NCBI GenBank assembly: GCA_015066245.1
Contig: SVOS01000003.1
Location: forward strand, 62,001 to 126,000
Source: Oscillospiraceae bacterium
GTDB taxonomy: Bacteria > Bacillota > Clostridia > Oscillospirales > Acutalibacteraceae
Reading direction: 5' to 3'
DNA: 64,000 nucleotides
The first letter of the stretch is position 1, and every line of letters starts with the position of its first letter. The translations under genes were made by a program, and so were the position numbers. Below are positions 1-64,000 of this stretch, piece by piece. The notes below the pieces were generated by a model. That model made no database searches, was not told the origin of the DNA, and saw nothing but the letters and a program-made list of their open reading frames with translations.

Positions 1-1
1 G

Positions 2-1234
2 CAGGCTCGTCTCAGAGACCACAACAAACTCGGACGTGAGCTTGAGCTTTTCACAACCTCCGAGGTTATCGGCCAGGGACTTCCCATTCTTCTTCCCAAG
101 GGCGCAAGAATTATCCAGCTTCTCCAGCGTTTCGTAGAGGATGAAGAGCAGAAGCGTGGTTGGCTCTTGACAAAGACACCCTATATGGCTAAGTCTGACC
201 TTTACAAAATCAGCGGTCACTGGGACCACTACAAAGACGGTATGTTCGTTTTAGGTGACGAAGAAAAGGATAAGGAAGTTTTTGCACTCCGTCCTATGAC
301 ATGTCCCTTCCAGTATCAGGCATACCTCAACCGCGGTCGTTCCTATCGTGACCTTCCCTTAAGATACAACGAAACATCCACACTTTTCAGAAACGAAGCA
401 AGCGGTGAGATGCACGGCCTTATCCGTGTTCGTCAGTTTACAATTTCCGAGGGCCACCTTATGTGCACACCCGAGCAGTTAGAGGACGAGTTCAAGGGTT
501 GTCTTGAGCTTGCAGTATATATGCTCAAAACTCTCGGTCTTTATGAGGACGTTTCTTTCAGATTCTCTCAGTGGGATCCCGAAGACAATGAGAAGTACAT
601 CGGCACACCCGAGCAGTGGGATGAGGCTCAGGGTATTATGGGCAAAATCCTTGATAACCTTGGTCTTAACTACAAAATCGGTATCGGCGAAGCTGCTTTC
701 TATGGTCCCAAGCTTGATATCCAGATCAAGAACGTATGGGGCAAAGAGGATACTCTCATTACAATTCAGGTTGACCAGCTTCTTGCTGAGCAGTTCGGTA
801 TGGTTTATGTTGACAAAGACGGCTCCAAGAAGAACCCCTATATTATCCACAGAACATCCATCGGCTGCTATGAGCGTACATTAGCACTTCTTATCGAGAA
901 GTACGCAGGTGCATTCCCAATGTGGCTTGCTCCCACACAGGTTAAGCTCCTTCCCATTGCTGACAGACATCTTGACTACATTTATGATGTCAAGAAAGCT
1001 CTTGAGGCAAAGGGCATGCGTGTAGAGGTAGACGACAGAAGCGAGAAAATCGGCTATAAAATCCGCGAGGCTCAGCTTGAGAAAGTGCCCTATATGCTTA
1101 TTATCGGCGACAAGGATATCGAGGCAGGCACAGTTTCTGTCCGTTCAAGAAAGCAGGGTGACCTTGGTGCAATGAGTGTTGAGGACTTTATTGCTCGTGC
1201 TGTTGAGGAAATCGAAACAAAGGTTATTAACTGA
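2..1234 (+). CDS. thrS: Threonine--tRNA ligase (5' part outside window)
   Basis: Class II aminoacyl-tRNA synthetase that charges tRNA-Thr in the cytoplasm. The reading frame is open from the first bases of the window, so the start and any N-terminal TGS/editing domains lie to the left; in-frame TTG or ATG codons inside are not starts. Visible are the catalytic core with the motif 2 region around FRNEASGEMHGLIRVRQF, motif 3 near HRTSIGCYERTLALLIEKY, and the C-terminal anticodon-binding domain starting about PMWLAPTQVKLLPI. The gene ends in a TGA twelve bases before the next ORF, with no terminator between, so co-transcription is likely. I cannot see whether a T-box leader exists. Confidence 0.97.
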   Translation, partial: QARLRDHNKLGRELELFTTSEVIGQGLPILLPKGARIIQLLQRFVEDEEQKRGWLLTKTPYMAKSDLYKISGHWDHYKDGMFVLGDEEKDKEVFALRPMTCPFQYQAYLNRGRSYRDLPLRYNETSTLFRNEASGEMHGLIRVRQFTISEGHLMCTPEQLEDEFKGCLELAVYMLKTLGLYEDVSFRFSQWDPEDNEKYIGTPEQWDEAQGIMGKILDNLGLNYKIGIGEAAFYGPKLDIQIKNVWGKEDTLITIQVDQLLAEQFGMVYVDKDGSKKNPYIIHRTSIGCYERTLALLIEKYAGAFPMWLAPTQVKLLPIADRHLDYIYDVKKALEAKGMRVEVDDRSEKIGYKIREAQLEKVPYMLIIGDKDIEAGTVSVRSRKQGDLGAMSVEDFIARAVEEIETKVIN

Positions 1235-1246
1235 TAGGAGACCTTA

Positions 1247-2008
1247 ATGCCATATAAACGATACGATATTACAAACACATATTCATATCGGGGCAGACGA
1301 AAAAACGAGAATGTGGTTTTAAAAACCATAATGCTTATCGTTATTCCACTTGTGATTATTGCGGTGCTTTTGGGCGGAGCATATATTTCATATCTTGTTA
1401 TTATCGGTGACGAGAAAGAAACAACCGTAAAACCTGTGGCAACCTCTGACGAGGCTTTTCTTCACGAAGATGAGCTTTTAAGGATTGTCAACGAGTCAGA
1501 ACCTCTTGATGCGGATTATGTGCCTGAGCTTGCTGATTTCAATGGTGTAAAGGTAAATGTTCTTTTGATTGAAGACCTGAAGGATATGATAGAGGATGCA
1601 AAAAAAGCAGGAGTAACACTTGATGTCAAAGCAGGCTATGTTTCTTATGATGAGCAGGCTAAGCTTCATAAGACTGCCTTCGAAAAAATCAAGAAAAGCG
1701 GAAACTATTCTCAGATCAAAGCTGAGGCAGAAACTAAGAAAATCTGTCCTCTTGAAGGAGCCAGCGAAAGTCAGACAGGTCTTCTTATTGAGTTCGACTC
1801 TCCCGACGGCAGCGATACCTACAAGTGGCTTGTAAAGCATAGTATAAGCTATGGTTTTATCCTCAGATACCCCGAAGCAAAAGAAGACGACACAGGTATG
1901 ACCTTCAATCCCAATCTTTTCCGCTATATCGGCAAGCCTTCGGCTGCAAATATTCGTCGATATGATATGTCTTTAGAGGAATATGCCACTCATATTTCAA
2001 TAAGATAA
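1247..2008 (+). CDS. Membrane-anchored VanY-like (peptidase M15B fold) protein, zinc ligands lost
   Basis: 253 residues: a basic N-terminus, one membrane segment (about 27-53), then an extracytoplasmic domain resembling D-alanyl-D-alanine carboxypeptidases of the VanY/M15B family. Family landmarks are recognisable: GASESQTGLLIEF (171-183), the YGFILRYPEAK stretch (202-212), NPNLFRYIG (221-229) and a terminal SLEEY. In active members these read S-x-HQxGxAxD and E-P-W-H-x-RYVG. Here the first His is Ser175, the Asp is Glu182, the catalytic Glu is Asn221 and the last His is Leu224. All zinc and catalytic positions are therefore changed, which suggests a non-enzymatic, perhaps peptidoglycan-binding, protein. 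The family assignment is by eye. Confidence 0.72.
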   Translation: MPYKRYDITNTYSYRGRRKNENVVLKTIMLIVIPLVIIAVLLGGAYISYLVIIGDEKETTVKPVATSDEAFLHEDELLRIVNESEPLDADYVPELADFNGVKVNVLLIEDLKDMIEDAKKAGVTLDVKAGYVSYDEQAKLHKTAFEKIKKSGNYSQIKAEAETKKICPLEGASESQTGLLIEFDSPDGSDTYKWLVKHSISYGFILRYPEAKEDDTGMTFNPNLFRYIGKPSAANIRRYDMSLEEYATHISIR

Positions 2009-2037
2009 ATAAAGATTATTTTTAATTCAAAAAATAC

Positions 2038-2066
2038 TTGCATTTTCAGATTTTTTGTAGTACAAT
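2038..2066 (+). promoter_or_regulatory. Sigma-A-type promoter of rpmE
   Basis: TTGCAT and TACAAT boxes separated by 17 bp, ending about 40 bp before the rpmE start. It follows the stop of the VanY-like gene and gives the ribosomal protein its own transcription unit. Confidence 0.65.
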
Positions 2067-2107
2067 AAGCCTATTGCAACTGAGTTTCATGAAAGAGGTG
2101 AATTCGA

Positions 2108-2311
2108 ATGAAGGAGAATATCCATCCTAATTATCAGCAGACTACTATCACATGCGCATGTGGTAATGTAATCGAGACAGGTTCTACAAAGCCCAATCAG
2201 CGTGTTGAAATCTGCTCCAAGTGCCATCCTTTCTTCACTGGCAAGCAGAAGCTCGTTGATACAGGCGGCCGTGTTGACAGATTCAAGAAGCGTTACGGCA
2301 TCGACAAGTAA
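2108..2311 (+). CDS. rpmE: 50S ribosomal protein L31, zinc-binding type
   Basis: 67-residue ribosomal large-subunit protein. It carries the four cysteines of the zinc-containing (C+) L31 form: Cys16 and Cys18 in CACGN, and Cys36 and Cys39 in CSKCHPF. The C-terminus [12 protein letters not shown] is typical. The start is supported by AAAGAGGTG a few bases upstream. The unit is monocistronic, with its own promoter and a strong terminator. No zinc-free L31 paralogue is seen in this window. Confidence 0.97.
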
Positions 2312-2329
2312 TCTATCTAAGCATTTTTG

Positions 2330-2365
2330 GGCGGTACTTCCGATGGAAGCACCGCCTGATTTTTT
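2330..2365 (+). terminator. Intrinsic terminator of rpmE
   Basis: GGCGGT-A-CTTCC / GGAAG-C-ACCGCC stem with a 3-base loop and one mismatch, followed by a T-run. Confidence 0.9.
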
Positions 2366-2382
2366 ATCCGGTGGTGAGAGTG

Positions 2383-3006
2383 TTGTCAAAAGATTATGTA
2401 ACCGTTAAATGTCAGGCTCAGGATGAATTTGTAGAGCGTCGCTCCAGATTCATCGGATATGTCATGCCTGTTACTACCGAGGCTGAGGCTCTTGATTTTA
2501 TCAACGAGATTCGTACCCGTCACTGGGATGCAACACATAATGTATATGCCTATGTAATCAGAGAGCAGAATCTCTGCCGTTACAGCGACGACCACGAGCC
2601 TCAGGGAACTGCCGGTGTGCCGGTTCTGGATGTAATCCGCAAATCAGGCCTTACCGACGTGTGCGTAGTTGTAACCCGATATTTCGGCGGTGTGCTCCTT
2701 GGTGCAGGCGGTCTTGTACGTGCTTATTCTCATGGTGCATCTATAGGACTTCAGAAGGCAGGCAGACGAGAAATGATAACCTGCTACGAGGCAAAGCTTA
2801 CTTGTTCATATAGCCAGTATGGAAAATTAGGCTCACTTTTGCCTGAAAACGGTGCAACACTTGATGATACGATTTTCGAAGATAATGTCACTTTATGTTT
2901 TCATATACCTGTGGGAGATATCGGTGCCCTTAACAAAAAGGTGGCGGATGCCACAGGCGGAACCTGCGAAGTGGAGATAGTGGCAGAAAAATACTTCTCC
3001 TATTAG
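2383..3006 (+). CDS. YigZ family protein (IMPACT/UPF0029 N-terminal domain)
   Basis: About 207 residues. The conserved block is clear: DEFVERRSRFIGYV, HWDATHNVYAYV, YSDDHEPQGTAGVPVLD, then the VVTRYFGGVLLGAGGLVRAYSHGA signature, followed by a ferredoxin-like C-terminal domain. The family is widespread and its molecular role is not settled; the eukaryotic relative IMPACT modulates GCN2. The frame is open from GTG 2371, but that start has no SD. GGTGA at 2373-2377 sits five bases before TTG 2383, giving MSKDYVTVK, which fits the family N-terminus. The start is the uncertain part. Confidence 0.88.
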   Translation: MSKDYVTVKCQAQDEFVERRSRFIGYVMPVTTEAEALDFINEIRTRHWDATHNVYAYVIREQNLCRYSDDHEPQGTAGVPVLDVIRKSGLTDVCVVVTRYFGGVLLGAGGLVRAYSHGASIGLQKAGRREMITCYEAKLTCSYSQYGKLGSLLPENGATLDDTIFEDNVTLCFHIPVGDIGALNKKVADATGGTCEVEIVAEKYFSY

Positions 3007-3085
3007 TAAAAATATAAAAAAGCAGGATAAATAAATTTATTGTCGTATATAATATTGTAATTCAATTTTGAGAGGAGGATGTTAT

Positions 3086-4855
3086 ATGGCATTACCGGCA
3101 AGCTTCATATCCGAACTTAAAGCTCGCTTAAGTATTACCGATATCGTCTCCTCTTATGTTAATTTAAAGCGGCGTGGAAGGAATATGATCGGACTTTGTC
3201 CTTTTCATAGCGAAAAAACACCATCATTCACACTTTATCCCGAAAACGGCAGCTTTTGTTGTTTCGGTTGCGGTGTAGGCGGCGACATAATCACCTTTAC
3301 AATGAAGATTGAAAATCTTGATTATATCGAAGCAGTCAAGCTTTTAGCCGCAAAAGCAGGTATGTCAATGCCTGAGGATTCCTATTATGACGATAGCATC
3401 GCAAAGCTTAAGGGCAGAATCCTTGAGGCTAACCGCGAAGCAGCCAGGTTTTTCCATGCTCAGCTTATGAGTGAAAATGGCAAAGCTGCTCAGGAATATC
3501 TTATGGGCAGGGCTTTAAGCCGCCAGACTGTTGTCAGATTCGGTTTAGGATATGCACCTGCTAACAGATTTGCGTTAAGCAGCCATCTTCGAAAAAAAGG
3601 CTTTAAGGACGAAGAAATCGTAGCTGCTAACCTTGCCTTTCAGAAATCAGGCGGCAAGGGGATAGTCGACAGGTTTTCTGACCGTGTTATGTTTCCTATT
3701 ATTGATTTGAGGGGAAATGTAATAGCTTTCGGCGGACGAATTCTGACAGACCAGAAGCCCAAGTATCTTAACACCTCTGATACTTTGGTTTTCAAGAAAA
3801 GTGCAAATCTTTTCTCCCTTAATAACGCCAAAAATTCCGGACTTCGTACGCTGATTCTTTGCGAAGGATATATGGATGTTATTGCGGTAAACGCTGCAGG
3901 TTTTCAGAATGCAGTAGCTACACTGGGTACGGCTCTTACTTCAGAGCAGGCCTTGCTTATGAAGCGTTATGCCGACGAAGTTATAATTTGCTACGATGCT
4001 GACGAAGCTGGACAGAAGGCAACCGCAAGAGCTATTGAAATTTTAAGAAATGCAGGTCTTGTAATCCGCGTGCTTACAGTGCCCGACGGCAAAGACCCAG
4101 ATGAGTTTATTCGTAAAAATGGTGACAGGGGACAAGCTGCATTCAAAAATTTAATCGAAAGCAGCGGCAACGATGTCGAATACAGGCTTACCAAAATCAG
4201 GCTTATGCATGACCTTGGTCGTCCGGATTCCAAAGCCGCATACATGAAAGAAGCACTTAAGGTTATCAGTGGTCTTGACAGTGTTATTGAGCAGGACATT
4301 TATTGCTCGCGACTATCCGAGGAGCTTGGTATCCGCAAGGATGCTATCACTGAGGATTTAAATAAGCTTAAGGCAAGCAAACGCAAAGACGACTATAAAA
4401 AAGAATACAAAAAAGTCAGCGATAATCTTGTGGGCAACAACGAGAAACTCAACTCTGAGCGTAAGCAAAATATCCGCGGCGCCAAGGCTGAAGAAATGCT
4501 GATTGCTTATATTTTCCATAATCCCGATATGCTGAAAAAAGCAGAAGAACTGATTTCCGACAAAGATTTTGTAACAACATTCAATCTTAGATTTTATCAG
4601 TATATCTCTGATAAAATCAAATCAGGGCTTCCGCCCGATTTAAGCATTGCACAGGATTTTACATCTGATGAAGTATCGCGTTTTTATTATATAATTAATT
4701 CATATAACTCCCAGACTGCCACAGTCGCGGCTATGAAGGAGTATATTGATACAATAAAATTCGAAAAAGGAAAGCTTTCCAAACAAGACCTTGCAGATAT
4801 GTCGGCAGAGGAAATTATGCTTTCCATGAAAAACAGAAAAAAACCTAAGCCTTAG
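3086..4855 (+). CDS. dnaG: DNA primase
   Basis: Synthesises RNA primers at the replication fork. 589 residues from ATG 3086, which is preceded by GAGAGGAGG; the frame is open upstream to 3068 but that start lacks support. The N-terminal CHC2 zinc domain shows Cys38, His41, Cys59 and Cys62. The central TOPRIM domain has the Glu in CEGYMDVIAV and the DxD in CYDADEAG. The C-terminal helical region (from about residue 440) would contact the replicative helicase. The gene lies 28 bp upstream of the primary sigma factor, the usual macromolecular-synthesis arrangement, here without rpsU. Confidence 0.97.
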   Translation: MALPASFISELKARLSITDIVSSYVNLKRRGRNMIGLCPFHSEKTPSFTLYPENGSFCCFGCGVGGDIITFTMKIENLDYIEAVKLLAAKAGMSMPEDSYYDDSIAKLKGRILEANREAARFFHAQLMSENGKAAQEYLMGRALSRQTVVRFGLGYAPANRFALSSHLRKKGFKDEEIVAANLAFQKSGGKGIVDRFSDRVMFPIIDLRGNVIAFGGRILTDQKPKYLNTSDTLVFKKSANLFSLNNAKNSGLRTLILCEGYMDVIAVNAAGFQNAVATLGTALTSEQALLMKRYADEVIICYDADEAGQKATARAIEILRNAGLVIRVLTVPDGKDPDEFIRKNGDRGQAAFKNLIESSGNDVEYRLTKIRLMHDLGRPDSKAAYMKEALKVISGLDSVIEQDIYCSRLSEELGIRKDAITEDLNKLKASKRKDDYKKEYKKVSDNLVGNNEKLNSERKQNIRGAKAEEMLIAYIFHNPDMLKKAEELISDKDFVTTFNLRFYQYISDKIKSGLPPDLSIAQDFTSDEVSRFYYIINSYNSQTATVAAMKEYIDTIKFEKGKLSKQDLADMSAEEIMLSMKNRKKPKP

Positions 4856-4883
4856 GCTTAGAACAGAATAAAGGAGAATTAAT

Positions 4884-5990
4884 ATGGCAGGTTCAATTCA
4901 GGATAAGAAGACCATAATCAAAGAAATTACAGAATTAGGTAAAGCCAAAGGCCAGCTTTCCAACAAAGATATTCTTGATGCTATCGGCGAAATTGATTTC
5001 GACCCCGAACAGTTGGAAAAACTTTACGATAACTTAGAGAGCTTAGGTGTTGAAATCGTAGAAGACAACGACGATTTGCAGCAGTTTGCAGACCTTGAGG
5101 TTGCAATCAACGCTGCTGAGGGTCGCGTTGTAGGTGGCGATTATGACGGCTCCGAAATTATTGCCATTGATGACCCTGTTAAGGTATATCTTAAAGAAAT
5201 CGGTCGAGTTCCTCTTCTTTCTCAGGACGAAGAAATTGAGCTTGCAATCCGTATCAACGAAGGCGATGTTCAGGCTAAGCAGCGTCTTTCTGAGGCTAAC
5301 CTCAGACTTGTTGTAAGTATCGCAAAGCGTTACCTCGGCCGAGGTATGCAGTTTTTGGATCTGATTCAGGAGGGTAATCTTGGTCTTATCAAGGCTGTTG
5401 AAAAATTCGACTATACAAAGGGCTTTAAGTTCTCAACCTATGCTACATGGTGGATTCGCCAGGCTATCACCCGTGCAATTGCAGACCAGGCTCGTACAAT
5501 CCGTATCCCCGTACATATGGTTGAAACAATCAACAAAGTTAAGAAGATTTCAAGCCAGCTTCTCCACCAGAACGGTCACGAGCCTACTGCTGACGAAATT
5601 GCAGAAGAGCTTGATATGTCTGTTGACAAGGTGCGTGAAATTATGCGTGTAGCTCAGGAGCCTGTTTCTCTTGAGACACCTATCGGCGAAGAAGAGGACA
5701 GCCATCTCGGCGACTTTATCCCCGACGATGACGCACCTGCTCCTGCTGATGCAGCATCCCATACACTTTTAAGAGAGCAGCTTGTAGAGGTTCTCGATAC
5801 CCTCACTCCCAGAGAAGAAAAGGTTCTTCGCCTGCGTTTTGGTCTTGAGGACGGTAGAAGCCGCACCCTTGAAGAAGTAGGTAAAGAGTTTAACGTTACC
5901 CGTGAGCGTATCCGTCAGATTGAGGCTAAAGCTCTCAGAAAGCTTCGTCATCCCTCCAGAAGCAAAAAGCTCAAGGATTTTCTTGACTGA
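4884..5990 (+). CDS. rpoD: RNA polymerase primary sigma factor (RpoD/SigA)
   Basis: 368 residues, the usual size of a Firmicutes SigA. Region 1.2 is at [17 protein letters not shown]. Region 2, with the core-binding and -10 recognition helices, includes [21 protein letters not shown] and [19 protein letters not shown]. Region 3 starts near [14 protein letters not shown]. The region 4.2 helix-turn-helix is [20 protein letters not shown]. An acidic stretch precedes region 1.2. ATG 4884 follows AAAGGAG. Its TGA overlaps the ATG of the next gene (TGATG), so the two are translationally coupled. It would recognise the TTGACA/TATAAT promoters noted in this window. Confidence 0.98.
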
Positions 5991-6364
5991 TGATTAGCTT
6001 TGAAGAATGCGGCGAGATGCTTGATGAAATAGCCGACTCCATGCCTTTTGAGCTTTATCGTGAGCTAACGGGAGGTATGAGCTTGTTACCTCAGGCAAAA
6101 GTCCACCCCAAAGCCGTCAACAATGACCTTTTTATTCTTGGTGAGTATAAGCGTAATTCTATAGGCAGATATATCGTCTTCTATTACGGCAGTTTTTGCA
6201 AAGTATACGGTAATTTGCCTCGTGAAGAGTATTACGAAAGACTCCGCAAGGTGCTCGCTCACGAAGTAAGACACCACAACGAATATCTTGCAGGGGTTGA
6301 TGATTTGATTCTTTATGACAACGAGCAAATCAACAATTACTTAAAAAGAAAAGGTAAATTATAA
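5990..6364 (+). CDS. Small metallopeptidase family protein (zincin-like)
   Basis: 124 residues with a zinc-peptidase motif HEVRHH near residue 90 (HExxH, in KVLAHEVRHHNEYLAGVDDL). A hydrophobic stretch, RYIVFYYGSF, precedes it. It resembles the small metallopeptidase family often found after sigma factor genes in clostridia. No signal peptide or membrane segment is visible, so it should be cytoplasmic. The start overlaps the rpoD stop. Substrate unknown. Confidence 0.78.
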   Translation: MISFEECGEMLDEIADSMPFELYRELTGGMSLLPQAKVHPKAVNNDLFILGEYKRNSIGRYIVFYYGSFCKVYGNLPREEYYERLRKVLAHEVRHHNEYLAGVDDLILYDNEQINNYLKRKGKL

Positions 6365-6369
6365 AATGT

Positions 6370-6402
6370 GACCGCAAAGCATACGCCTTGCGGTCTTTTT
6401 TT
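6370..6402 (+). terminator. Intrinsic terminator of the dnaG-rpoD unit
   Basis: GACCGCAA / TTGCGGTC stem with a 9-base loop, followed by eight T residues. It lies between converging genes. Confidence 0.9.
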
Positions 6403-6715
6403 ATGGTTTCAACCTAAGCCTCTGACCGGGATAAATCATATTTGGTTTTTCGATATTGTTATATGCTTTTATATCCTCAATCTTAAGTCCGTATCTGTTT
6501 GCTACAGACCATAAGGTGTCACCGGGACGAACAATATAAACAGATGGCATATCAGGGGGAATTGTTGCCGGTATTCTGAGCACCAGACCGGGAATTATAA
6601 ATTCGGGATTTTCAATATTGTTGCATCTTACGATTTCGTCCACAGTTGTCCCGAAGAAATTCGCAATTCCCCAGATGGTGTTACCGGGCATAACGGTGTA
6701 AAGTGTGTAATTCAT
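6401..6715 (-). CDS. Protein made of two LysM domains
   Basis: 104 residues from ATG 6715, chosen because GGGAGG lies just upstream; the frame is open 18 codons further without support. It consists only of two LysM repeats: YTVMPGNTIWGIANFFGTT and YIVRPGDTLWSVANRYGLK, each ending in a PG..L.IP or PGQRLRL segment. LysM binds the N-acetylglucosamine of peptidoglycan or chitin. There is no signal peptide, so it could be a cytosolic or spore-associated protein of the SafA/YkuD-neighbour type, or exported by another route. It is transcribed convergently to rpoD and divergently from enolase. Confidence 0.85.
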   Translation of the reverse strand: MNYTLYTVMPGNTIWGIANFFGTTVDEIVRCNNIENPEFIIPGLVLRIPATIPPDMPSVYIVRPGDTLWSVANRYGLKIEDIKAYNNIEKPNMIYPGQRLRLKP

Positions 6716-6817
6716 CCTGAACCTCCCTTCTGATATTAATATATACAAAAGTATCTGATATGTTCGCATAAAGTCCTTCTTGATGACAATAATAACTCTA
6801 TAACAGGAGGTTAATAT

Positions 6818-8077
6818 ATGGAGTCAAAAATCAAAAATATCAGTGCAAGAGAAATACTTGATTCAAGGGGCTTTCCTACGGTAGAATGCGAAGTAATGCT
6901 TGAAAATGGTGCAAAGGGTGCTGCCTCGGTGCCCTCGGGAGCATCCACAGGCGAGCATGAGGCGGTAGAGCTCAGAGATAAAGAATCCAGATATATGGGC
7001 AAGGGTGTAAGAAAAGCGGTCACAAATATCAACAGTGTTATCGCGCCTGCTCTCTTGGGCCAGAAAGCCACCAATCAGCTATCCATAGATTCGGTGCTCA
7101 CAACTCTTGATAATACCGAGAATAAGTCTAAACTCGGAGCCAACGCCTTATTATCTGTATCCATGGCAGTAGCAAAAGCAGCCGCAAATGCCGTAAAACT
7201 GCCGCTTTACAGATATCTGGGCAGCGTATATACCCATCGTCTGCCTGTACCCATGATGAATATTCTCAACGGCGGTGCTCATGCATCAAATAATGTAGAT
7301 ATTCAGGAGTTTATGATTATGCCCATTGGATTCAGAAGCTTTGCTGAGGCTTTGAGGGCAGGTGCTGAGGTCTATCATACTCTCGGCAGGCTTCTTAAAG
7401 AGAATTCTATGCTCACATCTGTGGGAGATGAGGGAGGTTTTGCGCCCCATCTCAGCTGCGATGAAGAAGCAATAGAGTATATCATCAGAGCTATTGAAGA
7501 AGCAGGATACAGTACAGATAAGATTAAGCTTGCTTTGGATGCAGCTTCATCAGAATGGTACAAAGATGGGGAATATGTGCTGCCAAAAAGAGGTACGAGA
7601 TATACAAGCAAAGAGCTGACTTCGTACTTTAATTCGCTTAAAGAAAAATATCCTATATATTCCATCGAAGACCCTTTAGCAGAGGACGACTGGCAGGCTT
7701 GGCAGGAGTTTACAACTTCAGCAGGGGACAGCCTTCAGATTGTGGGGGATGATTTGTTCGTTACAAATTATAAGCGACTTGAAAAAGGCATAAAAACAGG
7801 TGCTGCCAACTCAATTCTCATAAAAGTTAATCAGATAGGTACCCTCAGCGAGACCTTCCGAGCCATCGAAAATGCTCATCGTGCAGGTTACACAACAGTA
7901 ATCTCTCACAGAAGCGGAGAGACCGAAGATACCACAATTGCTGACATTGCAGTAGCCTGCAACGCTGGTCAGATCAAAACAGGTGCTCCCTCAAGAAGTG
8001 AGCGTGTAGCAAAATACAACCGACTTCTCAAAATTGAGCAGGAATTAGGCAATTCAGCAGTTTATTCTATTTCATAA
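6818..8077 (+). CDS. eno: Enolase
   Basis: Interconverts 2-phosphoglycerate and phosphoenolpyruvate in glycolysis. 419 residues, slightly short for the family (about 430). Family blocks are complete: [34 protein letters not shown], the loop [18 protein letters not shown], the general-acid Glu in [10 protein letters not shown], metal ligands in [20 protein letters not shown] and QIVGDDLF, the catalytic Lys in [11 protein letters not shown], and [18 protein letters not shown]. The start follows ACAGGAGG. It is a single gene with a terminator behind it. Confidence 0.98.
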
Positions 8078-8124
8078 ATTTGTAAATATGGCATAATTAA
8101 CGAAAAAATACCGAAATTTTCTAC

Positions 8125-8171
8125 ACGGAAATCGTATACAATGTACGGTTTCCGTCTTTATTTATTTTGTG
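8125..8171 (+). terminator. Intrinsic terminator of eno
   Basis: ACGGAAA-t-CGTA / TACG-g-TTTCCGT stem with a 7-base loop, then a T-rich tail. Confidence 0.8.
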
Positions 8172-8173
8172 TT

Positions 8174-8201
8174 TTGTGGTATATTAATTATGTATTATAT
8201 T
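8174..8201 (+). promoter_or_regulatory. Possible promoter of the first pullulanase gene
   Basis: TTGTGG and TATATT boxes with a 16-bp spacer, about 40 bp before the chosen start. Moderate match only. Confidence 0.4.
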
Positions 8202-8239
8202 ATGGAAGTTGTGTCTTCCGATGTTTGGAGTTTTTTGAT

Positions 8240-10240
8240 ATGAATTCAGATGTTTGTACTTGTGAAAAAGGGTTTGATTTCGGCAAACCTGTTCATGAAC
8301 TTGATAAATTTGCTTATTTCGGCAATGATTTAGGTGCCGTATATTCTAAGGAAAAAACTGTGTTTACTCTTTGGTCTCCTGCAGCTTTGTCTGTAAAAGT
8401 AAAGCTTTACGCCACAGGCAGCGACAACGAAGCAGGCGCCGGAGTTTTGGCAGAGCTTCCTATGGAAAAAACTCAGGACAACGTATGGCGTCTTGAGTAT
8501 GCCGGTGATCATAAAAACGAGTATTACACCTATATTATCACTCACAAAGACAAAACCGTAGAAACCGTTGATATTTATGCCAAAGCAGGCGGTGTCAACG
8601 GCAACAGAGGTATGATTGTCGACCTGCCTTCTACTGATCCCGAGGGCTGGGACAAGGATAATTACATCTTTATGCCAAGCCCCACAGATGCTATTGTGTG
8701 GGAGGTTCATGTAAAGGACTTTTCTCACTGTGCATCTTCCGGTATTTCTGAAAAGAACAGAGGCAAGTATCTTGCATTCTGTGAGCATAGCACTCTTTAT
8801 GGCGAAGGTATTGTGCCTACTTGTGTTGATTACCTCAAAAATTTAGGTATCACACATGTTCAGATTAATCCTTTCTATGATTTCGGCTCTATTGACGAAA
8901 GCAAAAACGACGACAGCTTTAACTGGGGATATGACCCTAAGAACTATAACATCCCCGAGGGCAGCTATTCCACAAATCCCTATGATGGCAATGTCCGTAT
9001 TACCGAGTGTAAACAGATGATAAAAGCACTCCATGATGCAGGCATTGGCGTTATTATGGACGTTGTGTATAACCACACATATCAGGGTGGCGGCTCCTTT
9101 TTTGATCTTTCTGTCCCCGGATATTACTATCGTTACAATCGTGACGGATCATGGTCCAACGGCTCAGGTTGCTCCAATGATACAGCCTCAGAGCATCTTA
9201 TGTTCAGAAAGTTTATGGTTGATTCCGTTCTTTACTGGGCTAAGGAGTATCATATCGACGGCTTCCGTTTTGACCTTATGGGTCTTCACGATGCTCACAC
9301 GATGAATCTTATCCGCCAGACCCTTGACAAAGAATTTGGCAAGGATAACATCATTCTCTATGGTGAGGGCTGGCATATGGGTACCGCTTGTGCAAGGGAT
9401 ACTCAGCTTGCAAACCAGGGTGCAGTCCGTTCTATGCATGGTGTCGGTGCTTTCAACGATAATATCCGTGACGCTATCAAGGGCAGTGTATTTGGTGCCT
9501 ATGATAAGGGCTTTGTTCAGTGCGGTGCCGGTGCCGAGCGTATCAAGAGCGGTATCTTAGGCGAGACATGCTCCTGGGCAGGTGAGGCTTCTCAGTGTGT
9601 AAACTACGCATCCTGCCACGATAACTATGCTCTCTACGATAAGCTTATTTTAAGTGAGCGTGGCGGTGCAGGTTATTCCGAACGTTTTGACAACCTTGTG
9701 TCTATGATCAAGCTTTCAGCCGCAGTTGTGTTAACATCCCGTGGTATTCCATTCTTCCTTGCGGGAGAGGAGATTGCCCGTACAAAGTTCGGTGACGAAA
9801 ACAGCTATTGCTCCTCGGCAAAAATCAATGAGATCGACTGGGAGAATACCGGTCACTATGCGGATCTCATCCTCTACTATCAGGGCCTTATCCGACTCAG
9901 AAAGCGTCTTGATGCTTTACGCGGCTCCAACGAAGTTTCAGATAAATCAAATCTCAGATTTATTGACAACGCAATGCCTTGTGTAACCTATGTGGTTGAT
10001 TTTGAGCAGGACGGAATAAATGGACACATTTTTGTGGCACTTAATCCTTGTGACTATGATGTTCGCATCAATTTAGCCGACACAGGTCTTGATAAAAATA
10101 CAAAGTGGATTGCCGTTGCAAACAAACATTCTGCAGGTACTGCTCCTCTTATGGCTATATCTGAGCTTGCACTTGTTGAGAACAAGAGTGCTCTTGTTCT
10201 TATTGATGAGGCTGCATACAAAGCAATCTTCAAAAAATAA
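8240..10240 (+). CDS. Type I pullulanase, cytoplasmic (GH13)
   Basis: Debranching enzyme that hydrolyses alpha-1,6 links of pullulan, amylopectin and limit dextrins. The start at ATG 8240 has TTGGAG nine bases upstream; the longer frame from 8141 would add a meaningless leader. The 666 residues have no signal peptide. Order: N-terminal CBM48-like domain (about 20-120, YFGNDLGAVYS onward), GH13 barrel, short C-terminal beta domain. The pullulanase signature reads FNWGYDPKNYN. Catalytic residues are the nucleophile Asp345 in FRFDLMGLHD, the acid Glu376 in YGEGW and Asp461 in SCHDN. It probably trims imported maltodextrins or glycogen. A secreted paralogue follows 59 bp downstream. Confidence 0.93.
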   Translation: MNSDVCTCEKGFDFGKPVHELDKFAYFGNDLGAVYSKEKTVFTLWSPAALSVKVKLYATGSDNEAGAGVLAELPMEKTQDNVWRLEYAGDHKNEYYTYIITHKDKTVETVDIYAKAGGVNGNRGMIVDLPSTDPEGWDKDNYIFMPSPTDAIVWEVHVKDFSHCASSGISEKNRGKYLAFCEHSTLYGEGIVPTCVDYLKNLGITHVQINPFYDFGSIDESKNDDSFNWGYDPKNYNIPEGSYSTNPYDGNVRITECKQMIKALHDAGIGVIMDVVYNHTYQGGGSFFDLSVPGYYYRYNRDGSWSNGSGCSNDTASEHLMFRKFMVDSVLYWAKEYHIDGFRFDLMGLHDAHTMNLIRQTLDKEFGKDNIILYGEGWHMGTACARDTQLANQGAVRSMHGVGAFNDNIRDAIKGSVFGAYDKGFVQCGAGAERIKSGILGETCSWAGEASQCVNYASCHDNYALYDKLILSERGGAGYSERFDNLVSMIKLSAAVVLTSRGIPFFLAGEEIARTKFGDENSYCSSAKINEIDWENTGHYADLILYYQGLIRLRKRLDALRGSNEVSDKSNLRFIDNAMPCVTYVVDFEQDGINGHIFVALNPCDYDVRINLADTGLDKNTKWIAVANKHSAGTAPLMAISELALVENKSALVLIDEAAYKAIFKK

Positions 10241-10299
10241 CATTGGTAATTCTCTGCGTGAGGCAGATTTACATTAATATTCTTATAGGAGGTAATTCT

Positions 10300-13200
10300 A
10301 TGAAACTCAGAAAAATCCTTTCGGTTTTGCTTGCAGTTATGATGGTGTTAAGCACACTTACAATCGTGGCTGCTTCTGCAGAATCTGAGGTAACAAACGA
10401 CAACCCCTATTCGGTTGCCGCAATGGAGCTTGATAAGCTTTATGCTTATGACGGCGATGACCTCGGTAGCACATATACACCCGAGGCAACAACATTCAAG
10501 GTTTGGTCTCCCACAGCCGAGAACGTTGTTCTTAAGCTTTATGCTACAGGTAGCGACGAAGAAGAAGGCGCTGCTACTTTAGACGAAATCCCCATGACAA
10601 TGGACGAGACCAACGGTGTATGGTCTGTTGTTGTTGAGGGCGACCTTCTCAATGTTTACTACACATACGAAGTTACATCTGTTGCACTTGTAACAGGCAC
10701 AAAGAAAACTTCTGAGGTTTGTGACATCTACGCAAAGGCTGTTGGTGTTAACGGTAACCGTGCAATGGTAGTAGACCTTGATTCTACTGACCCCGAAGGC
10801 TGGGATAATGACCAGTATGTATTAGTTGACGAGCAGACAGATGCAATCGTCTGGGAAGTAGTTGTTCGTGACTTCTCCAACCACGAGTCTTCAGGCGTTT
10901 CTGAGGCTAACCGCGGTAAGTTCCTTGCTTTCACAGAAAAGGGCACAACAGTTAACGGCGAAGGCAACATCTCTACTTGTGTTGACTATCTCAAAGAGCT
11001 TGGTGTAACACACGTTCAGATCAACCCCTTCTATGACTTTGCTTCCATTCAGGAAGACAAGGATCTTGCAAACCAGTACAACTGGGGTTACGATCCCAAG
11101 AACTACAACGTTCCCGAGGGTAGCTATTCTTCTAACCCCTATGACGGTAACGTAAGAATCAAAGAATGTAAGCAGATGATCCAGGCTCTCCATGAGGCAG
11201 GCATCGGTGTTATCATGGACGTAGTATACAACCATACATACGCTTCCGATACATCTTTCTTCCAGCTTACAGTTCCCAACTACTACTATCGTTTCAACGA
11301 AAAGGGCGGTTGGGTTGCAGGTTCCGGTTGTGGTAACGATACTGCTTCCGAGCGTGCAATGTTCAGAAAGTTCATGCTTGACTCCTGCCGCTATTGGGTA
11401 GAGGAGTACCACGTTGACGGTTTCCGTTTTGACCTTATGGGTCTTCACGATGCCGAGACAATGAACCAGATCAGAGCAGACCTCGACACAATCAATCCCA
11501 AGCTCATCATGTACGGTGAGGGCTGGAATATGACAACAGGCTTCGACCCCGTTGACTGCGAGGGTAACGTAGTTGTTGGTGCATCCCAGACAAATGCAGC
11601 TGTTGTTGACGAGAGAATCGGTATGTTCAATGACCAGATTCGTGATGCTCTTAAGGGTAACGTATTCACAAACACAGCAACAGGCTTCCTCCAGGGCTCC
11701 AAGTCTTGCTACGAAGGCGTTGCTTATGGTATCCGTGCAAACACAGTAGGTAAGGGCGGCACATGGACTCCCCAGTCTGCTAACCAGTGCGTAACTTACG
11801 TTTCTTGCCACGATAATCACACACTCTATGACAGACTTGTTGCTTCTACACGCGGCGAGGATGCAGAGTACAGAGTAAGATATGCAGACCTTATCGAGAT
11901 GAACAAGATGAGCGCAACACTTATCCTTACATCTCAGGGTACATCCTTCTTCGTAGCAGGTGAGGAGCTTGCTCGTTCCAAGGATGGCGACCACAACAGC
12001 TACGCTTCTCCCGTAGAAGTTAACGAGATCGACTGGAACCTCGCAGTTTCCAACGCAGACCTTGTTTCTTACTACAGAGGCCTCATCGACATCAGAAAGA
12101 ACTTTGCTCCTTTCTCCGATGGTACAGGCAACTATTCTTCCAGCTACAAGTTCGCTACATCTCTCTCCAGCGTTGAAAGCTACATTTCTTATGTAGTTAC
12201 AAACGACACAGAGGGTCAGTGGGAAAAAGTTGGTGTTATGGCTAACAGCGCATCCGAGCCTCAGGAAGTTACACTTCCCGATGTAGGCGTTAACGAGTGG
12301 GTTGTTATCGCTGACAACACATGTGCAGGTGTTTCCGAGATTAAGACAGTTAAGGGTAACACATTCACACTTACACCTTCCAGCTCTATGATCGTTGTTG
12401 ACAAGGCAAGCTTTGATGCTGTTGCTCTTGAGTCCAACGACTCCAAGGTTATTGTTAACCACGTTGATGCTGAGACAAACAAGGTTATCACAACTCAGGT
12501 TATCACAGGCGAAATCGGCAAGGGCTTTGAGACTGCAGTTGATTCTTCCTTGAGCCTTGAGTGGGAAATTGACAGTATTGTAGGCGAGACAAAGGGTGTA
12601 TTCACAGAGGCTGATCAGACAGTTACTTACAACTACATTCCTTATGTTGCTCCCGCACTTAAGAACAATGACTTAACAGACGACGGTAAGGTTACAATCA
12701 AGGATGCTACAGCAATCCAGAAGTACCTTGCTAAGATGATTGATTTCACAGAAGAGCAGGTTAAGCTTGCTGACTACGACTACAACGGTCAGGTTAGCGT
12801 TAAGGATACAACAACTCTCCAGAAGCACCTTGCTAACATGAACATCAGCATCGGTACAGTTGTTACAAACTTCTACTATATCAACGAGAATGGCGATAAG
12901 ATTGCTGCTGCTCCTGCTGTTGAGAAGAAGTACAAGGTTGGTGCTGAGTACGACACAGAGGCTATTGCTATCGAGCTTTACGAGTTAAAGGAAACTCCCG
13001 CAAATGCTAAGGGTGTTGTAGCAGTTGGTACAACTAACGTTAACTATATCTACAACTACGCTGCAAGCGGTATCAAAGTACACGCAATCCACCTCAATGC
13101 TGAGGAGACATGGGTACCCTTCCTCTGGGCTTGGGATCCTGTTAGCGGTACAAATGCATTCTCATCATGGCCCGGTGTTCCCATGATGGAAGAAGGCGAC

Positions 13201-13428
13201 GGTTGGTTTACAATCGATGCAGCTCTCCCCGAGGGTTGTACTTACGGCGTTATCATCAACAACAATGGTGTAACTCAGACTGCTGATATGATGGGTAACA
13301 CTGCAGAGGAAATCTGGATTGTTATTGACGACTACAATGTAGTAAACCAGGGCGAGTTCATCACAATCTACACAGAGAAACCTGATATGGACGCTCTCCG
13401 TGCAGAGGTTGTAGTTCCTGCAGAATAA
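10300..13428 (+). CDS. Secreted multidomain type I pullulanase with dockerin and CBM26-like module
   Basis: 1042 residues from ATG 10300 (SD AGGAGGT). Signal peptide 1-27 (basic KLRK, hydrophobic LLAVMMVL core, AASAES cleavage region). Then a CBM48-like domain (about 48-150), GH13 barrel with YNWGYDPKNYN, nucleophile Asp378, acid Glu407 and Asp505, and a beta domain. After that come a MucBP-like module (about 716-782), a type I dockerin (about 789-847; repeats NNDLTDDGKVTIKDATAIQKYL and ADYDYNGQVSVKDTTTLQKHL differ but share the calcium-loop pattern), a second MucBP-like module (about 855-922) and a C-terminal starch-binding module resembling CBM26 (about 925-1036, LWAWDP, SSWPGVPM). This suits a cell-surface, cohesin-attached starch complex. 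Codons are strongly biased (ACA for Thr, AAC, TAC), as in the ribosomal genes here. Confidence 0.93.
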   Translation: MKLRKILSVLLAVMMVLSTLTIVAASAESEVTNDNPYSVAAMELDKLYAYDGDDLGSTYTPEATTFKVWSPTAENVVLKLYATGSDEEEGAATLDEIPMTMDETNGVWSVVVEGDLLNVYYTYEVTSVALVTGTKKTSEVCDIYAKAVGVNGNRAMVVDLDSTDPEGWDNDQYVLVDEQTDAIVWEVVVRDFSNHESSGVSEANRGKFLAFTEKGTTVNGEGNISTCVDYLKELGVTHVQINPFYDFASIQEDKDLANQYNWGYDPKNYNVPEGSYSSNPYDGNVRIKECKQMIQALHEAGIGVIMDVVYNHTYASDTSFFQLTVPNYYYRFNEKGGWVAGSGCGNDTASERAMFRKFMLDSCRYWVEEYHVDGFRFDLMGLHDAETMNQIRADLDTINPKLIMYGEGWNMTTGFDPVDCEGNVVVGASQTNAAVVDERIGMFNDQIRDALKGNVFTNTATGFLQGSKSCYEGVAYGIRANTVGKGGTWTPQSANQCVTYVSCHDNHTLYDRLVASTRGEDAEYRVRYADLIEMNKMSATLILTSQGTSFFVAGEELARSKDGDHNSYASPVEVNEIDWNLAVSNADLVSYYRGLIDIRKNFAPFSDGTGNYSSSYKFATSLSSVESYISYVVTNDTEGQWEKVGVMANSASEPQEVTLPDVGVNEWVVIADNTCAGVSEIKTVKGNTFTLTPSSSMIVVDKASFDAVALESNDSKVIVNHVDAETNKVITTQVITGEIGKGFETAVDSSLSLEWEIDSIVGETKGVFTEADQTVTYNYIPYVAPALKNNDLTDDGKVTIKDATAIQKYLAKMIDFTEEQVKLADYDYNGQVSVKDTTTLQKHLANMNISIGTVVTNFYYINENGDKIAAAPAVEKKYKVGAEYDTEAIAIELYELKETPANAKGVVAVGTTNVNYIYNYAASGIKVHAIHLNAEETWVPFLWAWDPVSGTNAFSSWPGVPMMEEGDGWFTIDAALPEGCTYGVIINNNGVTQTADMMGNTAEEIWIVIDDYNVVNQGEFITIYTEKPDMDALRAEVVVPAE

Positions 13429-13448
13429 TTTATATATCCTGATATAAT

Positions 13449-13482
13449 AACAACCCCCTCGGTTAATCCTGAGGGGGTTGTT
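13449..13482. terminator. Bidirectional intrinsic terminator
   Basis: AACAACCCCCTC / GAGGGGGTTGTT perfect 12-bp stem between two converging genes. The T-tract is imperfect on both sides. Confidence 0.8.
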
Positions 13483-13494
13483 GTGTTAATAAAG

Positions 13495-14442
13495 TTAAAC
13501 GATTCTGTTTTTTATTTCTCCATCAAAATAAGCCTTGATGTTTTCTGCCATAATTCTGACGCATCTGTTTCTTGCTTCGTAAGAGCCCCAAGCCATGTGA
13601 GGTGTAAATATCACATTGTCATATCCGAGGATTTCAGTGTAAGGATGACTCTCAGGGAAGGGCTCCGCCGAGTATACATCCACGCCCAATCCACCGATAG
13701 AGCCTGATTTTATAGCATCAGCCAAAGCTTTTTCGTCAGCAACCGCACCTCTTGCGGTGTTGATTACTATGGCACTCTTTTTCATTGATGCAATTCTTTG
13801 AGCGTTAATAAGATTTCTTGTTTCATCGCTTAAAGGAATGTGCAGCGAAATAATATCACATTGTTTGCAAAGAGTATCAATATCAACCACAGGAAATCTG
13901 CCTTCCTGCTTTCTTCTGCAAATCATAACCTCAGCACCGATAGCGTCTGCAATCTCGGCGACCTTCATGCCGATGCCGCCACCGCCAACAACACCCCACT
14001 TAAGGCTTGAAATCTCGTGATAAACAGGGGTGAGCTTGTTTGCAACACCCGACTTTGAATACTCGCCACTGTTGACGAAACATTCGTACTCTTTAATATG
14101 TGTCACAAGGCTCAGTGCCATGGCCGCAGATACCTGAGCTACACTGTCGGTAGAATATCCGGGCACATTACAAAGTGCAATTCCTGCTTTTTTGCAGTAT
14201 TCGGTGTCAATATTATCATATCCCGTTGCTGCAACAGAAATAACCTTCAGGTTTTTCGCATCTTTAAGGTTGTTTTCGTTAAGCTTTATTTTGTTGATAA
14301 CAACAACGTCTGTCTCTGTTAATCTCTCAGCAATCTCATCAGGTGCAGTTGTCTCAAAGGTTTCAACCTCGCCCAAAGCATAAATAGGGGAAAGGTCAAT
14401 ATCTTCGCCCAATGTACTTTTGTCAAGAATAGTTATTTTCAT
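13495..14442 (-). CDS. D-isomer-specific 2-hydroxyacid dehydrogenase (NAD-dependent)
   Basis: 315 residues of the D-2-hydroxyacid dehydrogenase family, with the closest feel to glycerate dehydrogenase/hydroxypyruvate reductase. The Rossmann motif is VVGGGGIGMKVAEIADAIGAE. The catalytic triad is Arg in NTARGAVADE, Glu in SAEPFPESHP and His in TPHMAWGS. It reduces 2-keto acids to D-2-hydroxy acids in the cytoplasm; the true substrate cannot be read off. The ATG lies three bases after the folT stop and its SD (GGAG) is inside the folT 3' end, so it is coupled to folT and should fall under the same THF riboswitch. It is followed by a terminator. Confidence 0.88.
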   Translation of the reverse strand: MKITILDKSTLGEDIDLSPIYALGEVETFETTAPDEIAERLTETDVVVINKIKLNENNLKDAKNLKVISVAATGYDNIDTEYCKKAGIALCNVPGYSTDSVAQVSAAMALSLVTHIKEYECFVNSGEYSKSGVANKLTPVYHEISSLKWGVVGGGGIGMKVAEIADAIGAEVMICRRKQEGRFPVVDIDTLCKQCDIISLHIPLSDETRNLINAQRIASMKKSAIVINTARGAVADEKALADAIKSGSIGGLGVDVYSAEPFPESHPYTEILGYDNVIFTPHMAWGSYEARNRCVRIMAENIKAYFDGEIKNRIV

Positions 14443-14445
14443 AGC

Positions 14446-15006
14446 TTATCTCCGTATTATTGTTTTATTTAATCTGCTTAGGATAGTTTTATTAAATATA
14501 ATAATCAGAAATACTTCAATTGGAATAGCAATAAGAGTCTTGATACCTCTAAATCCTGCAGTTACAAAGTACGCACTGGAAAACTGTATGTACAGCCAAA
14601 GAGTACCGAGGATAATCTCAATAAAAACCCCTATTACTACTTCGCAAATAATTAACGAAGGTAAAAATCGTTTGGTTTCAAATAAAAATAGACCATAAAG
14701 CATGCCCACAAGCAGACCGTTTATTGTCCATCCCGGAAAATAAGCTCCGGGTGGTACAATAAAGAAACAAATTACATCTCCTAAAGCACCAATTGCAGAT
14801 GCTGCAACAGGTCCGAATAATATTCCTGCAATTGCAATGGGCAAAAAGGAAAATCCCAGTTTTGCTTGGGGGATAAATGATAAAGTTACGTTAGCGAAAC
14901 ATCCGATCACAATTCGCAGTGCTAATAACATGCCGCATATCGCTAAGTTTTGCGGTTTTTTAAGCATCTGGGCAGATTTTGAAAACTTATCTCCTAAAAT
15001 ATTCAC
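14446..15006 (-). CDS. folT: Folate-family ECF transporter S component
   Basis: Membrane substrate-binding subunit for folate uptake, working with a shared ECF T/A/A' module that is not in this window. 186 residues from GTG 15006, supported by AGGAGG seven bases upstream; the longer frame would run into the leader terminator. Five to six hydrophobic helices. Family-type segments include LGFSFLPIAIAGILFGPVAASAIGALGDVI and GAYFPGWTINGLLVGMLYGLFL. An upstream THF riboswitch strongly supports folate as the substrate. The next gene is coupled to it. Confidence 0.92.
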   Translation of the reverse strand: MNILGDKFSKSAQMLKKPQNLAICGMLLALRIVIGCFANVTLSFIPQAKLGFSFLPIAIAGILFGPVAASAIGALGDVICFFIVPPGAYFPGWTINGLLVGMLYGLFLFETKRFLPSLIICEVVIGVFIEIILGTLWLYIQFSSAYFVTAGFRGIKTLIAIPIEVFLIIIFNKTILSRLNKTIIRR

Positions 15007-15029
15007 GTGCAAACCTCCTGTGTTTGCCG

Positions 15030-15077
15030 CAGAAAAAGAGAATGGCGAAACTAAACACAAACGCATAGCTCCGCCAT
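15030..15077 (-). terminator. Attenuator terminator of the THF riboswitch
   Basis: On the minus strand ATGGCGGAGCT pairs with AGTTTCGCCAT (11 bp including two or three G-T wobbles), followed by TCTCTTTTT. It lies between the aptamer and the folT SD, so folate sensing probably acts by premature termination. Confidence 0.72.
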
Positions 15078-15088
15078 AAAATTCTGAT

Positions 15089-15186
15089 TTTCAGCGGGAT
15101 GCAAGCCTTATACCGCGGAAATAATCCTTCGTCCTCTTGGCAACTCCCCGTCCAAGCGGCACTTTACGCACAAGGCTCTACTCTGT
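15089..15186 (-). promoter_or_regulatory. THF (tetrahydrofolate) riboswitch
   Basis: Minus-strand RNA shows the class I THF aptamer landmarks in order: AGAGTAG, then GCGTAAAGTG, GGGAGTTG, GACGAAG, GCGGT and TTGCATCCCGCT. An internal stem pairs AGCCTT with AAGGCT, flanking the core as in known examples. It lies directly before folT and an attenuator hairpin. Confidence 0.93.
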
Positions 15187-15196
15187 TTTTTCTTAT

Positions 15197-15225
15197 ATGA
15201 TATACCTGATACTCTGATTTGTCAA
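15197..15225 (-). promoter_or_regulatory. Promoter of the folT unit
   Basis: Minus strand TTGACA - 17 bp - TATCAT, immediately after the ribU stop codon. It gives the THF riboswitch unit its own start, although ribU readthrough is also possible because no terminator separates the two. Confidence 0.8.
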
Positions 15226-15933
15226 TCAGATAATGTTGTTAAAGGCGAGAATTGCCAGCACACAACTTGCAATTATAATAACCGAAATAAGGATAGAAGC
15301 AATGAACGTGCTGCTCAGCTTCTTTGTCTGATTTTCTGTCTTGGGCAAAAGATTTGCTTTTCTGAGTGCAGAAACAACAAATTTGTAAAGAAGCAAGGTA
15401 GCACTGGCGTTGAGAGCGCCTTTGATAAGATTAAAGGGTACAAAAATCGGTAACAGAAATTTTGTTATTTCTTCCCTTGACATAAACGGCATATAGATAG
15501 GTGTAATAAGATAATTCCACAATACCATTGCCAATGTCATACTCAATGTGCCTACAGCAATACCGATTATAGCACCTACCAAAGAACGTTTCTTTTTGTA
15601 AATAAATGCCGCAGGGCATACAAAAGCGGTAGTTGCAAGCAGATTCATAACAAAACCTATAAATCCCGTGTAGCTGAATGTAAGCATTTCAAGAAAGCAT
15701 ACAACAGCACTTATGGCAAAGCCTGCCAAGGGACCATAGATAAAGCCGCCGATAAGAATAATCGCGCTTTTAAACTCTAGCTCAAGGAAAGAAAATCCCG
15801 GAATAATGGGTACTCTGCATACAAAGGTGATTACATAAGCCAAGGCGGCAAGCATACCTAAAATTGCCAGCATTTTTACTTTGTAATCACGGTCGTGTTG
15901 CGTTTTTGTCTTATGAGTTATTTGTTTGGTCAT
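15226..15933 (-). CDS. ribU: Riboflavin ECF transporter S component (RibU-like)
   Basis: Membrane S-component, 235 residues from ATG 15933 with GGAGG just upstream (the frame is open 28 codons further, into the leader terminator). About six hydrophobic helices. Typical family stretches are PGFSFLELEFKSAIILIGGFIYGPLAG and GFVMNLLATTAFVCPAAFIYKKKR. The FMN riboswitch in front identifies riboflavin/FMN as the likely substrate. It needs the general ECF energising module, which is not encoded here. The tail from about residue 185 is an extra hydrophobic segment. Confidence 0.92.
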   Translation of the reverse strand: MTKQITHKTKTQHDRDYKVKMLAILGMLAALAYVITFVCRVPIIPGFSFLELEFKSAIILIGGFIYGPLAGFAISAVVCFLEMLTFSYTGFIGFVMNLLATTAFVCPAAFIYKKKRSLVGAIIGIAVGTLSMTLAMVLWNYLITPIYMPFMSREEITKFLLPIFVPFNLIKGALNASATLLLYKFVVSALRKANLLPKTENQTKKLSSTFIASILISVIIIASCVLAILAFNNII

Positions 15934-15948
15934 ATATACCTCCATCGG

Positions 15949-15980
15949 AAAAAAATAAAAGCTCCGCAAAATAGCGGAGC
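15949..15980 (-). terminator. Attenuator terminator of the FMN riboswitch
   Basis: Minus strand GCTCCGC-TATTTT-GCGGAGC stem followed by TTTTATTTTTTT, between the FMN aptamer and the ribU SD. This is standard transcription attenuation. Confidence 0.9.
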
Positions 15981-16005
15981 GAACAATACAAAAATGTATA
16001 TTGTC

Positions 16006-16113
16006 ATCTTTTCTCATCCGGACTATACCGTCGGCACAGGAATTACACCTGTTCAGCCTTTAAAGGCTCGTGGGCTTTACCACCGGTGGGGAATTTCACC
16101 CCGCCCCAAAGAT
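16006..16113 (-). promoter_or_regulatory. FMN riboswitch (RFN element)
   Basis: Minus strand reads TTTGGGGCGGGGTGAAATTC, ACCGGTGGTAAAGCCC, ACGAGCC and later GGTATAGTCCGGATGAGA, the invariant blocks of the RFN element. The closing P1 stem pairs ATCTTT (16113-16108) with AAAGAT (16011-16006). It controls ribU. Confidence 0.97.
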
Positions 16114-16121
16114 TTATAAGT

Positions 16122-16150
16122 ATTTTATAACTAATCAATATATTTGTCAA
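16122..16150 (-). promoter_or_regulatory. Promoter of the ribU unit
   Basis: Minus strand TTGACA - 17 bp - TAAAAT just upstream of the FMN aptamer and abutting the licD stop codon. Confidence 0.82.
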
Positions 16151-16151
16151 G

Positions 16152-16988
16152 TTATCGGGAAATCTTGTTAAGCTCAAGACTGATAATGTCATGATGTGCT
16201 ACTCTTTCGTCCTCTGGTGGCAACTTCATGTAATTGCCGAAAGGAATTTTGAGGTAATCGTCGTAATTTTTCATGGCGAGGTAATTTCTGCCTTCAAATT
16301 CAACCTCAGTAACACCATCATAAATACTTCTGGGATATACTTTTTTCATAAAGTAAAATCCTGCACAAAGCTCAGCAACATTATCAGCGGTTTCAAAGCT
16401 GTGACAGCTCATTCGCTTTTCGGCAAACTTCCAGATTTTGTATCTGATGCCTTTTCTTCTGAAAATACCAAGCAGTATCTTAGAGCCGAAGCTAAGCAAA
16501 CCGCCCTGATTCTTTGGTACAATTCCTGAGCGGAAAAGAGAATAAATCATAGTCCATACATACTGCATAATTCTTCCTATCTTGCCGCTTGCAAGACCAT
16601 CAATAGGGAAGATGTCCAGAGGAATACCATGAGGCATATCCATATTCTGCTGATATTCCTTGACCATAGTGTGGTTTGTGTCCATCAAAACCGCAAAGAT
16701 ATTGCCGTAGGTAGCTTCTTTGGTTCCATCCAGAAGTACAAATCTTTCGCTTGGATTCTTTTCTTTATATAATTTCAGAAATTGCTCATAGTCGGGCCTT
16801 GGCATCAGTACATCTATATCGTCATCCCAGGGTACAAAGCCTTTAGTGCGTATAGAGCCGATAAGACATCCGCCACACATATAATATGTAAGACCGTTAT
16901 TTCTGCAGAAATCATCAAAAAACTTGAGCCCGTCAAGCTCTGCAAGCTGTAATTCTCGGAGTTGTTCAGGGTTAAGCTGAATATTCAA
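16152..16988 (-). CDS. LicD family phosphotransferase-like protein
   Basis: 278 residues with the LicD nucleotidyltransferase-fold signature: GGCLIGSIRTKGFVPWDDDI (about 39-58), with the Asp cluster DDDID at 55-59. LicD proteins attach phosphorylcholine or similar phospho-groups to surface glycans and teichoic acids. No signal peptide or clear membrane segment. It is the last gene of a tight minus-strand operon, two bases after the glycosyltransferase, so both likely act on the same surface polymer. The transferred group cannot be told from sequence. Confidence 0.87.
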   Translation of the reverse strand: MNIQLNPEQLRELQLAELDGLKFFDDFCRNNGLTYYMCGGCLIGSIRTKGFVPWDDDIDVLMPRPDYEQFLKLYKEKNPSERFVLLDGTKEATYGNIFAVLMDTNHTMVKEYQQNMDMPHGIPLDIFPIDGLASGKIGRIMQYVWTMIYSLFRSGIVPKNQGGLLSFGSKILLGIFRRKGIRYKIWKFAEKRMSCHSFETADNVAELCAGFYFMKKVYPRSIYDGVTEVEFEGRNYLAMKNYDDYLKIPFGNYMKLPPEDERVAHHDIISLELNKISR

Positions 16989-16990
16989 AG

Positions 16991-18079
16991 TTAAACTTCA
17001 CTGCTTTCTTTTTTGTTGTGTCTGTTGTTCTTGATAATACATTCTTTAACTTCGGTAATTCTGTCAAAAGGAGCTTTTCCCAGCTTTCTTCTCCAGAAAG
17101 GCATCTTGAAAAGTCCGCACAAAGTTCCTACTCCGTATGCAATGTGAAGAATAGGGAATAGTATAGGCAAAAGTAAGAACGGAAGCTTTACCTTTTTGGT
17201 AAGAAAGCATATAACTGTATTTACAAAGTCAAACATAAGATAAGCAAGACCGGTGTAAAACAGAGGATATACATATCCAAGACCTGCAAACACGGAGAAA
17301 ACCAAAAGCATAATAAGAAATACAAAGGGTGCAAAATGGAAGTAAGAAAGACAACCGGGACATACACCTGTTGTAAGTCCGATCCAGTATCCGTTGCCAA
17401 ATTTCTGCTTTATCATATGACGCAGAGTACTTCTCGTGTGCTGAAAGGAAATAATATCAGGAAAACTGCACATTTTATATCCGGCTTCTCTGATTCTGTA
17501 ATGGAGCTCGTTGTCTTCAGTTCTTCCCAAAGCCTCGTTAAAACCGCCGACCTTCTCAAAAACCTCACGCTTGTAAGCTGCGTGGAAAAGCGAGTCGTGG
17601 TATTCCTGCTTTCCTGTGGGGCGTCTGTAATTTGCAATAGAGCTGCCAAAAAGGCTTTCCTCTGCTGCTAAGAGAGTAAGCTTCCAGGATGTCTCGTTAT
17701 CCACAATATTAGGTCTGCCACCGCCAACGATAGTCTCACCGAATTCTTCCATGTTGTAAATACAACGAGCAATAAAGTTACGGGGGATAGATGCGTGAGC
17801 ATCAATTCTGATGATAACATCTCCTGTTGCTTTTGTGAGAGCTGCATTCCAGGATGCTGCCTGACTTCCTTTGTCGCTGTTTGTAATGATAACATCCTTA
17901 AATCCATAATCGGTTGACTTGAAATCCTCCATCATAGACAAAGTGTTGTCTGTGGAGTTACTGTCAACTAACACTACCTCGATTTTTTCGTGAGGGTATG
18001 TCTGGTCTGCTATATTTCTGAAAAGTCCGTTAAGGACTTTTTCTTCATTATATGCAATTACACATAGTGAAACCAGCAT
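16991..18079 (-). CDS. Family 2 glycosyltransferase, membrane-associated
   Basis: 362 residues. The N-terminal GT-A domain begins with SLCVIAYNEEKVLNGL. VLVDSNSTDNT is the nucleotide-binding turn, RIDAHAS (Asp93 and His95) the metal-binding DxD-like motif, and GRTEDNELHYRIREAGY the acceptor/base region. Three or four hydrophobic segments (about 245-330) anchor it in the membrane. It probably adds sugars to a lipid-linked or surface glycan. Spacing to its neighbours is two bases on each side. Confidence 0.88.
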   Translation of the reverse strand: MLVSLCVIAYNEEKVLNGLFRNIADQTYPHEKIEVVLVDSNSTDNTLSMMEDFKSTDYGFKDVIITNSDKGSQAASWNAALTKATGDVIIRIDAHASIPRNFIARCIYNMEEFGETIVGGGRPNIVDNETSWKLTLLAAEESLFGSSIANYRRPTGKQEYHDSLFHAAYKREVFEKVGGFNEALGRTEDNELHYRIREAGYKMCSFPDIISFQHTRSTLRHMIKQKFGNGYWIGLTTGVCPGCLSYFHFAPFVFLIMLLVFSVFAGLGYVYPLFYTGLAYLMFDFVNTVICFLTKKVKLPFLLLPILFPILHIAYGVGTLCGLFKMPFWRRKLGKAPFDRITEVKECIIKNNRHNKKESSEV

Positions 18080-18081
18080 AA

Positions 18082-18927
18082 TCAGTACACTTCCTTGTCA
18101 AGTTTTAATATCCATTTGGCTGATGTAGCCGTTGTTGTTTCAAAGTAAGGTACAAAGTATATCATACCTACCCCTGTCAATGCAAACAAAAACCAACCCG
18201 CAAAGGAGAAGATAAGCTTGTTTGTAGATGCAGTAAGCTTACCTTTGAGTATTCTTGCGGAGTGTCTCTTGCACTCTCTTACAGATAAATTTTCATTTTC
18301 GTTGAATATATAGAAAGCTAAAAAATATCTTGATGTCCACAATATCCAGAGCAAAAATCCACCGACTGCTAAAGCTATTGACCCTATAAGTAATGTCTCA
18401 CTTACAGGAGAGTTTGTAGGCAAATCGTGGCTTGCGGTATATACAGAAATTACAATAGGCAAAAATTCACAAAGCAAAAGTTTCAGAAAGCTTGTAAAGC
18501 CATAACCCATAGCAAAGCCTATTGCTCTTTTTTTCTTGCCCTTGGAGAAATAGTAAAAAATCTCGTGAAAATCCGCTTTTTCATTGATGCTCAGCTTATA
18601 AAAGAATCTTTTGATTCCGCAGTAAATCATAAACACAAAGACAAAGCTTAAGACAAACATAAATATCAGAACAAGCCCTGATATGTCAGAGTAGATCATA
18701 CTGCCCAGAGAGGTTTCGCTTTCCATGGAAAAAACGGGATTTATGCCTGCAAGATAGTTTAATAAAGCACCAAGAGAGGCCTCCAGCAAAAGCTCTGCCA
18801 CACTTATTGCAAACAGTGCAAGAATAACAGATGAAAAAAGCACAAAGAATGCACCAACGGAAACCGGCCAGTTGCCATTCCTGAGAATAGATCTTGCTTC
18901 GGTGCGTATTGCTTTTTCAGGATTCAT
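18082..18927 (-). CDS. DUF975-like integral membrane protein
   Basis: 281 residues from ATG 18927 with AAAGGAGG upstream. Five to six hydrophobic segments (about 22-50, 75-105, 140-165, 185-210 and 245-270). The C-terminal block ARILKGKLTASTNKLIFSFAGW followed by VPYF resembles DUF975 family proteins. Function unknown. It sits between a dipeptidase and a glycosyltransferase in one operon, thirteen bases after pepV and two before the glycosyltransferase. Confidence 0.75.
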   Translation of the reverse strand: MNPEKAIRTEARSILRNGNWPVSVGAFFVLFSSVILALFAISVAELLLEASLGALLNYLAGINPVFSMESETSLGSMIYSDISGLVLIFMFVLSFVFVFMIYCGIKRFFYKLSINEKADFHEIFYYFSKGKKKRAIGFAMGYGFTSFLKLLLCEFLPIVISVYTASHDLPTNSPVSETLLIGSIALAVGGFLLWILWTSRYFLAFYIFNENENLSVRECKRHSARILKGKLTASTNKLIFSFAGWFLFALTGVGMIYFVPYFETTTATSAKWILKLDKEVY

Positions 18928-18940
18928 CAGAATTCCTCCT

Positions 18941-20302
18941 TTAGTCAGCGATGTACATTCTGTACATTGCCTCAAGACAAATTTCTGCGTGATTCATAAA
19001 GTTTTCTTCATCGAGACCTTCGTTGTCTGTATGAAGGTTTGAGGGATCGCCACTGAACACAGGACCAAAGGCTACTCCGTTTCCACCGAGCTTTCTGGCA
19101 TAAGTGCCGCCACCTGTGGCGTACATTTCGGGCTGTTCTCCCATGATCTCAGAATAAGCATCTTTAAGAATGCCGATAACAGGCTTTGTGTCGTCAAGGT
19201 AAAGAGGCTTTGCATGACTTAAAACATTAACCTCGATGTTTTCAACGTCAGCAGCTTTTTTAACACGTTTGATAAGTTCTTTGCCACCAAAAGTAACAGG
19301 ATATCGGATATCCAGTGTAGCACGCTCGGTTGTTTCGTTTATATCAATAGTTGATGTGCAAACTGTCAGAGCACCTGACTGGGAATCTCTCATTTTCATA
19401 CCAAGAGATGTACCGTCAGTCTCAAGTCTCAATCTTGTGGAGATAAAAGAGCAAAGGTTGCCCAGCGCAGATAAAGAGAAGTTGGATGCAAGAAGGTCAA
19501 TAAGCTGAAGAATTGCGTTGTTGCCTTTATCAGCCTCACATGCATGAGCGGCTTTTCCGCTGCACTTGATAAGCATACCATCGGGGGTATACATAAAGTC
19601 AAACTCGCTGTTTTTTGCATCAGCCAATCTCATAAGCTGGTGGTCGTCATTTTCAGAGCAGTTAATAACTGCGTATGCAGAATCTGCAACTGCATTCACA
19701 ACAGTACCACCCTTAAGCTCTGTGAGCACTGCAGCGTTTCCTCTGTTACAAGTAAGCTCAAGCTGTAAAATACCTTTTTCGGCTCTGCAGATGCCGTATT
19801 CAGCGTCAGGAGTAAAAGACATATCAGGCATATCTTCTTTAGCAAAATAAGCCGCAACATCTGTCATACCTACTTCTTCATCGGTTCCGAAAATAGCACG
19901 GAGAGTGTTTTTACCTTCAATACCGCATTCTTTCAGAATTCTCAGGCAGTAAAGAGTAATAAGAGCAGAGCCTTTGTCATCTGCCACACCTCTGCCAAGC
20001 AGTCTGCCATCCTTAAGTGTAAGGTCAAAGGGGTCTGTGTCCCAGTTTGAGGATGCAGGCACAACATCAAGGTGTGTCAGTGTAGCACACAACTTTCCGC
20101 CTTCGCCAAGCTGTGCGTGACCAGCTTTGTTGTCGATGTTTTTTGCAATAAGTCCGAAATCTTCAGCTTTCTTGAGCATCCACTGCAACGCCTCAACACA
20201 TTTGTCCGGATGCTGAGAGGATACGGATTCAATTTTAATAAGCTCTCTGAGGTCACTCAGAAGTTCTTCTTTGTATTCACGAATTTTGTTACCAAATGCC
20301 AT
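18941..20302 (-). CDS. M20 family dipeptidase (PepV/Sapep-like)
   Basis: 453-residue zinc exopeptidase that cleaves dipeptides and related short peptides. Metal and catalytic positions are visible in THLDVVPA (His, catalytic Asp), GRGVADDKGS (bridging Asp), GTDEEVGM (catalytic Glu and ligand Glu), PDAEYGICRAEKG (Asp) and NLHTDNEG (His). A long lid domain is inserted in the middle, as in PepV. No signal peptide, so cytoplasmic. First gene of a four-gene minus-strand operon that continues into envelope genes. Confidence 0.9.
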   Translation of the reverse strand: MAFGNKIREYKEELLSDLRELIKIESVSSQHPDKCVEALQWMLKKAEDFGLIAKNIDNKAGHAQLGEGGKLCATLTHLDVVPASSNWDTDPFDLTLKDGRLLGRGVADDKGSALITLYCLRILKECGIEGKNTLRAIFGTDEEVGMTDVAAYFAKEDMPDMSFTPDAEYGICRAEKGILQLELTCNRGNAAVLTELKGGTVVNAVADSAYAVINCSENDDHQLMRLADAKNSEFDFMYTPDGMLIKCSGKAAHACEADKGNNAILQLIDLLASNFSLSALGNLCSFISTRLRLETDGTSLGMKMRDSQSGALTVCTSTIDINETTERATLDIRYPVTFGGKELIKRVKKAADVENIEVNVLSHAKPLYLDDTKPVIGILKDAYSEIMGEQPEMYATGGGTYARKLGGNGVAFGPVFSGDPSNLHTDNEGLDEENFMNHAEICLEAMYRMYIAD

Positions 20303-20435
20303 AATACACCTCGAAATTTATGGGGAGATAAAAAAAGTCTTTACCTCCAAAGTTTCTTGTTATATAATCAGATTAAATTATTATACCATATATAATCAAA
20401 AAATGCACTATGTTTTTTAGAATTAAGGAGATTTT

Positions 20436-21020
20436 ATGTCAAATTACAATTTTTTTGCTATGCTTTCCAGAATGAGATATATAAATCGCTGGGGTCTTAT
20501 GAATAATACAAGGGAAGAGAACATTGCGGAACACAGTCTTGATGTGGCAATTTTTGCTCATGCGTTGGTTTGTATAGCCAACGAAAGGTTCGGCGAAAGC
20601 CTCAATCCCGACCGTGCGGCTTTGATGGGACTTTTCCACGATTCAAGCGAGATTATAACAGGTGATTTGCCAACTCCCGTCAAGTATTTTGACCCCGAAA
20701 TTAAAGTTGCGTATAAGAATATAGAGCACCTCAGCGAAAAGAAACTTTTGTCCATGCTTCCTGATTATCTCAAGGATAATTATGTTCCTCTGATTGACTC
20801 TCAGAAGGGCGACGACGCTCTTTGCCCATATATCAAAGCGGCAGATAAGCTTTCGGCTCTTGTTAAATGTATCGAAGAGCTTAAAATGGGCAACAACGAG
20901 TTCGCTAAAGCAGAACGCAGCACAAGAGAGGCATTAAATTCCATGGATTTACCTGCTTTAAAGGTATTTATGGACGAATTTTTGCCTGCTTTTTCTTTGA
21001 CTCTTGATGAACTTGATTAA
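20436..21020 (+). CDS. yfbR: 5'-deoxynucleotidase, YfbR-type HD domain
   Basis: 194-residue HD-domain phosphohydrolase that removes phosphate from deoxyribonucleoside 5'-monophosphates. Metal-binding residues are present: His in REENIAEHSLDVA, His-Asp in LFHDSSEIITGDLPTPVKY, and Asp in KAADKLSALVKC. Arg18-like residues in MRYINRWGLM fit the nucleotide site. The start follows AAGGAG. Single gene, divergent from pepV. Confidence 0.9.
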   Translation: MSNYNFFAMLSRMRYINRWGLMNNTREENIAEHSLDVAIFAHALVCIANERFGESLNPDRAALMGLFHDSSEIITGDLPTPVKYFDPEIKVAYKNIEHLSEKKLLSMLPDYLKDNYVPLIDSQKGDDALCPYIKAADKLSALVKCIEELKMGNNEFAKAERSTREALNSMDLPALKVFMDEFLPAFSLTLDELD

Positions 21021-21044
21021 TTAATCTGAACAAAATGTGAAACT

Positions 21045-21073
21045 TTGACGATTTGTGTCTAAATTTCTTATAT
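21045..21073 (+). promoter_or_regulatory. Sigma-A-type promoter of the LCP gene
   Basis: TTGACG - 17 bp - TTATAT, about 65 bp before the start. A TATAAT further down (21099) lacks a -35 box. Confidence 0.6.
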
Positions 21074-21139
21074 AGAAAAATAAACAGCATCGTTTGTATA
21101 TAATTGTTCTTTGGAAGGTAATAAAGAAAGGAGAAAGCT

Positions 21140-22285
21140 ATGTCTGGGTATAATGAAAATGATTTAGTTGATATCAGTTCCAACTTACCGTCGGGCAGAA
21201 ACCGAAAAAAATCCGCCAAAAAGAAAAGATATAATAGAATTATTGTTAAAGCTGTAGCTTATACTTTATCGTCAATATTTTTTCTTATTGGTTTGTTGAT
21301 TGTTGTTGGTTACGGTTACTATTCCGAAACTCTTAACAAAATCAATTACAAGGACCTTGATAATAAAGTTGTGGTATCGCCCGATAATAACGATGATACA
21401 AATGAGGACGAAGAACCCGAGATTCTCGTTCTTGATTATGAAAGAGGAGATTTGCTAAGCGACCCCTATGTCCTCAATATAATGCTTTTTGGTGCAGACC
21501 AGTATGGTAACGATGGTTTGAGCGATTCTATGATACTTCTTTCCATAGACAATCGTCACGAAAAAATTAAGATGACCTCGTTCCTTCGTGATACCTACAT
21601 CTCAATTCCCGGACACTGGGCATCCAAGCTCAATGCAGCTTATGCCTTAGGCGGAGCTGAGCTTTCTATCGCTACAATCGAGTCCAATTACGGAATCAGA
21701 GTAGACCGATATGCCATAGTTAACTTCGAAACATTCAAAGAAATAGTTGATATTATGGGCGGTGTTGATATAGAACTAACTCAGGACGAGATTTACTATA
21801 TCAATGACCAGATTGCTCAGAACGGGCAAAGCGAGTATCTGCCATGGGATACTCAGGAGGGTATTGTTCACCTTAACGGCCAGCAGGCACTGTGGTATTC
21901 AAGAAACCGTGGCGGTTATGTTAACGGCACAGAATACGCAGGCTCCGACTGGGACCGCGTAGAACGCCAGCGAAAATTCCTGAATGCAGTAATTGATGAC
22001 ATGAAGGATGCAAGTCTGGGTGAATTGGTTGATATTGTAAATGCCATCGGTCCCAGCATCACCACCAATATCAAAAACAGCGAGCTGACAGCCCTTGTTT
22101 CAGGTGGACCTACTTATCTTTCTTATGATATAGAGCAGCTCTCTATGCCTACAGATGGCACATGGGGCTATGGATATAACGAAGCAGGTTCGGTTATTCT
22201 TGTTAATGACTGGAACCGAGCAAGATATGATTTGGCTAAGTTTATTTACGAGGATTCCGTTCATTCCTCAACCTATGAATATTAA
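21140..22285 (+). CDS. LytR-CpsA-Psr (LCP) family glycopolymer ligase
   Basis: 381 residues with a basic cytoplasmic N-terminus, one membrane segment (about 35-60) and an extracellular LCP domain. LCP enzymes move lipid-linked teichoic acid or capsule polymers onto peptidoglycan. Conserved features include NIMLFGAD, LSDSMILLSID, MTSFLRDTYISIPG (the Arg-Asp pair), KLNAAYALGG, a VDIMGGVDIEL segment and the DWDRVERQRKFL motif with its arginines. A short Asp/Glu-rich linker (about 80-95) follows the membrane segment. Single gene with its own promoter and terminator. Confidence 0.93.
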   Translation: MSGYNENDLVDISSNLPSGRNRKKSAKKKRYNRIIVKAVAYTLSSIFFLIGLLIVVGYGYYSETLNKINYKDLDNKVVVSPDNNDDTNEDEEPEILVLDYERGDLLSDPYVLNIMLFGADQYGNDGLSDSMILLSIDNRHEKIKMTSFLRDTYISIPGHWASKLNAAYALGGAELSIATIESNYGIRVDRYAIVNFETFKEIVDIMGGVDIELTQDEIYYINDQIAQNGQSEYLPWDTQEGIVHLNGQQALWYSRNRGGYVNGTEYAGSDWDRVERQRKFLNAVIDDMKDASLGELVDIVNAIGPSITTNIKNSELTALVSGGPTYLSYDIEQLSMPTDGTWGYGYNEAGSVILVNDWNRARYDLAKFIYEDSVHSSTYEY

Positions 22286-22295
22286 GGCATAACAA

Positions 22296-22332
22296 AACAC
22301 CGCATTCCAGACGGAATGCGGTGTTATTTTTT
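22296..22332 (+). terminator. Intrinsic terminator of the LCP gene
   Basis: AACACCGCATTCC-AGAC-GGAATGCGGTGTT perfect stem with a T-rich tail, between converging genes. Confidence 0.9.
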
Positions 22333-22346
22333 ATCGGATTTTTGTA

Positions 22347-22940
22347 TCAGAGTATGCTTTCGTATTCTTCCTTGTTTCTCTTAATAGGTTTAAGCTCAAA
22401 GCAGAGTATGTTGAGTATCAGTTCTACATACATAAGAGGCAGAACCAGAAGTGAAAGAATAAATCCTGAAATTAGCACAGAGATAACTACAACGGCAACA
22501 AGTGATACAACCAGAAGAATGCCTGCAAATGCCAAGGCAAAAACCCTGTTATATACACAACCTCTTATAGTAAGACCTGCGATAATATACGGGTAAATCA
22601 ACAAAACACCAACCGCAAAGCCCAATACTTCCATACCCTGTGGAATAAGCTTAAGAATGAATAATATTACAAATGCCATAGCAATTAGTATTGCAATAAC
22701 ATAACAAGGAAACTCGCCAAAGATGTTTTTCTTTGTTCTTATCAGCATAAACGCACTTACACCGGCGGTAAGAGGAAGGACTGACACAACGCTTGCAAGG
22801 TCGTTAAGACCAAAGCTGTTGTCGGTAATAGGAAATTCAAGCTTTACAACAGAAAGAATCAGCATAAACACTGCAATGCAGATTATAATTATAGGAAGCT
22901 TTTTGTTGTCTGTAAGCTCTACTGCTTTAATTTTTCTCAT
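22347..22940 (-). CDS. Uncharacterised membrane protein
   Basis: 197 residues with about five hydrophobic segments (15-33, 47-65, 77-96, 104-125 and 130-175) and a charged C-terminus, KPIKRNKEEYESIL. I do not recognise the family. Its ATG overlaps the stop of the preceding membrane gene (ATGA), so the two are translationally coupled and may form one complex. The protein is Leu/Val/Ile-rich with no catalytic motif. Confidence 0.7.
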   Translation of the reverse strand: MRKIKAVELTDNKKLPIIIICIAVFMLILSVVKLEFPITDNSFGLNDLASVVSVLPLTAGVSAFMLIRTKKNIFGEFPCYVIAILIAMAFVILFILKLIPQGMEVLGFAVGVLLIYPYIIAGLTIRGCVYNRVFALAFAGILLVVSLVAVVVISVLISGFILSLLVLPLMYVELILNILCFELKPIKRNKEEYESIL

Positions 22941-23644
22941 TTTTTCATTCTCCTTGGCTGATATTTGCCTTTTCCTTCAATTTGTTTCTTTGACTTGGAA
23001 GAAAGACAAACACAAAGAATAGCGGGACAAAGGGCAACGGCATAACATCTGCATAATACGCTGTAAGCACCAACCTCAAAACCTGCATAGCTGATTACAG
23101 AGTAAAGCACAAATATAGTTGTAAGCACAGATAAAAGAATTACAGGAAAGTTTGTTTTGAGAAGTCCCAATAAGTATACAATTGCAGCAACTATTGTAAT
23201 AAGCACCATAGCCGCTTCAGCTATGTTGATGTAATTCTGTGTGTAGCTGGCATGCATATTCATAGAATCGTTAAGCTCTTTTCTGTTTGTATAATCGCTT
23301 GTAACGATGATGAATTTGATTACTGCAGACACAAGTCCTGTAATTGCTGCAGGCAGCAAAGCCATGCTTGCTCTTTTGCAGGTATATACTGCCAAAGAAG
23401 CTACAGTAACAATAGCGCATATACCTTTAATCCACACATAAAAGGTATAGAGTGAAGCATCAGCCTTGTATGGCAGTGCACCTGTTACCAGGTTGTTTCC
23501 TTCAAGTCTTGTAAACTCAGACAATAATCCTTCCCACAAAACCATAAGCATCGGCAAAGCACCGAGGATACCTAATATTAAAGCGAGATTAGGTAAAAAA
23601 GAAGTCTTGTGAACTAAAGGAAAGGATATTTTTAAAGATTTCAT
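22937..23644 (-). CDS. Uncharacterised membrane protein
   Basis: 235 residues from ATG 23644, which has GGAGGG upstream; the frame is open 37 codons further into AT-rich non-coding sequence. Five or six hydrophobic helices and a basic tail (KSKKQIEGKGKYQPRRMKK). No family recognised. First gene of a two-gene unit with the 197-residue membrane protein, read from a promoter just upstream. Confidence 0.7.
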   Translation of the reverse strand: MKSLKISFPLVHKTSFLPNLALILGILGALPMLMVLWEGLLSEFTRLEGNNLVTGALPYKADASLYTFYVWIKGICAIVTVASLAVYTCKRASMALLPAAITGLVSAVIKFIIVTSDYTNRKELNDSMNMHASYTQNYINIAEAAMVLITIVAAIVYLLGLLKTNFPVILLSVLTTIFVLYSVISYAGFEVGAYSVLCRCYAVALCPAILCVCLSSKSKKQIEGKGKYQPRRMKK

Positions 23645-23673
23645 ACAATCCCTCCATATACATATATAAATAC

Positions 23674-23701
23674 ATTTTATCATAATTAAGATATTTTTCA
23701 A
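23674..23701 (-). promoter_or_regulatory. Promoter of the two-gene membrane protein unit
   Basis: Minus strand TTGAAA - 16 bp - TAAAAT, about 30 bp before the start codon. Confidence 0.5.
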
Positions 23702-23735
23702 TATACAAATGCAAATTTTCAAAAATACGTCTCTT

Positions 23736-23765
23736 TTGTCACATAACCTACACAAGCAGTATTAT
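23736..23765 (+). promoter_or_regulatory. Possible promoter of the YlmC/YmxH gene
   Basis: TTGTCA - 18 bp - TATTAT upstream of the gene. A sporulation sigma factor promoter cannot be excluded. Confidence 0.4.
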
Positions 23766-23808
23766 TTATAAGAGTTGTGCATATATATAAATGTAAGGAG
23801 GGAAGATT

Positions 23809-24090
23809 ATGATAAGCAGAGTAGGGGAGCTAAGACGAAAAGAGGTCATCGACAGTCTAAGCGGGTGTAGAGTTGGTTATATAGATGATGTTGAGTTGGA
23901 TACAATGACGGCTCAGGTACGCTCTGTAGTAATCTTCGGAAGGCCTCGTTTTTTCGGTCTTTTGGGCAAAAACGACGATGTAATCATACCTTGGAGCGAT
24001 ATCGCGCTTATTGGCGAAGATACGGTATTGATAACAACAAATGTGAAAAGTAAACATAAACCTCTTAAAGTACAACGGTTTTTTCGTTAA
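23809..24090 (+). CDS. YlmC/YmxH family sporulation-associated protein (PRC-barrel)
   Basis: 93 residues. Begins MISRVGELRRKEVIDSLSG, then GYIDDVELD, followed by IPWSDIALIGEDTVLI, the pattern of the YlmC/YmxH PRC-barrel-like family common in endospore formers. Molecular role unclear. Strong AAGGAGGG SD before the ATG. It stands alone upstream of the SleB-like gene; the 390 bases that follow contain the latter's promoter and leader. Confidence 0.87.
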   Translation: MISRVGELRRKEVIDSLSGCRVGYIDDVELDTMTAQVRSVVIFGRPRFFGLLGKNDDVIIPWSDIALIGEDTVLITTNVKSKHKPLKVQRFFR

Positions 24091-24237
24091 TTTGACGGCA
24101 TCGAAAGTTTGTGCCAATTAGCAATACACATAAAAATCGACAGAAATTATTGTATAATATGACGAAGAATAATTCTGCTATAGAAAATAAAGTTGATTAT
24201 AATTCTGTAACAGAAATAAAAACACAAAGCTCAATTT

Positions 24238-24266
24238 TTGCAAAATCACAAAAAGTATGTCATAAT
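24238..24266 (+). promoter_or_regulatory. Promoter of the SleB-like gene and its leader
   Basis: TTGCAA - 17 bp - CATAAT. It predicts a start near 24273 and a leader of roughly 200 nt before the TTG start codon. The preceding bases 24091-24237 are AT-rich and I see nothing else in them. Confidence 0.6.
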
Positions 24267-24269
24267 AGC

Positions 24270-24475
24270 CCTCGGATTGTGTGATCAAGCAAAAATTTTA
24301 CTGCTTACACAAGACCTTACTTGAATCTCTGCAAAGCTTCAAAATAAAATTTCCTGCGGGAAACTTGAGGCCGAGCACAGTGTGACAATTCAATAAGGCT
24401 CTTGTCTTAGGGCACTTAGGCCGCGCTTGCGGTATGCACAGAACTTAACTTTGTATGTGCCCGGAATAAGGAGGA
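24270..24475 (+). other. Long structured 5' leader of unknown class
   Basis: About 200 nt with several pairings visible: TTGTGT..AAGC with GCTT..ACACAA (about 24277-24312), AAGAC with GTCTT over a long range (24311 to about 24408), TTTCC-TGCG-GGAAA (24350-24363), and a hairpin next to the SD where GGGCAC (24410) pairs with GTGCCC (24457-24462) around an inner CCGC-GCTT-GCGG. It does not show the invariant blocks of the c-di-AMP (ydaO), SAM, lysine, FMN, THF, cobalamin or T-box classes. It may be a riboswitch-like element or a separate small RNA. Confidence 0.45.
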
Positions 24476-24480
24476 CAAAT

Positions 24481-25212
24481 TTGATTAAAGCATTCAAAAG
24501 ATCGACTGCTATCCTGACACTGGCATTAGTAATCGCAATCGCAATTACACCCTGTCTTGTATGTTTCCTTGCAAACAACAATGTACAGGCAGCCGAGGAG
24601 TCTGATAGCCGACCCGAAGGAAGCATTCAGCTTGTAACCAAGACTTATAAGGAAGACCAAATTCTTTCAGCAAAACAGGACGACGAGTCCTTCTCCAGAG
24701 CTCAGGCGTTTGACCTTGCAATCAAGGCAACCGCAAAAGCAGTAACTGAGCTTGAGGAGCAGAAGGAGTCAGGTGAGGCAGTTCTCTGTGCGACAGAGAG
24801 TAAGGATTTTCTGCTTCAGATTGACAACCCTGACACATCTTATGTTAGCTACAGCGTAGAGCTCTCTGATTATGACAGAGATGTTCTTGAGCACCTTGTA
24901 ATGGGTGAAGCAGGCGGACAGGGATTTATCGGTTGTGCACTTGTTGCTCAGGCAATCAAAGACACACTCATTACCGATGGCTACCCCTCAGTTGACGCAG
25001 TAAGAGTCGGCAACGGCTACTCTGCTTCTCTCGATAATGTTCCCAACCAAGATGTATTAGACGCTATCGAATTCGTATTCGATAACGGCGGTGCCGCAGT
25101 ACAGCATAGGGTAATCTACTTTTACGCACCTAACGTATGCGAAAGCGCATTCCACGAGTCACAGAATTATGTTGTAACCCACGGTGGTCACAAATTCTTT
25201 GACAGATGGTAA
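24481..25212 (+). CDS. SleB-like cell wall hydrolase, secreted
   Basis: 243 residues from TTG 24481, chosen because AAGGAGG lies seven bases upstream. The N-terminal hydrophobic segment (about 9-30) acts as signal peptide or anchor, ending near VQAAEE. A helical linker (about 68-95) follows. The C-terminal Hydrolase_2/SleB-type domain starts at LSDYDRDVLEHLVMGEAGGQ, with the probable catalytic Glu143, and continues through GCALVAQAIKDTL to the end. SleB enzymes are lytic transglycosylases that degrade spore cortex at germination; vegetative relatives exist, so the role here is open. Confidence 0.82.
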   Translation: MIKAFKRSTAILTLALVIAIAITPCLVCFLANNNVQAAEESDSRPEGSIQLVTKTYKEDQILSAKQDDESFSRAQAFDLAIKATAKAVTELEEQKESGEAVLCATESKDFLLQIDNPDTSYVSYSVELSDYDRDVLEHLVMGEAGGQGFIGCALVAQAIKDTLITDGYPSVDAVRVGNGYSASLDNVPNQDVLDAIEFVFDNGGAAVQHRVIYFYAPNVCESAFHESQNYVVTHGGHKFFDRW

Positions 25213-25239
25213 ATTTTTCTTATATCACCAATCAATCCT

Positions 25240-25277
25240 GAAACGCTCTTCTCAAAAGGAAGGGCGTTTCTTCTTTG
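25240..25277 (+). terminator. Intrinsic terminator of the SleB-like gene
   Basis: GAAACGCTCTT / AAGGGCGTTTC 11-bp stem (one wobble) followed by TTCTTT. Confidence 0.85.
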
Positions 25278-25338
25278 TATCAGGGCAGAGGATGATTATA
25301 AAAAAGTATTTAAATTTCTAAAAAATCCTTAAAAACCC

Positions 25339-25367
25339 TTGACTTTACAAGCATTTTTTGGTATCAT
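25339..25367 (+). promoter_or_regulatory. Promoter of rpsB-tsf
   Basis: TTGACT - 17 bp - TATCAT. It produces a leader of about 110 nt before rpsB. Confidence 0.75.
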
Positions 25368-25373
25368 ACTAAA

Positions 25374-25482
25374 GCATTACGCACGTCGGGTATGCTCTCA
25401 AGGTGTAATCTGTGACGTTCGGATTATATACAGAGTAAATTTCAAAGCTCGGCGGAGGTTTTAACCTAAGGAGGAAAATAAA
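25374..25482 (+). promoter_or_regulatory. rpsB leader with repeated hairpins
   Basis: The leader holds GCAT..ATGC around ACGTCGG (25375-25396), a second ACGTTCGG motif in AATC..GATT (about 25407-25425), and an AGGTT-TT-AACCT hairpin next to the SD AAGGAGG. It could be an S2 autoregulatory site; this is inference. Confidence 0.4.
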
Positions 25483-26214
25483 ATGTCAGTAGTATCTATG
25501 AAGCAGCTTCTCGAAGCAGGTGTTCACTTCGGTCACCAGACAAGAAGATGGAACCCCAAGATGGCAGAGTACATTTTCACAGAGAGAAACGGTATCTACA
25601 TCATCGACCTTCAGAAGACTGTAAAGAAGCTTGAAGAGGCTTACAACTTTATCCGTGACATCAGCGTTGATGGCAAGTCTGTTCTCTTTGTTGGTACAAA
25701 GAAGCAGGCTATGGACAGCGTTAAGGAAGAGGCAGAGCGTGCAGGCGCTTACTATGTAAACGCTCGTTGGCTCGGCGGTATGCTCACAAACTTCACAACA
25801 ATCCGTCGCAGAATCGGCAGACTCAACCAGCTCAAGGCTATGGAGGCTGACGGCACATTCGATATGCTTCCCAAGAAGGAAGTTATCAAGCTCAAGCTCG
25901 AGATTGAAAAGCTCGAGAAGTTCCTCGGCGGTATCAAGGACATGGAGAAGATGCCCGGCGCACTCTTCATCGTAGACCCCAGAAAAGAAAAGATCGCAGT
26001 TTCAGAAGCAAAGAAGCTCGGTATCCCCGTTGTTGCTATTGTTGACACAAACTGTGACCCCGATGAGATTGACTATGTAATCCCCGGCAACGATGATGCT
26101 ATCCGTGCTGTTAAGCTTATCACAGGCGCAATGGCAAGTGCTATCATCGAGGGCAGAGAGGGCCAGATGGGCGCTGCTGCTGTTGTTGAGGACGAGACTG
26201 AGGCAGAGGCTTAA
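25483..26214 (+). CDS. rpsB: 30S ribosomal protein S2
   Basis: 243 residues. Typical blocks are [72 protein letters not shown] and [20 protein letters not shown]. An acidic C-terminal tail. Needed for assembly of the small subunit and docking of S1, whose gene is at the right end of this window. Codon use is highly biased, as expected for strong expression. Co-transcribed with tsf, 48 bp downstream. Confidence 0.99.
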
Positions 26215-26262
26215 TCTCTGAAATTTCAGTTACAAATTAATATACAGAGAGGATTTTAGATT

Positions 26263-27174
26263 ATGAGTTTTACAGCACAGGACGTTAAAGCACTCAGAGA
26301 GAAAACAGGCTGCGGTATGATGGACTGCAAAAAGGCTCTTACAGAGGCTAATGGCGATATGGATGCAGCTGTTGACTTCCTTCGTGAGCAGGGTCTCGCA
26401 AAGCAGGCTAAGAAGGCTTCCAGAATTGCTGCAGAGGGTATTGCATACGCTCTCACTAACGATACAAACACATGCGGCGTAGTTATCGAGGTTAACTCCG
26501 AGACTGACTTCGTTGCTAAGAACGACGATTTCAAAAACTTCGTTGATATTTGTGCAAAGACAGTTATGGCTCAGAATCCTGCTGACGTTGACGCTCTTAA
26601 GGAGTGCAAGGCAGAGGGCACAGAGATGACTGTTGCTGAGCTTTTACAGGAGAAAGTTCTTACAATCGGTGAGAACCTTCAGATCAGACGTTTCGCACGC
26701 TTTGAGGCTCCTTGCGTAGGTTATGTTCATGCAGGTGGTAAAATCGGCGTTATCGTTACATTTGATACAGATGTAGATACAACTTCCGAAGCTTTCGTTA
26801 ACTGCGGTAAAGACGTTGCAATGCAGATTGCAGCTCTTAACACACAGTACCTCAATGCAGAGGCAGTTCCCGCAGAGGTTCTCGATCACGAGAAGAAGAT
26901 CATGCGTGAGCAGCTCCTCAACGAAGGCAAGCCCGAGCAGATCATCGAGAAGATTCTCGGCGGTAAGGTAGCTAAGTACTACAAGGAGAACTGCCTTGTA
27001 GACCAGGAGTTCGTTAAGGATAACGACCTCACAATCAAAAAGTACGTTGACGGTGTTGCTAAGGAGCTCGGCGGTGCAATCGCTATCACAGGCTTCGTTC
27101 GCTACGAAAAGGGCGAAGGCATCGAGAAGCGTCAGGACGACTTCGCTGCAGAAGTTGCTTCCATGGTTAAGTAA
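26263..27174 (+). CDS. tsf: Elongation factor Ts
   Basis: 303 residues; nucleotide exchange factor for EF-Tu. The N-terminal UBA-like domain has the signature LREKTGCGMMDCKKAL. The core contains the EF-Tu-contacting TDFVAKNDDF, then two structural repeats and a C-terminal helix region. The start follows AGAGAGG. It ends the rpsB-tsf unit with a strong terminator. Confidence 0.99.
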   Translation: MSFTAQDVKALREKTGCGMMDCKKALTEANGDMDAAVDFLREQGLAKQAKKASRIAAEGIAYALTNDTNTCGVVIEVNSETDFVAKNDDFKNFVDICAKTVMAQNPADVDALKECKAEGTEMTVAELLQEKVLTIGENLQIRRFARFEAPCVGYVHAGGKIGVIVTFDTDVDTTSEAFVNCGKDVAMQIAALNTQYLNAEAVPAEVLDHEKKIMREQLLNEGKPEQIIEKILGGKVAKYYKENCLVDQEFVKDNDLTIKKYVDGVAKELGGAIAITGFVRYEKGEGIEKRQDDFAAEVASMVK

Positions 27175-27194
27175 TTTAATCTTATGCCTTTATA

Positions 27195-27224
27195 GCGTCG
27201 GACATTTTGTCCGACGCTTTTTTT
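27195..27224 (+). terminator. Intrinsic terminator of rpsB-tsf
   Basis: GCGTCGGACA-TTT-TGTCCGACGC perfect stem followed by a T-run. Confidence 0.95.
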
Positions 27225-27277
27225 ATAAATTTATTGTAAAATTATATTAAACTTTTGAAAATAAGTCTTTTATTTCC

Positions 27278-27306
27278 TTTACAAAACCAACAAAATGTTG
27301 TATTAT
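27278..27306 (+). promoter_or_regulatory. Promoter of the pyrH-polC gene run
   Basis: TTTACA - 17 bp - TATTAT, about 40 bp before pyrH. No terminator is seen between pyrH and polC, so it may read through ten kilobases. Confidence 0.65.
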
Positions 27307-27343
27307 TATTGTGATTAAATATATGTTATATGAGGTGACTTGT

Positions 27344-28054
27344 ATGCAGGCGAAATATAAGCGTATTTTACTTAAACTTTCCGGTGAATCCCTTGCCGGT
27401 GAGCAGAAAACAGGTATTGATTTTGATACAGTGCTTAAAATCTGCGAGCCTATCAAAAAGTTAGTTGAGATTGGCGTTGAGATTGGTATTGTTGTAGGCG
27501 GAGGCAATTTCTGGAGAGGCAGAAGCTCAGGCAAAATGGACAGAACAAGAGCAGACCACATGGGTATGCTTGCTACATCCATTAATGCTCTCGGCGTATG
27601 CGATGCATTAGAGCAGCTTGGCGTTGACACTCGTGTTCAGACTGCTATCTCTATGCGTGAGATTGCAGAGCCATATATCCGCGGCAAGGCAGTAAGACAT
27701 TTAGAAAAGGGCAGAGTTGTTGTATTCGGTTGCGGCACAGGTAATCCCTTCTTTTCTACAGACACAGCGGCTTCTTTGCGTGCTGCCGAAATCGAAGCTG
27801 ACATTATCGTAAAGGCTACAATGGTTGACGGTGTGTATAACTGCGACCCCAAGAAGTATCCCGATGCAGTTAAGTACGATACTCTTACTTTTGACGAAGT
27901 TGTTGAAAAGCAGCTTGCAGTAATGGATGGTACTGCTGCAACAATGTGCAGAGAAAACAACATTGATATAATGGTACTTTCAATTGAGAATCCTATGAAT
28001 ATCTATGATGCAGTTTGCGGTTTACCCGTTGGTACACTGGTAACTAATAAGTAA
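27344..28054 (+). CDS. pyrH: UMP kinase
   Basis: Phosphorylates UMP to UDP; amino acid kinase fold. 236 residues from ATG 27344, with GAGGTGA upstream (the frame is open eleven codons further). Motifs: [78 protein letters not shown]. First gene of the pyrH-frr-uppS-cdsA-dxr-rseP-ispG-polC run. Confidence 0.97.
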
Positions 28055-28075
28055 TTAATAAAGGAGATTTATATT

Positions 28076-28630
28076 ATGAATACAGTTATTAAAAAATCAG
28101 AAGAATCCATGCAGAGACGTCTTGATCATCTTGACAGTGAATATGCAAGAATCAGAGCAGGCCGTGCAAATCCCGGTGTTCTTGATAAATTAGTTGTTGA
28201 TTACTATGGTGCTCCAACACCTGTTAAGCAGCTTGCTGCAGTTTCTGTTACCGAGGCAAGAACTCTTACAATTCAGCCCTATGATGCATCTGTTTTAAGA
28301 GCTATCGAAAAGGCTATCCAGACTTCTGATATCGGCATCAATCCCCAGAATGACGGCAAAACAATCCGTCTTGTATTTCCTCCTCTTACAGAAGATAAGC
28401 GTAAGGAAATCGTTAAGGATGTTGCAAAGCAGGCTGAGGACACAAAGGTTCAGATCAGAAACGAGCGTAGAGATGCTATCGAAAAGCTTAAGAAGATGAA
28501 GAAGAATTCTGAGATTACAGAGGATGATCTCGAGGACGGCCAGGAAAAAATTCAGAAGCTTACAGATAAGTACACAAAGAAGGCAGATGAGCTTTCTGCA
28601 GTTAAGCAGAAGGAAGTAATGGCTATCTGA
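28076..28630 (+). CDS. frr: Ribosome recycling factor
   Basis: 184 residues of the tRNA-mimicking factor that splits post-termination ribosomes together with EF-G. Family features: RIRAGRANPGVLD, VDYYGAPTPVKQLA, TLTIQPYD, IRLVFPPLTEDKRKE, and a C-terminal helix rich in Lys and Asp/Glu. SD AAGGAG. The stop is one base before the uppS start. Confidence 0.98.
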   Translation: MNTVIKKSEESMQRRLDHLDSEYARIRAGRANPGVLDKLVVDYYGAPTPVKQLAAVSVTEARTLTIQPYDASVLRAIEKAIQTSDIGINPQNDGKTIRLVFPPLTEDKRKEIVKDVAKQAEDTKVQIRNERRDAIEKLKKMKKNSEITEDDLEDGQEKIQKLTDKYTKKADELSAVKQKEVMAI

Positions 28631-28631
28631 T

Positions 28632-29378
28632 ATGGCTTTGTTTTCTAAGAAAAAGGGAGACAAAAATTCTGTGAAAGAATTTAATCTCCCTCAACATATT
28701 GGAATTATAATGGATGGTAACGGCAGATGGGCAAAAAAGCGAGCTTTGCCTCGCAGTATGGGTCATTCTGCCGGTGCCCAGACATTCAGAAAAATCACTC
28801 GATATTGCTCTGATATCGGCATAAAACATCTTACTGTTTATGCTTTTTCTACCGAGAACTGGCGACGCCCCGAGGACGAAGTAAATGCTCTTATGAAGCT
28901 TTTTGAGGAATACCTCAACGAAGCATTGAGAGACTTCAAGGACGACACAATTGTTGTTAAGTTCTTAGGCGACAGATCTGCTTTCTCTCCAAAGCTTCAG
29001 GCTCTTATCAATGAAAATGAAGAAGAGTCAAAGAACAGGGGAGGTATGGTCTTAAACATCGCCATGAATTACGGCGGCAGAGACGAGCTTGTAACTGCTA
29101 CCCGTGAAATTGCCCGCAAGGTTAAAGACGGCGAATTAAGCATTGACGATATTAATGCAGATCTAATTTCCAATTCAATTTACACAAAGGGTCAGCCTGA
29201 CCCTGATCTTATTATCCGCCCCAGCGGAGAGTTTAGAATTTCTAACTTTCTTTTGTGGCAGTCGGCTTATGCCGAATATTATATCAGCGACAAGCTTTGG
29301 CCTGATTTTACTACCGATGATTTAGACAAGGCTATTGCTGAATTTTCTACACGTAATCGCAGATACGGCGGTGTGTAA
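28632..29378 (+). CDS. uppS: Isoprenyl (undecaprenyl) diphosphate synthase
   Basis: 248-residue cis-prenyltransferase making the C55 lipid carrier for peptidoglycan and teichoic acid synthesis. Conserved region I is IIMDGNGRWAKKRALPRSMGH with the catalytic Asp. The next regions are YAFSTENWRRPEDEV, LNIAMNYGGRDEL, and the C-terminal DLIIRPSGEFRISNFLLWQ and AYAEYYI. One base after frr. Confidence 0.97.
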   Translation: MALFSKKKGDKNSVKEFNLPQHIGIIMDGNGRWAKKRALPRSMGHSAGAQTFRKITRYCSDIGIKHLTVYAFSTENWRRPEDEVNALMKLFEEYLNEALRDFKDDTIVVKFLGDRSAFSPKLQALINENEEESKNRGGMVLNIAMNYGGRDELVTATREIARKVKDGELSIDDINADLISNSIYTKGQPDPDLIIRPSGEFRISNFLLWQSAYAEYYISDKLWPDFTTDDLDKAIAEFSTRNRRYGGV

Positions 29379-29412
29379 TACATCGCCATAACTGCTTTTT
29401 GGAGGTATTTAG

Positions 29413-30252
29413 GTGAAGACACGATTAATTACCGCAGGTATTGCGGCTGCTTTTGCTATTGCAATTATGGTTTTAAGTGAGTTCTTTCCGTGGGTTCTTA
29501 TTGCGGCAGTTTGCGTTGTCGGATGTATGATGTCATTCGAATTTCTTACTGCCAAACGTATGCACAAAGACGTATTCATATTAATTATGAGTGTTGGCTT
29601 TGTGGTGTCTTCGGTGATACTCTCCATAACAAACTTCTGGTTTGTACCTCTTTATGTTTACACATTGGTGCTGATGTGTGTTCAGGTTTTAAGACACGAA
29701 AAGCACTCCATAAGTGATTTGCTTTTTGTTTACGCAGGTACTATTCTCATTGGTCTTGCTTTACTTTGCTTTACAAGACTTGCTTGTGTTCAGTGGAAGT
29801 TTGCAAGCTTCTTTGTGTGTGTTGCTGTAGTTCCGCCCTGGTTTGCAGACAGTGCAGCTTACTTTGTAGGCTCTGCAATGGGCAAACGCAAGCTTTGTCC
29901 TGCAATCAGCCCCAAAAAGACTGTAGAGGGTGCAATCGGCGGTGCAATCGCCTCTATATTAGGCTCCCAGCTTCTGGGTCTTGTTTATCAGTTTATTATC
30001 TACCGCAATGTAATTGTTAACTATCCTGCACTTCTTCTTATCGGTATGTTCAGTGCAATAGTTTCAGTGTTCGGTGATCTTGTGTTCTCACTTATCAAGA
30101 GAGAGTGCAAAATCAAGGACTACGGCTCAATTATGCCGGGTCACGGCGGTATGCTCGACAGATTCGACTCTATTATCTTTACAGTTCCTTTTGCATTGTT
30201 TATTTCTTACACAATGGGACTTATCTGGCAGATACCTGTTATCACCGTTTAA
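29413..30252 (+). CDS. cdsA: Phosphatidate cytidylyltransferase
   Basis: 279-residue membrane enzyme making CDP-diacylglycerol for phospholipid synthesis. About eight hydrophobic helices. The C-terminal signature includes DSAAYFVGSAMGKRKLCP and SPKKTVEGAIGG, then SVFGDLVFSLIKRECKIKDYG and PGHGGMLDRFDS. The start is GTG 29413 after GGAGG. Standard position after uppS. Confidence 0.97.
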   Translation: MKTRLITAGIAAAFAIAIMVLSEFFPWVLIAAVCVVGCMMSFEFLTAKRMHKDVFILIMSVGFVVSSVILSITNFWFVPLYVYTLVLMCVQVLRHEKHSISDLLFVYAGTILIGLALLCFTRLACVQWKFASFFVCVAVVPPWFADSAAYFVGSAMGKRKLCPAISPKKTVEGAIGGAIASILGSQLLGLVYQFIIYRNVIVNYPALLLIGMFSAIVSVFGDLVFSLIKRECKIKDYGSIMPGHGGMLDRFDSIIFTVPFALFISYTMGLIWQIPVITV

Positions 30253-30287
30253 GTTTACATATTTCTGACAATAATAAGGAAGATACT

Positions 30288-31433
30288 ATGACAAATAATC
30301 TTTCTATTTTAGGTTCTACCGGTTCTATCGGTACACAGGCTATTGATGTTGCCCGAAAACTTAATATCAAAGTATCTGCTATTACTGCTAACAGTAATGT
30401 CAAGCTTATGGAAGAGCAGATAAGACTCTTAAAGCCCGAAATCGCGGTTATGTATCAAGAGAGTGCTGCTGATGAGCTTAAGCTCAGAGTTTCTGATACC
30501 AACACAAAAATTCTCACAGGAATGGACGGACTTTTAGAGGCGGCTTCCATAGATTCTGCCGATACTGTGCTTAACTCTCTTGTAGGTATGATTGGTCTTT
30601 TGCCTACACTCACATCCGCAAAAGCCAAGAAGAACATAGCCCTTGCCAATAAGGAAACTTTGGTTGCAGGCGGTGACCTTGTTATGCGTACTATAAGAGA
30701 AAACGATGTCAAGCTTTTGCCTGTTGACTCTGAGCATAGTGCAATCTTCCAGTGCCTTCAGGCTTGCCCTGAGGATAGATTCCTCAAAAAGCTTATTCTT
30801 ACTGCTTCTGGTGGTCCTTTCTTCGGCAAGAAGTATGACGAGCTAAGAGATGTGACCGTAGCCGAAGCCCTTAATCATCCCAACTGGAGTATGGGTGCAA
30901 AAATCACCGTAGACTCTGCATCTATGATGAACAAAGGTCTTGAGATTATCGAGGCTCGTTGGCTCTTTGACGTTGATGTTGACAATATTGATGTTGTTGT
31001 ACATCGCCAGAGCATTGTTCATTCTCTTATTGAATTTGTAGACAATTCTGTCCTTGCTCAGCTTGGACTTCCCGATATGCGTATTCCTATTCAGTACGCC
31101 CTTACTTATCCCGAAAGATTTGTTTCTCCCGCAAAACCCCTCAATCTTTGGGATGTAGGTAACCTGACCTTTGAAAAGCCCGATTATGATACTTTCAAGT
31201 GCCTTAATGCTTGCAAAGATGCATTAAGAGCAGGCGGCACTGCTCCTGCCATTGTAAACGGTGCCAACGAAATGGCTAACAGTCTTTTCAGAGAAGGCAA
31301 AATCAAGTTCCTGGAAATAGGTGAACTTGTGTCAAAATCCCTTGATGCTGTTGAATCTCGTCCCATTAAGGATGTTTCCGATATCCTTGATGCCGACAAG
31401 AATGCCAGAGACTTTGTGCTTAGCAGTATCTGA
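30288..31433 (+). CDS. dxr: 1-deoxy-D-xylulose 5-phosphate reductoisomerase
   Basis: First committed step of the MEP isoprenoid pathway, giving 2-C-methyl-D-erythritol 4-phosphate. 381 residues from ATG 30288 (SD AAGGAAG); the frame is open upstream into cdsA and those codons are discarded. NADPH site LGSTGSIGTQAID, substrate region ALANKETLVAGG, PVDSEHSAIFQCL, TASGGPF, and SMMNKGLEIIEARWLF. ispG three genes on and ispH at the right edge belong to the same pathway. Confidence 0.97.
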   Translation: MTNNLSILGSTGSIGTQAIDVARKLNIKVSAITANSNVKLMEEQIRLLKPEIAVMYQESAADELKLRVSDTNTKILTGMDGLLEAASIDSADTVLNSLVGMIGLLPTLTSAKAKKNIALANKETLVAGGDLVMRTIRENDVKLLPVDSEHSAIFQCLQACPEDRFLKKLILTASGGPFFGKKYDELRDVTVAEALNHPNWSMGAKITVDSASMMNKGLEIIEARWLFDVDVDNIDVVVHRQSIVHSLIEFVDNSVLAQLGLPDMRIPIQYALTYPERFVSPAKPLNLWDVGNLTFEKPDYDTFKCLNACKDALRAGGTAPAIVNGANEMANSLFREGKIKFLEIGELVSKSLDAVESRPIKDVSDILDADKNARDFVLSSI

Positions 31434-31452
31434 TATTTTGGAGGTAACAGTT

Positions 31453-32817
31453 TTGTCCGTTTTTCTTAACATTCTTACAACCGTAGGACTTATTGTTATA
31501 GCAATTCTTCTTTTTGAGCTTATTATCTTTTTCCACGAAGGCGGTCACTTTGTTGCCGCAAAGCTTTCGGGAATCAAAGTTAATGAATTTGCCCTGGGTA
31601 TGGGTCCAAAGATTTTTTCATTCAAACGCAAGGAAACTACGTATTCTTTGCGTCTTTTTCCTATTGGCGGTTTCTGTGCAATGGAAGGCGAAGATGCCGA
31701 CAGTGAAAACCCTCGTGCCTTTAATAATGCAAAAATCTACAAGCGTATGATTGTGATTATCGCAGGTGCTCTTATGAATATTATACTCGGTCTTATTTTT
31801 ATGGGCATTATTCTTGCACCAAGCGAGTATTTCACAACTACAACAGTAACAGACTTCAGCCCCAAGGCATATTCTGCTAATTCGGGTCTTGAGGTAGGGG
31901 ATAAGATCCTCTCTGTTGACGGTTACGCCGTAAATAATTCAATGGATCTTTCCTATGCATTGTCAAAAATCAAGGTGCAGGACGTGGATGGCACTGAAAT
32001 TCAGATTTACAAGCAGGATTGTTGTAATTCACTGTATGAAGCTTATGCAAAGCTTGTAAACGATGGTACAATTTCTGATGATGCCACGAACAATGCCGCT
32101 TTCGAGGCTGTTTGTAAAGGTGCTGACCTGATTAATGATGCACAAAATTCTAAAGAAGCTTACGAGGCTCTGCAGCAAGCCGTAGTTGGTCTCAGCCAGA
32201 CAGTTCCCAATGTGTCAATTACCATTGATGCTATTGATATCCAGGAAACCCGACCCAGATATCGTGCCGATATAGAGGTCCAGCGTAACGGCGAACGTGT
32301 TAAGCTTGAAAATGTAGATTTTGTTACTTATGTAACCGAAGATAATTCTGAGCCTCAGATGGCTATTGATTTCTATCTTGATGCCAAGGACAACAACTTT
32401 GGCAATCTTATTGTTGAGACAGGTAGCCAGACTGTATCGGTTGTTCGTATGGTTTATGATTCTCTCTATGGTATGGTAACCGGTCAGTATAGCATCAACG
32501 ACCTTTCCGGCCCCGTAGGTATTGCCACAGTCGCCGTAGAGGTAGCACAGACAGGTCTTGAGAATTCAGGCTTTGGCGAGGCAGTTAATAATATTATTTA
32601 CATTATGATGGTTATTACAGTAAACTTAGGTATTGTAAATATGCTTCCTTTCCCGGCACTTGACGGCGGCAGATTTGTGTTCTTGCTGATTGAGGCTATT
32701 TTCCGCAAGCCTATCCCCAGAAAAGTTGAAGCAATCGTCAACGGCGTAGGTCTTGCACTTTTATTGATTCTTATAGCACTTATCACCTTTAAAGATGTAT
32801 TTAAACTATTTATGTGA
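31453..32817 (+). CDS. rseP: Site-2 metalloprotease RseP, PDZ domain with inserted helical segment
   Basis: Intramembrane zinc protease that cuts membrane-bound regulatory proteins. 454 residues from TTG 31453 (GGAGGT nine bases upstream). HEGGH at 28-32 lies in the first membrane helix and NMLPFPALDGGR at 396-407 in the third, with the ligand Asp404. The PDZ domain starts near residue 135 (GLEVGDKILSVDG). Between its first half (to about 187) and its last strand (RADIEVQRNGERVKL, 271-285) sits an extra stretch of about 70-80 residues, largely helical and acidic, with two adjacent Cys at 190-191. The stop overlaps the upstream-extended ispG frame. Confidence 0.93.
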   Translation: MSVFLNILTTVGLIVIAILLFELIIFFHEGGHFVAAKLSGIKVNEFALGMGPKIFSFKRKETTYSLRLFPIGGFCAMEGEDADSENPRAFNNAKIYKRMIVIIAGALMNIILGLIFMGIILAPSEYFTTTTVTDFSPKAYSANSGLEVGDKILSVDGYAVNNSMDLSYALSKIKVQDVDGTEIQIYKQDCCNSLYEAYAKLVNDGTISDDATNNAAFEAVCKGADLINDAQNSKEAYEALQQAVVGLSQTVPNVSITIDAIDIQETRPRYRADIEVQRNGERVKLENVDFVTYVTEDNSEPQMAIDFYLDAKDNNFGNLIVETGSQTVSVVRMVYDSLYGMVTGQYSINDLSGPVGIATVAVEVAQTGLENSGFGEAVNNIIYIMMVITVNLGIVNMLPFPALDGGRFVFLLIEAIFRKPIPRKVEAIVNGVGLALLLILIALITFKDVFKLFM

Positions 32818-32825
32818 GGTTTAAT

Positions 32826-33869
32826 ATGAATTCGGTACGTAAAGTTAAAGTTGGCAATTTATATATTGGCGGCGATGCTCCCGTAACTATCCAGTCTATG
32901 CTCAATACTCCTGCCGAAGATATCGAGGCAAGTGTTCAGCAGGCAAAAAGACTTGAGGCGGCAGGATGCGAAATTATACGTGCCGCTGTACCTACACGGG
33001 ATGCTGTAAAGCTTATCTACGCACTTAAAGAGGCAGTAGATGTACCCGTAGTTGCAGATATTCACTTTGATTACAAAATCGCCCTTGAATGTGTGGCTGC
33101 AGGTGTTGATAAAATCCGTATTAACCCAGGCAATATCGGCTCGGACGATAGGGTAAAGGCGGTAGCGGATGCCTGCAAAGCTGCAGGTGTGCCAATAAGA
33201 ATTGGAGTTAACTCGGGCTCTCTTGAGAAAAGTATTCTTGAGAAATACGGTCATCCCACAGCCGAGGCATTGTGTGAGAGTGCACTGTACCACGCTTCTT
33301 TGTTAGAAAAGTTTGATTTTTACGACATTGTTCTCTCCATGAAATCCTCAACTGTTGCAACTACAGTAAAGGCATACGAGCTTGCCAAAGAAAAGACCGA
33401 CTATCCTCTGCACCTCGGAGTTACCGAAACGGGCACAGAGTATGGCGGTATTATCAAATCCAGCGCTGGCATTGGTTCACTTCTTCTTCACGGAATAGGC
33501 GATACTATCCGTATCTCCTTAACTGCTGACCCCGTAAGAGAAGTTATAGCTGCCAAGGAGCTTTTGAGAGCCGTTGGACTCAGAAACGATGGGGTAGAGT
33601 TTGTATCTTGTCCCACCTGCGGCAGAACAAAAATCGACCTTATATCCCTTGCAAATAAAGTGCAGGAAAGCTTAAGCGGTATTGACAAGCATATCAAAGT
33701 TGCCGTAATGGGTTGCGTAGTAAACGGACCCGGCGAGGCAAAAGAGGCAGATATCGGTATCGCAGGCGGTGACGGATGTGCACTTATCTTTAAAAAAGGC
33801 GAAATCCTCAGAAAAGTATCTGAGGACAAAATTATTGAGGAGCTTTTAAAAGAAATCGAAAAGCTCTGA
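32826..33869 (+). CDS. ispG: 4-hydroxy-3-methylbut-2-en-1-yl diphosphate synthase (flavodoxin)
   Basis: Iron-sulfur enzyme of the MEP pathway converting MEcPP to HMBPP. 347 residues from ATG 32826, with GAGG upstream. N-terminal TIM barrel: VTIQSMLNTPAEDIEA, VPVVADIHFDYKIAL, KIRINPGNIG, LGVTETGTEYGG. The C-terminal [4Fe-4S] domain has Cys residues in VSCPTCGRTKIDL and VAVMGCVVNGPGEAKEADIG. Eight bases after rseP. Confidence 0.97.
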   Translation: MNSVRKVKVGNLYIGGDAPVTIQSMLNTPAEDIEASVQQAKRLEAAGCEIIRAAVPTRDAVKLIYALKEAVDVPVVADIHFDYKIALECVAAGVDKIRINPGNIGSDDRVKAVADACKAAGVPIRIGVNSGSLEKSILEKYGHPTAEALCESALYHASLLEKFDFYDIVLSMKSSTVATTVKAYELAKEKTDYPLHLGVTETGTEYGGIIKSSAGIGSLLLHGIGDTIRISLTADPVREVIAAKELLRAVGLRNDGVEFVSCPTCGRTKIDLISLANKVQESLSGIDKHIKVAVMGCVVNGPGEAKEADIGIAGGDGCALIFKKGEILRKVSEDKIIEELLKEIEKL

Positions 33870-33896
33870 TTAGTACGAATAATTAATGAGGCTTAA

Positions 33897-36800
33897 ATGA
33901 ATACTTTTATTTCTTATTTCGAAAAATACATTGATATATCTCAGGTTAGCAAAGCTGTGCAGTCTGCACAGCTTGTTAAACTTTGTGTGAATAAAGATGC
34001 CAGAATACTTAACGTTACTCTTGGCTTTAATGAGTTAGTTGACAGACAAGAGTTATTCTCTGCCGAAACACTTTTGAAATCCGCACTTAAGCTCAGTAAT
34101 TGTGAGATTTTTCCTAAGTTTTCCGCAGAGTTATTCAATCCTTCTTACTATCCTCAGCTTGTTATGGAGCTCAGACGAAGAATGCCGTCTATTAACGGTA
34201 CACTGACCGACAGTACGCTGAGTGTGAGAGATAACATTTTTGACATTGAGCTATATCACGGCGGAGAAAAACTCCTTGCGGGTTTAGGTTTTGAAGAAAG
34301 CTTCAAGGAGCTTGTTCGTGACGAGTTTTCTTTGTCTGACATAGAAGTTACATTCTCAGGTGTCAAAGAAATGCACATTGATGACCAGGCATATATTGAG
34401 CAGCAGCACCATATAGAAGAAACCCTCAGACGCGAGGAGCTTATGCGTATTGCCGAGGAAAACGAGTGTGCCGAATTTAAAAACGATAAAGCAAAAGATG
34501 TTATCGAAATCCGCGAGAAAGAGAATCTCACTCCTCAGGTTTATCTGCCTTCGGTCAAAGCTTTGTGGGGCAATGTTATCAAAAGCAAGCCTGTGCCCAT
34601 AAGCTCACTTTCCTTTGATTCGGGTAAAGTTGTGATATGGGGTGATGTCTTCCAGATGGAAGTCAGAATCACCAAATCAGGTGACAAAAATATTATTCAA
34701 TATTTTATTACCGACTATTCAGGTTCAGCTATAGTCAAGGTTTTTGCACCAATTAACGAGTGCAAACCCTTAGAGGCTATCAAAAAAGGCTCAACAATTC
34801 TTGTCCGCGGTGATTACGAGTTTGACCCTTTTATAAAAGCTTATGTAATTAATGCACGCTCTATTGCCACAGCCTCTAAAATCAAAGTAGAGGATAAAGC
34901 AGATAAAAAACGTGTAGAGCTTCACCTTCACTCCAATATGTCTCAGCTTGACGGTGTGTCTTCTGCTGAGAGCCTTATTACACGCGCTGCAAAATGGGGC
35001 CATTCTGCCGTTGCTATTACCGACCACGGTGTGGCTCAGGCTTTCCCCGAAGCTATGAATACTGCACGCTCTCTTGCAAAAGCAGGTACTCCAATCAAAG
35101 TGATTTATGGTACAGAGGCGTATTTTGTCGATGACCTTGTATCAGCCGTTGTAGGCAGCAAAGACATCACCTTTGACGATACTTTTGTTTGCTTTGACCT
35201 TGAAACAACGGGCTTTTCTGCAAAGAATGACAGAATTACCGAAATCGGAGCTGTAAAGATTGAAAATGGTGTAATTACCGATACATTCTCGACCTTTGTT
35301 AATCCCGAAAGACCAATTCCTGCTAAGATTACGGAGCTTACAGGTATTACCGATTCTCTGGTAAAGGATGCTCCCTCAGATGTTGATGCAGTAAAAGATT
35401 TCCTTGAGTTTTGCGGTGATGCAGTTCTGGTTGCTCATAACGCACCTTTTGACACCTCATTTATCCGTGAGGTGTGTGCAAAATCCGGTGTTGAGTATAC
35501 ATACACATCCATTGATACTGTTGCAATCTGTCGCAGTATTCTTAATGACATCAAAAACTGCAAACTTGATACGGTTGCAAAGTATCTGAGACTTCCTGAT
35601 TTTAACCACCATAGAGCTTGCGATGATGCTAATATTTTAGCACATATTTTCCTGCAGCTTATAGACAGACTCACAAGCGATTTTGACATAAAATCAACTG
35701 CTGAAATCAATACTAAAATCGCAGGCGGTGACTTTAAGAAGCTTCCTTCGTATCATCAGATTATTCTTGTTAAAAACCAGGCAGGGCTTAAGAATCTTTA
35801 CAAGCTTATTTCCTATAGCCATCTTGATTATTTCTATAAACGCCCAAGAATTCTCCGCTCCGTCCTTGATGAGCACCGCGATGGACTTATTATCGGCTCT
35901 GCTTGCGAATCAGGCCAGCTTTACAGGGCTATAATGGCGGGTAAAAGACAGCAGGAGATAGAGGAAATCGCAAATTATCACGATTACCTTGAGATTCAGC
36001 CCGACGGCAACAACAGCTTTATGCTCAGAGAAGGCAAACTCAGCTCTTATGATGAGCTTCACGATATCAACCGCAGAATTGTAGAGCTTGGCGAAAAGCT
36101 GGGTAAACCTGTTGTGGCTACCTGCGACGTTCATTTCCTTGACCCTCACGACAGTGAATTCCGCCGTATTCTTATGGCAGGTCAGGGCTTTAAAGATGCA
36201 GATAACCAGGCACCTCTTTATCTCAGAACAACTGCCGAAATGCTCAAGGAGTTTGAGTACCTCGGAGAGCAGAAGGCATACGAGGTGGTTGTAGAAAATA
36301 CCAACCTCATTGCCGATATGTGCGAAGAAATCCAGCCCATACCACCGGGCAACTTCCCACCATTTATCGAGGGTGCCGAGGAGCAGCTTATCTCCATTAC
36401 ATGGGAGAGAGCCAAGAAGATGTACGGCGACCCCTTGCCCGAGATTGTTAAGGCAAGACTTGATAAAGAGCTTAATTCAATTACAAAATACGGTTTCTCG
36501 GTACTATATATGACAGCCCAGAAACTTGTTGCAAATTCAGAGGCACACGGTTATCTTGTAGGCTCCCGAGGCAGCGTAGGTTCCAGTTTCGTTGCTACCA
36601 TGTCGGGTATCTCTGAGGTTAACCCTCTTTGTCCTCATTATGTTTGTCCTGAATGTAAGTATACCGAATTTATCACCGATGGCAGCTACGGCTCAGGCTT
36701 TGATATGCCCCCCAAGGATTGCCCCAAGTGCGGTACTCATCTTATTCAGGACGGTCACGAAATCCCCTTCGAAACTTTCCTTGGATTTGAAGGCGACAAG

Positions 36801-38243
36801 GTGCCTGATATCGACCTTAACTTTAGTGGCGAATACCAGTCAAGCTCCCACAGATATACTGAGGAGCTCTTCGGCAAAGATAACGTTTTCAAAGCAGGTA
36901 CAATTGCAACGGTTGCTGACAAAACTGCTTTCGGTTATGTTAAGAAGTTCGAAGCAGAACGTGACATGACTCTTGGCAAAGCTGAAGAAACCCGTCTTGC
37001 CATAGGTTGCACAGGTGTTAAGCGTACAACGGGCCAGCATCCCGGCGGCATGGTTGTTGTGCCTAAGGGTATGGAGGTTTACGATTTTTGTCCTGTCCAG
37101 CATCCTGCAAATGACGTTAACTCCGACAGCATAACAACCCACTTCGACTTCCATTCTATCCATGATACTATCTGTAAGCTTGACGAGCTTGGTCATGATG
37201 TTCCGACAATTTATCACTACCTTGAGGAGTTCACAGGTATTCCCGTTATGGAAGTTTCCATGAGCGACCCCGATGTTATGTCTCTTTTCACATCAACCAA
37301 AGCCTTGGGCGTAACTTCCGAAGATATTGATTCTATCACAGGCACATATTCACTGCCCGAACTTGGTACACCCTTTGTTCGACAGATGCTCGTAGATGCC
37401 CAGCCCAAGACATTCACCGACCTTCTGCAGATATCAGGCCTTTCTCACGGTACCGATGTTTGGATTGGCAATGCTGCTGACCTTATCAAAGACGGAGTAT
37501 GTACAATTTCAGAGGTTATCGGTACTCGAGACAGTATTATGACATATCTTATGCACAAGGGCCTTGCTCCCAAGATGGCTTTCCAGATTATGGAAATTGT
37601 GCGAAAAGGTAAAGCCACAAAGCTTCTTACTGAGGAGCACATTCAGGCTATGAAGGATAACGATGTTCCTCAGTGGTACATTGACTCTTGTATGAAAATC
37701 AAGTATATGTTCCCAAAGGCTCACGCAGCCGCTTATATGATTGCTGCTTTGAGACTCGGCTGGTACAAAGTGCATAAGCCCTTAGAGTATTATGCGGCTT
37801 ATTTCACAGTACGAGGTGACGATTTTGACGGTATTACTGCTGCAAAGGGCAGATTTGCTATCCAGGACAAAATCGCATCAATAAAAGCCAAAGGCAACGA
37901 TGCCAGCGCCAAAGAGCAGAGTGAAATCGCGACGTTGCAGATTATCAACGAGATGCTCGCTCGCGGTATTGAGCTTTTGCCTGTTGACGTATATAAGTCC
38001 GAAGCAAAAAAATTCATGGTTGAGGATGGCAAGCTTAGACTTCCCTTTATGACCATTGACGGTATAGGTGAGGCCGCAGCAATTTCTCTTGCTGAGTGTG
38101 GCAAACAAGGCGAGTATTTCTCAGTTGTAGAAATGCAGCAGAAAACAAAGGTCAGCAAGAGCGTTATCGATTCCTTAAGAGATATCGGAGCATTAAAGGG
38201 TATTCCCGAAAGTTCCCAGATGTCACTTTTCGGTGATTTTTAA
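33897..38243 (+). CDS. polC: DNA polymerase III alpha subunit, PolC type
   Basis: 1448-residue replicative polymerase of Firmicutes. Order: N-terminal domain, OB fold (about 225-320), PHP domain starting VELHLHSNMSQLDG with the 3'-5' exonuclease inserted in it (FVCFDLETTGFSAKND onward; ligand Asp/Glu, later HNAPFDTSFI and HRACDDANI), then the zinc-binding stretch CPECKYTEF / CPKCGTHL, and the polymerase palm with DIDLNFSGEYQ. Ends SSQMSLFGDF, the beta-clamp-binding type of tail. Last gene of the pyrH run. Confidence 0.98.
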   Translation: MNTFISYFEKYIDISQVSKAVQSAQLVKLCVNKDARILNVTLGFNELVDRQELFSAETLLKSALKLSNCEIFPKFSAELFNPSYYPQLVMELRRRMPSINGTLTDSTLSVRDNIFDIELYHGGEKLLAGLGFEESFKELVRDEFSLSDIEVTFSGVKEMHIDDQAYIEQQHHIEETLRREELMRIAEENECAEFKNDKAKDVIEIREKENLTPQVYLPSVKALWGNVIKSKPVPISSLSFDSGKVVIWGDVFQMEVRITKSGDKNIIQYFITDYSGSAIVKVFAPINECKPLEAIKKGSTILVRGDYEFDPFIKAYVINARSIATASKIKVEDKADKKRVELHLHSNMSQLDGVSSAESLITRAAKWGHSAVAITDHGVAQAFPEAMNTARSLAKAGTPIKVIYGTEAYFVDDLVSAVVGSKDITFDDTFVCFDLETTGFSAKNDRITEIGAVKIENGVITDTFSTFVNPERPIPAKITELTGITDSLVKDAPSDVDAVKDFLEFCGDAVLVAHNAPFDTSFIREVCAKSGVEYTYTSIDTVAICRSILNDIKNCKLDTVAKYLRLPDFNHHRACDDANILAHIFLQLIDRLTSDFDIKSTAEINTKIAGGDFKKLPSYHQIILVKNQAGLKNLYKLISYSHLDYFYKRPRILRSVLDEHRDGLIIGSACESGQLYRAIMAGKRQQEIEEIANYHDYLEIQPDGNNSFMLREGKLSSYDELHDINRRIVELGEKLGKPVVATCDVHFLDPHDSEFRRILMAGQGFKDADNQAPLYLRTTAEMLKEFEYLGEQKAYEVVVENTNLIADMCEEIQPIPPGNFPPFIEGAEEQLISITWERAKKMYGDPLPEIVKARLDKELNSITKYGFSVLYMTAQKLVANSEAHGYLVGSRGSVGSSFVATMSGISEVNPLCPHYVCPECKYTEFITDGSYGSGFDMPPKDCPKCGTHLIQDGHEIPFETFLGFEGDKVPDIDLNFSGEYQSSSHRYTEELFGKDNVFKAGTIATVADKTAFGYVKKFEAERDMTLGKAEETRLAIGCTGVKRTTGQHPGGMVVVPKGMEVYDFCPVQHPANDVNSDSITTHFDFHSIHDTICKLDELGHDVPTIYHYLEEFTGIPVMEVSMSDPDVMSLFTSTKALGVTSEDIDSITGTYSLPELGTPFVRQMLVDAQPKTFTDLLQISGLSHGTDVWIGNAADLIKDGVCTISEVIGTRDSIMTYLMHKGLAPKMAFQIMEIVRKGKATKLLTEEHIQAMKDNDVPQWYIDSCMKIKYMFPKAHAAAYMIAALRLGWYKVHKPLEYYAAYFTVRGDDFDGITAAKGRFAIQDKIASIKAKGNDASAKEQSEIATLQIINEMLARGIELLPVDVYKSEAKKFMVEDGKLRLPFMTIDGIGEAAAISLAECGKQGEYFSVVEMQQKTKVSKSVIDSLRDIGALKGIPESSQMSLFGDF

Positions 38244-38253
38244 GGAGGTTCTT

Positions 38254-39453
38254 ATGAAGAACAATAATGATCCCAACTCTTTTGCATCAAAAGTAAAAGT
38301 AGTGGGTAAAACAGTGACGATCTGTATGGTTGTGATTGTTCTCACTGTGTTTGCAGTATTCAATCCCACTACATGGACAGTTATAAAAACAATCATAGGC
38401 GTAGTTTCTCCTCTTGTATACGGCATAATGCTTGCTTTTATAATCAACTACCCCTATGAGTTTTGTTATAACAAGATTTTCAAGAATGTGGGAAGAAAGA
38501 ACCCTAAATTACTTGTGTTAAGAAAGGCACTTTCTGTTGTATCTACTTATGTTTTTGTTGCTGCCATTGTGGCTTTTCTTGTAGCAATTCTGATTCCTCA
38601 GGTAGTTGAAAGCATCAATAATTTCGCAAATTATCTGCCTCAGTATACTAAACAGTTTTCTTCTGCTTATACTAATGTCGCAGACTGGATTAACAAAACC
38701 TTTAAGATTGACCTTACTGATACTGCAGCTATAGAAAAATTTGCAAGCAACCTGCTTATGGGTGATGATGCAGGAACCTCTATTGTATCTCATTTTCTTA
38801 ATCTTGCTCTCAATTCTATCTGGGATTTACTTTACGGACTTTATAACGCAATTATTTCTATTATCGTTTCTGTTTATATCATCAGCACAAAAGACAAGCT
38901 TATCCGCCAGATAAGAAAACTTACCATCGCATACGTTCCTTCTAAATTTCATAACTTCATCAGGGATGTAAAAAATGAAACATATAATATCTGCGGTAAG
39001 TTTATCATCGGCAAAATTATCGACTCAGCAATTATTGGTGTACTTTGCTTTATCGGTCTTACCATAATCGGCATAGATTATGCAGTGCTTATTTCTGTTG
39101 TTGTGGGAATCACAAATATAATTCCTTTCTTCGGTCCTTTTATCGGTGCAATTCCTTGTGCATTCCTGCTCTTATTGGTTGATCCGTGGCAGTGTCTGTG
39201 GTTCGTTATCTTTATTTTCGGACTTCAGCAGCTTGACGGCAATCTTATCGGTCCCAGGATTCTCGGTGACAGAATTGGTATTTCAGGCATCTGGGTGTTG
39301 GTTGGCGTTACCTTAGGCGGAGGACTTTTCGGCTTTGCCGGTATGGTATTCGGTGTGCCTGTGTGTGCAGTAATCTATACTCTCTTAGGCAAAGCGGTGA
39401 ATAACCGACTCAAAAACAAAAAACGCCTGACATCAAACAAAAAGGCAGAGTAA
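38254..39453 (+). CDS. AI-2E family transporter (PerM/YdbI-like)
   Basis: 399-residue membrane protein with about seven or eight hydrophobic helices. Hallmarks: LVYGIMLAFIINYPYEF near the N-terminus, a large loop (about 110-190), and the C-terminal block ITNIIPFFGPFIGAIPCA, QQLDGNLIGPRILGDRIGISG and FGFAGMVFGVPVCAVIY. Family members export AI-2, act as sodium/proton antiporters, or have unknown roles, so the substrate is open. ATG 38254 after AAGGAGG, ten bases after polC. Confidence 0.88.
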   Translation: MKNNNDPNSFASKVKVVGKTVTICMVVIVLTVFAVFNPTTWTVIKTIIGVVSPLVYGIMLAFIINYPYEFCYNKIFKNVGRKNPKLLVLRKALSVVSTYVFVAAIVAFLVAILIPQVVESINNFANYLPQYTKQFSSAYTNVADWINKTFKIDLTDTAAIEKFASNLLMGDDAGTSIVSHFLNLALNSIWDLLYGLYNAIISIIVSVYIISTKDKLIRQIRKLTIAYVPSKFHNFIRDVKNETYNICGKFIIGKIIDSAIIGVLCFIGLTIIGIDYAVLISVVVGITNIIPFFGPFIGAIPCAFLLLLVDPWQCLWFVIFIFGLQQLDGNLIGPRILGDRIGISGIWVLVGVTLGGGLFGFAGMVFGVPVCAVIYTLLGKAVNNRLKNKKRLTSNKKAE

Positions 39454-39456
39454 TTT

Positions 39457-40746
39457 ATGAATTTTAAGATTTACACCTTTGGTTGCAAAGTTAATCAGTA
39501 TGAGTCTGAGTACATCCGACAGCTTCTTCTGGATGCAGGCTTTGAATATTCAGAGACTGATACAGAGTCTGATGTTTTTATCATTAACTCCTGCACGGTT
39601 ACTGCAGTCAGCGACAAAAAATGCCGTCAGCTTATTCACAGATTAAGACGTCAGAGCCCTGATTCGATTATACTTCTTTGCGGTTGTATGTCCCAGGCTC
39701 ATCCCGACAAGCCTCGGGATTTTGAACTCTGTGATATAGTGATCGGCAACACAGACCATACGGTTATTCCTCTTTACATCAAGGAGTATTCAGCAAACCA
39801 TAAAAGAATCGTGGACATTAAGCCCCACGACCGCGAAAAAGAACCATTTGAAAAGTGCAGGGTTTCTTCCTTTTCTGAACGTACCCGAGCATATATAAAA
39901 ATCGAAGACGGATGCAGCCGTTTCTGCTCTTATTGCATTATTCCTTATGCAAGAGGCAGAGTACGCTCCAAACCCATAGCTGATATAGCCGAAGAAGCAA
40001 AAATTATTGGTGAGAGCGGCTATAAAGAGGTAGTTCTTACGGGCATCAACTTGTCACTCTACGGAACTGACACAGATTCTGATCTTTGCGAGGCTGTGGA
40101 AGCAGCCGCCGGAGCTGAGGGCATAGAGCGTATACGCTTAGGCTCTCTCGAGCCCGAATATCTGGACGAAAACGTGTTGGAAAGACTTTCAAAAGTAAAG
40201 AAGTTCTGTCCTCAGTTTCATTTGTCTCTGCAAAGCGGTTGTGACAAAACCTTAAAGGACATGAACCGCAACTATACATCCGCAGAATATGCCCATATTG
40301 TTTCTAATATCCGAAAATTCTGGGATAATCCTTCGGTTACCACAGATGTTATGGTTGGATTTGCTGGGGAGAGTGACGAGGACTTCAACTCATCTCTTGA
40401 GTTTGTAAAATCAATCGGATTTGCAAAGGTTCATGTTTTCCCGTATTCCAAGCGAGAAGGAACAAAAGCATGGGATATGAAGGGACATCTCACCAATGCA
40501 GTAAAAGCTCAGCGTGCATCGGTGATGGGTGATGCAGTTGAGAAAAGCCGAGTTGAATTTATGAATTCTCAGGTTGGCAAAGTTTGCTTTGTGCTTTTCG
40601 AAACCATCAGCGACAAAGGCTATTTCGGACTTTCTGAAAACTTCACTCCAATAGTTGTCTCTTCAGATACCGATATCCGTTCTCAGATTCTCAAGGTTGA
40701 GATTGTAGGTACAGAGGGCGAACTTTGTATGGCTAAGCTTTTATAA
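39457..40746 (+). CDS. mtaB: tRNA t6A37 methylthiotransferase
   Basis: Radical-SAM enzyme adding a methylthio group to t6A at position 37 of ANN-decoding tRNAs. 429 residues. The N-terminal UPF0004 domain supplies three cluster Cys in TFGCKVNQYESE, INSCTVT and LLCGCMSQAH. The radical-SAM CxxxCxxC is CSRFCSYCIIPYARGRVRS, followed by TGINLSLYG and LHLSLQSGC-type segments. A C-terminal TRAM-like domain. Three bases after the transporter gene. The last six bases overlap, tail to tail, the end of the opposite-strand gene. Confidence 0.95.
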   Translation: MNFKIYTFGCKVNQYESEYIRQLLLDAGFEYSETDTESDVFIINSCTVTAVSDKKCRQLIHRLRRQSPDSIILLCGCMSQAHPDKPRDFELCDIVIGNTDHTVIPLYIKEYSANHKRIVDIKPHDREKEPFEKCRVSSFSERTRAYIKIEDGCSRFCSYCIIPYARGRVRSKPIADIAEEAKIIGESGYKEVVLTGINLSLYGTDTDSDLCEAVEAAAGAEGIERIRLGSLEPEYLDENVLERLSKVKKFCPQFHLSLQSGCDKTLKDMNRNYTSAEYAHIVSNIRKFWDNPSVTTDVMVGFAGESDEDFNSSLEFVKSIGFAKVHVFPYSKREGTKAWDMKGHLTNAVKAQRASVMGDAVEKSRVEFMNSQVGKVCFVLFETISDKGYFGLSENFTPIVVSSDTDIRSQILKVEIVGTEGELCMAKLL

Positions 40747-41955
40747 AGCATCCTTGAAATTAGCCATTTCTGTTTGAGCATTCTCAGAAATCATAGCGTT
40801 GTAGTCATAGAGTATATAACCGTCCAGATTTTGATTTCGTATGATCTCAAGCTCTTTTTTGAGTATATCGCTTTCATCCAGCCACGTACCGCTATCAGCA
40901 TCTGTGCCGGCTTTATATACCCCTAAGCCTACATAAAACTTTAAATTCTTATGAAAGCTCATCTCAAGCCACTTATCAAGCCCTGCCTTAAATTCAAGTG
41001 CAGGGTTTTTTAGTGAAAAATACAGTTGAGGGCAAATATAGTCCACATATCCAAGACATTCAGTCCAGGAGAGTACATCTGCACCCATATCAAGGTCGTT
41101 CTGAATATTGCCTTGCGGAGATATACCAAACTGAATACTGTTGTCATAGTCTTTAATCAATCTGTAAACATCACAAATCAGCAGATTAACATTGTGTTGT
41201 CGCCATTTTGTAAGAGGCATGGCATCACTTTGAGATTTGCATGATTTCAGGTAGCGGTTGTACTCCTCTTTGTCAAAGCTTTCGTCACTTGTGGGATAAA
41301 AATAATCGTCAAAGTGAATTCCGTCTACAGAATAGTTTTCTATAATCTCTTTTACTCCCGATAAAATGAGATTCCGAGCATCCTTTGAGGCAGGATTAAG
41401 GTATATTCCGTCCCCGTATTCTACACAAGCTTTGTTCATCTCATAATAAGGATTTTTGCTGCTAAGCTCAAAACCCGAGGTGCTTGTTTTAATTCTGAAG
41501 GGATTAATCCATGCATGTACTTCGATATTCTCGTTTTTACATTCATCTATGATGATCTGGAGAGCATCGTAGTTTTCAAAGGCACCTTGAGTACCCCACA
41601 AAATATGAGAGCTGGGATAAACTTCCGACTTGTACAATGCATCACAAAATGCTCTCACATGAATAAATATCGCGTTGCAACTGTTTTCTTTGGCAGTGCT
41701 TATAATGGTGCTTAATTTCTCTCTGAAGGCACTTTCACTTCTGTCTGTGTTGCTCATATCCAGAGATATGTAACTTACCCACATGCCACGCATTTCTTTT
41801 TTGGGCATTTCTTCGTCAATAGTCGAAGAATTCTTTGATTCTTTGGCGGCTATGTTCTGAGGAGTCGGCTCGCTGGGATTGTGTGTGTTTACCGCTATAA
41901 TGGCTAAAGCAATAATAAGAACAGATATCATAATAAAAGATATGGATTTTTTCAT
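40741..41955 (-). CDS. Family 10 glycosylhydrolase-like protein (GHL10), membrane-anchored
   Basis: 404 residues. An N-terminal hydrophobic segment (about 5-22) without a lipobox Cys acts as signal anchor. A Ser/Glu-rich linker is followed by the GHL10 domain: EMRGMWVSYISLDM, AIFIHVRAFCDALYKS, VHAWINPFRI, YGDGIYLNPAS, VDGIHFDDYFYP, and IQFGISPQGN. Family members act on cell-wall or surface glycans; the substrate is not determined. Probable acidic residues sit in IHFDDYF. Divergent from DUF1294 with only 20 bp between start codons. Confidence 0.88.
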   Translation of the reverse strand: MKKSISFIMISVLIIALAIIAVNTHNPSEPTPQNIAAKESKNSSTIDEEMPKKEMRGMWVSYISLDMSNTDRSESAFREKLSTIISTAKENSCNAIFIHVRAFCDALYKSEVYPSSHILWGTQGAFENYDALQIIIDECKNENIEVHAWINPFRIKTSTSGFELSSKNPYYEMNKACVEYGDGIYLNPASKDARNLILSGVKEIIENYSVDGIHFDDYFYPTSDESFDKEEYNRYLKSCKSQSDAMPLTKWRQHNVNLLICDVYRLIKDYDNSIQFGISPQGNIQNDLDMGADVLSWTECLGYVDYICPQLYFSLKNPALEFKAGLDKWLEMSFHKNLKFYVGLGVYKAGTDADSGTWLDESDILKKELEIIRNQNLDGYILYDYNAMISENAQTEMANFKDAL

Positions 41956-41975
41956 AGTTTCCTCCGAGGTTTTTT

Positions 41976-42260
41976 ATGGAAAAGATTTTGTTAGTTTATT
42001 TAATACTTATAAATATAGTTTCTGTTGTACTTACTGTCGCGGATAAGATTTCTGCTAAAAAGCGTGGCTTTCGTATAAGCGAGGCTACACTCATACTTTG
42101 CGGTGTGTTTGGCGGAGCAATTTCAGAGCTTGTAACCATGCTTATTATCCGCCACAAAACCAGACATGTTAAGTTTATGCTGGGATTACCGCTGATAATA
42201 CTTGCTCAGATAGTTGCGATGGTAGCTTTTTTCTGGCTTAGAGGTGGTTTCAATGCTTGA
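41976..42260 (+). CDS. DUF1294 family small membrane protein
   Basis: 94 residues with three hydrophobic segments. Family pattern is clear: ADKISAKKRGFRISEATL, LCGVFGGAISELVTM, RHKTRHVKFMLGLPLIILAQ. Function unknown. The ATG lies after CGAGG. Its 3' end overlaps the start of the RluA-type gene by eight bases, so the two are coupled. Confidence 0.9.
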   Translation: MEKILLVYLILINIVSVVLTVADKISAKKRGFRISEATLILCGVFGGAISELVTMLIIRHKTRHVKFMLGLPLIILAQIVAMVAFFWLRGGFNA

Positions 42261-43113
42261 ATATATAGTTGACAAAAACTTTGAAAAGCAGACAATTGGC
42301 AGATACCTGCGAACATATTGCTCTGTATCGGCCCGCACTCTTGCAAAACTAAAGCGTATTGAAGGCGCTATACTTTTAAACGGACAAAAAGCAAAAGCTG
42401 TTGACCTTGTAAAACTTGGCGACAAAATCTCTATCTCTGTACCGTCGGGTGTTTCTGAGGGTGTAACTCCTGTTGAGTTGCCTATTGATGTGGTTTTTGA
42501 GGATGAGTATCTTGTGGTTCTTAACAAACCGCCTTTTATGCCTGTTCATCCTACAAAGGTGCATCAGCAGGATACTCTTGCAAATGCTCTGAGCTATTAT
42601 GCCGGGAGCAAAGGGGAGAGCTATGCCTTTCACGCAGTTAACCGACTGGACAGAAACACATCGGGACTTGTAATTGTGGCAAAAGACAGACACACCGCAT
42701 CCATAATGTCGCAGAATGAAATCACTAAGCATTATACTGCTTTTGTTATGGGAGAAATTGTCGGTAACGGCACCGTTGATGCTCCCATTGAGCTATCACA
42801 GAACAGCAAAATCGTCCGTACCGTATCTCCTTCGGGCAAGCCTTCTGTAACACATTATGAGTCGGTTTCAGTTAAAGAAGGTTTTTCTGTTATTAAACTT
42901 ATACTTGAGACAGGCCGAACCCATCAGATAAGATGCCACATGAGCCATATCGGATATCCTCTTTTAGGTGATGACCTTTACGGAGGTTCTTTGGACAGAA
43001 TTAATCGTCATGCACTTCACTGCGGATATATTTCTTTTACTCATCCCATTAATGGTGAGAACATAACCATCAACGCAGATATGCCTGATGATATGAAAAG
43101 TTTATTGATATAA
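42253..43113 (+). CDS. RluA family RNA pseudouridine synthase
   Basis: 286 residues from ATG 42253 (GAGGTG upstream; GTG 42244 in the same frame is less likely). N-terminal S4-like domain (about 15-65), then the catalytic domain with the RluA motif NRLDRNTSGLVIVAK carrying the catalytic Asp; the usual leading His is Asn here. Further: YEDEYLVVLNKPP-like region, LETGRTHQIRCHMSHIGYPLLGDDLYG. Modifies uridines in 23S rRNA (RluC/RluD type) or tRNA; the target is not determined. Followed by a strong terminator. Confidence 0.93.
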   Translation: MLEYIVDKNFEKQTIGRYLRTYCSVSARTLAKLKRIEGAILLNGQKAKAVDLVKLGDKISISVPSGVSEGVTPVELPIDVVFEDEYLVVLNKPPFMPVHPTKVHQQDTLANALSYYAGSKGESYAFHAVNRLDRNTSGLVIVAKDRHTASIMSQNEITKHYTAFVMGEIVGNGTVDAPIELSQNSKIVRTVSPSGKPSVTHYESVSVKEGFSVIKLILETGRTHQIRCHMSHIGYPLLGDDLYGGSLDRINRHALHCGYISFTHPINGENITINADMPDDMKSLLI

Positions 43114-43152
43114 AAAGTGCGTCTGCAAAAAAAACAGACGCACTTTCTTTTA
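43114..43152. terminator. Bidirectional intrinsic terminator
   Basis: AAAGTGCGTCTG / CAGACGCACTTT perfect stem with an A-rich loop and T-runs on both strands, between converging genes. Confidence 0.92.
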
Positions 43153-43566
43153 TACCTTGAACTTTTCTTTTTTGTTGACACCCTTGATTCCGCCGATAAC
43201 GGCAGGGAGTATAAGAGCAATCGCTTTAATAATAAGCATATATGTAATTTCGGCATTATTTGTACAAAAGCCTATTATAAGCATCAGAATAAAAACTATA
43301 GAGCCGCACAAAGCTCCGACAATCATTCCTTTTGATTTGCTTATTCTTGCCCCCAAAAAACCACCGAAGTACCCTGATATTAAAAGGGGAATGAGCATGA
43401 TATATCCCGCAAAGTCCTCAAAAAGATTACCTGCCGTATTTATAATCAGTGACAGCATCAGGGTGCACAGCAGAATCAATAACGAAGATATAAATATACC
43501 TGCAATTATTGCTTTGATAAATTTTGAGTTTTCATTTTCGCTCATTCTGATTCTAATAGCTTTCAT
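43150..43566 (-). CDS. TIGR04086 family membrane protein
   Basis: 138 residues from ATG 43566, with four hydrophobic segments. A GYFGGFLGARISKSKGMIVGALCG stretch matches the TIGR04086 family found next to yajC in clostridia. Function unknown. The only SD-like sequence (AGGGG) is inside the 3' arm of the terminator hairpin following yajC; ATG 43545 (MSENEN) is an alternative start with no SD. Confidence 0.78.
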   Translation of the reverse strand: MKAIRIRMSENENSKFIKAIIAGIFISSLLILLCTLMLSLIINTAGNLFEDFAGYIMLIPLLISGYFGGFLGARISKSKGMIVGALCGSIVFILMLIIGFCTNNAEITYMLIIKAIALILPAVIGGIKGVNKKEKFKV

Positions 43567-43619
43567 AAAACAAAACCCCTGAATATAAATCTCTGTTGAG
43601 ATTATATTCAAGGGTTCTT
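43567..43619 (-). terminator. Terminator hairpin after yajC, overlapping the next gene's SD
   Basis: On the minus strand AACCCTTGAATATAATCTC pairs with GAGATTTATATTCAGGGGTT (about 19 bp, one bulge, one wobble), then TTTTGTTTT and the ATG of the TIGR04086 gene. The AGGGG of the 3' arm is also that gene's SD. Confidence 0.85.
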
Positions 43620-43626
43620 TTAATTA

Positions 43627-44082
43627 TTACTGGTCCTTCTTGGATTTCTTAGCCTTTTTCTCAGCCTTAGCCTTAGCTTTCTCTTCAGCTAAACGCTTTT
43701 TCTCTTCTTCCTGAGCAGCAATAGCAGTGTTGTTAGCATACACACACCATTTCTTGAATCTGAGCTTTATTCTGTCAGAGCCTGTCTCAAGAACGATTTC
43801 ATCTTCTTCGTCCTTAACTGCAACAACCTTACCTGTGATACCACCGATGGTTGTAATCTCGTCACCAATGTTGATGTTCTTCTTAAGCTCTTCCTCAGCC
43901 TTCTTCTTCTTAGAGTTAGGTCTGATCATAAAGAAGTAAAGAGCGGCGAAAATAAGAACATAAACTGCCAGCATGGGGAATGCACCGCCACCGCAACCGG
44001 GGTTGCCGCCGTTAGCACCTGCAGCCTCAGTAACAGTCTGAGTGGCATCTGCCAAATTCATAAGGGGAGTAATAAAATTCAT
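43627..44082 (-). CDS. yajC: Preprotein translocase subunit YajC
   Basis: 151 residues. Short N-terminal segment with a Gly/Asn/Cys-rich patch (NGGNPGCGGG), one membrane helix (about 36-53), then the YajC block FMIRPNSKKKKAEEELKKNI, INIGDEITTIGGITGKVVAV. An unusually long Lys/Ala/Glu-rich tail (about 122-151). Accessory to SecDF in protein export. Located after tgt, the usual neighbourhood. Confidence 0.95.
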   Translation of the reverse strand: MNFITPLMNLADATQTVTEAAGANGGNPGCGGGAFPMLAVYVLIFAALYFFMIRPNSKKKKAEEELKKNINIGDEITTIGGITGKVVAVKDEEDEIVLETGSDRIKLRFKKWCVYANNTAIAAQEEEKKRLAEEKAKAKAEKKAKKSKKDQ

Positions 44083-44158
44083 TTTATATCTGTCCTTTCA
44101 ATACAATAGATTAATTATATCAGTTGTTTTGGTATAAATCAAGTAAATATTTAATTTA

Positions 44159-45298
<1,140 letters not shown>

Positions 45299-45320
45299 TT
45301 AATATTAAAATTACTATTTC

Positions 45321-45349
45321 AGTATATATTAAAGTAAATGAAAATTCAA
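45321..45349 (-). promoter_or_regulatory. Promoter of tgt-yajC
   Basis: Minus strand TTGAAT - 17 bp - TATACT, about 30 bp before tgt. Confidence 0.6.
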
Positions 45350-45366
45350 CAACTAATATTTATAAA

Positions 45367-45394
45367 TTGACTTTAATGTATGATTTGATATAAT
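45367..45394 (+). promoter_or_regulatory. Strong extended -10 promoter of the XRE/zinc-ribbon gene
   Basis: TTGACT - 16 bp - TATAAT with TGA directly before the -10 box (extended -10). The start should fall just before the inverted repeat at 45404. Confidence 0.85.
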
Positions 45395-45403
45395 ATTTAC
45401 TCT

Positions 45404-45438
45404 ACCAACGGTAGAAATCTCCCCATTCAACCGTTGGT
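45404..45438 (+). promoter_or_regulatory. 9-bp inverted repeat over the transcript start, possible operator
   Basis: ACCAACGGT - 17 bp - ACCGTTGGT. It lies just downstream of the -10 box, so it is either a repressor operator or a hairpin at the very 5' end of the mRNA. Confidence 0.6.
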
Positions 45439-45491
45439 ATGTGGATTTTTGGTTCAAAACAGCCTATATTTATGGCGAAAGGAGGGTTCCT

Positions 45492-46103
45492 ATGGACCAA
45501 ATTAAAATCGGCAAATTTATTTCAAAGTGCCGCAAAGAAAAAAACTTAACTCAAATGCAACTTGCAGAAAAGTTAGGGATTACAGACAGAGCAATATCAA
45601 AATGGGAAACAGGTAAATCTTTGCCTGATTTCTCAATTATGCTTGAGCTTTGCGAAATGCTCGGCATAACAGTAAACGATTTATTATCAGGGGAGGTAGT
45701 TACAATGAGTAATTACAATGAAAAATTAGAAAAGAATTTAATTTCAATGATTAAAGAAAAAGAAAGAGCAGACAAACGTCTATTATCTATGGAAATATTC
45801 ATAGGTGTATTAGTATCTGCTATATTGATTTCTTTGATGTTAACTGCCGCTTATGTACAGATGGCAGATTGGCTCAGAGTATGTTTAATCGTAGTCGGTT
45901 TTGTGGTTTTTGCTATTGGTATTGCTTATGCCGTAAAAATCGAGCAGACCGCTGGTTACTACGAGTGTGCCCGATGCGGACATAAGCACGTACCTACTTT
46001 CAGCAATGTAATGTGGTCTATGCATATGGGCAGAACCAGATTCATGAAATGCCCTGAGTGTGGCAAAAAAAGCTGGCAGAAAAAAGTAATATCCAAGGAA
46101 TAA
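45492..46103 (+). CDS. XRE-type regulator with two membrane helices and C-terminal zinc ribbon
   Basis: 203 residues from ATG 45492 (AAAGGAGGG upstream). N-terminal HTH of the Xre/Cro type: FISKCRKEKNLTQMQLAEKL and TDRAISKWETGKSLPDFS. A short basic coiled segment (about 75-100) is followed by two membrane helices (101-122 and 128-148) and a cytoplasmic zinc ribbon with Cys159, Cys162, Cys187 and Cys190. A membrane-tethered regulator that might sense metal, redox or envelope state; the signal is unknown. Confidence 0.85.
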   Translation: MDQIKIGKFISKCRKEKNLTQMQLAEKLGITDRAISKWETGKSLPDFSIMLELCEMLGITVNDLLSGEVVTMSNYNEKLEKNLISMIKEKERADKRLLSMEIFIGVLVSAILISLMLTAAYVQMADWLRVCLIVVGFVVFAIGIAYAVKIEQTAGYYECARCGHKHVPTFSNVMWSMHMGRTRFMKCPECGKKSWQKKVISKE

Positions 46104-46105
46104 TG

Positions 46106-46141
46106 AAAAACCTGAGAGGAAATGTATCTTCTCAGGTTTTT
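46106..46141. terminator. Bidirectional intrinsic terminator
   Basis: AAAAACCTGAGA / TCTCAGGTTTTT stem between the converging XRE gene and queA, with T-runs on both strands. Confidence 0.88.
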
Positions 46142-46156
46142 ATGTTATGTTTAATT

Positions 46157-47179
46157 TTAAACAATCATCATACTGTCACCAAAGCTAAAGAATCTATATT
46201 CATTTTCAACGGCGATTTTATATGCGTTCATTGTATTATCATATCCTGCAAAAGCAGACACAAGCATAATAAGTGTGCTTTCGGGAAGATGAAAGTTTGT
46301 AACTAATCCGTCAAGTGCCTTGAACTCGTATGGGGGATAGATAAAAATTTCTGTGCTTTCAGCGGTTGCCTTAAGCTCTCCGTACTTTGCCGCAACGCTT
46401 TCTAAAGTTCTGCAGGTAGTTGTACCAACCGCAATAACCCTGCCGCCTCTGCTTTTGCAAGCTTTGATTTTATCAACGGTTTCCTGAGAAAGCTCATAAA
46501 ATTCCTTGTGCATCTTATGGTCTGTGATGATGTCTTCCTTAACAGGTCTGAAGGTGCCTAATCCAACGTGTAAAGTTACATACGCAGTATCTACACCCAT
46601 AGCTCTCACTTTATCGAGTAGCTCTAAAGTGAAGTGAAGTCCCGCAGTAGGAGCCGCAGCCGAGCCCATTTCGTTGGAATACACAGTCTGATATCTTTCT
46701 TTGTCCTGAAGCTTTTCTGTAATATATGGGGGAAGGGGCATCTGACCGATTTTGTCAAGAGCTGAATAAATATTTTCTTCACTCTCAAACTTAATAATTC
46801 TTATGCCTTCATCAATAATATCGGTTATCTCACCATGCATAATACCTGCAAAATCAAAAGATGTGCCGATTTTCGCTTTCTTTCCGGGCTTAACAAGAGT
46901 TTCCCAACTGTCATTCTCAACTTGCTTCAGCAGCAAAAACTCTACCTCGGCACCTGTGTCTGTCCTTTTGCCGAAGATTCTTGCAGGGATTACCCTTGAG
47001 TTATTCATTACAAGTAAATCGCCTTCTTTTAAAAAGTCGCAGATATCATAAAAGTGTCGGTGTTCTGTTTCACCTGATACTCTGTCAAGCACAAGCATTT
47101 TTGAGGAGTCACGCTTCTCTAAAGGTGTTTGTGCAATAAGTTCTTCCGGTAAGTCATAGTAAAAGTCGCTTTTTTTCAT
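46157..47179 (-). CDS. queA: S-adenosylmethionine:tRNA ribosyltransferase-isomerase
   Basis: Builds the epoxyqueuosine side chain on preQ1-modified tRNA using SAM. 340 residues from ATG 47179 (TTGGAGAAG upstream; the frame is open 22 codons further). Blocks: FYYDLPEELIAQTPLEKRDSS, LLVMNNSRVIPARIFG, GSAAAPTAGLHFT, YVTLHVGLGTFRPV, VAVGTTTCRTLES, and FHLPESTLIMLVSAFAG. Single gene beside tgt. Confidence 0.97.
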   Translation of the reverse strand: MKKSDFYYDLPEELIAQTPLEKRDSSKMLVLDRVSGETEHRHFYDICDFLKEGDLLVMNNSRVIPARIFGKRTDTGAEVEFLLLKQVENDSWETLVKPGKKAKIGTSFDFAGIMHGEITDIIDEGIRIIKFESEENIYSALDKIGQMPLPPYITEKLQDKERYQTVYSNEMGSAAAPTAGLHFTLELLDKVRAMGVDTAYVTLHVGLGTFRPVKEDIITDHKMHKEFYELSQETVDKIKACKSRGGRVIAVGTTTCRTLESVAAKYGELKATAESTEIFIYPPYEFKALDGLVTNFHLPESTLIMLVSAFAGYDNTMNAYKIAVENEYRFFSFGDSMMIV

Positions 47180-47238
47180 AAAAAAATCTTCTCCAAAGTT
47201 AAATATTAAGAAAATATGTAATTTTTTGCTCTCTATAT

Positions 47239-47267
47239 TTGACAAGAGACCATGTTAATGATATATT
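47239..47267 (+). promoter_or_regulatory. Promoter of asd (and probably dapA)
   Basis: TTGACA - 17 bp - TATATT, near consensus. The leader of about 100 nt contains TGGGTAA..TTACCCA (47278-47307) and an A/T-rich hairpin AAAGAAAAAC-ACAA-GTTTTTCTTT (47331-47354) just before the SD. Confidence 0.85.
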
Positions 47268-47371
47268 ATTAGAATAGTGGGTAAGAATTTGCTTTTGTTT
47301 TTACCCAACAACACTATAATATAATATTTCAAAGAAAAACACAAGTTTTTCTTTACGTTCAGGAGGATATT

Positions 47372-48457
47372 ATGAAGAAATACAAAGTTGGTATTATCGG
47401 TGCAACAGGTATGGTTGGTCAGAGATTCATTCTCTTACTTGCAGACCACCCCTGGTTTGATGTTGTTTGCCTTGCAGCAAGCCCCAGAAGCGCAGGTAAA
47501 GCTTATGCAGAGTGTGTAGGCGAGCGTTGGGTTATGACATCTCCCATTCCTGAGAAGATTGCAGATATGGTTATCATGGATGCTTCCAAGGTTGAGGAAG
47601 TTGCATCTCAGGTAGACTTCTGCTTCTGCGCTGTTGATATGAAAAAGGATGAAATCAGAGCTCTTGAAGAAGCTTATGCTAAGGCAGAGTGCCCCATTAT
47701 TTCCAACAACTCTGCAAACCGTCTTGTTGACGATATTCCTATGATCATTCCCGAGATCAACGATGACCACGCTGAGATTATCGAAGCTCAGAAAAAGCGT
47801 CTCGGTACAAAACGCGGCTTTATCGCTGTTAAGTCCAACTGCTCACTCCAGAGCTATGTACCTGCTATCCACCCCTTGATGCAGTTTGGTGTTGACAAGG
47901 TTCTCGCTTGCACATACCAGGCAATTTCCGGTGCAGGTAAAACTTTTGAGCGTTGGCCCGAGATGGTAGATAACCTTATTCCTTACATCGGTGGCGAGGA
48001 AGAGAAGAGTGAGGTTGAGCCTCTCAAGATCTGGGGTAACATTGTTGACGGCAAGATCGTTCCTACAGATGATGTTAAGATTACTTCTCAGTGCTTCCGT
48101 GTACCTGTTTCTGACGGTCACACAGCAGCAGTTTTCGTATCCTTCAAGGATGCCGACAAGAAGCCTTCCATCGAAGAAATCAAGAAGGTTTGGGCAGAGT
48201 ACGCAGGTGCTGCTCAGAAGTTAAAGCTTCCCTCAGCTCCCAAGCAGTTCCTCCACTATTTCGAGGATCCTTCCCAGCCTCAGATCAAGTCTGCAAGAAC
48301 ATTAGAGAACGGTATGGCTATCTCTATCGGCAGACTCAGAGAAGACAGCCAGTATGACTACAAATTTGTTTGTATGTCTCACAACACTCTCCGCGGTGCT
48401 GCAGGCGGCGGTGTACTCCTTGCAGAGCTTTTAGCTGCAAAGGGCTATTTTGACTAA
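47372..48457 (+). CDS. asd: Aspartate-semialdehyde dehydrogenase
   Basis: Reduces aspartyl phosphate to aspartate semialdehyde for lysine, diaminopimelate, threonine and methionine. 361 residues, resembling the longer archaeal/fungal-type branch: IIGATGMVGQRFILLLADHPWF, AASPRSAGKAY, the catalytic Cys in KSNCSLQSYVPA, then SGAGKTFERWPEM, FRVPVSDGHTA and the C-terminal RGAAGGGVLLAELL. SD AGGAGG. Followed after 44 bp by dapA. Confidence 0.95.
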   Translation: MKKYKVGIIGATGMVGQRFILLLADHPWFDVVCLAASPRSAGKAYAECVGERWVMTSPIPEKIADMVIMDASKVEEVASQVDFCFCAVDMKKDEIRALEEAYAKAECPIISNNSANRLVDDIPMIIPEINDDHAEIIEAQKKRLGTKRGFIAVKSNCSLQSYVPAIHPLMQFGVDKVLACTYQAISGAGKTFERWPEMVDNLIPYIGGEEEKSEVEPLKIWGNIVDGKIVPTDDVKITSQCFRVPVSDGHTAAVFVSFKDADKKPSIEEIKKVWAEYAGAAQKLKLPSAPKQFLHYFEDPSQPQIKSARTLENGMAISIGRLREDSQYDYKFVCMSHNTLRGAAGGGVLLAELLAAKGYFD

Positions 48458-48501
48458 TATTTTTGAGAATTTCCACATAATTATTAACGGAGGTAATTAG
48501 T

Positions 48502-49404
48502 ATGAAAACTCCTATTTTCACAGGTTCAGGTGTGGCTATTGTTACTCCTATGAACTCTGACGGAAGCGTTAATTATAATGTGTTTGATGAGCTTATTGAG
48601 TTTCAGATTGCAAATGGTACAGATGCAATTATTGCTTGCGGTACCACAGGCGAGTCTGCAACTCTCTCCGAAAAGGAGCATTGCGAGGTTTTAGAGCACG
48701 TATCCAAGCGAGTAAACGGCAGAATTCCTGTTATCGCTGGTGCTGGCAGTAACGATACAGCTACTGCTATTGCTCTTTCAAAGGCAGCTCAGAGCTATGG
48801 AGCAGATGCTATCCTTTCTGTAACACCTTATTACAATAAGACTTCACAGGCAGGTTTAGTACGTCATTTTATGACTATTGCTGATAGCGTAGATATTCCT
48901 GTTATCCTTTACAATGTACCTTCTCGTACAGGTTGCAACATCAAGCCCGAAACTTATGCAGAGCTTAGTAAACACGACAATATTGTTGCTACTAAAGAGG
49001 CTAACGGTGACATTTCTTCTGTTTCCAAGACACTTTCTCTTTGCGGAGACAGTCTTGCTGTTTACTCTGGTAATGACGACCAGACAGTACCCTTTATGTC
49101 TCTGGGTGCATTAGGTGTAATTTCCGTATTTGCAAACATTTGTCCCCAGGAGATGCACGATATTTGTAAGCTTTGTCTTGACAATAACTTCCAGGAGGCT
49201 TCCAAGCTTAATTTCAAATATATTGAGCTTATGGATATGCTTTTCAGTGATGTTAACCCCATCCCCGTTAAGACTGCAATGAATCTGTTTGGATTTGATT
49301 GTGGTGAGTGCAGACTTCCCTTAGTGCCCATGAGCTATCATGGATATCATGATTTAAAGGACTGCCTCAACAAGTACGACCTTATTGGTAAGTACAAGAA
49401 GTAA
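48502..49404 (+). CDS. dapA: 4-hydroxy-tetrahydrodipicolinate synthase
   Basis: Condenses aspartate semialdehyde with pyruvate, first step of the lysine/diaminopimelate branch. 300-residue TIM barrel. Motifs: GSGVAIVTPMNSDGSVN, ACGTTGESATLSEKEH, VIAGAGSNDTATAI, catalytic Tyr in ILYNVPSRTG, and the Schiff-base Lys in VATKEANGDI. The substrate comes from asd just upstream. A hairpin follows before dapB. Confidence 0.97.
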   Translation: MKTPIFTGSGVAIVTPMNSDGSVNYNVFDELIEFQIANGTDAIIACGTTGESATLSEKEHCEVLEHVSKRVNGRIPVIAGAGSNDTATAIALSKAAQSYGADAILSVTPYYNKTSQAGLVRHFMTIADSVDIPVILYNVPSRTGCNIKPETYAELSKHDNIVATKEANGDISSVSKTLSLCGDSLAVYSGNDDQTVPFMSLGALGVISVFANICPQEMHDICKLCLDNNFQEASKLNFKYIELMDMLFSDVNPIPVKTAMNLFGFDCGECRLPLVPMSYHGYHDLKDCLNKYDLIGKYKK

Positions 49405-49419
49405 TTGAGTTTATAAGTT

Positions 49420-49457
49420 AAAGCGTGCAGGGGTGTACCTTAGCACGCTTTACTTTT
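49420..49457 (+). terminator. Intrinsic terminator or attenuating hairpin between dapA and dapB
   Basis: AAAGCGTGC / GCACGCTTT stem followed by ACTTTTAA; the T-tract is broken, so partial readthrough into dapB is plausible. Confidence 0.6.
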
Positions 49458-49474
49458 AATAAGGAGTGTAAAAA

Positions 49475-50227
49475 ATGACGAATATTCTTATTTGCGGCAG
49501 CTCAGGTAAAATGGGTAAAGCAGTTTTTGATGCAGTAGAACGTACCGAGGGAGTAGAAGTGCTCTGCGGTGTGGATGCTTTTTCAAAAGGTGAACTTAGC
49601 TTTAACGAATATAAATCTTTTGAAGATGTCACTGAAATCCCCGATGTTGTGGTTGATTTTTCAAATCCCGTAAACCTTGACTCTATGTATGATTTCTGTG
49701 TCAAGAACTCTGTTCCCGCAGTAATCTGCACCACGGGCTTTTCTCCTGAACAGATTGAAATAATCCACAAGCTCTCCGAGTTTGTTCCCGTTTTCTACTC
49801 AGGCAATATGTCTCTGGGTGTTAACCTTCTTATTGAGCTTTCAAAGAAGGCAACCGCTGTTTTCGGCTCAGGATTTGACATTGAGATTGTAGAAAAGCAC
49901 CATAATCAGAAGATCGATGCACCTTCGGGTACAGCTCTTATGATCGCCGATGCTATTTCTGAGGTGATGGACGAAGAGCCTCAGTATGTATATGACAGAC
50001 ACTCTTACAGAGCTAAGAGAAAATCTAATGAAATTGGTATTCACGCAGTTCGCGGCGGTACAATTGTAGGTGAGCACAGTGTAATTTTTGCGGGTAATGA
50101 CGAAGTCCTGACTCTTACACATCAGGCACAGAGCAAATCCCTCTTTGCCACAGGTGCTGTAAGTGCTGCGAAATTTGTTTGCGGAAAGGCTGCCAAAATG
50201 TATAGCATGAGCGATATGCTTGCGTAA
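49475..50227 (+). CDS. dapB: 4-hydroxy-tetrahydrodipicolinate reductase
   Basis: Second step of the diaminopimelate branch, NAD(P)H-dependent. 250 residues. Nucleotide site ICGSSGKMGKAV. VDFSNPVNLDSM, CTTGFSPEQIE, YSGNMSLGVNLL. Substrate motif VEKHHNQKIDAPSGTAL, then IGIHAVRGGTIVGEHSV and the C-terminal ATGAVSAAKFV. SD AAGGAG. Terminates in a hairpin that also carries the next gene's SD. Confidence 0.97.
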   Translation: MTNILICGSSGKMGKAVFDAVERTEGVEVLCGVDAFSKGELSFNEYKSFEDVTEIPDVVVDFSNPVNLDSMYDFCVKNSVPAVICTTGFSPEQIEIIHKLSEFVPVFYSGNMSLGVNLLIELSKKATAVFGSGFDIEIVEKHHNQKIDAPSGTALMIADAISEVMDEEPQYVYDRHSYRAKRKSNEIGIHAVRGGTIVGEHSVIFAGNDEVLTLTHQAQSKSLFATGAVSAAKFVCGKAAKMYSMSDMLA

Positions 50228-50240
50228 AATTAAATAAATT

Positions 50241-50302
50241 AACACCTCATAAGTTTAAGCATAGTATGTTATGACTAAGTTTAAAATTATGAGGTGTTTT
50301 TT
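50241..50302 (+). terminator. Terminator hairpin after dapB, 3' arm contains the next gene's SD
   Basis: AACACCTCATAA / TTATGAGGTGTT perfect 12-bp stem with a 34-base loop and six Ts. GAGGTG of the 3' arm sits six bases before ATG 50303. Confidence 0.85.
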
Positions 50303-50533
50303 ATGAATACAAGAAATTTAATTATACTTCGCAGTGTGACTTACGCCGCAAAAGCCAGAAATATACTGCTTAAACACGGTATAAATTCCGATGTGGTCAA
50401 AACTCCGCGTATTAACGGCAAAAGTCTTTGCGGATATAGCTTGTATGTGCCAAATAGATTTGACGATGCAGTAAGTATTCTTTTATCTCACGGCGTTCAA
50501 ATCGAAGGCAGGACGGACAGTGATGATATGTGA
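50303..50533 (+). CDS. DUF3343 family, putative Se/S carrier-like protein
   Basis: 76 residues from ATG 50303. The fold pattern LRSVTYAAKARNILLKHGI followed by KTPRINGKSLCGYSLYVP resembles the DUF3343 putative Se/S carrier family, with one Cys (Cys43) at the conserved spot. It overlaps the class V aminotransferase gene by four bases (GTGA), the usual partnership, so it may carry sulfur or selenium for that enzyme. Function not proven in the family. Confidence 0.75.
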   Translation: MNTRNLIILRSVTYAAKARNILLKHGINSDVVKTPRINGKSLCGYSLYVPNRFDDAVSILLSHGVQIEGRTDSDDM

Positions 50534-51684
50534 TATACTTTGATAACGCTGCTACAACTTACCCCAAACCCAGAAGTGTTGTCAATGCTGTGGCAAATGC
50601 CACTGCTTTCTCTGCAAATCCCGGCCGTTCCGGATATGCACACTCTTTGAATGCGTCACGGGTGATTTTTGAATGCAGACAAAAAGCTGCAGATTTCTTT
50701 AAACTTAAAAATGTAGAAAACTGTATTCTTACTCCATCCTGCACATTGTCGCTTAATACAGTTATTTATGGAACACTAAAAGAAGGTGACCATGTTGTTA
50801 TTTCTTCTTTTGAGCATAATTCTGTACTAAGACCTGTTGAAAAGCTTTGCAAAGACAGAAAGATAACTTATTCTGTTGCACAGGTAAATCCCTACGATGA
50901 TGACGAAACCATAGATTCTTTCAGAAAAAGTATAAACAACAAAACTAAACTTATTGTGTGCACCCATGCTTCCAACGTGTTTGGCTTTAAACTTCCTGTC
51001 AAAAGAATAGCTGCTTTAGCCAAATACTATGGGATATTATTTTGTCTTGACGCAGCACAGAGCGCAGGCAGTGAGGATATAGATATAAACGATATTGGTG
51101 CAGACTTTATCTGTGTGCCTGGTCACAAAGGACTTTACGGCCCTATGGGAACAGGACTTTTGCTTATAAATACAGACAAAATTCCCGAATCTCTTTTTCA
51201 GGGTGGCACAGGTTCGTCCTTTAAGGATGAACTTGGTGAACCAAGGCTCCTACCGGACAAGTTTGAGTCAGGCACCATAAATTATCCGGGATTTGCCGGT
51301 CTTTTAAAGGGAATAGAATTTGTAAATTCAAAAACTACAAAGCGTATCAGAGAACACGCAGTTTCCATTATGCAATATATCTATGACAATTTAAGCTCCA
51401 ATAAACGAGTGGAGCTTTATACCAAAGGGATAAATGCCTTGAGATTTGTGCCGTTGTTATCTTTTAATATCAAAGATACCGATCCTGAAAAAGTATGCGA
51501 AACATTAGATAAAAGATTTGGTATATGTGTTCGTTCGGGCTTTCATTGCAGTCCGCTGGCTCATAAGTGTATGCAAACAGGGGATAGGGGCACAGTGAGG
51601 ATTTGTCCCTCTGCTTTTTCAAATTTTAAGGATGCAAAAGCGTTATGTGATGCAGTTTTTCTAATTTCTATCACCAAAAAATAA
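50530..51684 (+). CDS. Cysteine desulfurase-like class V aminotransferase
   Basis: 384 residues, GTG start overlapping the DUF3343 stop. PLP enzyme of the NifS/CsdA type: YFDNAATTYPKP, SFEHNSVLRP (PLP-stacking His), LDAAQSAGSEDI, and the Schiff-base Lys in CVPGHKGLYGPMGTG. The C-terminal segment GICVRSGFHCSPLAHKCM holds the likely nucleophile Cys for sulfur transfer. Probably supplies persulfide for Fe-S clusters or thio-modification, or handles selenocysteine. Not linked to suf genes here. Confidence 0.88.
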   Translation: MIYFDNAATTYPKPRSVVNAVANATAFSANPGRSGYAHSLNASRVIFECRQKAADFFKLKNVENCILTPSCTLSLNTVIYGTLKEGDHVVISSFEHNSVLRPVEKLCKDRKITYSVAQVNPYDDDETIDSFRKSINNKTKLIVCTHASNVFGFKLPVKRIAALAKYYGILFCLDAAQSAGSEDIDINDIGADFICVPGHKGLYGPMGTGLLLINTDKIPESLFQGGTGSSFKDELGEPRLLPDKFESGTINYPGFAGLLKGIEFVNSKTTKRIREHAVSIMQYIYDNLSSNKRVELYTKGINALRFVPLLSFNIKDTDPEKVCETLDKRFGICVRSGFHCSPLAHKCMQTGDRGTVRICPSAFSNFKDAKALCDAVFLISITKK

Positions 51685-51694
51685 CAAAATTATA

Positions 51695-51723
51695 TTGCAA
51701 TATCTGTATTAAAATGATAAACT
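51695..51723 (+). promoter_or_regulatory. Promoter of cdaA-cdaR
   Basis: TTGCAA - 17 bp - TAAACT, about 30 bp before cdaA. Confidence 0.5.
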
Positions 51724-51753
51724 TAAAGTGTATAAAATTACGGAGGAAGTAAT

Positions 51754-52641
51754 ATGCAGTTTATTGCAGAATGGTTCAATGACTTTATTGCTTTAATGAG
51801 CACATTCAGATTCAATGACTTTATTGATATCTTGCTGATTTCGGTGCTTATTTACAGCTTGCTTAAACTTATCAGAGATACCCGAGCCGAACAGCTCCTT
51901 AAGGGTTTGCTCTTTATTTTTGTTATTTATGTAATTGCTATGGTGTTGGATCTGATGATGGTAACTACCATCATCAAGGTAGTGTTTGAATCTTCGGTAA
52001 TTTTGATAGTTATTGTCTTTCAGCCCGAAATCCGAAAAGCACTTGAGCAGCTTGGCAGAAGCAAGTTTGCCAAGACTTACAAGATGATATTCCAGGGCGG
52101 TCTGCTTTCAGATGCAGAAAAAGAGGATATTAACAAGTCTATCGTAGATGTTGCTGATTCCGCAACCTTGTTCAGCCACACCAAGACAGGCGCGTTGTTT
52201 GTTTTCGAAAGAGAAACTCACCTGACCGATATTGCCTCAACAGGTACCGAGCTTAACGCCAAGACTTCTACCGCAATATTCGGCAACTTGTTTTTCAACA
52301 AAGCTCCCCTGCATGATGGTGCCTGCATTATCCGTCAGGGCAAAATCTACGCTGCAGGTTGTATCCTTCCTCTTAACAGCAATGAAATCAGATACTCAGG
52401 CGTAGGTACCCGCCACAGAGCTGCTTTAGGCGTTTCTGAAGTATCAGATGCAGTTGTTGTAGTTGTTTCTGAGGAAACAGGCATTATCTCAATTGCTGTT
52501 GACGGTGTTCTTAAGCGAGACTTTGAACGCGATAAACTTATAAGCACCCTCCAGGAGCTTATTATTCCCGAGGAGCCCGACAAGCCCACAGATAAGCTCA
52601 AGCGTGTTGCTAAAAGGAGGTCGAAGAAAGATGCAGAATAA
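51754..52641 (+). CDS. cdaA: Diadenylate cyclase CdaA
   Basis: Makes the second messenger c-di-AMP from two ATP. 295 residues: three N-terminal membrane helices (about 25-90), a linking helix, and the DAC domain with DGA (188-190, in PLHDGACIIRQG) and RHR (220-222, in GVGTRHRAALGVSE). The Lys-rich tail ends where cdaR begins, overlapping by eleven bases. It precedes the YbbR regulator, the standard cdaA-cdaR pair. Confidence 0.97.
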   Translation: MQFIAEWFNDFIALMSTFRFNDFIDILLISVLIYSLLKLIRDTRAEQLLKGLLFIFVIYVIAMVLDLMMVTTIIKVVFESSVILIVIVFQPEIRKALEQLGRSKFAKTYKMIFQGGLLSDAEKEDINKSIVDVADSATLFSHTKTGALFVFERETHLTDIASTGTELNAKTSTAIFGNLFFNKAPLHDGACIIRQGKIYAAGCILPLNSNEIRYSGVGTRHRAALGVSEVSDAVVVVVSEETGIISIAVDGVLKRDFERDKLISTLQELIIPEEPDKPTDKLKRVAKRRSKKDAE

Positions 52642-53896
52642 GTCTTTGTTCAGCCGCTTTTTAACCAACAAAAAAGTTATCTTTATTGTTTCGGTTATCC
52701 TTGCTTTTATATTCTGGATTCTTACTGCCGATAATATTACAAAAACTTTCACAGAAATTCCCATCAGATACAGTCTCCCTGAATCTATAGCTCAGGAGTT
52801 TGAGATTTTTGGTGCCAGTGACGAAACAGTTTCCGTAACAGTTGAGGGCAAGCGTGTTGCAGTTGACGCTATGAGTAACGAAAGCTTTACTGCATTTATT
52901 GATTTGTCAGATGTTACAGAGCCCGGCGAGAAGAGCTATAATGTATCTGTCAGAAGCTCAGAGAATCTTAACATCGATATCAGTCGTGTAGAGCCGTCAA
53001 ATATCACATTGATGATTGACAGACCAATGACAAAGTCAGTTCCTCTCAAAACCGACTTTTCATATCATCCCGATGGATATTATGTTGATAACAACGCTCC
53101 CGAAACCGTTGAAGTTACAGGCCCCGAAAGCTATGTTAGTCTTGTTAAATGTGCTTATATAAGCGGAAATGTTACCTCAAATTCAGCCACAAGCGTAACC
53201 AATAGTTATAAGCTGACATTGTATGATAATCTTGATCCCAAGAGCAAGGATGCAAAGCCTGTTGACAGTGAGTATCTGACTCTCAGCTATGATAGCGTAG
53301 AGGTTACTTTTAAATACCTCGTATTGAACGAGAGTGTTCCGTTCTCCATTGTTAACGACGAGGGCATTGAGGTGCCCGAAGATTATTATACCTTCACACC
53401 GGGTAACATAAGCTTGGCAGTTCCCGTATCTGCATTGGATGAGAACAACCAGTTTGTAAAATTACCTGTTGATATGGGCAGGCTTTCTCAGTACAAGAAC
53501 GAAACCTACAACTTTACCCTTGATGTTTCTGATGTTCTTTCGAGTGATATGGTCAGCAAGAGTGACGGACTTGACAAAATCAAATACAAACTTGATTTTT
53601 CATCACTTATAAAGAAGACAATAGAAATATCTTCTTCAAGATGTCAGGTGCTGAATATGCCCGATGGTTTTAGTTACAACAAGCCTGATACCTATAGCAT
53701 TGTGGTCATAGGCACAAAGAATGCTCTGGATAATATTGATGTTAACAAAGTTGATATGACACTTGATTTCACTTCTGTTGAAGCAAAAGATGATAAGTAT
53801 GTGGATGTTCCAGTTACAGTAGATCTTAATACCGAGGGCTTTTGCTGGGCATACAGACAATCTCCCACAACAAGTGTAAGAATTACTGCAGAGTAA
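52631..53896 (+). CDS. cdaR: YbbR domain protein, CdaA regulator
   Basis: 421 residues from ATG 52631 (AAAGGAGG upstream, inside cdaA). One N-terminal membrane helix (about 16-34) anchors an extracellular array of about four YbbR-like repeats, seen as recurring segments such as ETVSVTVEGKRVAVDAM, PETVEVTGPESYVS and TYSIVVIGTKNALDNI. Known CdaR proteins bind and adjust CdaA activity. No GlmM gene follows; a terminator does. Confidence 0.92.
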   Translation: MQNKSLFSRFLTNKKVIFIVSVILAFIFWILTADNITKTFTEIPIRYSLPESIAQEFEIFGASDETVSVTVEGKRVAVDAMSNESFTAFIDLSDVTEPGEKSYNVSVRSSENLNIDISRVEPSNITLMIDRPMTKSVPLKTDFSYHPDGYYVDNNAPETVEVTGPESYVSLVKCAYISGNVTSNSATSVTNSYKLTLYDNLDPKSKDAKPVDSEYLTLSYDSVEVTFKYLVLNESVPFSIVNDEGIEVPEDYYTFTPGNISLAVPVSALDENNQFVKLPVDMGRLSQYKNETYNFTLDVSDVLSSDMVSKSDGLDKIKYKLDFSSLIKKTIEISSSRCQVLNMPDGFSYNKPDTYSIVVIGTKNALDNIDVNKVDMTLDFTSVEAKDDKYVDVPVTVDLNTEGFCWAYRQSPTTSVRITAE

Positions 53897-53908
53897 TAAT
53901 GATTACTG

Positions 53909-53939
53909 AAACGCCACAGGAATTCCTGTGGCGTTTTTT
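53909..53939 (+). terminator. Intrinsic terminator of cdaA-cdaR
   Basis: AAACGCCACAGG-AATT-CCTGTGGCGTTT perfect stem with a T-run. Confidence 0.93.
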
Positions 53940-53951
53940 GGGGTGTATTAA

Positions 53952-54578
53952 ATGAACAGAGTTTTAAGCTTAAGAGTCGCAACTGCAATTGATGCAGAAA
54001 AAATCAGCAGTATCTACAAACCTTATGTAGAAAAAACCGCAATCTCTTTTGAGTATATTCCACCTGATGCCAAGGAAATGAAATCAAGAATTACCTCGAA
54101 AACCCGCAATTACCCTTTTATCGTTGCAGAGTATAATGGAGAAATAGCAGGCTATGCTTATGCATCTCCTTTTTTGCCCAGACCTGCTTACATCCATTCT
54201 GTTGAAACCAGCGTTTATGTTGATATGAGTCTCAGGGCAAAGGGAATAGGCAAAGCCCTTTATACCGCCCTTGAGGAGATACTTAAACTCCAGAATGTTC
54301 TCTATATGAACGCTTGCATAGCCGTAACTCACAATTCTGACGAAACGCTCGACAACAATTCAATGGATTTTCATAACAAAATGGGCTTCAGATATGTGGG
54401 AAGATTCAATAACTCGGGCTATAAGTTCAACAGATTCTATGATATGATATGGATGGAAAAGTTGCTTAGAGAGCCAAAAGAGCCTTTTGATGATTTCCGA
54501 CCTTTTTCAACGCTAAAGGATAGTATAAGCCCTGTTCTGACAAAAATTTGCGATTTTTATAACAAAACTGTAAACTAA
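53952..54578 (+). CDS. GNAT family N-acetyltransferase (phosphinothricin acetyltransferase-like)
   Basis: 208 residues. GNAT fold: LRVATAIDAEKISSIYKPYV, FEYIPPDAKEM, FIVAEYNGEIAGYAYASPF, and the acetyl-CoA loop VDMSLRAKGIGKALY, then ACIAVTHNSDETLDNNSMDFHNKMGFRYVG. It resembles the phosphinothricin/methionine-sulfoximine acetyltransferase branch, but such proteins accept many amines, so the substrate is unknown. The segment after about residue 180 is an extra tail. It follows a terminator, with no strong own promoter seen. Confidence 0.82.
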   Translation: MNRVLSLRVATAIDAEKISSIYKPYVEKTAISFEYIPPDAKEMKSRITSKTRNYPFIVAEYNGEIAGYAYASPFLPRPAYIHSVETSVYVDMSLRAKGIGKALYTALEEILKLQNVLYMNACIAVTHNSDETLDNNSMDFHNKMGFRYVGRFNNSGYKFNRFYDMIWMEKLLREPKEPFDDFRPFSTLKDSISPVLTKICDFYNKTVN

Positions 54579-54594
54579 AGTAACAGCAACACTC

Positions 54595-54624
54595 TTGAAA
54601 ACTATACTCTATAAGTGGTATACT
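54595..54624 (+). promoter_or_regulatory. Extended -10 promoter of the pseudokinase gene
   Basis: TTGAAA - 18 bp - TATACT with TGG before the -10 box. Confidence 0.7.
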
Positions 54625-54672
54625 AAAATAAATAAGTATGTTTATTTAAATAAATATCAGGAGATGATTTGA

Positions 54673-56343
54673 GTGTCATTATGTATCGGTTGTATGCGTG
54701 AAATCGCAGATGATGTAATATGTCCTCATTGTCAATTTGATAATACAAAACAACAGACTTCACCTCTGCTGCCTTACGGTACATTAATTGAGAAAAGATT
54801 TATTGTAGGTCGCGAGGTTGAGATTAATAGCGAAAGCACACGTTATATTGCCTTTGACCGCGAAACAGGCGACAGAGTTTTTATCCGCGAGTTTTTGCCG
54901 GCAGGCTATATTTCCCGTGCTCCTATGACCGCAAAGGTCATTGTAGATTCCTCTCGTGCGGATGCTTACACAAAGCATCTTGAGGATTTCGAAAAGCTCT
55001 TCAGCTTTCTTGCAAGCATTTCTGATATGTCTGCCATGAATGAAATTACAGATATCTTCAGAGCAAACAATACTTGCTACGTTGTTGAAAAATGCGACGA
55101 CCTTATTTCTTTTGAAGAATATATCGAACACAAAGGCGGACATATCGAATGGGAGGATGCACGTCCTCTGTTTATGCCTGTTATTTCGCTGCTTGAGACT
55201 CTTCACAAAAACGGCTACGGCCATTATGCAGTAGCCCCCTCTAATATCTATATCACACGCTCAGGCAAAGCAGTGCTTTTCGGCTTTGCGTCGATTTCTG
55301 CCAGAAAATGCGGTGCATCCTTAAAGCCTCAGCTTATTTCAGGTTGTGCAGCTCCCGAGCAGTACGAAAGCAACTTCCCCTTAGATGCAATTACCGATAT
55401 CTACGGATTTATGGCTACACTTTTCTTTGCACTGACAGGCTCGCTGCCTGCAAACGCTAAAGAAAGATTGACAAATGGTGTTCTTTTAATGAGCACCAAT
55501 ACCGTAAAGCGTTTGCCTCCTCACGTCGTAACTGCTCTTGCAAGCGGACTTCAGGTTAAGAGAGAAAACAGAATCACCGATTTTATCGAGCTCAGGTCTC
55601 AGCTTTCGGTGGCTCCCGCAGTTAAGGCGATCCAGGACGAAATCAGCCGTACCGCAAGCATGGCAAACACCTCATCCACCAAGAAAAAGCGTCACGGAAT
55701 GTCTCCTATATCTGTAGCAATTATTGCTTTGGTAGCAGCTCTTATTGTGTTTATGCCAATCGGACTTGCAATTTTAGGTCCCGATACCTCCGCAAGTGTC
55801 ACTGCTACAGATCCTTCGGACACAGGAGCAGTAAACACCAATCCTCCTCCTGTTACTCAGGAAGGTTGGACAGGTCCTACTTTGGGCAATTATATCGGCA
55901 TGGACTACAACGAGGTCAGCCGAACACTCCTTCAGGAATATAACATTACAACATATATGCAGGCATACGCTGATTCACGCGACGGTTACAGTGATGAGAT
56001 AAGCGAAGGTTGTATTATTTCTCAGACTGTTGCAGAGGGTACTCCAATTGATGTTGACGAAGGTATGGTTGTTGTTTTTAAAGTCAGCAAGGGTGAGTTG
56101 GAGACAAGCCTGCCTGATATTGAAAATATGACCTTAAGTGCAGCAGCTACCAAGCTCAGCAATATGGGTTTTGTAGTTTATGAAGACCCCACCGGCAAGC
56201 CCAGCAAAACAGTAGAAAAGGGCAATGTGATTGGTTACCGAGATTATGAAGTTGGTGACGATGTTGCTCCCAATTCTGAGATTTATCTGGTAGTAAGTCT
56301 TGGCAATGTGGAGACTCAGCCTGCTACTGCAGCAACAGAATAA
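54673..56343 (+). CDS. Zinc-ribbon / PASTA serine-threonine pseudokinase, membrane-anchored
   Basis: 556 residues from GTG 54673 (AGGAGA upstream). N-terminal zinc ribbon (Cys4, Cys7, Cys17, Cys20), kinase-like domain (about 35-310), one membrane helix (about 345-368) and two PASTA-like domains (about 402-475 and 478-545). Key catalytic residues are lost: the strand-3 Lys is Arg72 (VFIREFLPAGY), the HRD loop reads HYAVAPSN (Asp replaced by Ala186) and DFG reads GFA (Asp replaced by Gly204). APEQY (227-231) remains. PASTA domains bind muropeptides, so this looks like an envelope sensor that signals without phosphotransfer, or regulates an active kinase. No active PknB or PrpC phosphatase is in this window. 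Confidence 0.87.
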   Translation: MSLCIGCMREIADDVICPHCQFDNTKQQTSPLLPYGTLIEKRFIVGREVEINSESTRYIAFDRETGDRVFIREFLPAGYISRAPMTAKVIVDSSRADAYTKHLEDFEKLFSFLASISDMSAMNEITDIFRANNTCYVVEKCDDLISFEEYIEHKGGHIEWEDARPLFMPVISLLETLHKNGYGHYAVAPSNIYITRSGKAVLFGFASISARKCGASLKPQLISGCAAPEQYESNFPLDAITDIYGFMATLFFALTGSLPANAKERLTNGVLLMSTNTVKRLPPHVVTALASGLQVKRENRITDFIELRSQLSVAPAVKAIQDEISRTASMANTSSTKKKRHGMSPISVAIIALVAALIVFMPIGLAILGPDTSASVTATDPSDTGAVNTNPPPVTQEGWTGPTLGNYIGMDYNEVSRTLLQEYNITTYMQAYADSRDGYSDEISEGCIISQTVAEGTPIDVDEGMVVVFKVSKGELETSLPDIENMTLSAAATKLSNMGFVVYEDPTGKPSKTVEKGNVIGYRDYEVGDDVAPNSEIYLVVSLGNVETQPATAATE

Positions 56344-56346
56344 AAC

Positions 56347-56376
56347 AAAAAGGTGGGATTATTCCCACCTTTTGTT
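56347..56376. terminator. Bidirectional intrinsic terminator
   Basis: AAAAAGGTGGG / CCCACCTTTT stem with a 6-base loop, between converging genes. Confidence 0.88.
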
Positions 56377-56383
56377 GGATTTA

Positions 56384-57076
56384 TTATCTGTTTTTTGACT
56401 TAAGCTTGCTTTCTGCATGCTGAATAAGATTCAGCAGAGAGCTTGCCAGTTTCGGATAATTCTCAGTAATATTTTCTGACGAGTATTCTATATCCTCAAG
56501 TTTCTGAATATACTCGCCTTTATCATGATAATTAGTCTGGTTTTCAAATTTCGTTGAATATATTTTCATCTGAGCCTCACTGTATCCCTGATATTTGCTT
56601 TGAGAAACTGCAAACATGGTCTGCTGATTTTCTTCTCTTGCAGAATATAGTGTTCTGAATACTTTATAAAGACACAGCATCAGATAGTTCGAAACATTTG
56701 CCGTAAGGCTTTTGTTGTTTGCTTTGATTAGCATACTGTAGATTATGGTCAGGGTGTTAATGAGAATTTTCTTGTTCAGCAAAGGCACCAACGATGCTTT
56801 TGAATTTTCCTCGTCGTTGCTTTCGTCAATATCGGGGATATCCTCAAATTTAAGTATGGCGCCTGTTCTTTCCGGGGTTCTTCCCAGAAGAAAATCACAG
56901 GATACAGAATAGTAATCAGATACTTTGATTACAAAATCCAGACTGCACTCTCTGATACCTTTTTCATAATGAGACAGCAAGGACTGAGAGATTCCCAAAT
57001 CTTCAGATGCTTGCTTTTGTGAGAGCTTTCTTTCTTTTCTTAACATTGTAATTATTCTGGGAAAATCCTTGTTCAT
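56384..57076 (-). CDS. XRE family transcriptional regulator with long C-terminal domain
   Basis: 230 residues from ATG 57076; TTG 57085 is possible but too close to the SD. N-terminal HTH: IITMLRKERKLSQKQASEDL and ISQSLLSHYEKGIRECSLD. The rest (about 75-230) is a helical domain with no family I recognise, acidic near 85-100 (DIPDIDESNDEENSK). Convergent with the pseudokinase and divergent from the histidine phosphatase; it may regulate neighbours or itself. Confidence 0.82.
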   Translation of the reverse strand: MNKDFPRIITMLRKERKLSQKQASEDLGISQSLLSHYEKGIRECSLDFVIKVSDYYSVSCDFLLGRTPERTGAILKFEDIPDIDESNDEENSKASLVPLLNKKILINTLTIIYSMLIKANNKSLTANVSNYLMLCLYKVFRTLYSAREENQQTMFAVSQSKYQGYSEAQMKIYSTKFENQTNYHDKGEYIQKLEDIEYSSENITENYPKLASSLLNLIQHAESKLKSKNR

Positions 57077-57103
57077 ATTTAACAACTCACTTTCTGTACA
57101 TAG

Positions 57104-57132
57104 AGTATAATATTTCTTTTACAATTTGTAAA
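57104..57132 (-). promoter_or_regulatory. Promoter of the XRE regulator
   Basis: Minus strand TTTACA - 17 bp - TATACT. Confidence 0.6.
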
Positions 57133-57150
57133 TAGAATCGGGAGATTTTT

Positions 57151-57774
57151 ATGAAATCCTATAACATTCATTTTATTCGTCACGGAGACATAGCCGAGAC
57201 TAAAAACGGAGCATATATCGGTATTACCGATGTGTCGTTGTCATCAGATGGCAGGGAAGAGCTCAAGAAGCTCGATAATACCTGTCGTTATCCTTATGCA
57301 CCTGTGCTTTTCTCAAGCCCTCTTAAGCGTTGCATAGAAACTTGTGAAATTATATATCCGGGCAAAGAACCTATTGTTGTAGACGAGCTTTCAGAGATGA
57401 ACTTTGGTCTCTGGGAGGGCAAAACCGCCGAAGACCTTAAGAATCACCCTGATTTCAACAAATGGCTTTCGGGAGACACATCCGTCAAACCGCCAGAAGG
57501 TGAGAGCAGTGCTGATTTTACCCGCAGAGTATGTCTTATGTTTCAAAAAATTGTTGACGGTCTAATTTCTACCGGTCACACTGAGGCTGTTATTGTAACC
57601 CACGGTGGAGTTATTATGACTTTGATGGCAGTTTACGGCTTTCCTCAGGCAAAGCCCTTTGAATGGGCATGCGAAAGCGGTACAGGATATTCTATCCGAA
57701 TTACCCCTATGCTTTGGCAAAGAGACCGAGTTTCTGAAGTATATCGCACAATTCCCGAAGAAATTGAGGAGTAA
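57151..57774 (+). CDS. Histidine phosphatase family protein
   Basis: 207 residues of the phosphoglycerate mutase-like clan. Phosphohistidine motif IHFIRHGDIAET, second region LFSSPLKRCIETCEII, catalytic Glu in ELSEMNFGLWEGK, and VTHGGVIMTLM with the second His. It could be a CobC-type alpha-ribazole phosphatase or a general sugar phosphatase; no cobalamin genes are nearby. Two bases before the CpsB gene, so the two are co-transcribed. Confidence 0.9.
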   Translation: MKSYNIHFIRHGDIAETKNGAYIGITDVSLSSDGREELKKLDNTCRYPYAPVLFSSPLKRCIETCEIIYPGKEPIVVDELSEMNFGLWEGKTAEDLKNHPDFNKWLSGDTSVKPPEGESSADFTRRVCLMFQKIVDGLISTGHTEAVIVTHGGVIMTLMAVYGFPQAKPFEWACESGTGYSIRITPMLWQRDRVSEVYRTIPEEIEE

Positions 57775-57776
57775 TT

Positions 57777-58487
57777 ATGAAGCTTGAATTTGATATGCAT
57801 ACTCATATCCTGCCCGGTATTGATGATGGAGCAGCAACCCTTGAGGATAGTCTGAATCTTATAAGCAAACTAAAAAAAGCTGACATAAAGCATATTGCCC
57901 TGACTCCCCACTACTACACTCACAAAGAAAGCCTTGAGGATTTTGTATCAAGACGAGATGAGGCTTTTGAGCTTTTAAAGCCTCATGTCGGTAATGATGT
58001 TACTCTTCACTTGGGTGCGGAAGTTTTTGTTACAAAGTATTTGTTTCTTAATGATTGGGACTTAAGCAAGGTTTGTTATGAAGGTACCAATTTTATGCTT
58101 ACAGAGTTTTCTTATTCTTCAACATTTCGCGATGAGGCAGGGGACTTTATAGATAAGCTTATGTATGACCATAAGGTGATACCTGTGCTTACTCATGTAG
58201 AGCGATATTCATACCTTATGAAACATCCCGAGGTTATTGATGAGCTTATGTACAGAGGAATAATAATTCAGTCCAATGCTTGTTCTTTCGAAAAGTTTTC
58301 CCTTAAAAATAAGCTTTTGAAGCTTGCAAAAAGCGGATTGATAGGAGTTTTTGGAAGTGATGCTCATTCTTTAGAGCGGAACTCTCCTGATGCTTTCAAT
58401 TCTCTTAACGAGCTTCTCAGTAAAAAAGGCCTTTCTTCTATTATAGAGGATGCCAATTCTACCAGCCGCAGGATACTTGGAATATAA
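57777..58487 (+). CDS. CpsB/CapC-type PHP-domain tyrosine phosphatase
   Basis: 236 residues of the manganese-dependent PHP phosphatase family (YwqE/CpsB). DMHTHILPGIDDGAATLEDS holds the first metal ligands. Later ligands are in LTPHYYTH, HLGAEVFVTKY, VLTHVERYSYL and GSDAHSLERNSP. Family members dephosphorylate tyrosine kinases controlling capsule or exopolysaccharide. No cognate BY-kinase gene lies in this window, so the partner is unknown. Ends with a strong terminator. Confidence 0.9.
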   Translation: MKLEFDMHTHILPGIDDGAATLEDSLNLISKLKKADIKHIALTPHYYTHKESLEDFVSRRDEAFELLKPHVGNDVTLHLGAEVFVTKYLFLNDWDLSKVCYEGTNFMLTEFSYSSTFRDEAGDFIDKLMYDHKVIPVLTHVERYSYLMKHPEVIDELMYRGIIIQSNACSFEKFSLKNKLLKLAKSGLIGVFGSDAHSLERNSPDAFNSLNELLSKKGLSSIIEDANSTSRRILGI

Positions 58488-58491
58488 AATC

Positions 58492-58530
58492 CAAAGACCT
58501 TTCCTATTATGAGAAAGGTCTTTGTTTTTT
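58492..58530 (+). terminator. Intrinsic terminator of the phosphatase pair
   Basis: CAAAGACCTTTC / GAAAGGTCTTTG stem followed by a T-run. Confidence 0.92.
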
Positions 58531-58570
58531 TCTGTTTTGCAAAGTTAATTTCTTAATCCTGCAAAAATCA

Positions 58571-58599
58571 TTGAAATTTAGTGATAAATGTGGTAAAAT
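58571..58599 (+). promoter_or_regulatory. Promoter of the MurR/RpiR gene
   Basis: TTGAAA - 17 bp - TAAAAT with TGG before the -10 box, about 35 bp before the start. Confidence 0.65.
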
Positions 58600-58634
58600 A
58601 AATCGATTATGAAAGTTTCTGTGAGGTAATAGCT

Positions 58635-59519
58635 ATGGTAACACACCTCTTGGGCCGTATCGAAATGAAGATTTCATCGATGTCAAAAGGCCAGAAATTA
58701 ATTGCACATTTTATTGAGAATCACTACGACCAGGCTGCTTTCCTTACTGCCAGCAAATTAGGCGAATTGGTGGGTGTCAGCGAAAGTACCGTGGTTCGTT
58801 TTGCTACAGAAATCGGCTACAGTGGATATCCTGAGCTTCAAAAAGCAATGCAGGAAATGATTAAGGATAAGCTCACGTCTGTTCAGCGAATTGAGGTAAC
58901 TGCTGCCAAGATTGAGAACAACGATGTCCTTGGTACTGTACTTAATCAGGATATTCAGAAAATCCGACGCACCATTGAAGAAACTTCCCGCGAAGATTTC
59001 AGAAATGCGGTAAAGTCTATAATAAATGCCGAACATATCTACATCTATGGTGCAAGATCTGCTTCTGCTCTTGCCAATTTTCTGGGATACTATTTCGGTC
59101 TGATTTTTGATAATGTTCATATTATTACAACCGCGAGTCGTTCGGGCGTTTATGAGAGTCTTTTCAGAATTTCCGAAAAGGATGCTCTTATTGGTATCAG
59201 CTTCCCCAGATACAGTTCTGTGGCGGTAAATGCCATGAGCTTTGCTCACTCAAGAGGTGCTTCTACTATTTCAATCACTGACAATATGTTGTCACCCTTG
59301 GTTCCACACAGCTCTTCTGTCCTCATTGCCAGAAGTGATATGGCATCAGTAGTTGATTCTCTTGTGGCACCTTTGTCGCTTATCAATGCGTTGATAGTAG
59401 CTACTGTAATCGAGAAAAAAGACGATGTAAAAGCTACATTTGAAGCATTGGAATCAGTTTGGAACGAGCAGGGAGTTTATGCAAGCTCTGAGCTTCGTTT
59501 CAGTGGTGATAAAACATGA
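58635..59519 (+). CDS. MurR/RpiR family transcriptional regulator
   Basis: 294 residues. N-terminal HTH_6 domain: SSMSKGQKLIAHFIENHY, ASKLGELVGVSESTVVRFATEIGYSGYPELQ. C-terminal SIS domain binding phosphosugars: YIYGARSASALANFLGYYF, then GISFPRYSSVAVNAMSFAHSRGA and ISITDNMLSPL. Such regulators often control amino sugar or N-acetylmuramate use. Its TGA overlaps the next gene's ATG, so it is coupled to the flavoprotein and the cmk group. Confidence 0.93.
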   Translation: MVTHLLGRIEMKISSMSKGQKLIAHFIENHYDQAAFLTASKLGELVGVSESTVVRFATEIGYSGYPELQKAMQEMIKDKLTSVQRIEVTAAKIENNDVLGTVLNQDIQKIRRTIEETSREDFRNAVKSIINAEHIYIYGARSASALANFLGYYFGLIFDNVHIITTASRSGVYESLFRISEKDALIGISFPRYSSVAVNAMSFAHSRGASTISITDNMLSPLVPHSSSVLIARSDMASVVDSLVAPLSLINALIVATVIEKKDDVKATFEALESVWNEQGVYASSELRFSGDKT

Positions 59520-60736
59520 GCAAGGTCGTAGTTGTGGGCGGTGGCCCTGCAGGCCTTATGGCGGCTTCTCAGGCTGCATTGTACGGTAACGATGTTACTC
59601 TGCTTGAGAAGAACCCCAGAACCGGCAGAAAGCTTATTATCACAGGCAAAGGCAGATGTAATATTACAAATGCATGCGACAATACCGCTTTTATTTCCAA
59701 TGTAGTATCTAACCCGAGATTTTTATATTCGGCAATCAATGGCTTTGATACGTCTGATACCGTTGCTTTTTTTAATTCTCTTGGGGTTGAAACAAAGGTC
59801 GAACGAGGCAACAGAGTTTTTCCTCTTAGCGATAAGGCTATGGATGTTGCCGATGCATTGCTGAGCTATGCACGAAGCACGGGAGTACGGATTGTCACCG
59901 AATCTGCCGTTGACGCCTTGATTATAGAGGAATCTCAGGTCAAAGGTGTTTTATCAAAAGGCCGTAAGTATTCAGCTGACGCAGTTATTATAGCCACAGG
60001 CGGCAAAAGCTATCCGCTGACAGGCTCAACGGGAGATGGGTATTCTCTTGCAGAATCTGCAGGACATACTATCACAGATATTGTGCCTTCTTTGGTACCT
60101 CTGGAGCTTAGTGGTAACGAATATGAAGAAATGCAGGGCTTATCCCTCAAGAATATTGCTGTAAGCATTGTGTCTGAAGGTAAAAAGATATTCGAAGATT
60201 TCGGTGAGCTTGTTTTTACTCATTACGGTGTCAGCGGTCCTGTAATCCTCAGTGCAAGTTCACATCTGTCGGATTACAAAATTAACAATTATAAACTCTC
60301 TATAGATTTAAAACCTGCTCTGGATTTTGATACTCTTGATAAAAGACTTATAAGAGACTTTGAGAAAAACAACCTTAAAGAAGCAGGCAATTCACTAGGC
60401 GGACTTTTGCCGTCCAAGATGATTCCCGTAGTTTTAAGCCGATGGGGAATAGATAAAAACACCAGATGCAATTCGGTTACCAAAGAACAACGCAAAGCTT
60501 TGGTAAACATACTTAAAAATCTTGATTTTGATATAATCGGCACAAGACCCATTGACGAAGCCATAATCACCAGAGGTGGAGTAAAGGTTTCTGAGATTAA
60601 TCCCAAAACTATGGAAAGCAAGCTTATAAAAGGGCTATATTTCTGTGGTGAGGTTCTTGATGTAGACGCCTACACAGGCGGATTCAACTTACAAATTGCT
60701 TTTTCTACCGGTTATCTTGCCGGACAAATATTATGA
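59516..60736 (+). CDS. NAD(P)/FAD-dependent oxidoreductase (BaiN/HI0933-like)
   Basis: 406 residues. FAD motif VVVVGGGPAGLMAASQAALYG (N-terminus), then GRKLIITGKGRCNITNA, SLGVETKVERGNRVFPLSD, IIATGGKSYPLTGSTGDGY and the C-terminal GGVKVSEINPKTMESKLIKG with EVLDVDAYTGGFNLQIAFSTG. Members include BaiN of bile acid metabolism, but many are of unknown role, so I do not claim bile acid activity. Upstream overlap of four bases, downstream gap of 17. Confidence 0.9.
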   Translation: MSKVVVVGGGPAGLMAASQAALYGNDVTLLEKNPRTGRKLIITGKGRCNITNACDNTAFISNVVSNPRFLYSAINGFDTSDTVAFFNSLGVETKVERGNRVFPLSDKAMDVADALLSYARSTGVRIVTESAVDALIIEESQVKGVLSKGRKYSADAVIIATGGKSYPLTGSTGDGYSLAESAGHTITDIVPSLVPLELSGNEYEEMQGLSLKNIAVSIVSEGKKIFEDFGELVFTHYGVSGPVILSASSHLSDYKINNYKLSIDLKPALDFDTLDKRLIRDFEKNNLKEAGNSLGGLLPSKMIPVVLSRWGIDKNTRCNSVTKEQRKALVNILKNLDFDIIGTRPIDEAIITRGGVKVSEINPKTMESKLIKGLYFCGEVLDVDAYTGGFNLQIAFSTGYLAGQIL

Positions 60737-60753
60737 TTACGGAGGAATATATT

Positions 60754-61425
60754 ATGTCTATCGCAGTTGCTATCGATGGTCCTGCAGGTGCAGGCAAATC
60801 CACAATCGCAAGAGCAGCAGCTTCTCAGCTGGGCTTTATTTATGTTGATACAGGTGCTCTTTACCGTTCAATCGGACTTAACGCTTTGAGAAAGGGTATT
60901 GATATCACTGATGCTGATGCGGTGGTATCCACTCTTGATGACCTTAAGGTAGAGCTTGCTTTTGATGCAGAGGGATCTCAGATTGTGCTTTTAAACGGTG
61001 AGGATGTTTCGGCATTTATCCGTACACCCGAGGTTTCTATGTCTGCTTCCAAGGTATCTGCTATTCCTGAGGTTAGAGCATTCCTTCTTGATTTGCAGCG
61101 TAACATGGCAAAGACACAGAGCGTTATTATGGACGGCAGAGACATCGGCACAGTTGTTCTTCCTGATGCTGAGGTAAAGATTTTTCTCACTGCATCCCCC
61201 GAAATCCGTGCAAAGCGTCGTTTTGACGAGCTTATTGAAAAAGGTCAGGATGTAAAGTACGAAGATGTTCTGGCAGATGTAATTGAGCGTGACTACAACG
61301 ACTCTCATCGTGAAATCGCTCCCTTAAAGCCTGCAGAGGATTCTCACCTTGCAGATACATCAGGTCTTACACTTCAGGAGTCCATAGACTTAATAATTAA
61401 TATAATTAAGGAGAATACAAAGTGA
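60754..61425 (+). CDS. cmk: Cytidylate kinase
   Basis: Phosphorylates CMP and dCMP. 223 residues from ATG 60754 (ACGGAGGA upstream; the frame is open seven codons further). P-loop AIDGPAGAGKSTIA, YVDTGALYRSIGLNALRK, VMDGRDIGTVVLPDAEVKIFLTA and DYNDSHREIAPLKPAED. Its GTGA stop overlaps the plsC GTG start. Confidence 0.98.
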   Translation: MSIAVAIDGPAGAGKSTIARAAASQLGFIYVDTGALYRSIGLNALRKGIDITDADAVVSTLDDLKVELAFDAEGSQIVLLNGEDVSAFIRTPEVSMSASKVSAIPEVRAFLLDLQRNMAKTQSVIMDGRDIGTVVLPDAEVKIFLTASPEIRAKRRFDELIEKGQDVKYEDVLADVIERDYNDSHREIAPLKPAEDSHLADTSGLTLQESIDLIINIIKENTK

Positions 61426-62033
61426 GTAAAGGTTTTTATTCTGTATTAGTAGCTATTCTCAGATTCCCATTGTTTTTGTACTTCAGGTATAAGCTCATAA
61501 ACAAGAACAATATTCCCAAAGAGGGCAGATATATAATTGCCGCAAACCATATCTCAGGCCCTGACTGTATCTTTGTAGGACTCGGTCAGAAACGCTGCAT
61601 CCGTTTTATGGCAAAGGCAGAGCTTTTTGACAACAAGCTTCTTGCATGGTTCTTCACAAAAATGGGAGCTTTCCCCGTTAACCGCGGAAAAGGTGACACA
61701 AGCGCTATTGAGAATGCAAAGGAAATGGTTGAAAACGGCGAGGTGCTTGGTATTTTTATCGAAGGCACCCGTTCCAAAACCGGTGAATTCTTAAAGCCCA
61801 AAAGCGGCGCAGTTATGATTGCTCATCAGATGAATTGCAAAATCATTCCTTGTGCTATAAGCTGCAAGGGCCTTAAAGCAAGCTTCTGGAGAAGAAAGTA
61901 TGTTCATTTCGGTGACCCTGTTACATGTGAAGAGCTTGGAATTACCAAAGCCTCTCCAAGAGAGTACAGAGACGCTTCCAGAAAGCTTATGGATATTTTT
62001 GCCGAGTTAAGAAAGCAGGATATAGGATGCTGA
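61422..62033 (+). CDS. plsC: 1-acyl-sn-glycerol-3-phosphate acyltransferase
   Basis: Adds the second acyl chain in phosphatidic acid synthesis; membrane-associated. 203 residues, GTG start overlapping cmk. HX4D motif in IIAANHISGPDCIFVG, FPVNRGKGDTSAIE, and IFIEGTRSKTGEFLKPKSGAVMIAH. An N-terminal hydrophobic segment. Part of the cmk-plsC-ispH/rpsA cluster, standard in clostridia; it overlaps ispH by seven bases. Confidence 0.97.
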   Translation: MSKGFYSVLVAILRFPLFLYFRYKLINKNNIPKEGRYIIAANHISGPDCIFVGLGQKRCIRFMAKAELFDNKLLAWFFTKMGAFPVNRGKGDTSAIENAKEMVENGEVLGIFIEGTRSKTGEFLKPKSGAVMIAHQMNCKIIPCAISCKGLKASFWRRKYVHFGDPVTCEELGITKASPREYRDASRKLMDIFAELRKQDIGC

Positions 62034-64000
62034 TTAAACTTGCAGATACAGCAGGCTTTTGTTTCGGTGTAAACAGAGCCATAGATATGGTTGAAAACCT
62101 GCTCTCACAGGGCAAAAAGGTTGCTACTCTCGGTCCCATAATCAATAATAGTGAGGTTGTTAACGACCTGGCAGACAGGGGTGCACCTTTTGTAAACAGT
62201 CCTGACGAAGTTAACAAAGATACTATGCTTGTTATCCGTTCTCATGGTGTAGCTGAGAGTGTTTTGAATCAAATCAAAGAACTTGATATTGAATATGCAG
62301 ATGCAACTTGCCCCTTTGTTCGTAAAATTCACAAAATCGTGAAAGAAGCAGGACAAAACGGCAGCACTGTAATTATTGCAGGTGACAGTAACCATCCCGA
62401 GGTCAAAGGTATTATCGGTCATACCGAAGGAGAGGCATATACATTCAAAAATGAAGAAGAGCTCATAAATCTTCTGAGTATAATTCCAAAAGAGAAATTA
62501 GAGAATGTTACTTTTGCCGCACAGACCACATTTGACCAAAAAGAATGGAAAAAATGTCTGAAATTCATAAAAAAAGTCTGTACAAATGCAAAAATATTTG
62601 ATACAATATGTAGTGCTACGTACAGTAGGCAGGCGGAGGCCGAAAATCTGGCAAAGTCCTCTGATCTGATGATAATTGTCGGAGACACCAAAAGCTCTAA
62701 TACCTCAAAGCTTTATGAGATAGCAAAGCGAAACTGTCCCGATACATTATGGATTCAGACTGCAAGTGACCTTTTGGCGGAAAGACTAAGCAATGCCCGC
62801 TTAATTGGCGTAACTGCCGGTGCATCAACTCCGGCAAGGATTATAAAGGAGGTACTGGATAAAATGGAAGAAATGACAAAATCCGGTGTAACAATCGACA
62901 TGGAAGAAAATTTTGAGGCTCTTTTGGAGGAGAATCTCAAAAGCTTAAATACAAACGAGAGGGTAATGGGTACTGTTATCAGCATGACTCCCACAGAGGT
63001 ATATGTTGATGTTGGCAGAAAGCAGTCAGGTTTTATTCCTGTTGACGAGCTTTCCGCTACTCCTGTAAATCATCCCAGCGAGATTTGCAAAGTTGGCGAT
63101 GAGATGGAGCTTCTTATTATGAAGACCAACGACGTTGAAGGTACAATCATGCTTTCAAAGCGCAGAGTTGACTCCAAGAAGTACTGGGAGCAGCTTGAGC
63201 AGATTGCTGAGGATAAGACTGTTATCACAGGTAAGGTAACAGAGGTTGTTAACGGCGGCGTTATCGTAGTAGCTATGGAAAACCGCGTGTTCGTTCCTGC
63301 TTCTCAGGCAACACTTAACCGCACAGAGGATCTCTCAGTTCTTCTCGGTGAAACTGTAGACCTCAGAATTCTTGAGGCTTCACAGCGCGGCAGAAGAAAG
63401 AAGTTAGTTGGTTCTATCCGTTCCGTACTTCTCGATCAGAGAAGCGAGCAGAAGGCTGCTTTCTGGGAGAATGTTAAGACTGGCGACATTTACACAGGTG
63501 TTGTTAAGTCCCTCACATCTTACGGTGCTTTTGTTGACCTCGGCGGCGTATTCGGTATGATTCACATTTCCGAGCTTTCCTGGTCCAGAATCAAGCATCC
63601 TTCTGAGGTTGTAAACGTTGGCGATACTGTTGAAGTTTACATCAAGGACATCAATACAGAGACAAACAAGATTTCTCTCGGCTTCAAGAAGGCTGAGGAC
63701 AATCCTTGGGAGATTCTTAAGAGAGATTATCCCGAAGGCACAGTTGTTAAGGCTAAGATTGCTGGTCTTACAACATTCGGTGCTTTTGCTACAATCATCC
63801 CCGGTATCGACGGTCTTATCCACATTTCTCAGCTTTCCAACAAGCGTGTTGAGAAGCCCCAGGATGTTGTTAAGGTTGGCGACGAGGTTGAGGCAAAGAT
63901 TGTTGCTATCGAGTTTGACAAGAAGCGCGTAAGCCTTTCTATGGCTGCTCTTATCGAAGACGAGGAGCCCGCTGAAGAAGTAGCTGCTGAAGAAGCTGCT
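62027..64000 (+). CDS. ispH: IspH-ribosomal protein S1 fusion (3' end outside window)
   Basis: Bifunctional protein known in clostridia. The frame is open from ATG 62027, with AGGA upstream, to the right edge. Residues 1-279 are HMBPP reductase, last step of the MEP pathway; cluster Cys12 (GFCFGVNRA), Cys95 (DATCPFVRK) and Cys195 (TICSATYSRQ), plus AAQTTFDQ. From about residue 290 come four S1 RNA-binding repeats (start motifs NERVMGTVISM, ITGKVTEVVNGG, GDIYTGVVKSLTSYGAF and GTVVKAKIAGLTTFGAF), then an acidic Ala/Glu tail that is cut off. S1 recruits mRNA to the 30S subunit. An internal AAAGGAGG with ATG 62864 lies at the domain junction. Confidence 0.97.
   Translation, partial: MLIKLADTAGFCFGVNRAIDMVENLLSQGKKVATLGPIINNSEVVNDLADRGAPFVNSPDEVNKDTMLVIRSHGVAESVLNQIKELDIEYADATCPFVRKIHKIVKEAGQNGSTVIIAGDSNHPEVKGIIGHTEGEAYTFKNEEELINLLSIIPKEKLENVTFAAQTTFDQKEWKKCLKFIKKVCTNAKIFDTICSATYSRQAEAENLAKSSDLMIIVGDTKSSNTSKLYEIAKRNCPDTLWIQTASDLLAERLSNARLIGVTAGASTPARIIKEVLDKMEEMTKSGVTIDMEENFEALLEENLKSLNTNERVMGTVISMTPTEVYVDVGRKQSGFIPVDELSATPVNHPSEICKVGDEMELLIMKTNDVEGTIMLSKRRVDSKKYWEQLEQIAEDKTVITGKVTEVVNGGVIVVAMENRVFVPASQATLNRTEDLSVLLGETVDLRILEASQRGRRKKLVGSIRSVLLDQRSEQKAAFWENVKTGDIYTGVVKSLTSYGAFVDLGGVFGMIHISELSWSRIKHPSEVVNVGDTVEVYIKDINTETNKISLGFKKAEDNPWEILKRDYPEGTVVKAKIAGLTTFGAFATIIPGIDGLIHISQLSNKRVEKPQDVVKVGDEVEAKIVAIEFDKKRVSLSMAALIEDEEPAEEVAAEEAA
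62845..62866 (+). promoter_or_regulatory. Internal ribosome-binding site at the IspH/S1 junction
   Basis: AAAGGAGG (62845-62852) with an in-frame ATG at 62864 (residue 280). The spacing of eleven bases is slightly long. It falls exactly between the two domains, so a free S1-like product could be made. Confidence 0.5.

Follow-up and report, generated by a model that had tools for sequence, protein, structure and literature searches.

A genus-restricted structured leader RNA that probably controls translation of a SleB-like peptidoglycan hydrolase gene

What does a long structured leader do in front of a single hydrolase gene? In the window, by which we mean the whole stretch of 64,000 nt analysed here and whose numbering we use throughout, a gene for a remotely SleB-like hydrolase of 243 amino acids (24481–25212, + strand, UUG start) follows a region of 214 nt (24267–24480, + strand) that holds several hairpins, the last one G+C-rich. 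The first-pass annotation had described a structured leader RNA of unknown class, about 200 nt long, with a final G+C-rich hairpin beside the Shine–Dalgarno (SD) sequence. Length and layout are as described, the terminal hairpin (P6) lying 5 nt before the SD, and the description is supported as a whole, for the leader falls in no Rfam family and has homologues that covary. We argue that it is probably a genus-specific cis-regulatory leader RNA controlling translation initiation of the hydrolase gene. That it is a structured cis-regulatory leader we hold with high confidence, as the stretch from a conserved promoter to the SD is occupied by an RNA that is itself conserved and covaries, and that occurs once in each genome carrying it, always before the hydrolase.

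A scan of the window leader against Rfam 15 gave no match at gathering level, and the only match in the leader region at E up to 10, RAGATH-25, lies over the promoter with 11.4 bits where 49 are needed, so the earlier placement of the leader outside the known riboswitch classes stands. None of 19 further loci (three, five, six and five from the leader classes A, B, C and D described below) reached gathering. In the window as a whole, the sole gathering-level matches are an FMN riboswitch (16002–16117, − strand) and a THF riboswitch (15090–15187, − strand). A literature search, in which subscription papers were mostly out of reach, returned no description of the leader, which is a real, genus-restricted cis-regulatory RNA, apparently new to the literature. 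As a single sequence it gives no sign of unusual structure, since its fold energy has a z of −1.52 and 14 of 200 shuffles are at least as stable; the structure that had been called unusual is not so by fold energy, and it is the homologues and their covariation that speak for it.

Of the 161 genomes in the genus, 12 hold a leader of the window type, which we term class A. These 12 carry the exact string GATTGTGTGATNNAGC (52 genomes do when one mismatch is allowed), and R1, a covariance model of the class A core built from 6 sequences with 33 pairs, matches once in each of these 12 genomes, with E ≤ 0.0022. In a search of 137 kb, R1 gave E values of 3e-26 and 1e-24 to two further relatives, and of 7e-6 to 2e-4 to the four leaders of the window's group. 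Six other matches in the genus, at E 0.27–0.77, are not leaders by eye, one of them (L100) having 15 of the 16 letters of the search string. Under stricter filters, which lose weak matches, R1 found the window's own leader alone among 398 genomes of the family, at least six of which belong to the genus. All 12 class A leaders sit between a YlmC/YmxH-like PRC gene and the hydrolase gene, with rpsB next. They form two groups, one of eight (L003, L034, L058, L066, L067, L068, L073 and L078) and one of four (the window, L031, L032 and L033). Identities were computed for 13 of the 66 possible pairs, 12 of them within a group. In all 12 within-group pairs the identity of the 140-nt core is above that of 176 nt of upstream DNA; it also exceeds the hydrolase coding sequence in 10 of 12 (equal in L001/L031, lower in L001/L033) and the protein in 10 of 12. 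Thus L003/L068 share 0.87 of the core against 0.63 upstream, 0.66 in the coding sequence and 0.64 in the protein, the values for L003/L067 being 0.76, 0.63, 0.74 and 0.75. In the one between-group pair, L001/L003, the order is reversed (0.47, 0.60, 0.59 and 0.51).

The class A fold, given here in window coordinates on the + strand, has its first conserved block, GAUUGUGUGAU (24275–24285), near the 5′ end. Every one of the 12 class A leaders has this block and CAAAAU, both of which lie largely outside helices; AAUAAGGAGGAC is also common to all 12, and the UUGUGUG of the first block recurs outside class A, at 23 of the 24 loci in class B and 48 of the 49 in class D. UUGUGU (24277–24282) can form a 5′ clamp with ACACAA (24307–24312), four pairs being available in 12 of 12 leaders, and a small hairpin, P0 (AAGC 24287–24290 with GCUU 24303–24306), lies in the same stretch (24277–24312). 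The helix P1, formed by CAAGACCUUA (24310–24319) and UAAGGCUCUUG (24394–24404), closes an aptamer-like domain, and its inner pair is swapped between the groups, being G-C in four leaders and C-G in eight. Inside the domain lie P2 (UGAAU/AUUCA, 24322–24392), whose strands are different yet paired in the eight relatives; P3 (CUCUGC 24327–24332 with GCACAG 24375–24380), paired by eye and carrying a C-C mismatch in the window; and P4 (GCUUCAA/UUGAGGC, 24336–24371), which encloses P5 (UUUCC/GGAAA, 24350–24363). Downstream come UUGUCUU (24402–24408), the UUG of which is common to P1, the terminal G+C-rich hairpin P6 (GGGCAC 24410–24415 with GUGCCC 24457–24462), and the SD (AAGGAGG, 24468–24474) with a conserved spacer and the UUG start (24468–24483 in all). 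UUGUCUU is also the 5′ strand of an alternative helix, Hc, whose 3′ strand is AGGACAA (24472–24478).

Covariation among homologous leaders, the check that the first-pass annotation had proposed, was found. The eight-leader group was aligned by R1, an alignment that is thus fitted to the structure; of its 262 cells 94.3% pair, and 11 of 33 pairs, with 17 cells, are changed on both sides. The shuffled means are 3.8 pairs and 4.6 cells, with 0 of 500 shuffles as good, and slid controls reached at most 4 pairs and 7 cells. By helix, both-side changes fall in 6 of 8 pairs of P3, 2 of 5 of P4, 2 of 4 of P5 and one pair of P0; P1 and P2 have none within this group, and the covariation of P3 comes from the eight relatives, not from the window. 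Permutation counts on strands chosen by eye agree for P6 (12 leaders, 69 of 72 cells paired in 8 different helices, a count equalled in 1 of 20000 permutations), for the inner five pairs of P4 (12 leaders, 58 of 60 cells, 15 of 20000) and for P3 (8 leaders, 46 of 48 cells, 5 of 20000). RNAalifold on MAFFT alignments of 8 and of 12 leaders gave weak folds unlike the hand-set model; the pairs were therefore placed by hand, and the counts are thereby biased upward. By eye, no conserved reading frame for a leader peptide was visible. The leader is a conserved structured domain with covariation, as expected of riboswitches in general.

The leader would begin directly after an extended −10 promoter (TTGCAA-17-CATAAT, 24238–24266, + strand), in which the −35 element TTGCAA (24238–24243) and the −10 element CATAAT (24261–24266), preceded by TG, are 17 nt apart and match 9 of 12 consensus positions. 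Sites at this level are frequent by chance, 13 lying between 23600 and 25600 against 5.5 expected, and a second 9/12 site falls within the leader itself (24321–24350). The position is nevertheless kept in the homologues: the −10 element lies 10–11 nt before the start of UUGUGUG in nine of nine class A loci examined (out of 12) and in 46 of 49 class D loci, and 14–15 nt before it in 16 of 23 class B loci, three of which have no recognised −10. The promoter predicted at 24238–24266 is accordingly borne out by its kept spacing. Upstream of it, the + strand carries two palindromes 30 bp apart, TTCTGCTATAGAA (24173–24185) and TTCTGTAACAGAA (24203–24215). Downstream of the PRC gene, a TTCT-N5-AGAA motif is present at 7 of 9 loci in class A, 14 of 35 in C, 2 of 24 in B and 0 of 49 in D, and the loose palindrome pattern occurs 55 times in the genome compared with 15 for a backwards control; a regulon search with the upstream palindrome gave no gene theme among the sites inspected.

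The gene behind the leader resembles SleB remotely. Its product has, by eye, an N terminus like a signal peptide. TIGR02869 gives E 0.007 for the window protein, 3e-5 for L034, 1e-4 for L003 and 0.04 for L009, all far below the cut-off, with no match in L025 or L018. PF07486 (Hydrolase_2) gives E 0.17 for the window and 0.073 for L034, with none in 7 other homologues at E ≤ 0.1 and none of 18 at E ≤ 0.05. A profile search of the PDB returned nothing for the hydrolase, and a fold search from a poor model (pLDDT 53) placed three SleB catalytic domains on top at E 2.1–3.5e-3, none at E ≤ 0.001. The label SleB-like denotes remote similarity only.

Gene order at the locus is the YlmC/YmxH-like PRC gene, the leader, the hydrolase gene and then rpsB-tsf, in a host genome of 1.8 Mb (G000) whose genus includes R. 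bromii. In a tblastn search of 71 rpsB loci (L234–L304), many of them stretches too short to show either gene, the hydrolase lies near rpsB only in the two that belong to this genus; 18 loci, among them these two, show the PRC gene. Because the hydrolase is found near rpsB in this genus alone, hydrolase and leader may be a genus-level insertion.

Class A is one of several leader types in this position. The PRC gene is present in 140 of the 161 genomes, and 140 loci were read from 139 of them, G124 giving two and G145 being left out as its contig ends nearby; 11 of the 140 have no hydrolase in the stretch read. Sorting 126 loci by string rules gave 49 of class D, 35 of C, 24 of B, 9 of A and 9 unassigned, of which L118, L136 and L103 resemble class C by eye; the class A loci L033, L058 and L067 were left out of the sorting, no start codon having been found in the open frame. 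The other six unassigned loci of the 126 have only a short spacer (88–142 nt) and no such leader. Class D, which comes to 58 loci when nine of the 11 loci with no hydrolase in the stretch read are added by R2, a class D covariance model built without class B, begins with UUGUGUGUUUGAUAAAAUUU (exact in 48 of 49), followed in most by a stretch like ACGACUAAAG and then a variable stem, and ends with GGAGGANAAAUUUUUG (49 of 49). The R. bromii ATCC 27255 locus (L043), identical to L018 of G032 across 3411 nt, belongs to this class. Both-side changes affect all 7 of 7 pairs of the class D stem P2, and the whole structure has 75 such cells against a shuffled mean of 24.3 (0 of 500 shuffles as good), the outer helix UUUGAU/AUCAAA having none. 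By eye, the AAAAUUU of class D leaders such as L194 (461–611) has a possible partner, AAAUUUU, between SD and start; this pairing would cross UUUGAU/AUCAAA and make a pseudoknot around the SD, with strands that are nearly invariant.

R2 also links the classes to different degrees. Across the 161 genomes at E ≤ 0.1 it matches 71, at one place each, of which 58 are class D and 12 class B, the remaining one (G079, E 0.07) being doubtful. It crosses to six of eight class B loci at E ≤ 8.3e-4 (0.032 and 0.22 in the others) and to none of three class C loci at E ≤ 10. On class A its best values are 0.022, for the SD end alone of L034, and 0.029, for L068 over the whole leader, with 0.28 for the window leader; R1 matches none of six class B and four class C loci at E ≤ 10. 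Classes B and D are related. UUGUGUG, the SD–start region and the usual UUG start are what class A has in common with them. In the 24 class B loci, UUGUGUG is found in 23 and ACGACUAAAGA in 13, the latter also in 22 of 49 class D loci, and a CGAAAURAA stretch occurs in 27 of 35 class C and 13 of 24 class B loci. By eye, class B loci such as L115 and L151 show a hairpin like UACG/CGUA (GCGCGU/ACGCGC in L151), missing in several others, whose loop UUUAG could pair with a preceding CUAAA. All 49 class D loci and all 23 class B loci with the exact string have UUG as the codon that follows the SD, and so do 9 of 12 class A loci, the exceptions being AUG in L058 and L067 and UAG in L033. In L033 (G026), this UAG takes the place of the UUG start of its close relatives, and the frame downstream stays open, with 91% identity to the window protein.

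We tentatively propose the following mechanism. Control of translation is the likeliest mode and one we consider likely in itself, as the SD, spacer and start belong to the conserved unit and no terminator was seen. In all 12 class A leaders, (A/G)CAA(C/G) has two possible partners, the 5′ UUGU and the 3′ (G/C)UUGU, the latter pairing being P1, and the 3′ UUGUC can alternatively pair with GAC(A/G)A directly after the SD to form Hc (6 of 6 pairs in nine leaders, 5 of 6 in three); formation of P1 excludes both the clamp and Hc. The 5′ domain, P1 to P5, would be the sensor. When (A/G)CAA(C/G) is held by the 5′ UUGU, the UUGUC freed from P1 would pair after the SD, beneath P6, limiting ribosome entry, and a signal favouring P1 would lead to more hydrolase being made. 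Forced folds differ by 0.6–5.3 kcal/mol, P1 being better in the window's group and L078 and Hc in the other seven; in the window's group the model prefers P1 by 4.3–5.3 kcal/mol. In none of the 12 leaders does the ensemble probability exceed 0.35 for P1 or 0.24 for Hc. In the window's minimum free energy fold, the SD partly pairs with CCUC at the 5′ end. Because P1 and Hc are nearly invariant, the exchange rests on conservation, the one C-G/G-C swap between groups and U-A/U-G changes, and we infer both the switch and its ligand. As an expression platform, the exchange is a conserved possibility, and the leader may act through it, which we put somewhat short of an even chance. That the leader is a small-molecule riboswitch is a more tentative proposal still, and a cell-wall or second-messenger cue as its signal is a guess.

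Among the alternatives, the one that survives best, and which we regard as doubtful, is a structured UTR with a passive role, fixing mRNA stability or, together with the UUG start, a constant low rate of translation. The near-universal UUG start in classes A, B and D would suit it, as would folds that differ among classes before the same gene and the six loci that have only a short spacer. It has no need, however, of conserved blocks that lie largely outside helices, such as GAUUGUGUGAU and CAAAAU in every class A leader or UUGUGUGUUUGAUAAAAUUU in class D.

Rather less probable is a leader that binds a ribosomal or other RNA-binding protein in place of a small molecule. Protein-binding leaders commonly serve a single gene, have a narrow range and change architecture fast, all of which fits, and rpsB lies downstream of the hydrolase gene; the hydrolase product, however, looks secreted rather than RNA-binding. 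One weak class D match falls in an rpsB leader: of four R2 matches among the 398 family genomes, two are of this genus and two lie outside it at E about 0.03. L234 (G196, whose genus consists of one genome; E 0.036) is the one in the rpsB leader, and for L233 (G487, E 0.031) a coding frame runs, by eye, on the opposite strand. An E of 0.036 per genome is chance level across 398 genomes. In the last 150 nt of the 71 rpsB 5′ regions, read by eye, only L234 has TTTGATAAAATTT without mismatch and most share a different conserved region, so that we take this match as chance and reject kinship between the two leaders. In the window, rpsB has its own promoter-like site and its own conserved region (25376–25482, + strand; CACGC ... 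GGTGC ... GCGGAGG ... AACC ... AAGGAGG), seen by eye in most of the 71 loci and free of + strand Rfam matches at E up to 10, which makes it a candidate S2 leader.

Two further readings are very improbable. An RNA thermometer would accord with the largely paired SD of the window (mean unpaired probability 0.27), but this value runs from 0.22 to 0.76 over the 12 leaders, no Rfam thermometer matched, and the conserved blocks lie largely outside helices. A diverged c-di-AMP riboswitch would fit a class that controls cell-wall genes elsewhere (PMC9960051, accessible text), and cdaA, the c-di-AMP synthase gene, is indeed in the window where c-di-AMP synthesis had been noted, at 51.7 kb (51754–52641; Pfam DAC, E 9e-41), followed by a YbbR-like gene (the two spanning 51754–53896, + strand). 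Against it, and in keeping with the earlier statement that the leader is not of this class, RF00379 has no match in the window leader at E up to 10, and none in 161 genomes of the genus under stricter filters, which can lose weak matches but detected the controls in B. subtilis and C. glutamicum. Least probable is the independent sRNA also suggested at first, since its own promoter at 24238 and 214 nt of structured RNA are met by conservation running through SD, spacer and start and by the lack of any terminator-like site found between 24267 and 24481, which makes a terminating riboswitch unlikely too.

With its promoter, covarying domain and SD conserved before one gene, the leader we read as a probable translational regulator displays individual features of several known systems, here compared through the accessible text of the papers cited. 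Like the c-di-AMP riboswitch (ydaO-yuaA, RF00379), which controls cell-wall genes (PMC9960051; PMC7266159), it is a cis leader before a cell-wall gene; unlike it, the window leader gives no match to the model and is so far tied to one gene in one genus. The yjdF motif, an orphan riboswitch candidate, is likewise a conserved structured leader associated almost exclusively with one gene (PMC4793209), whereas the window leader is found in one genus only. Ribosomal-protein leaders are also structured, limited in range and different between lineages (PMC7247131), but here the first gene downstream is a hydrolase; rpsB appears in the accessible text of that paper solely as a further gene of the L13 leader in Bacteroidia.

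In the literature found, as far as its accessible text goes, structured-RNA control of cell-wall genes means c-di-AMP riboswitches. Here is a gut-bacterial genus with cdaA in the window genome and RF00379 undetected in 161 genomes that yet keeps structured leaders before one hydrolase. In the most speculative form of our model, which we think unlikely, classes A, B and D would be one fast-evolving sensor and a new riboswitch class. Its UUGUGUG and A-rich blocks would recognise a second messenger or a precursor of the cell wall, and in R. bromii-type bacteria it would fill the role of the c-di-AMP riboswitch, which was not detected there. The leader is an orphan RNA to be matched with a signal, and a locus that holds several leader types, of which two covary, would make it possible to trace the remodelling of a regulatory RNA before a constant gene.
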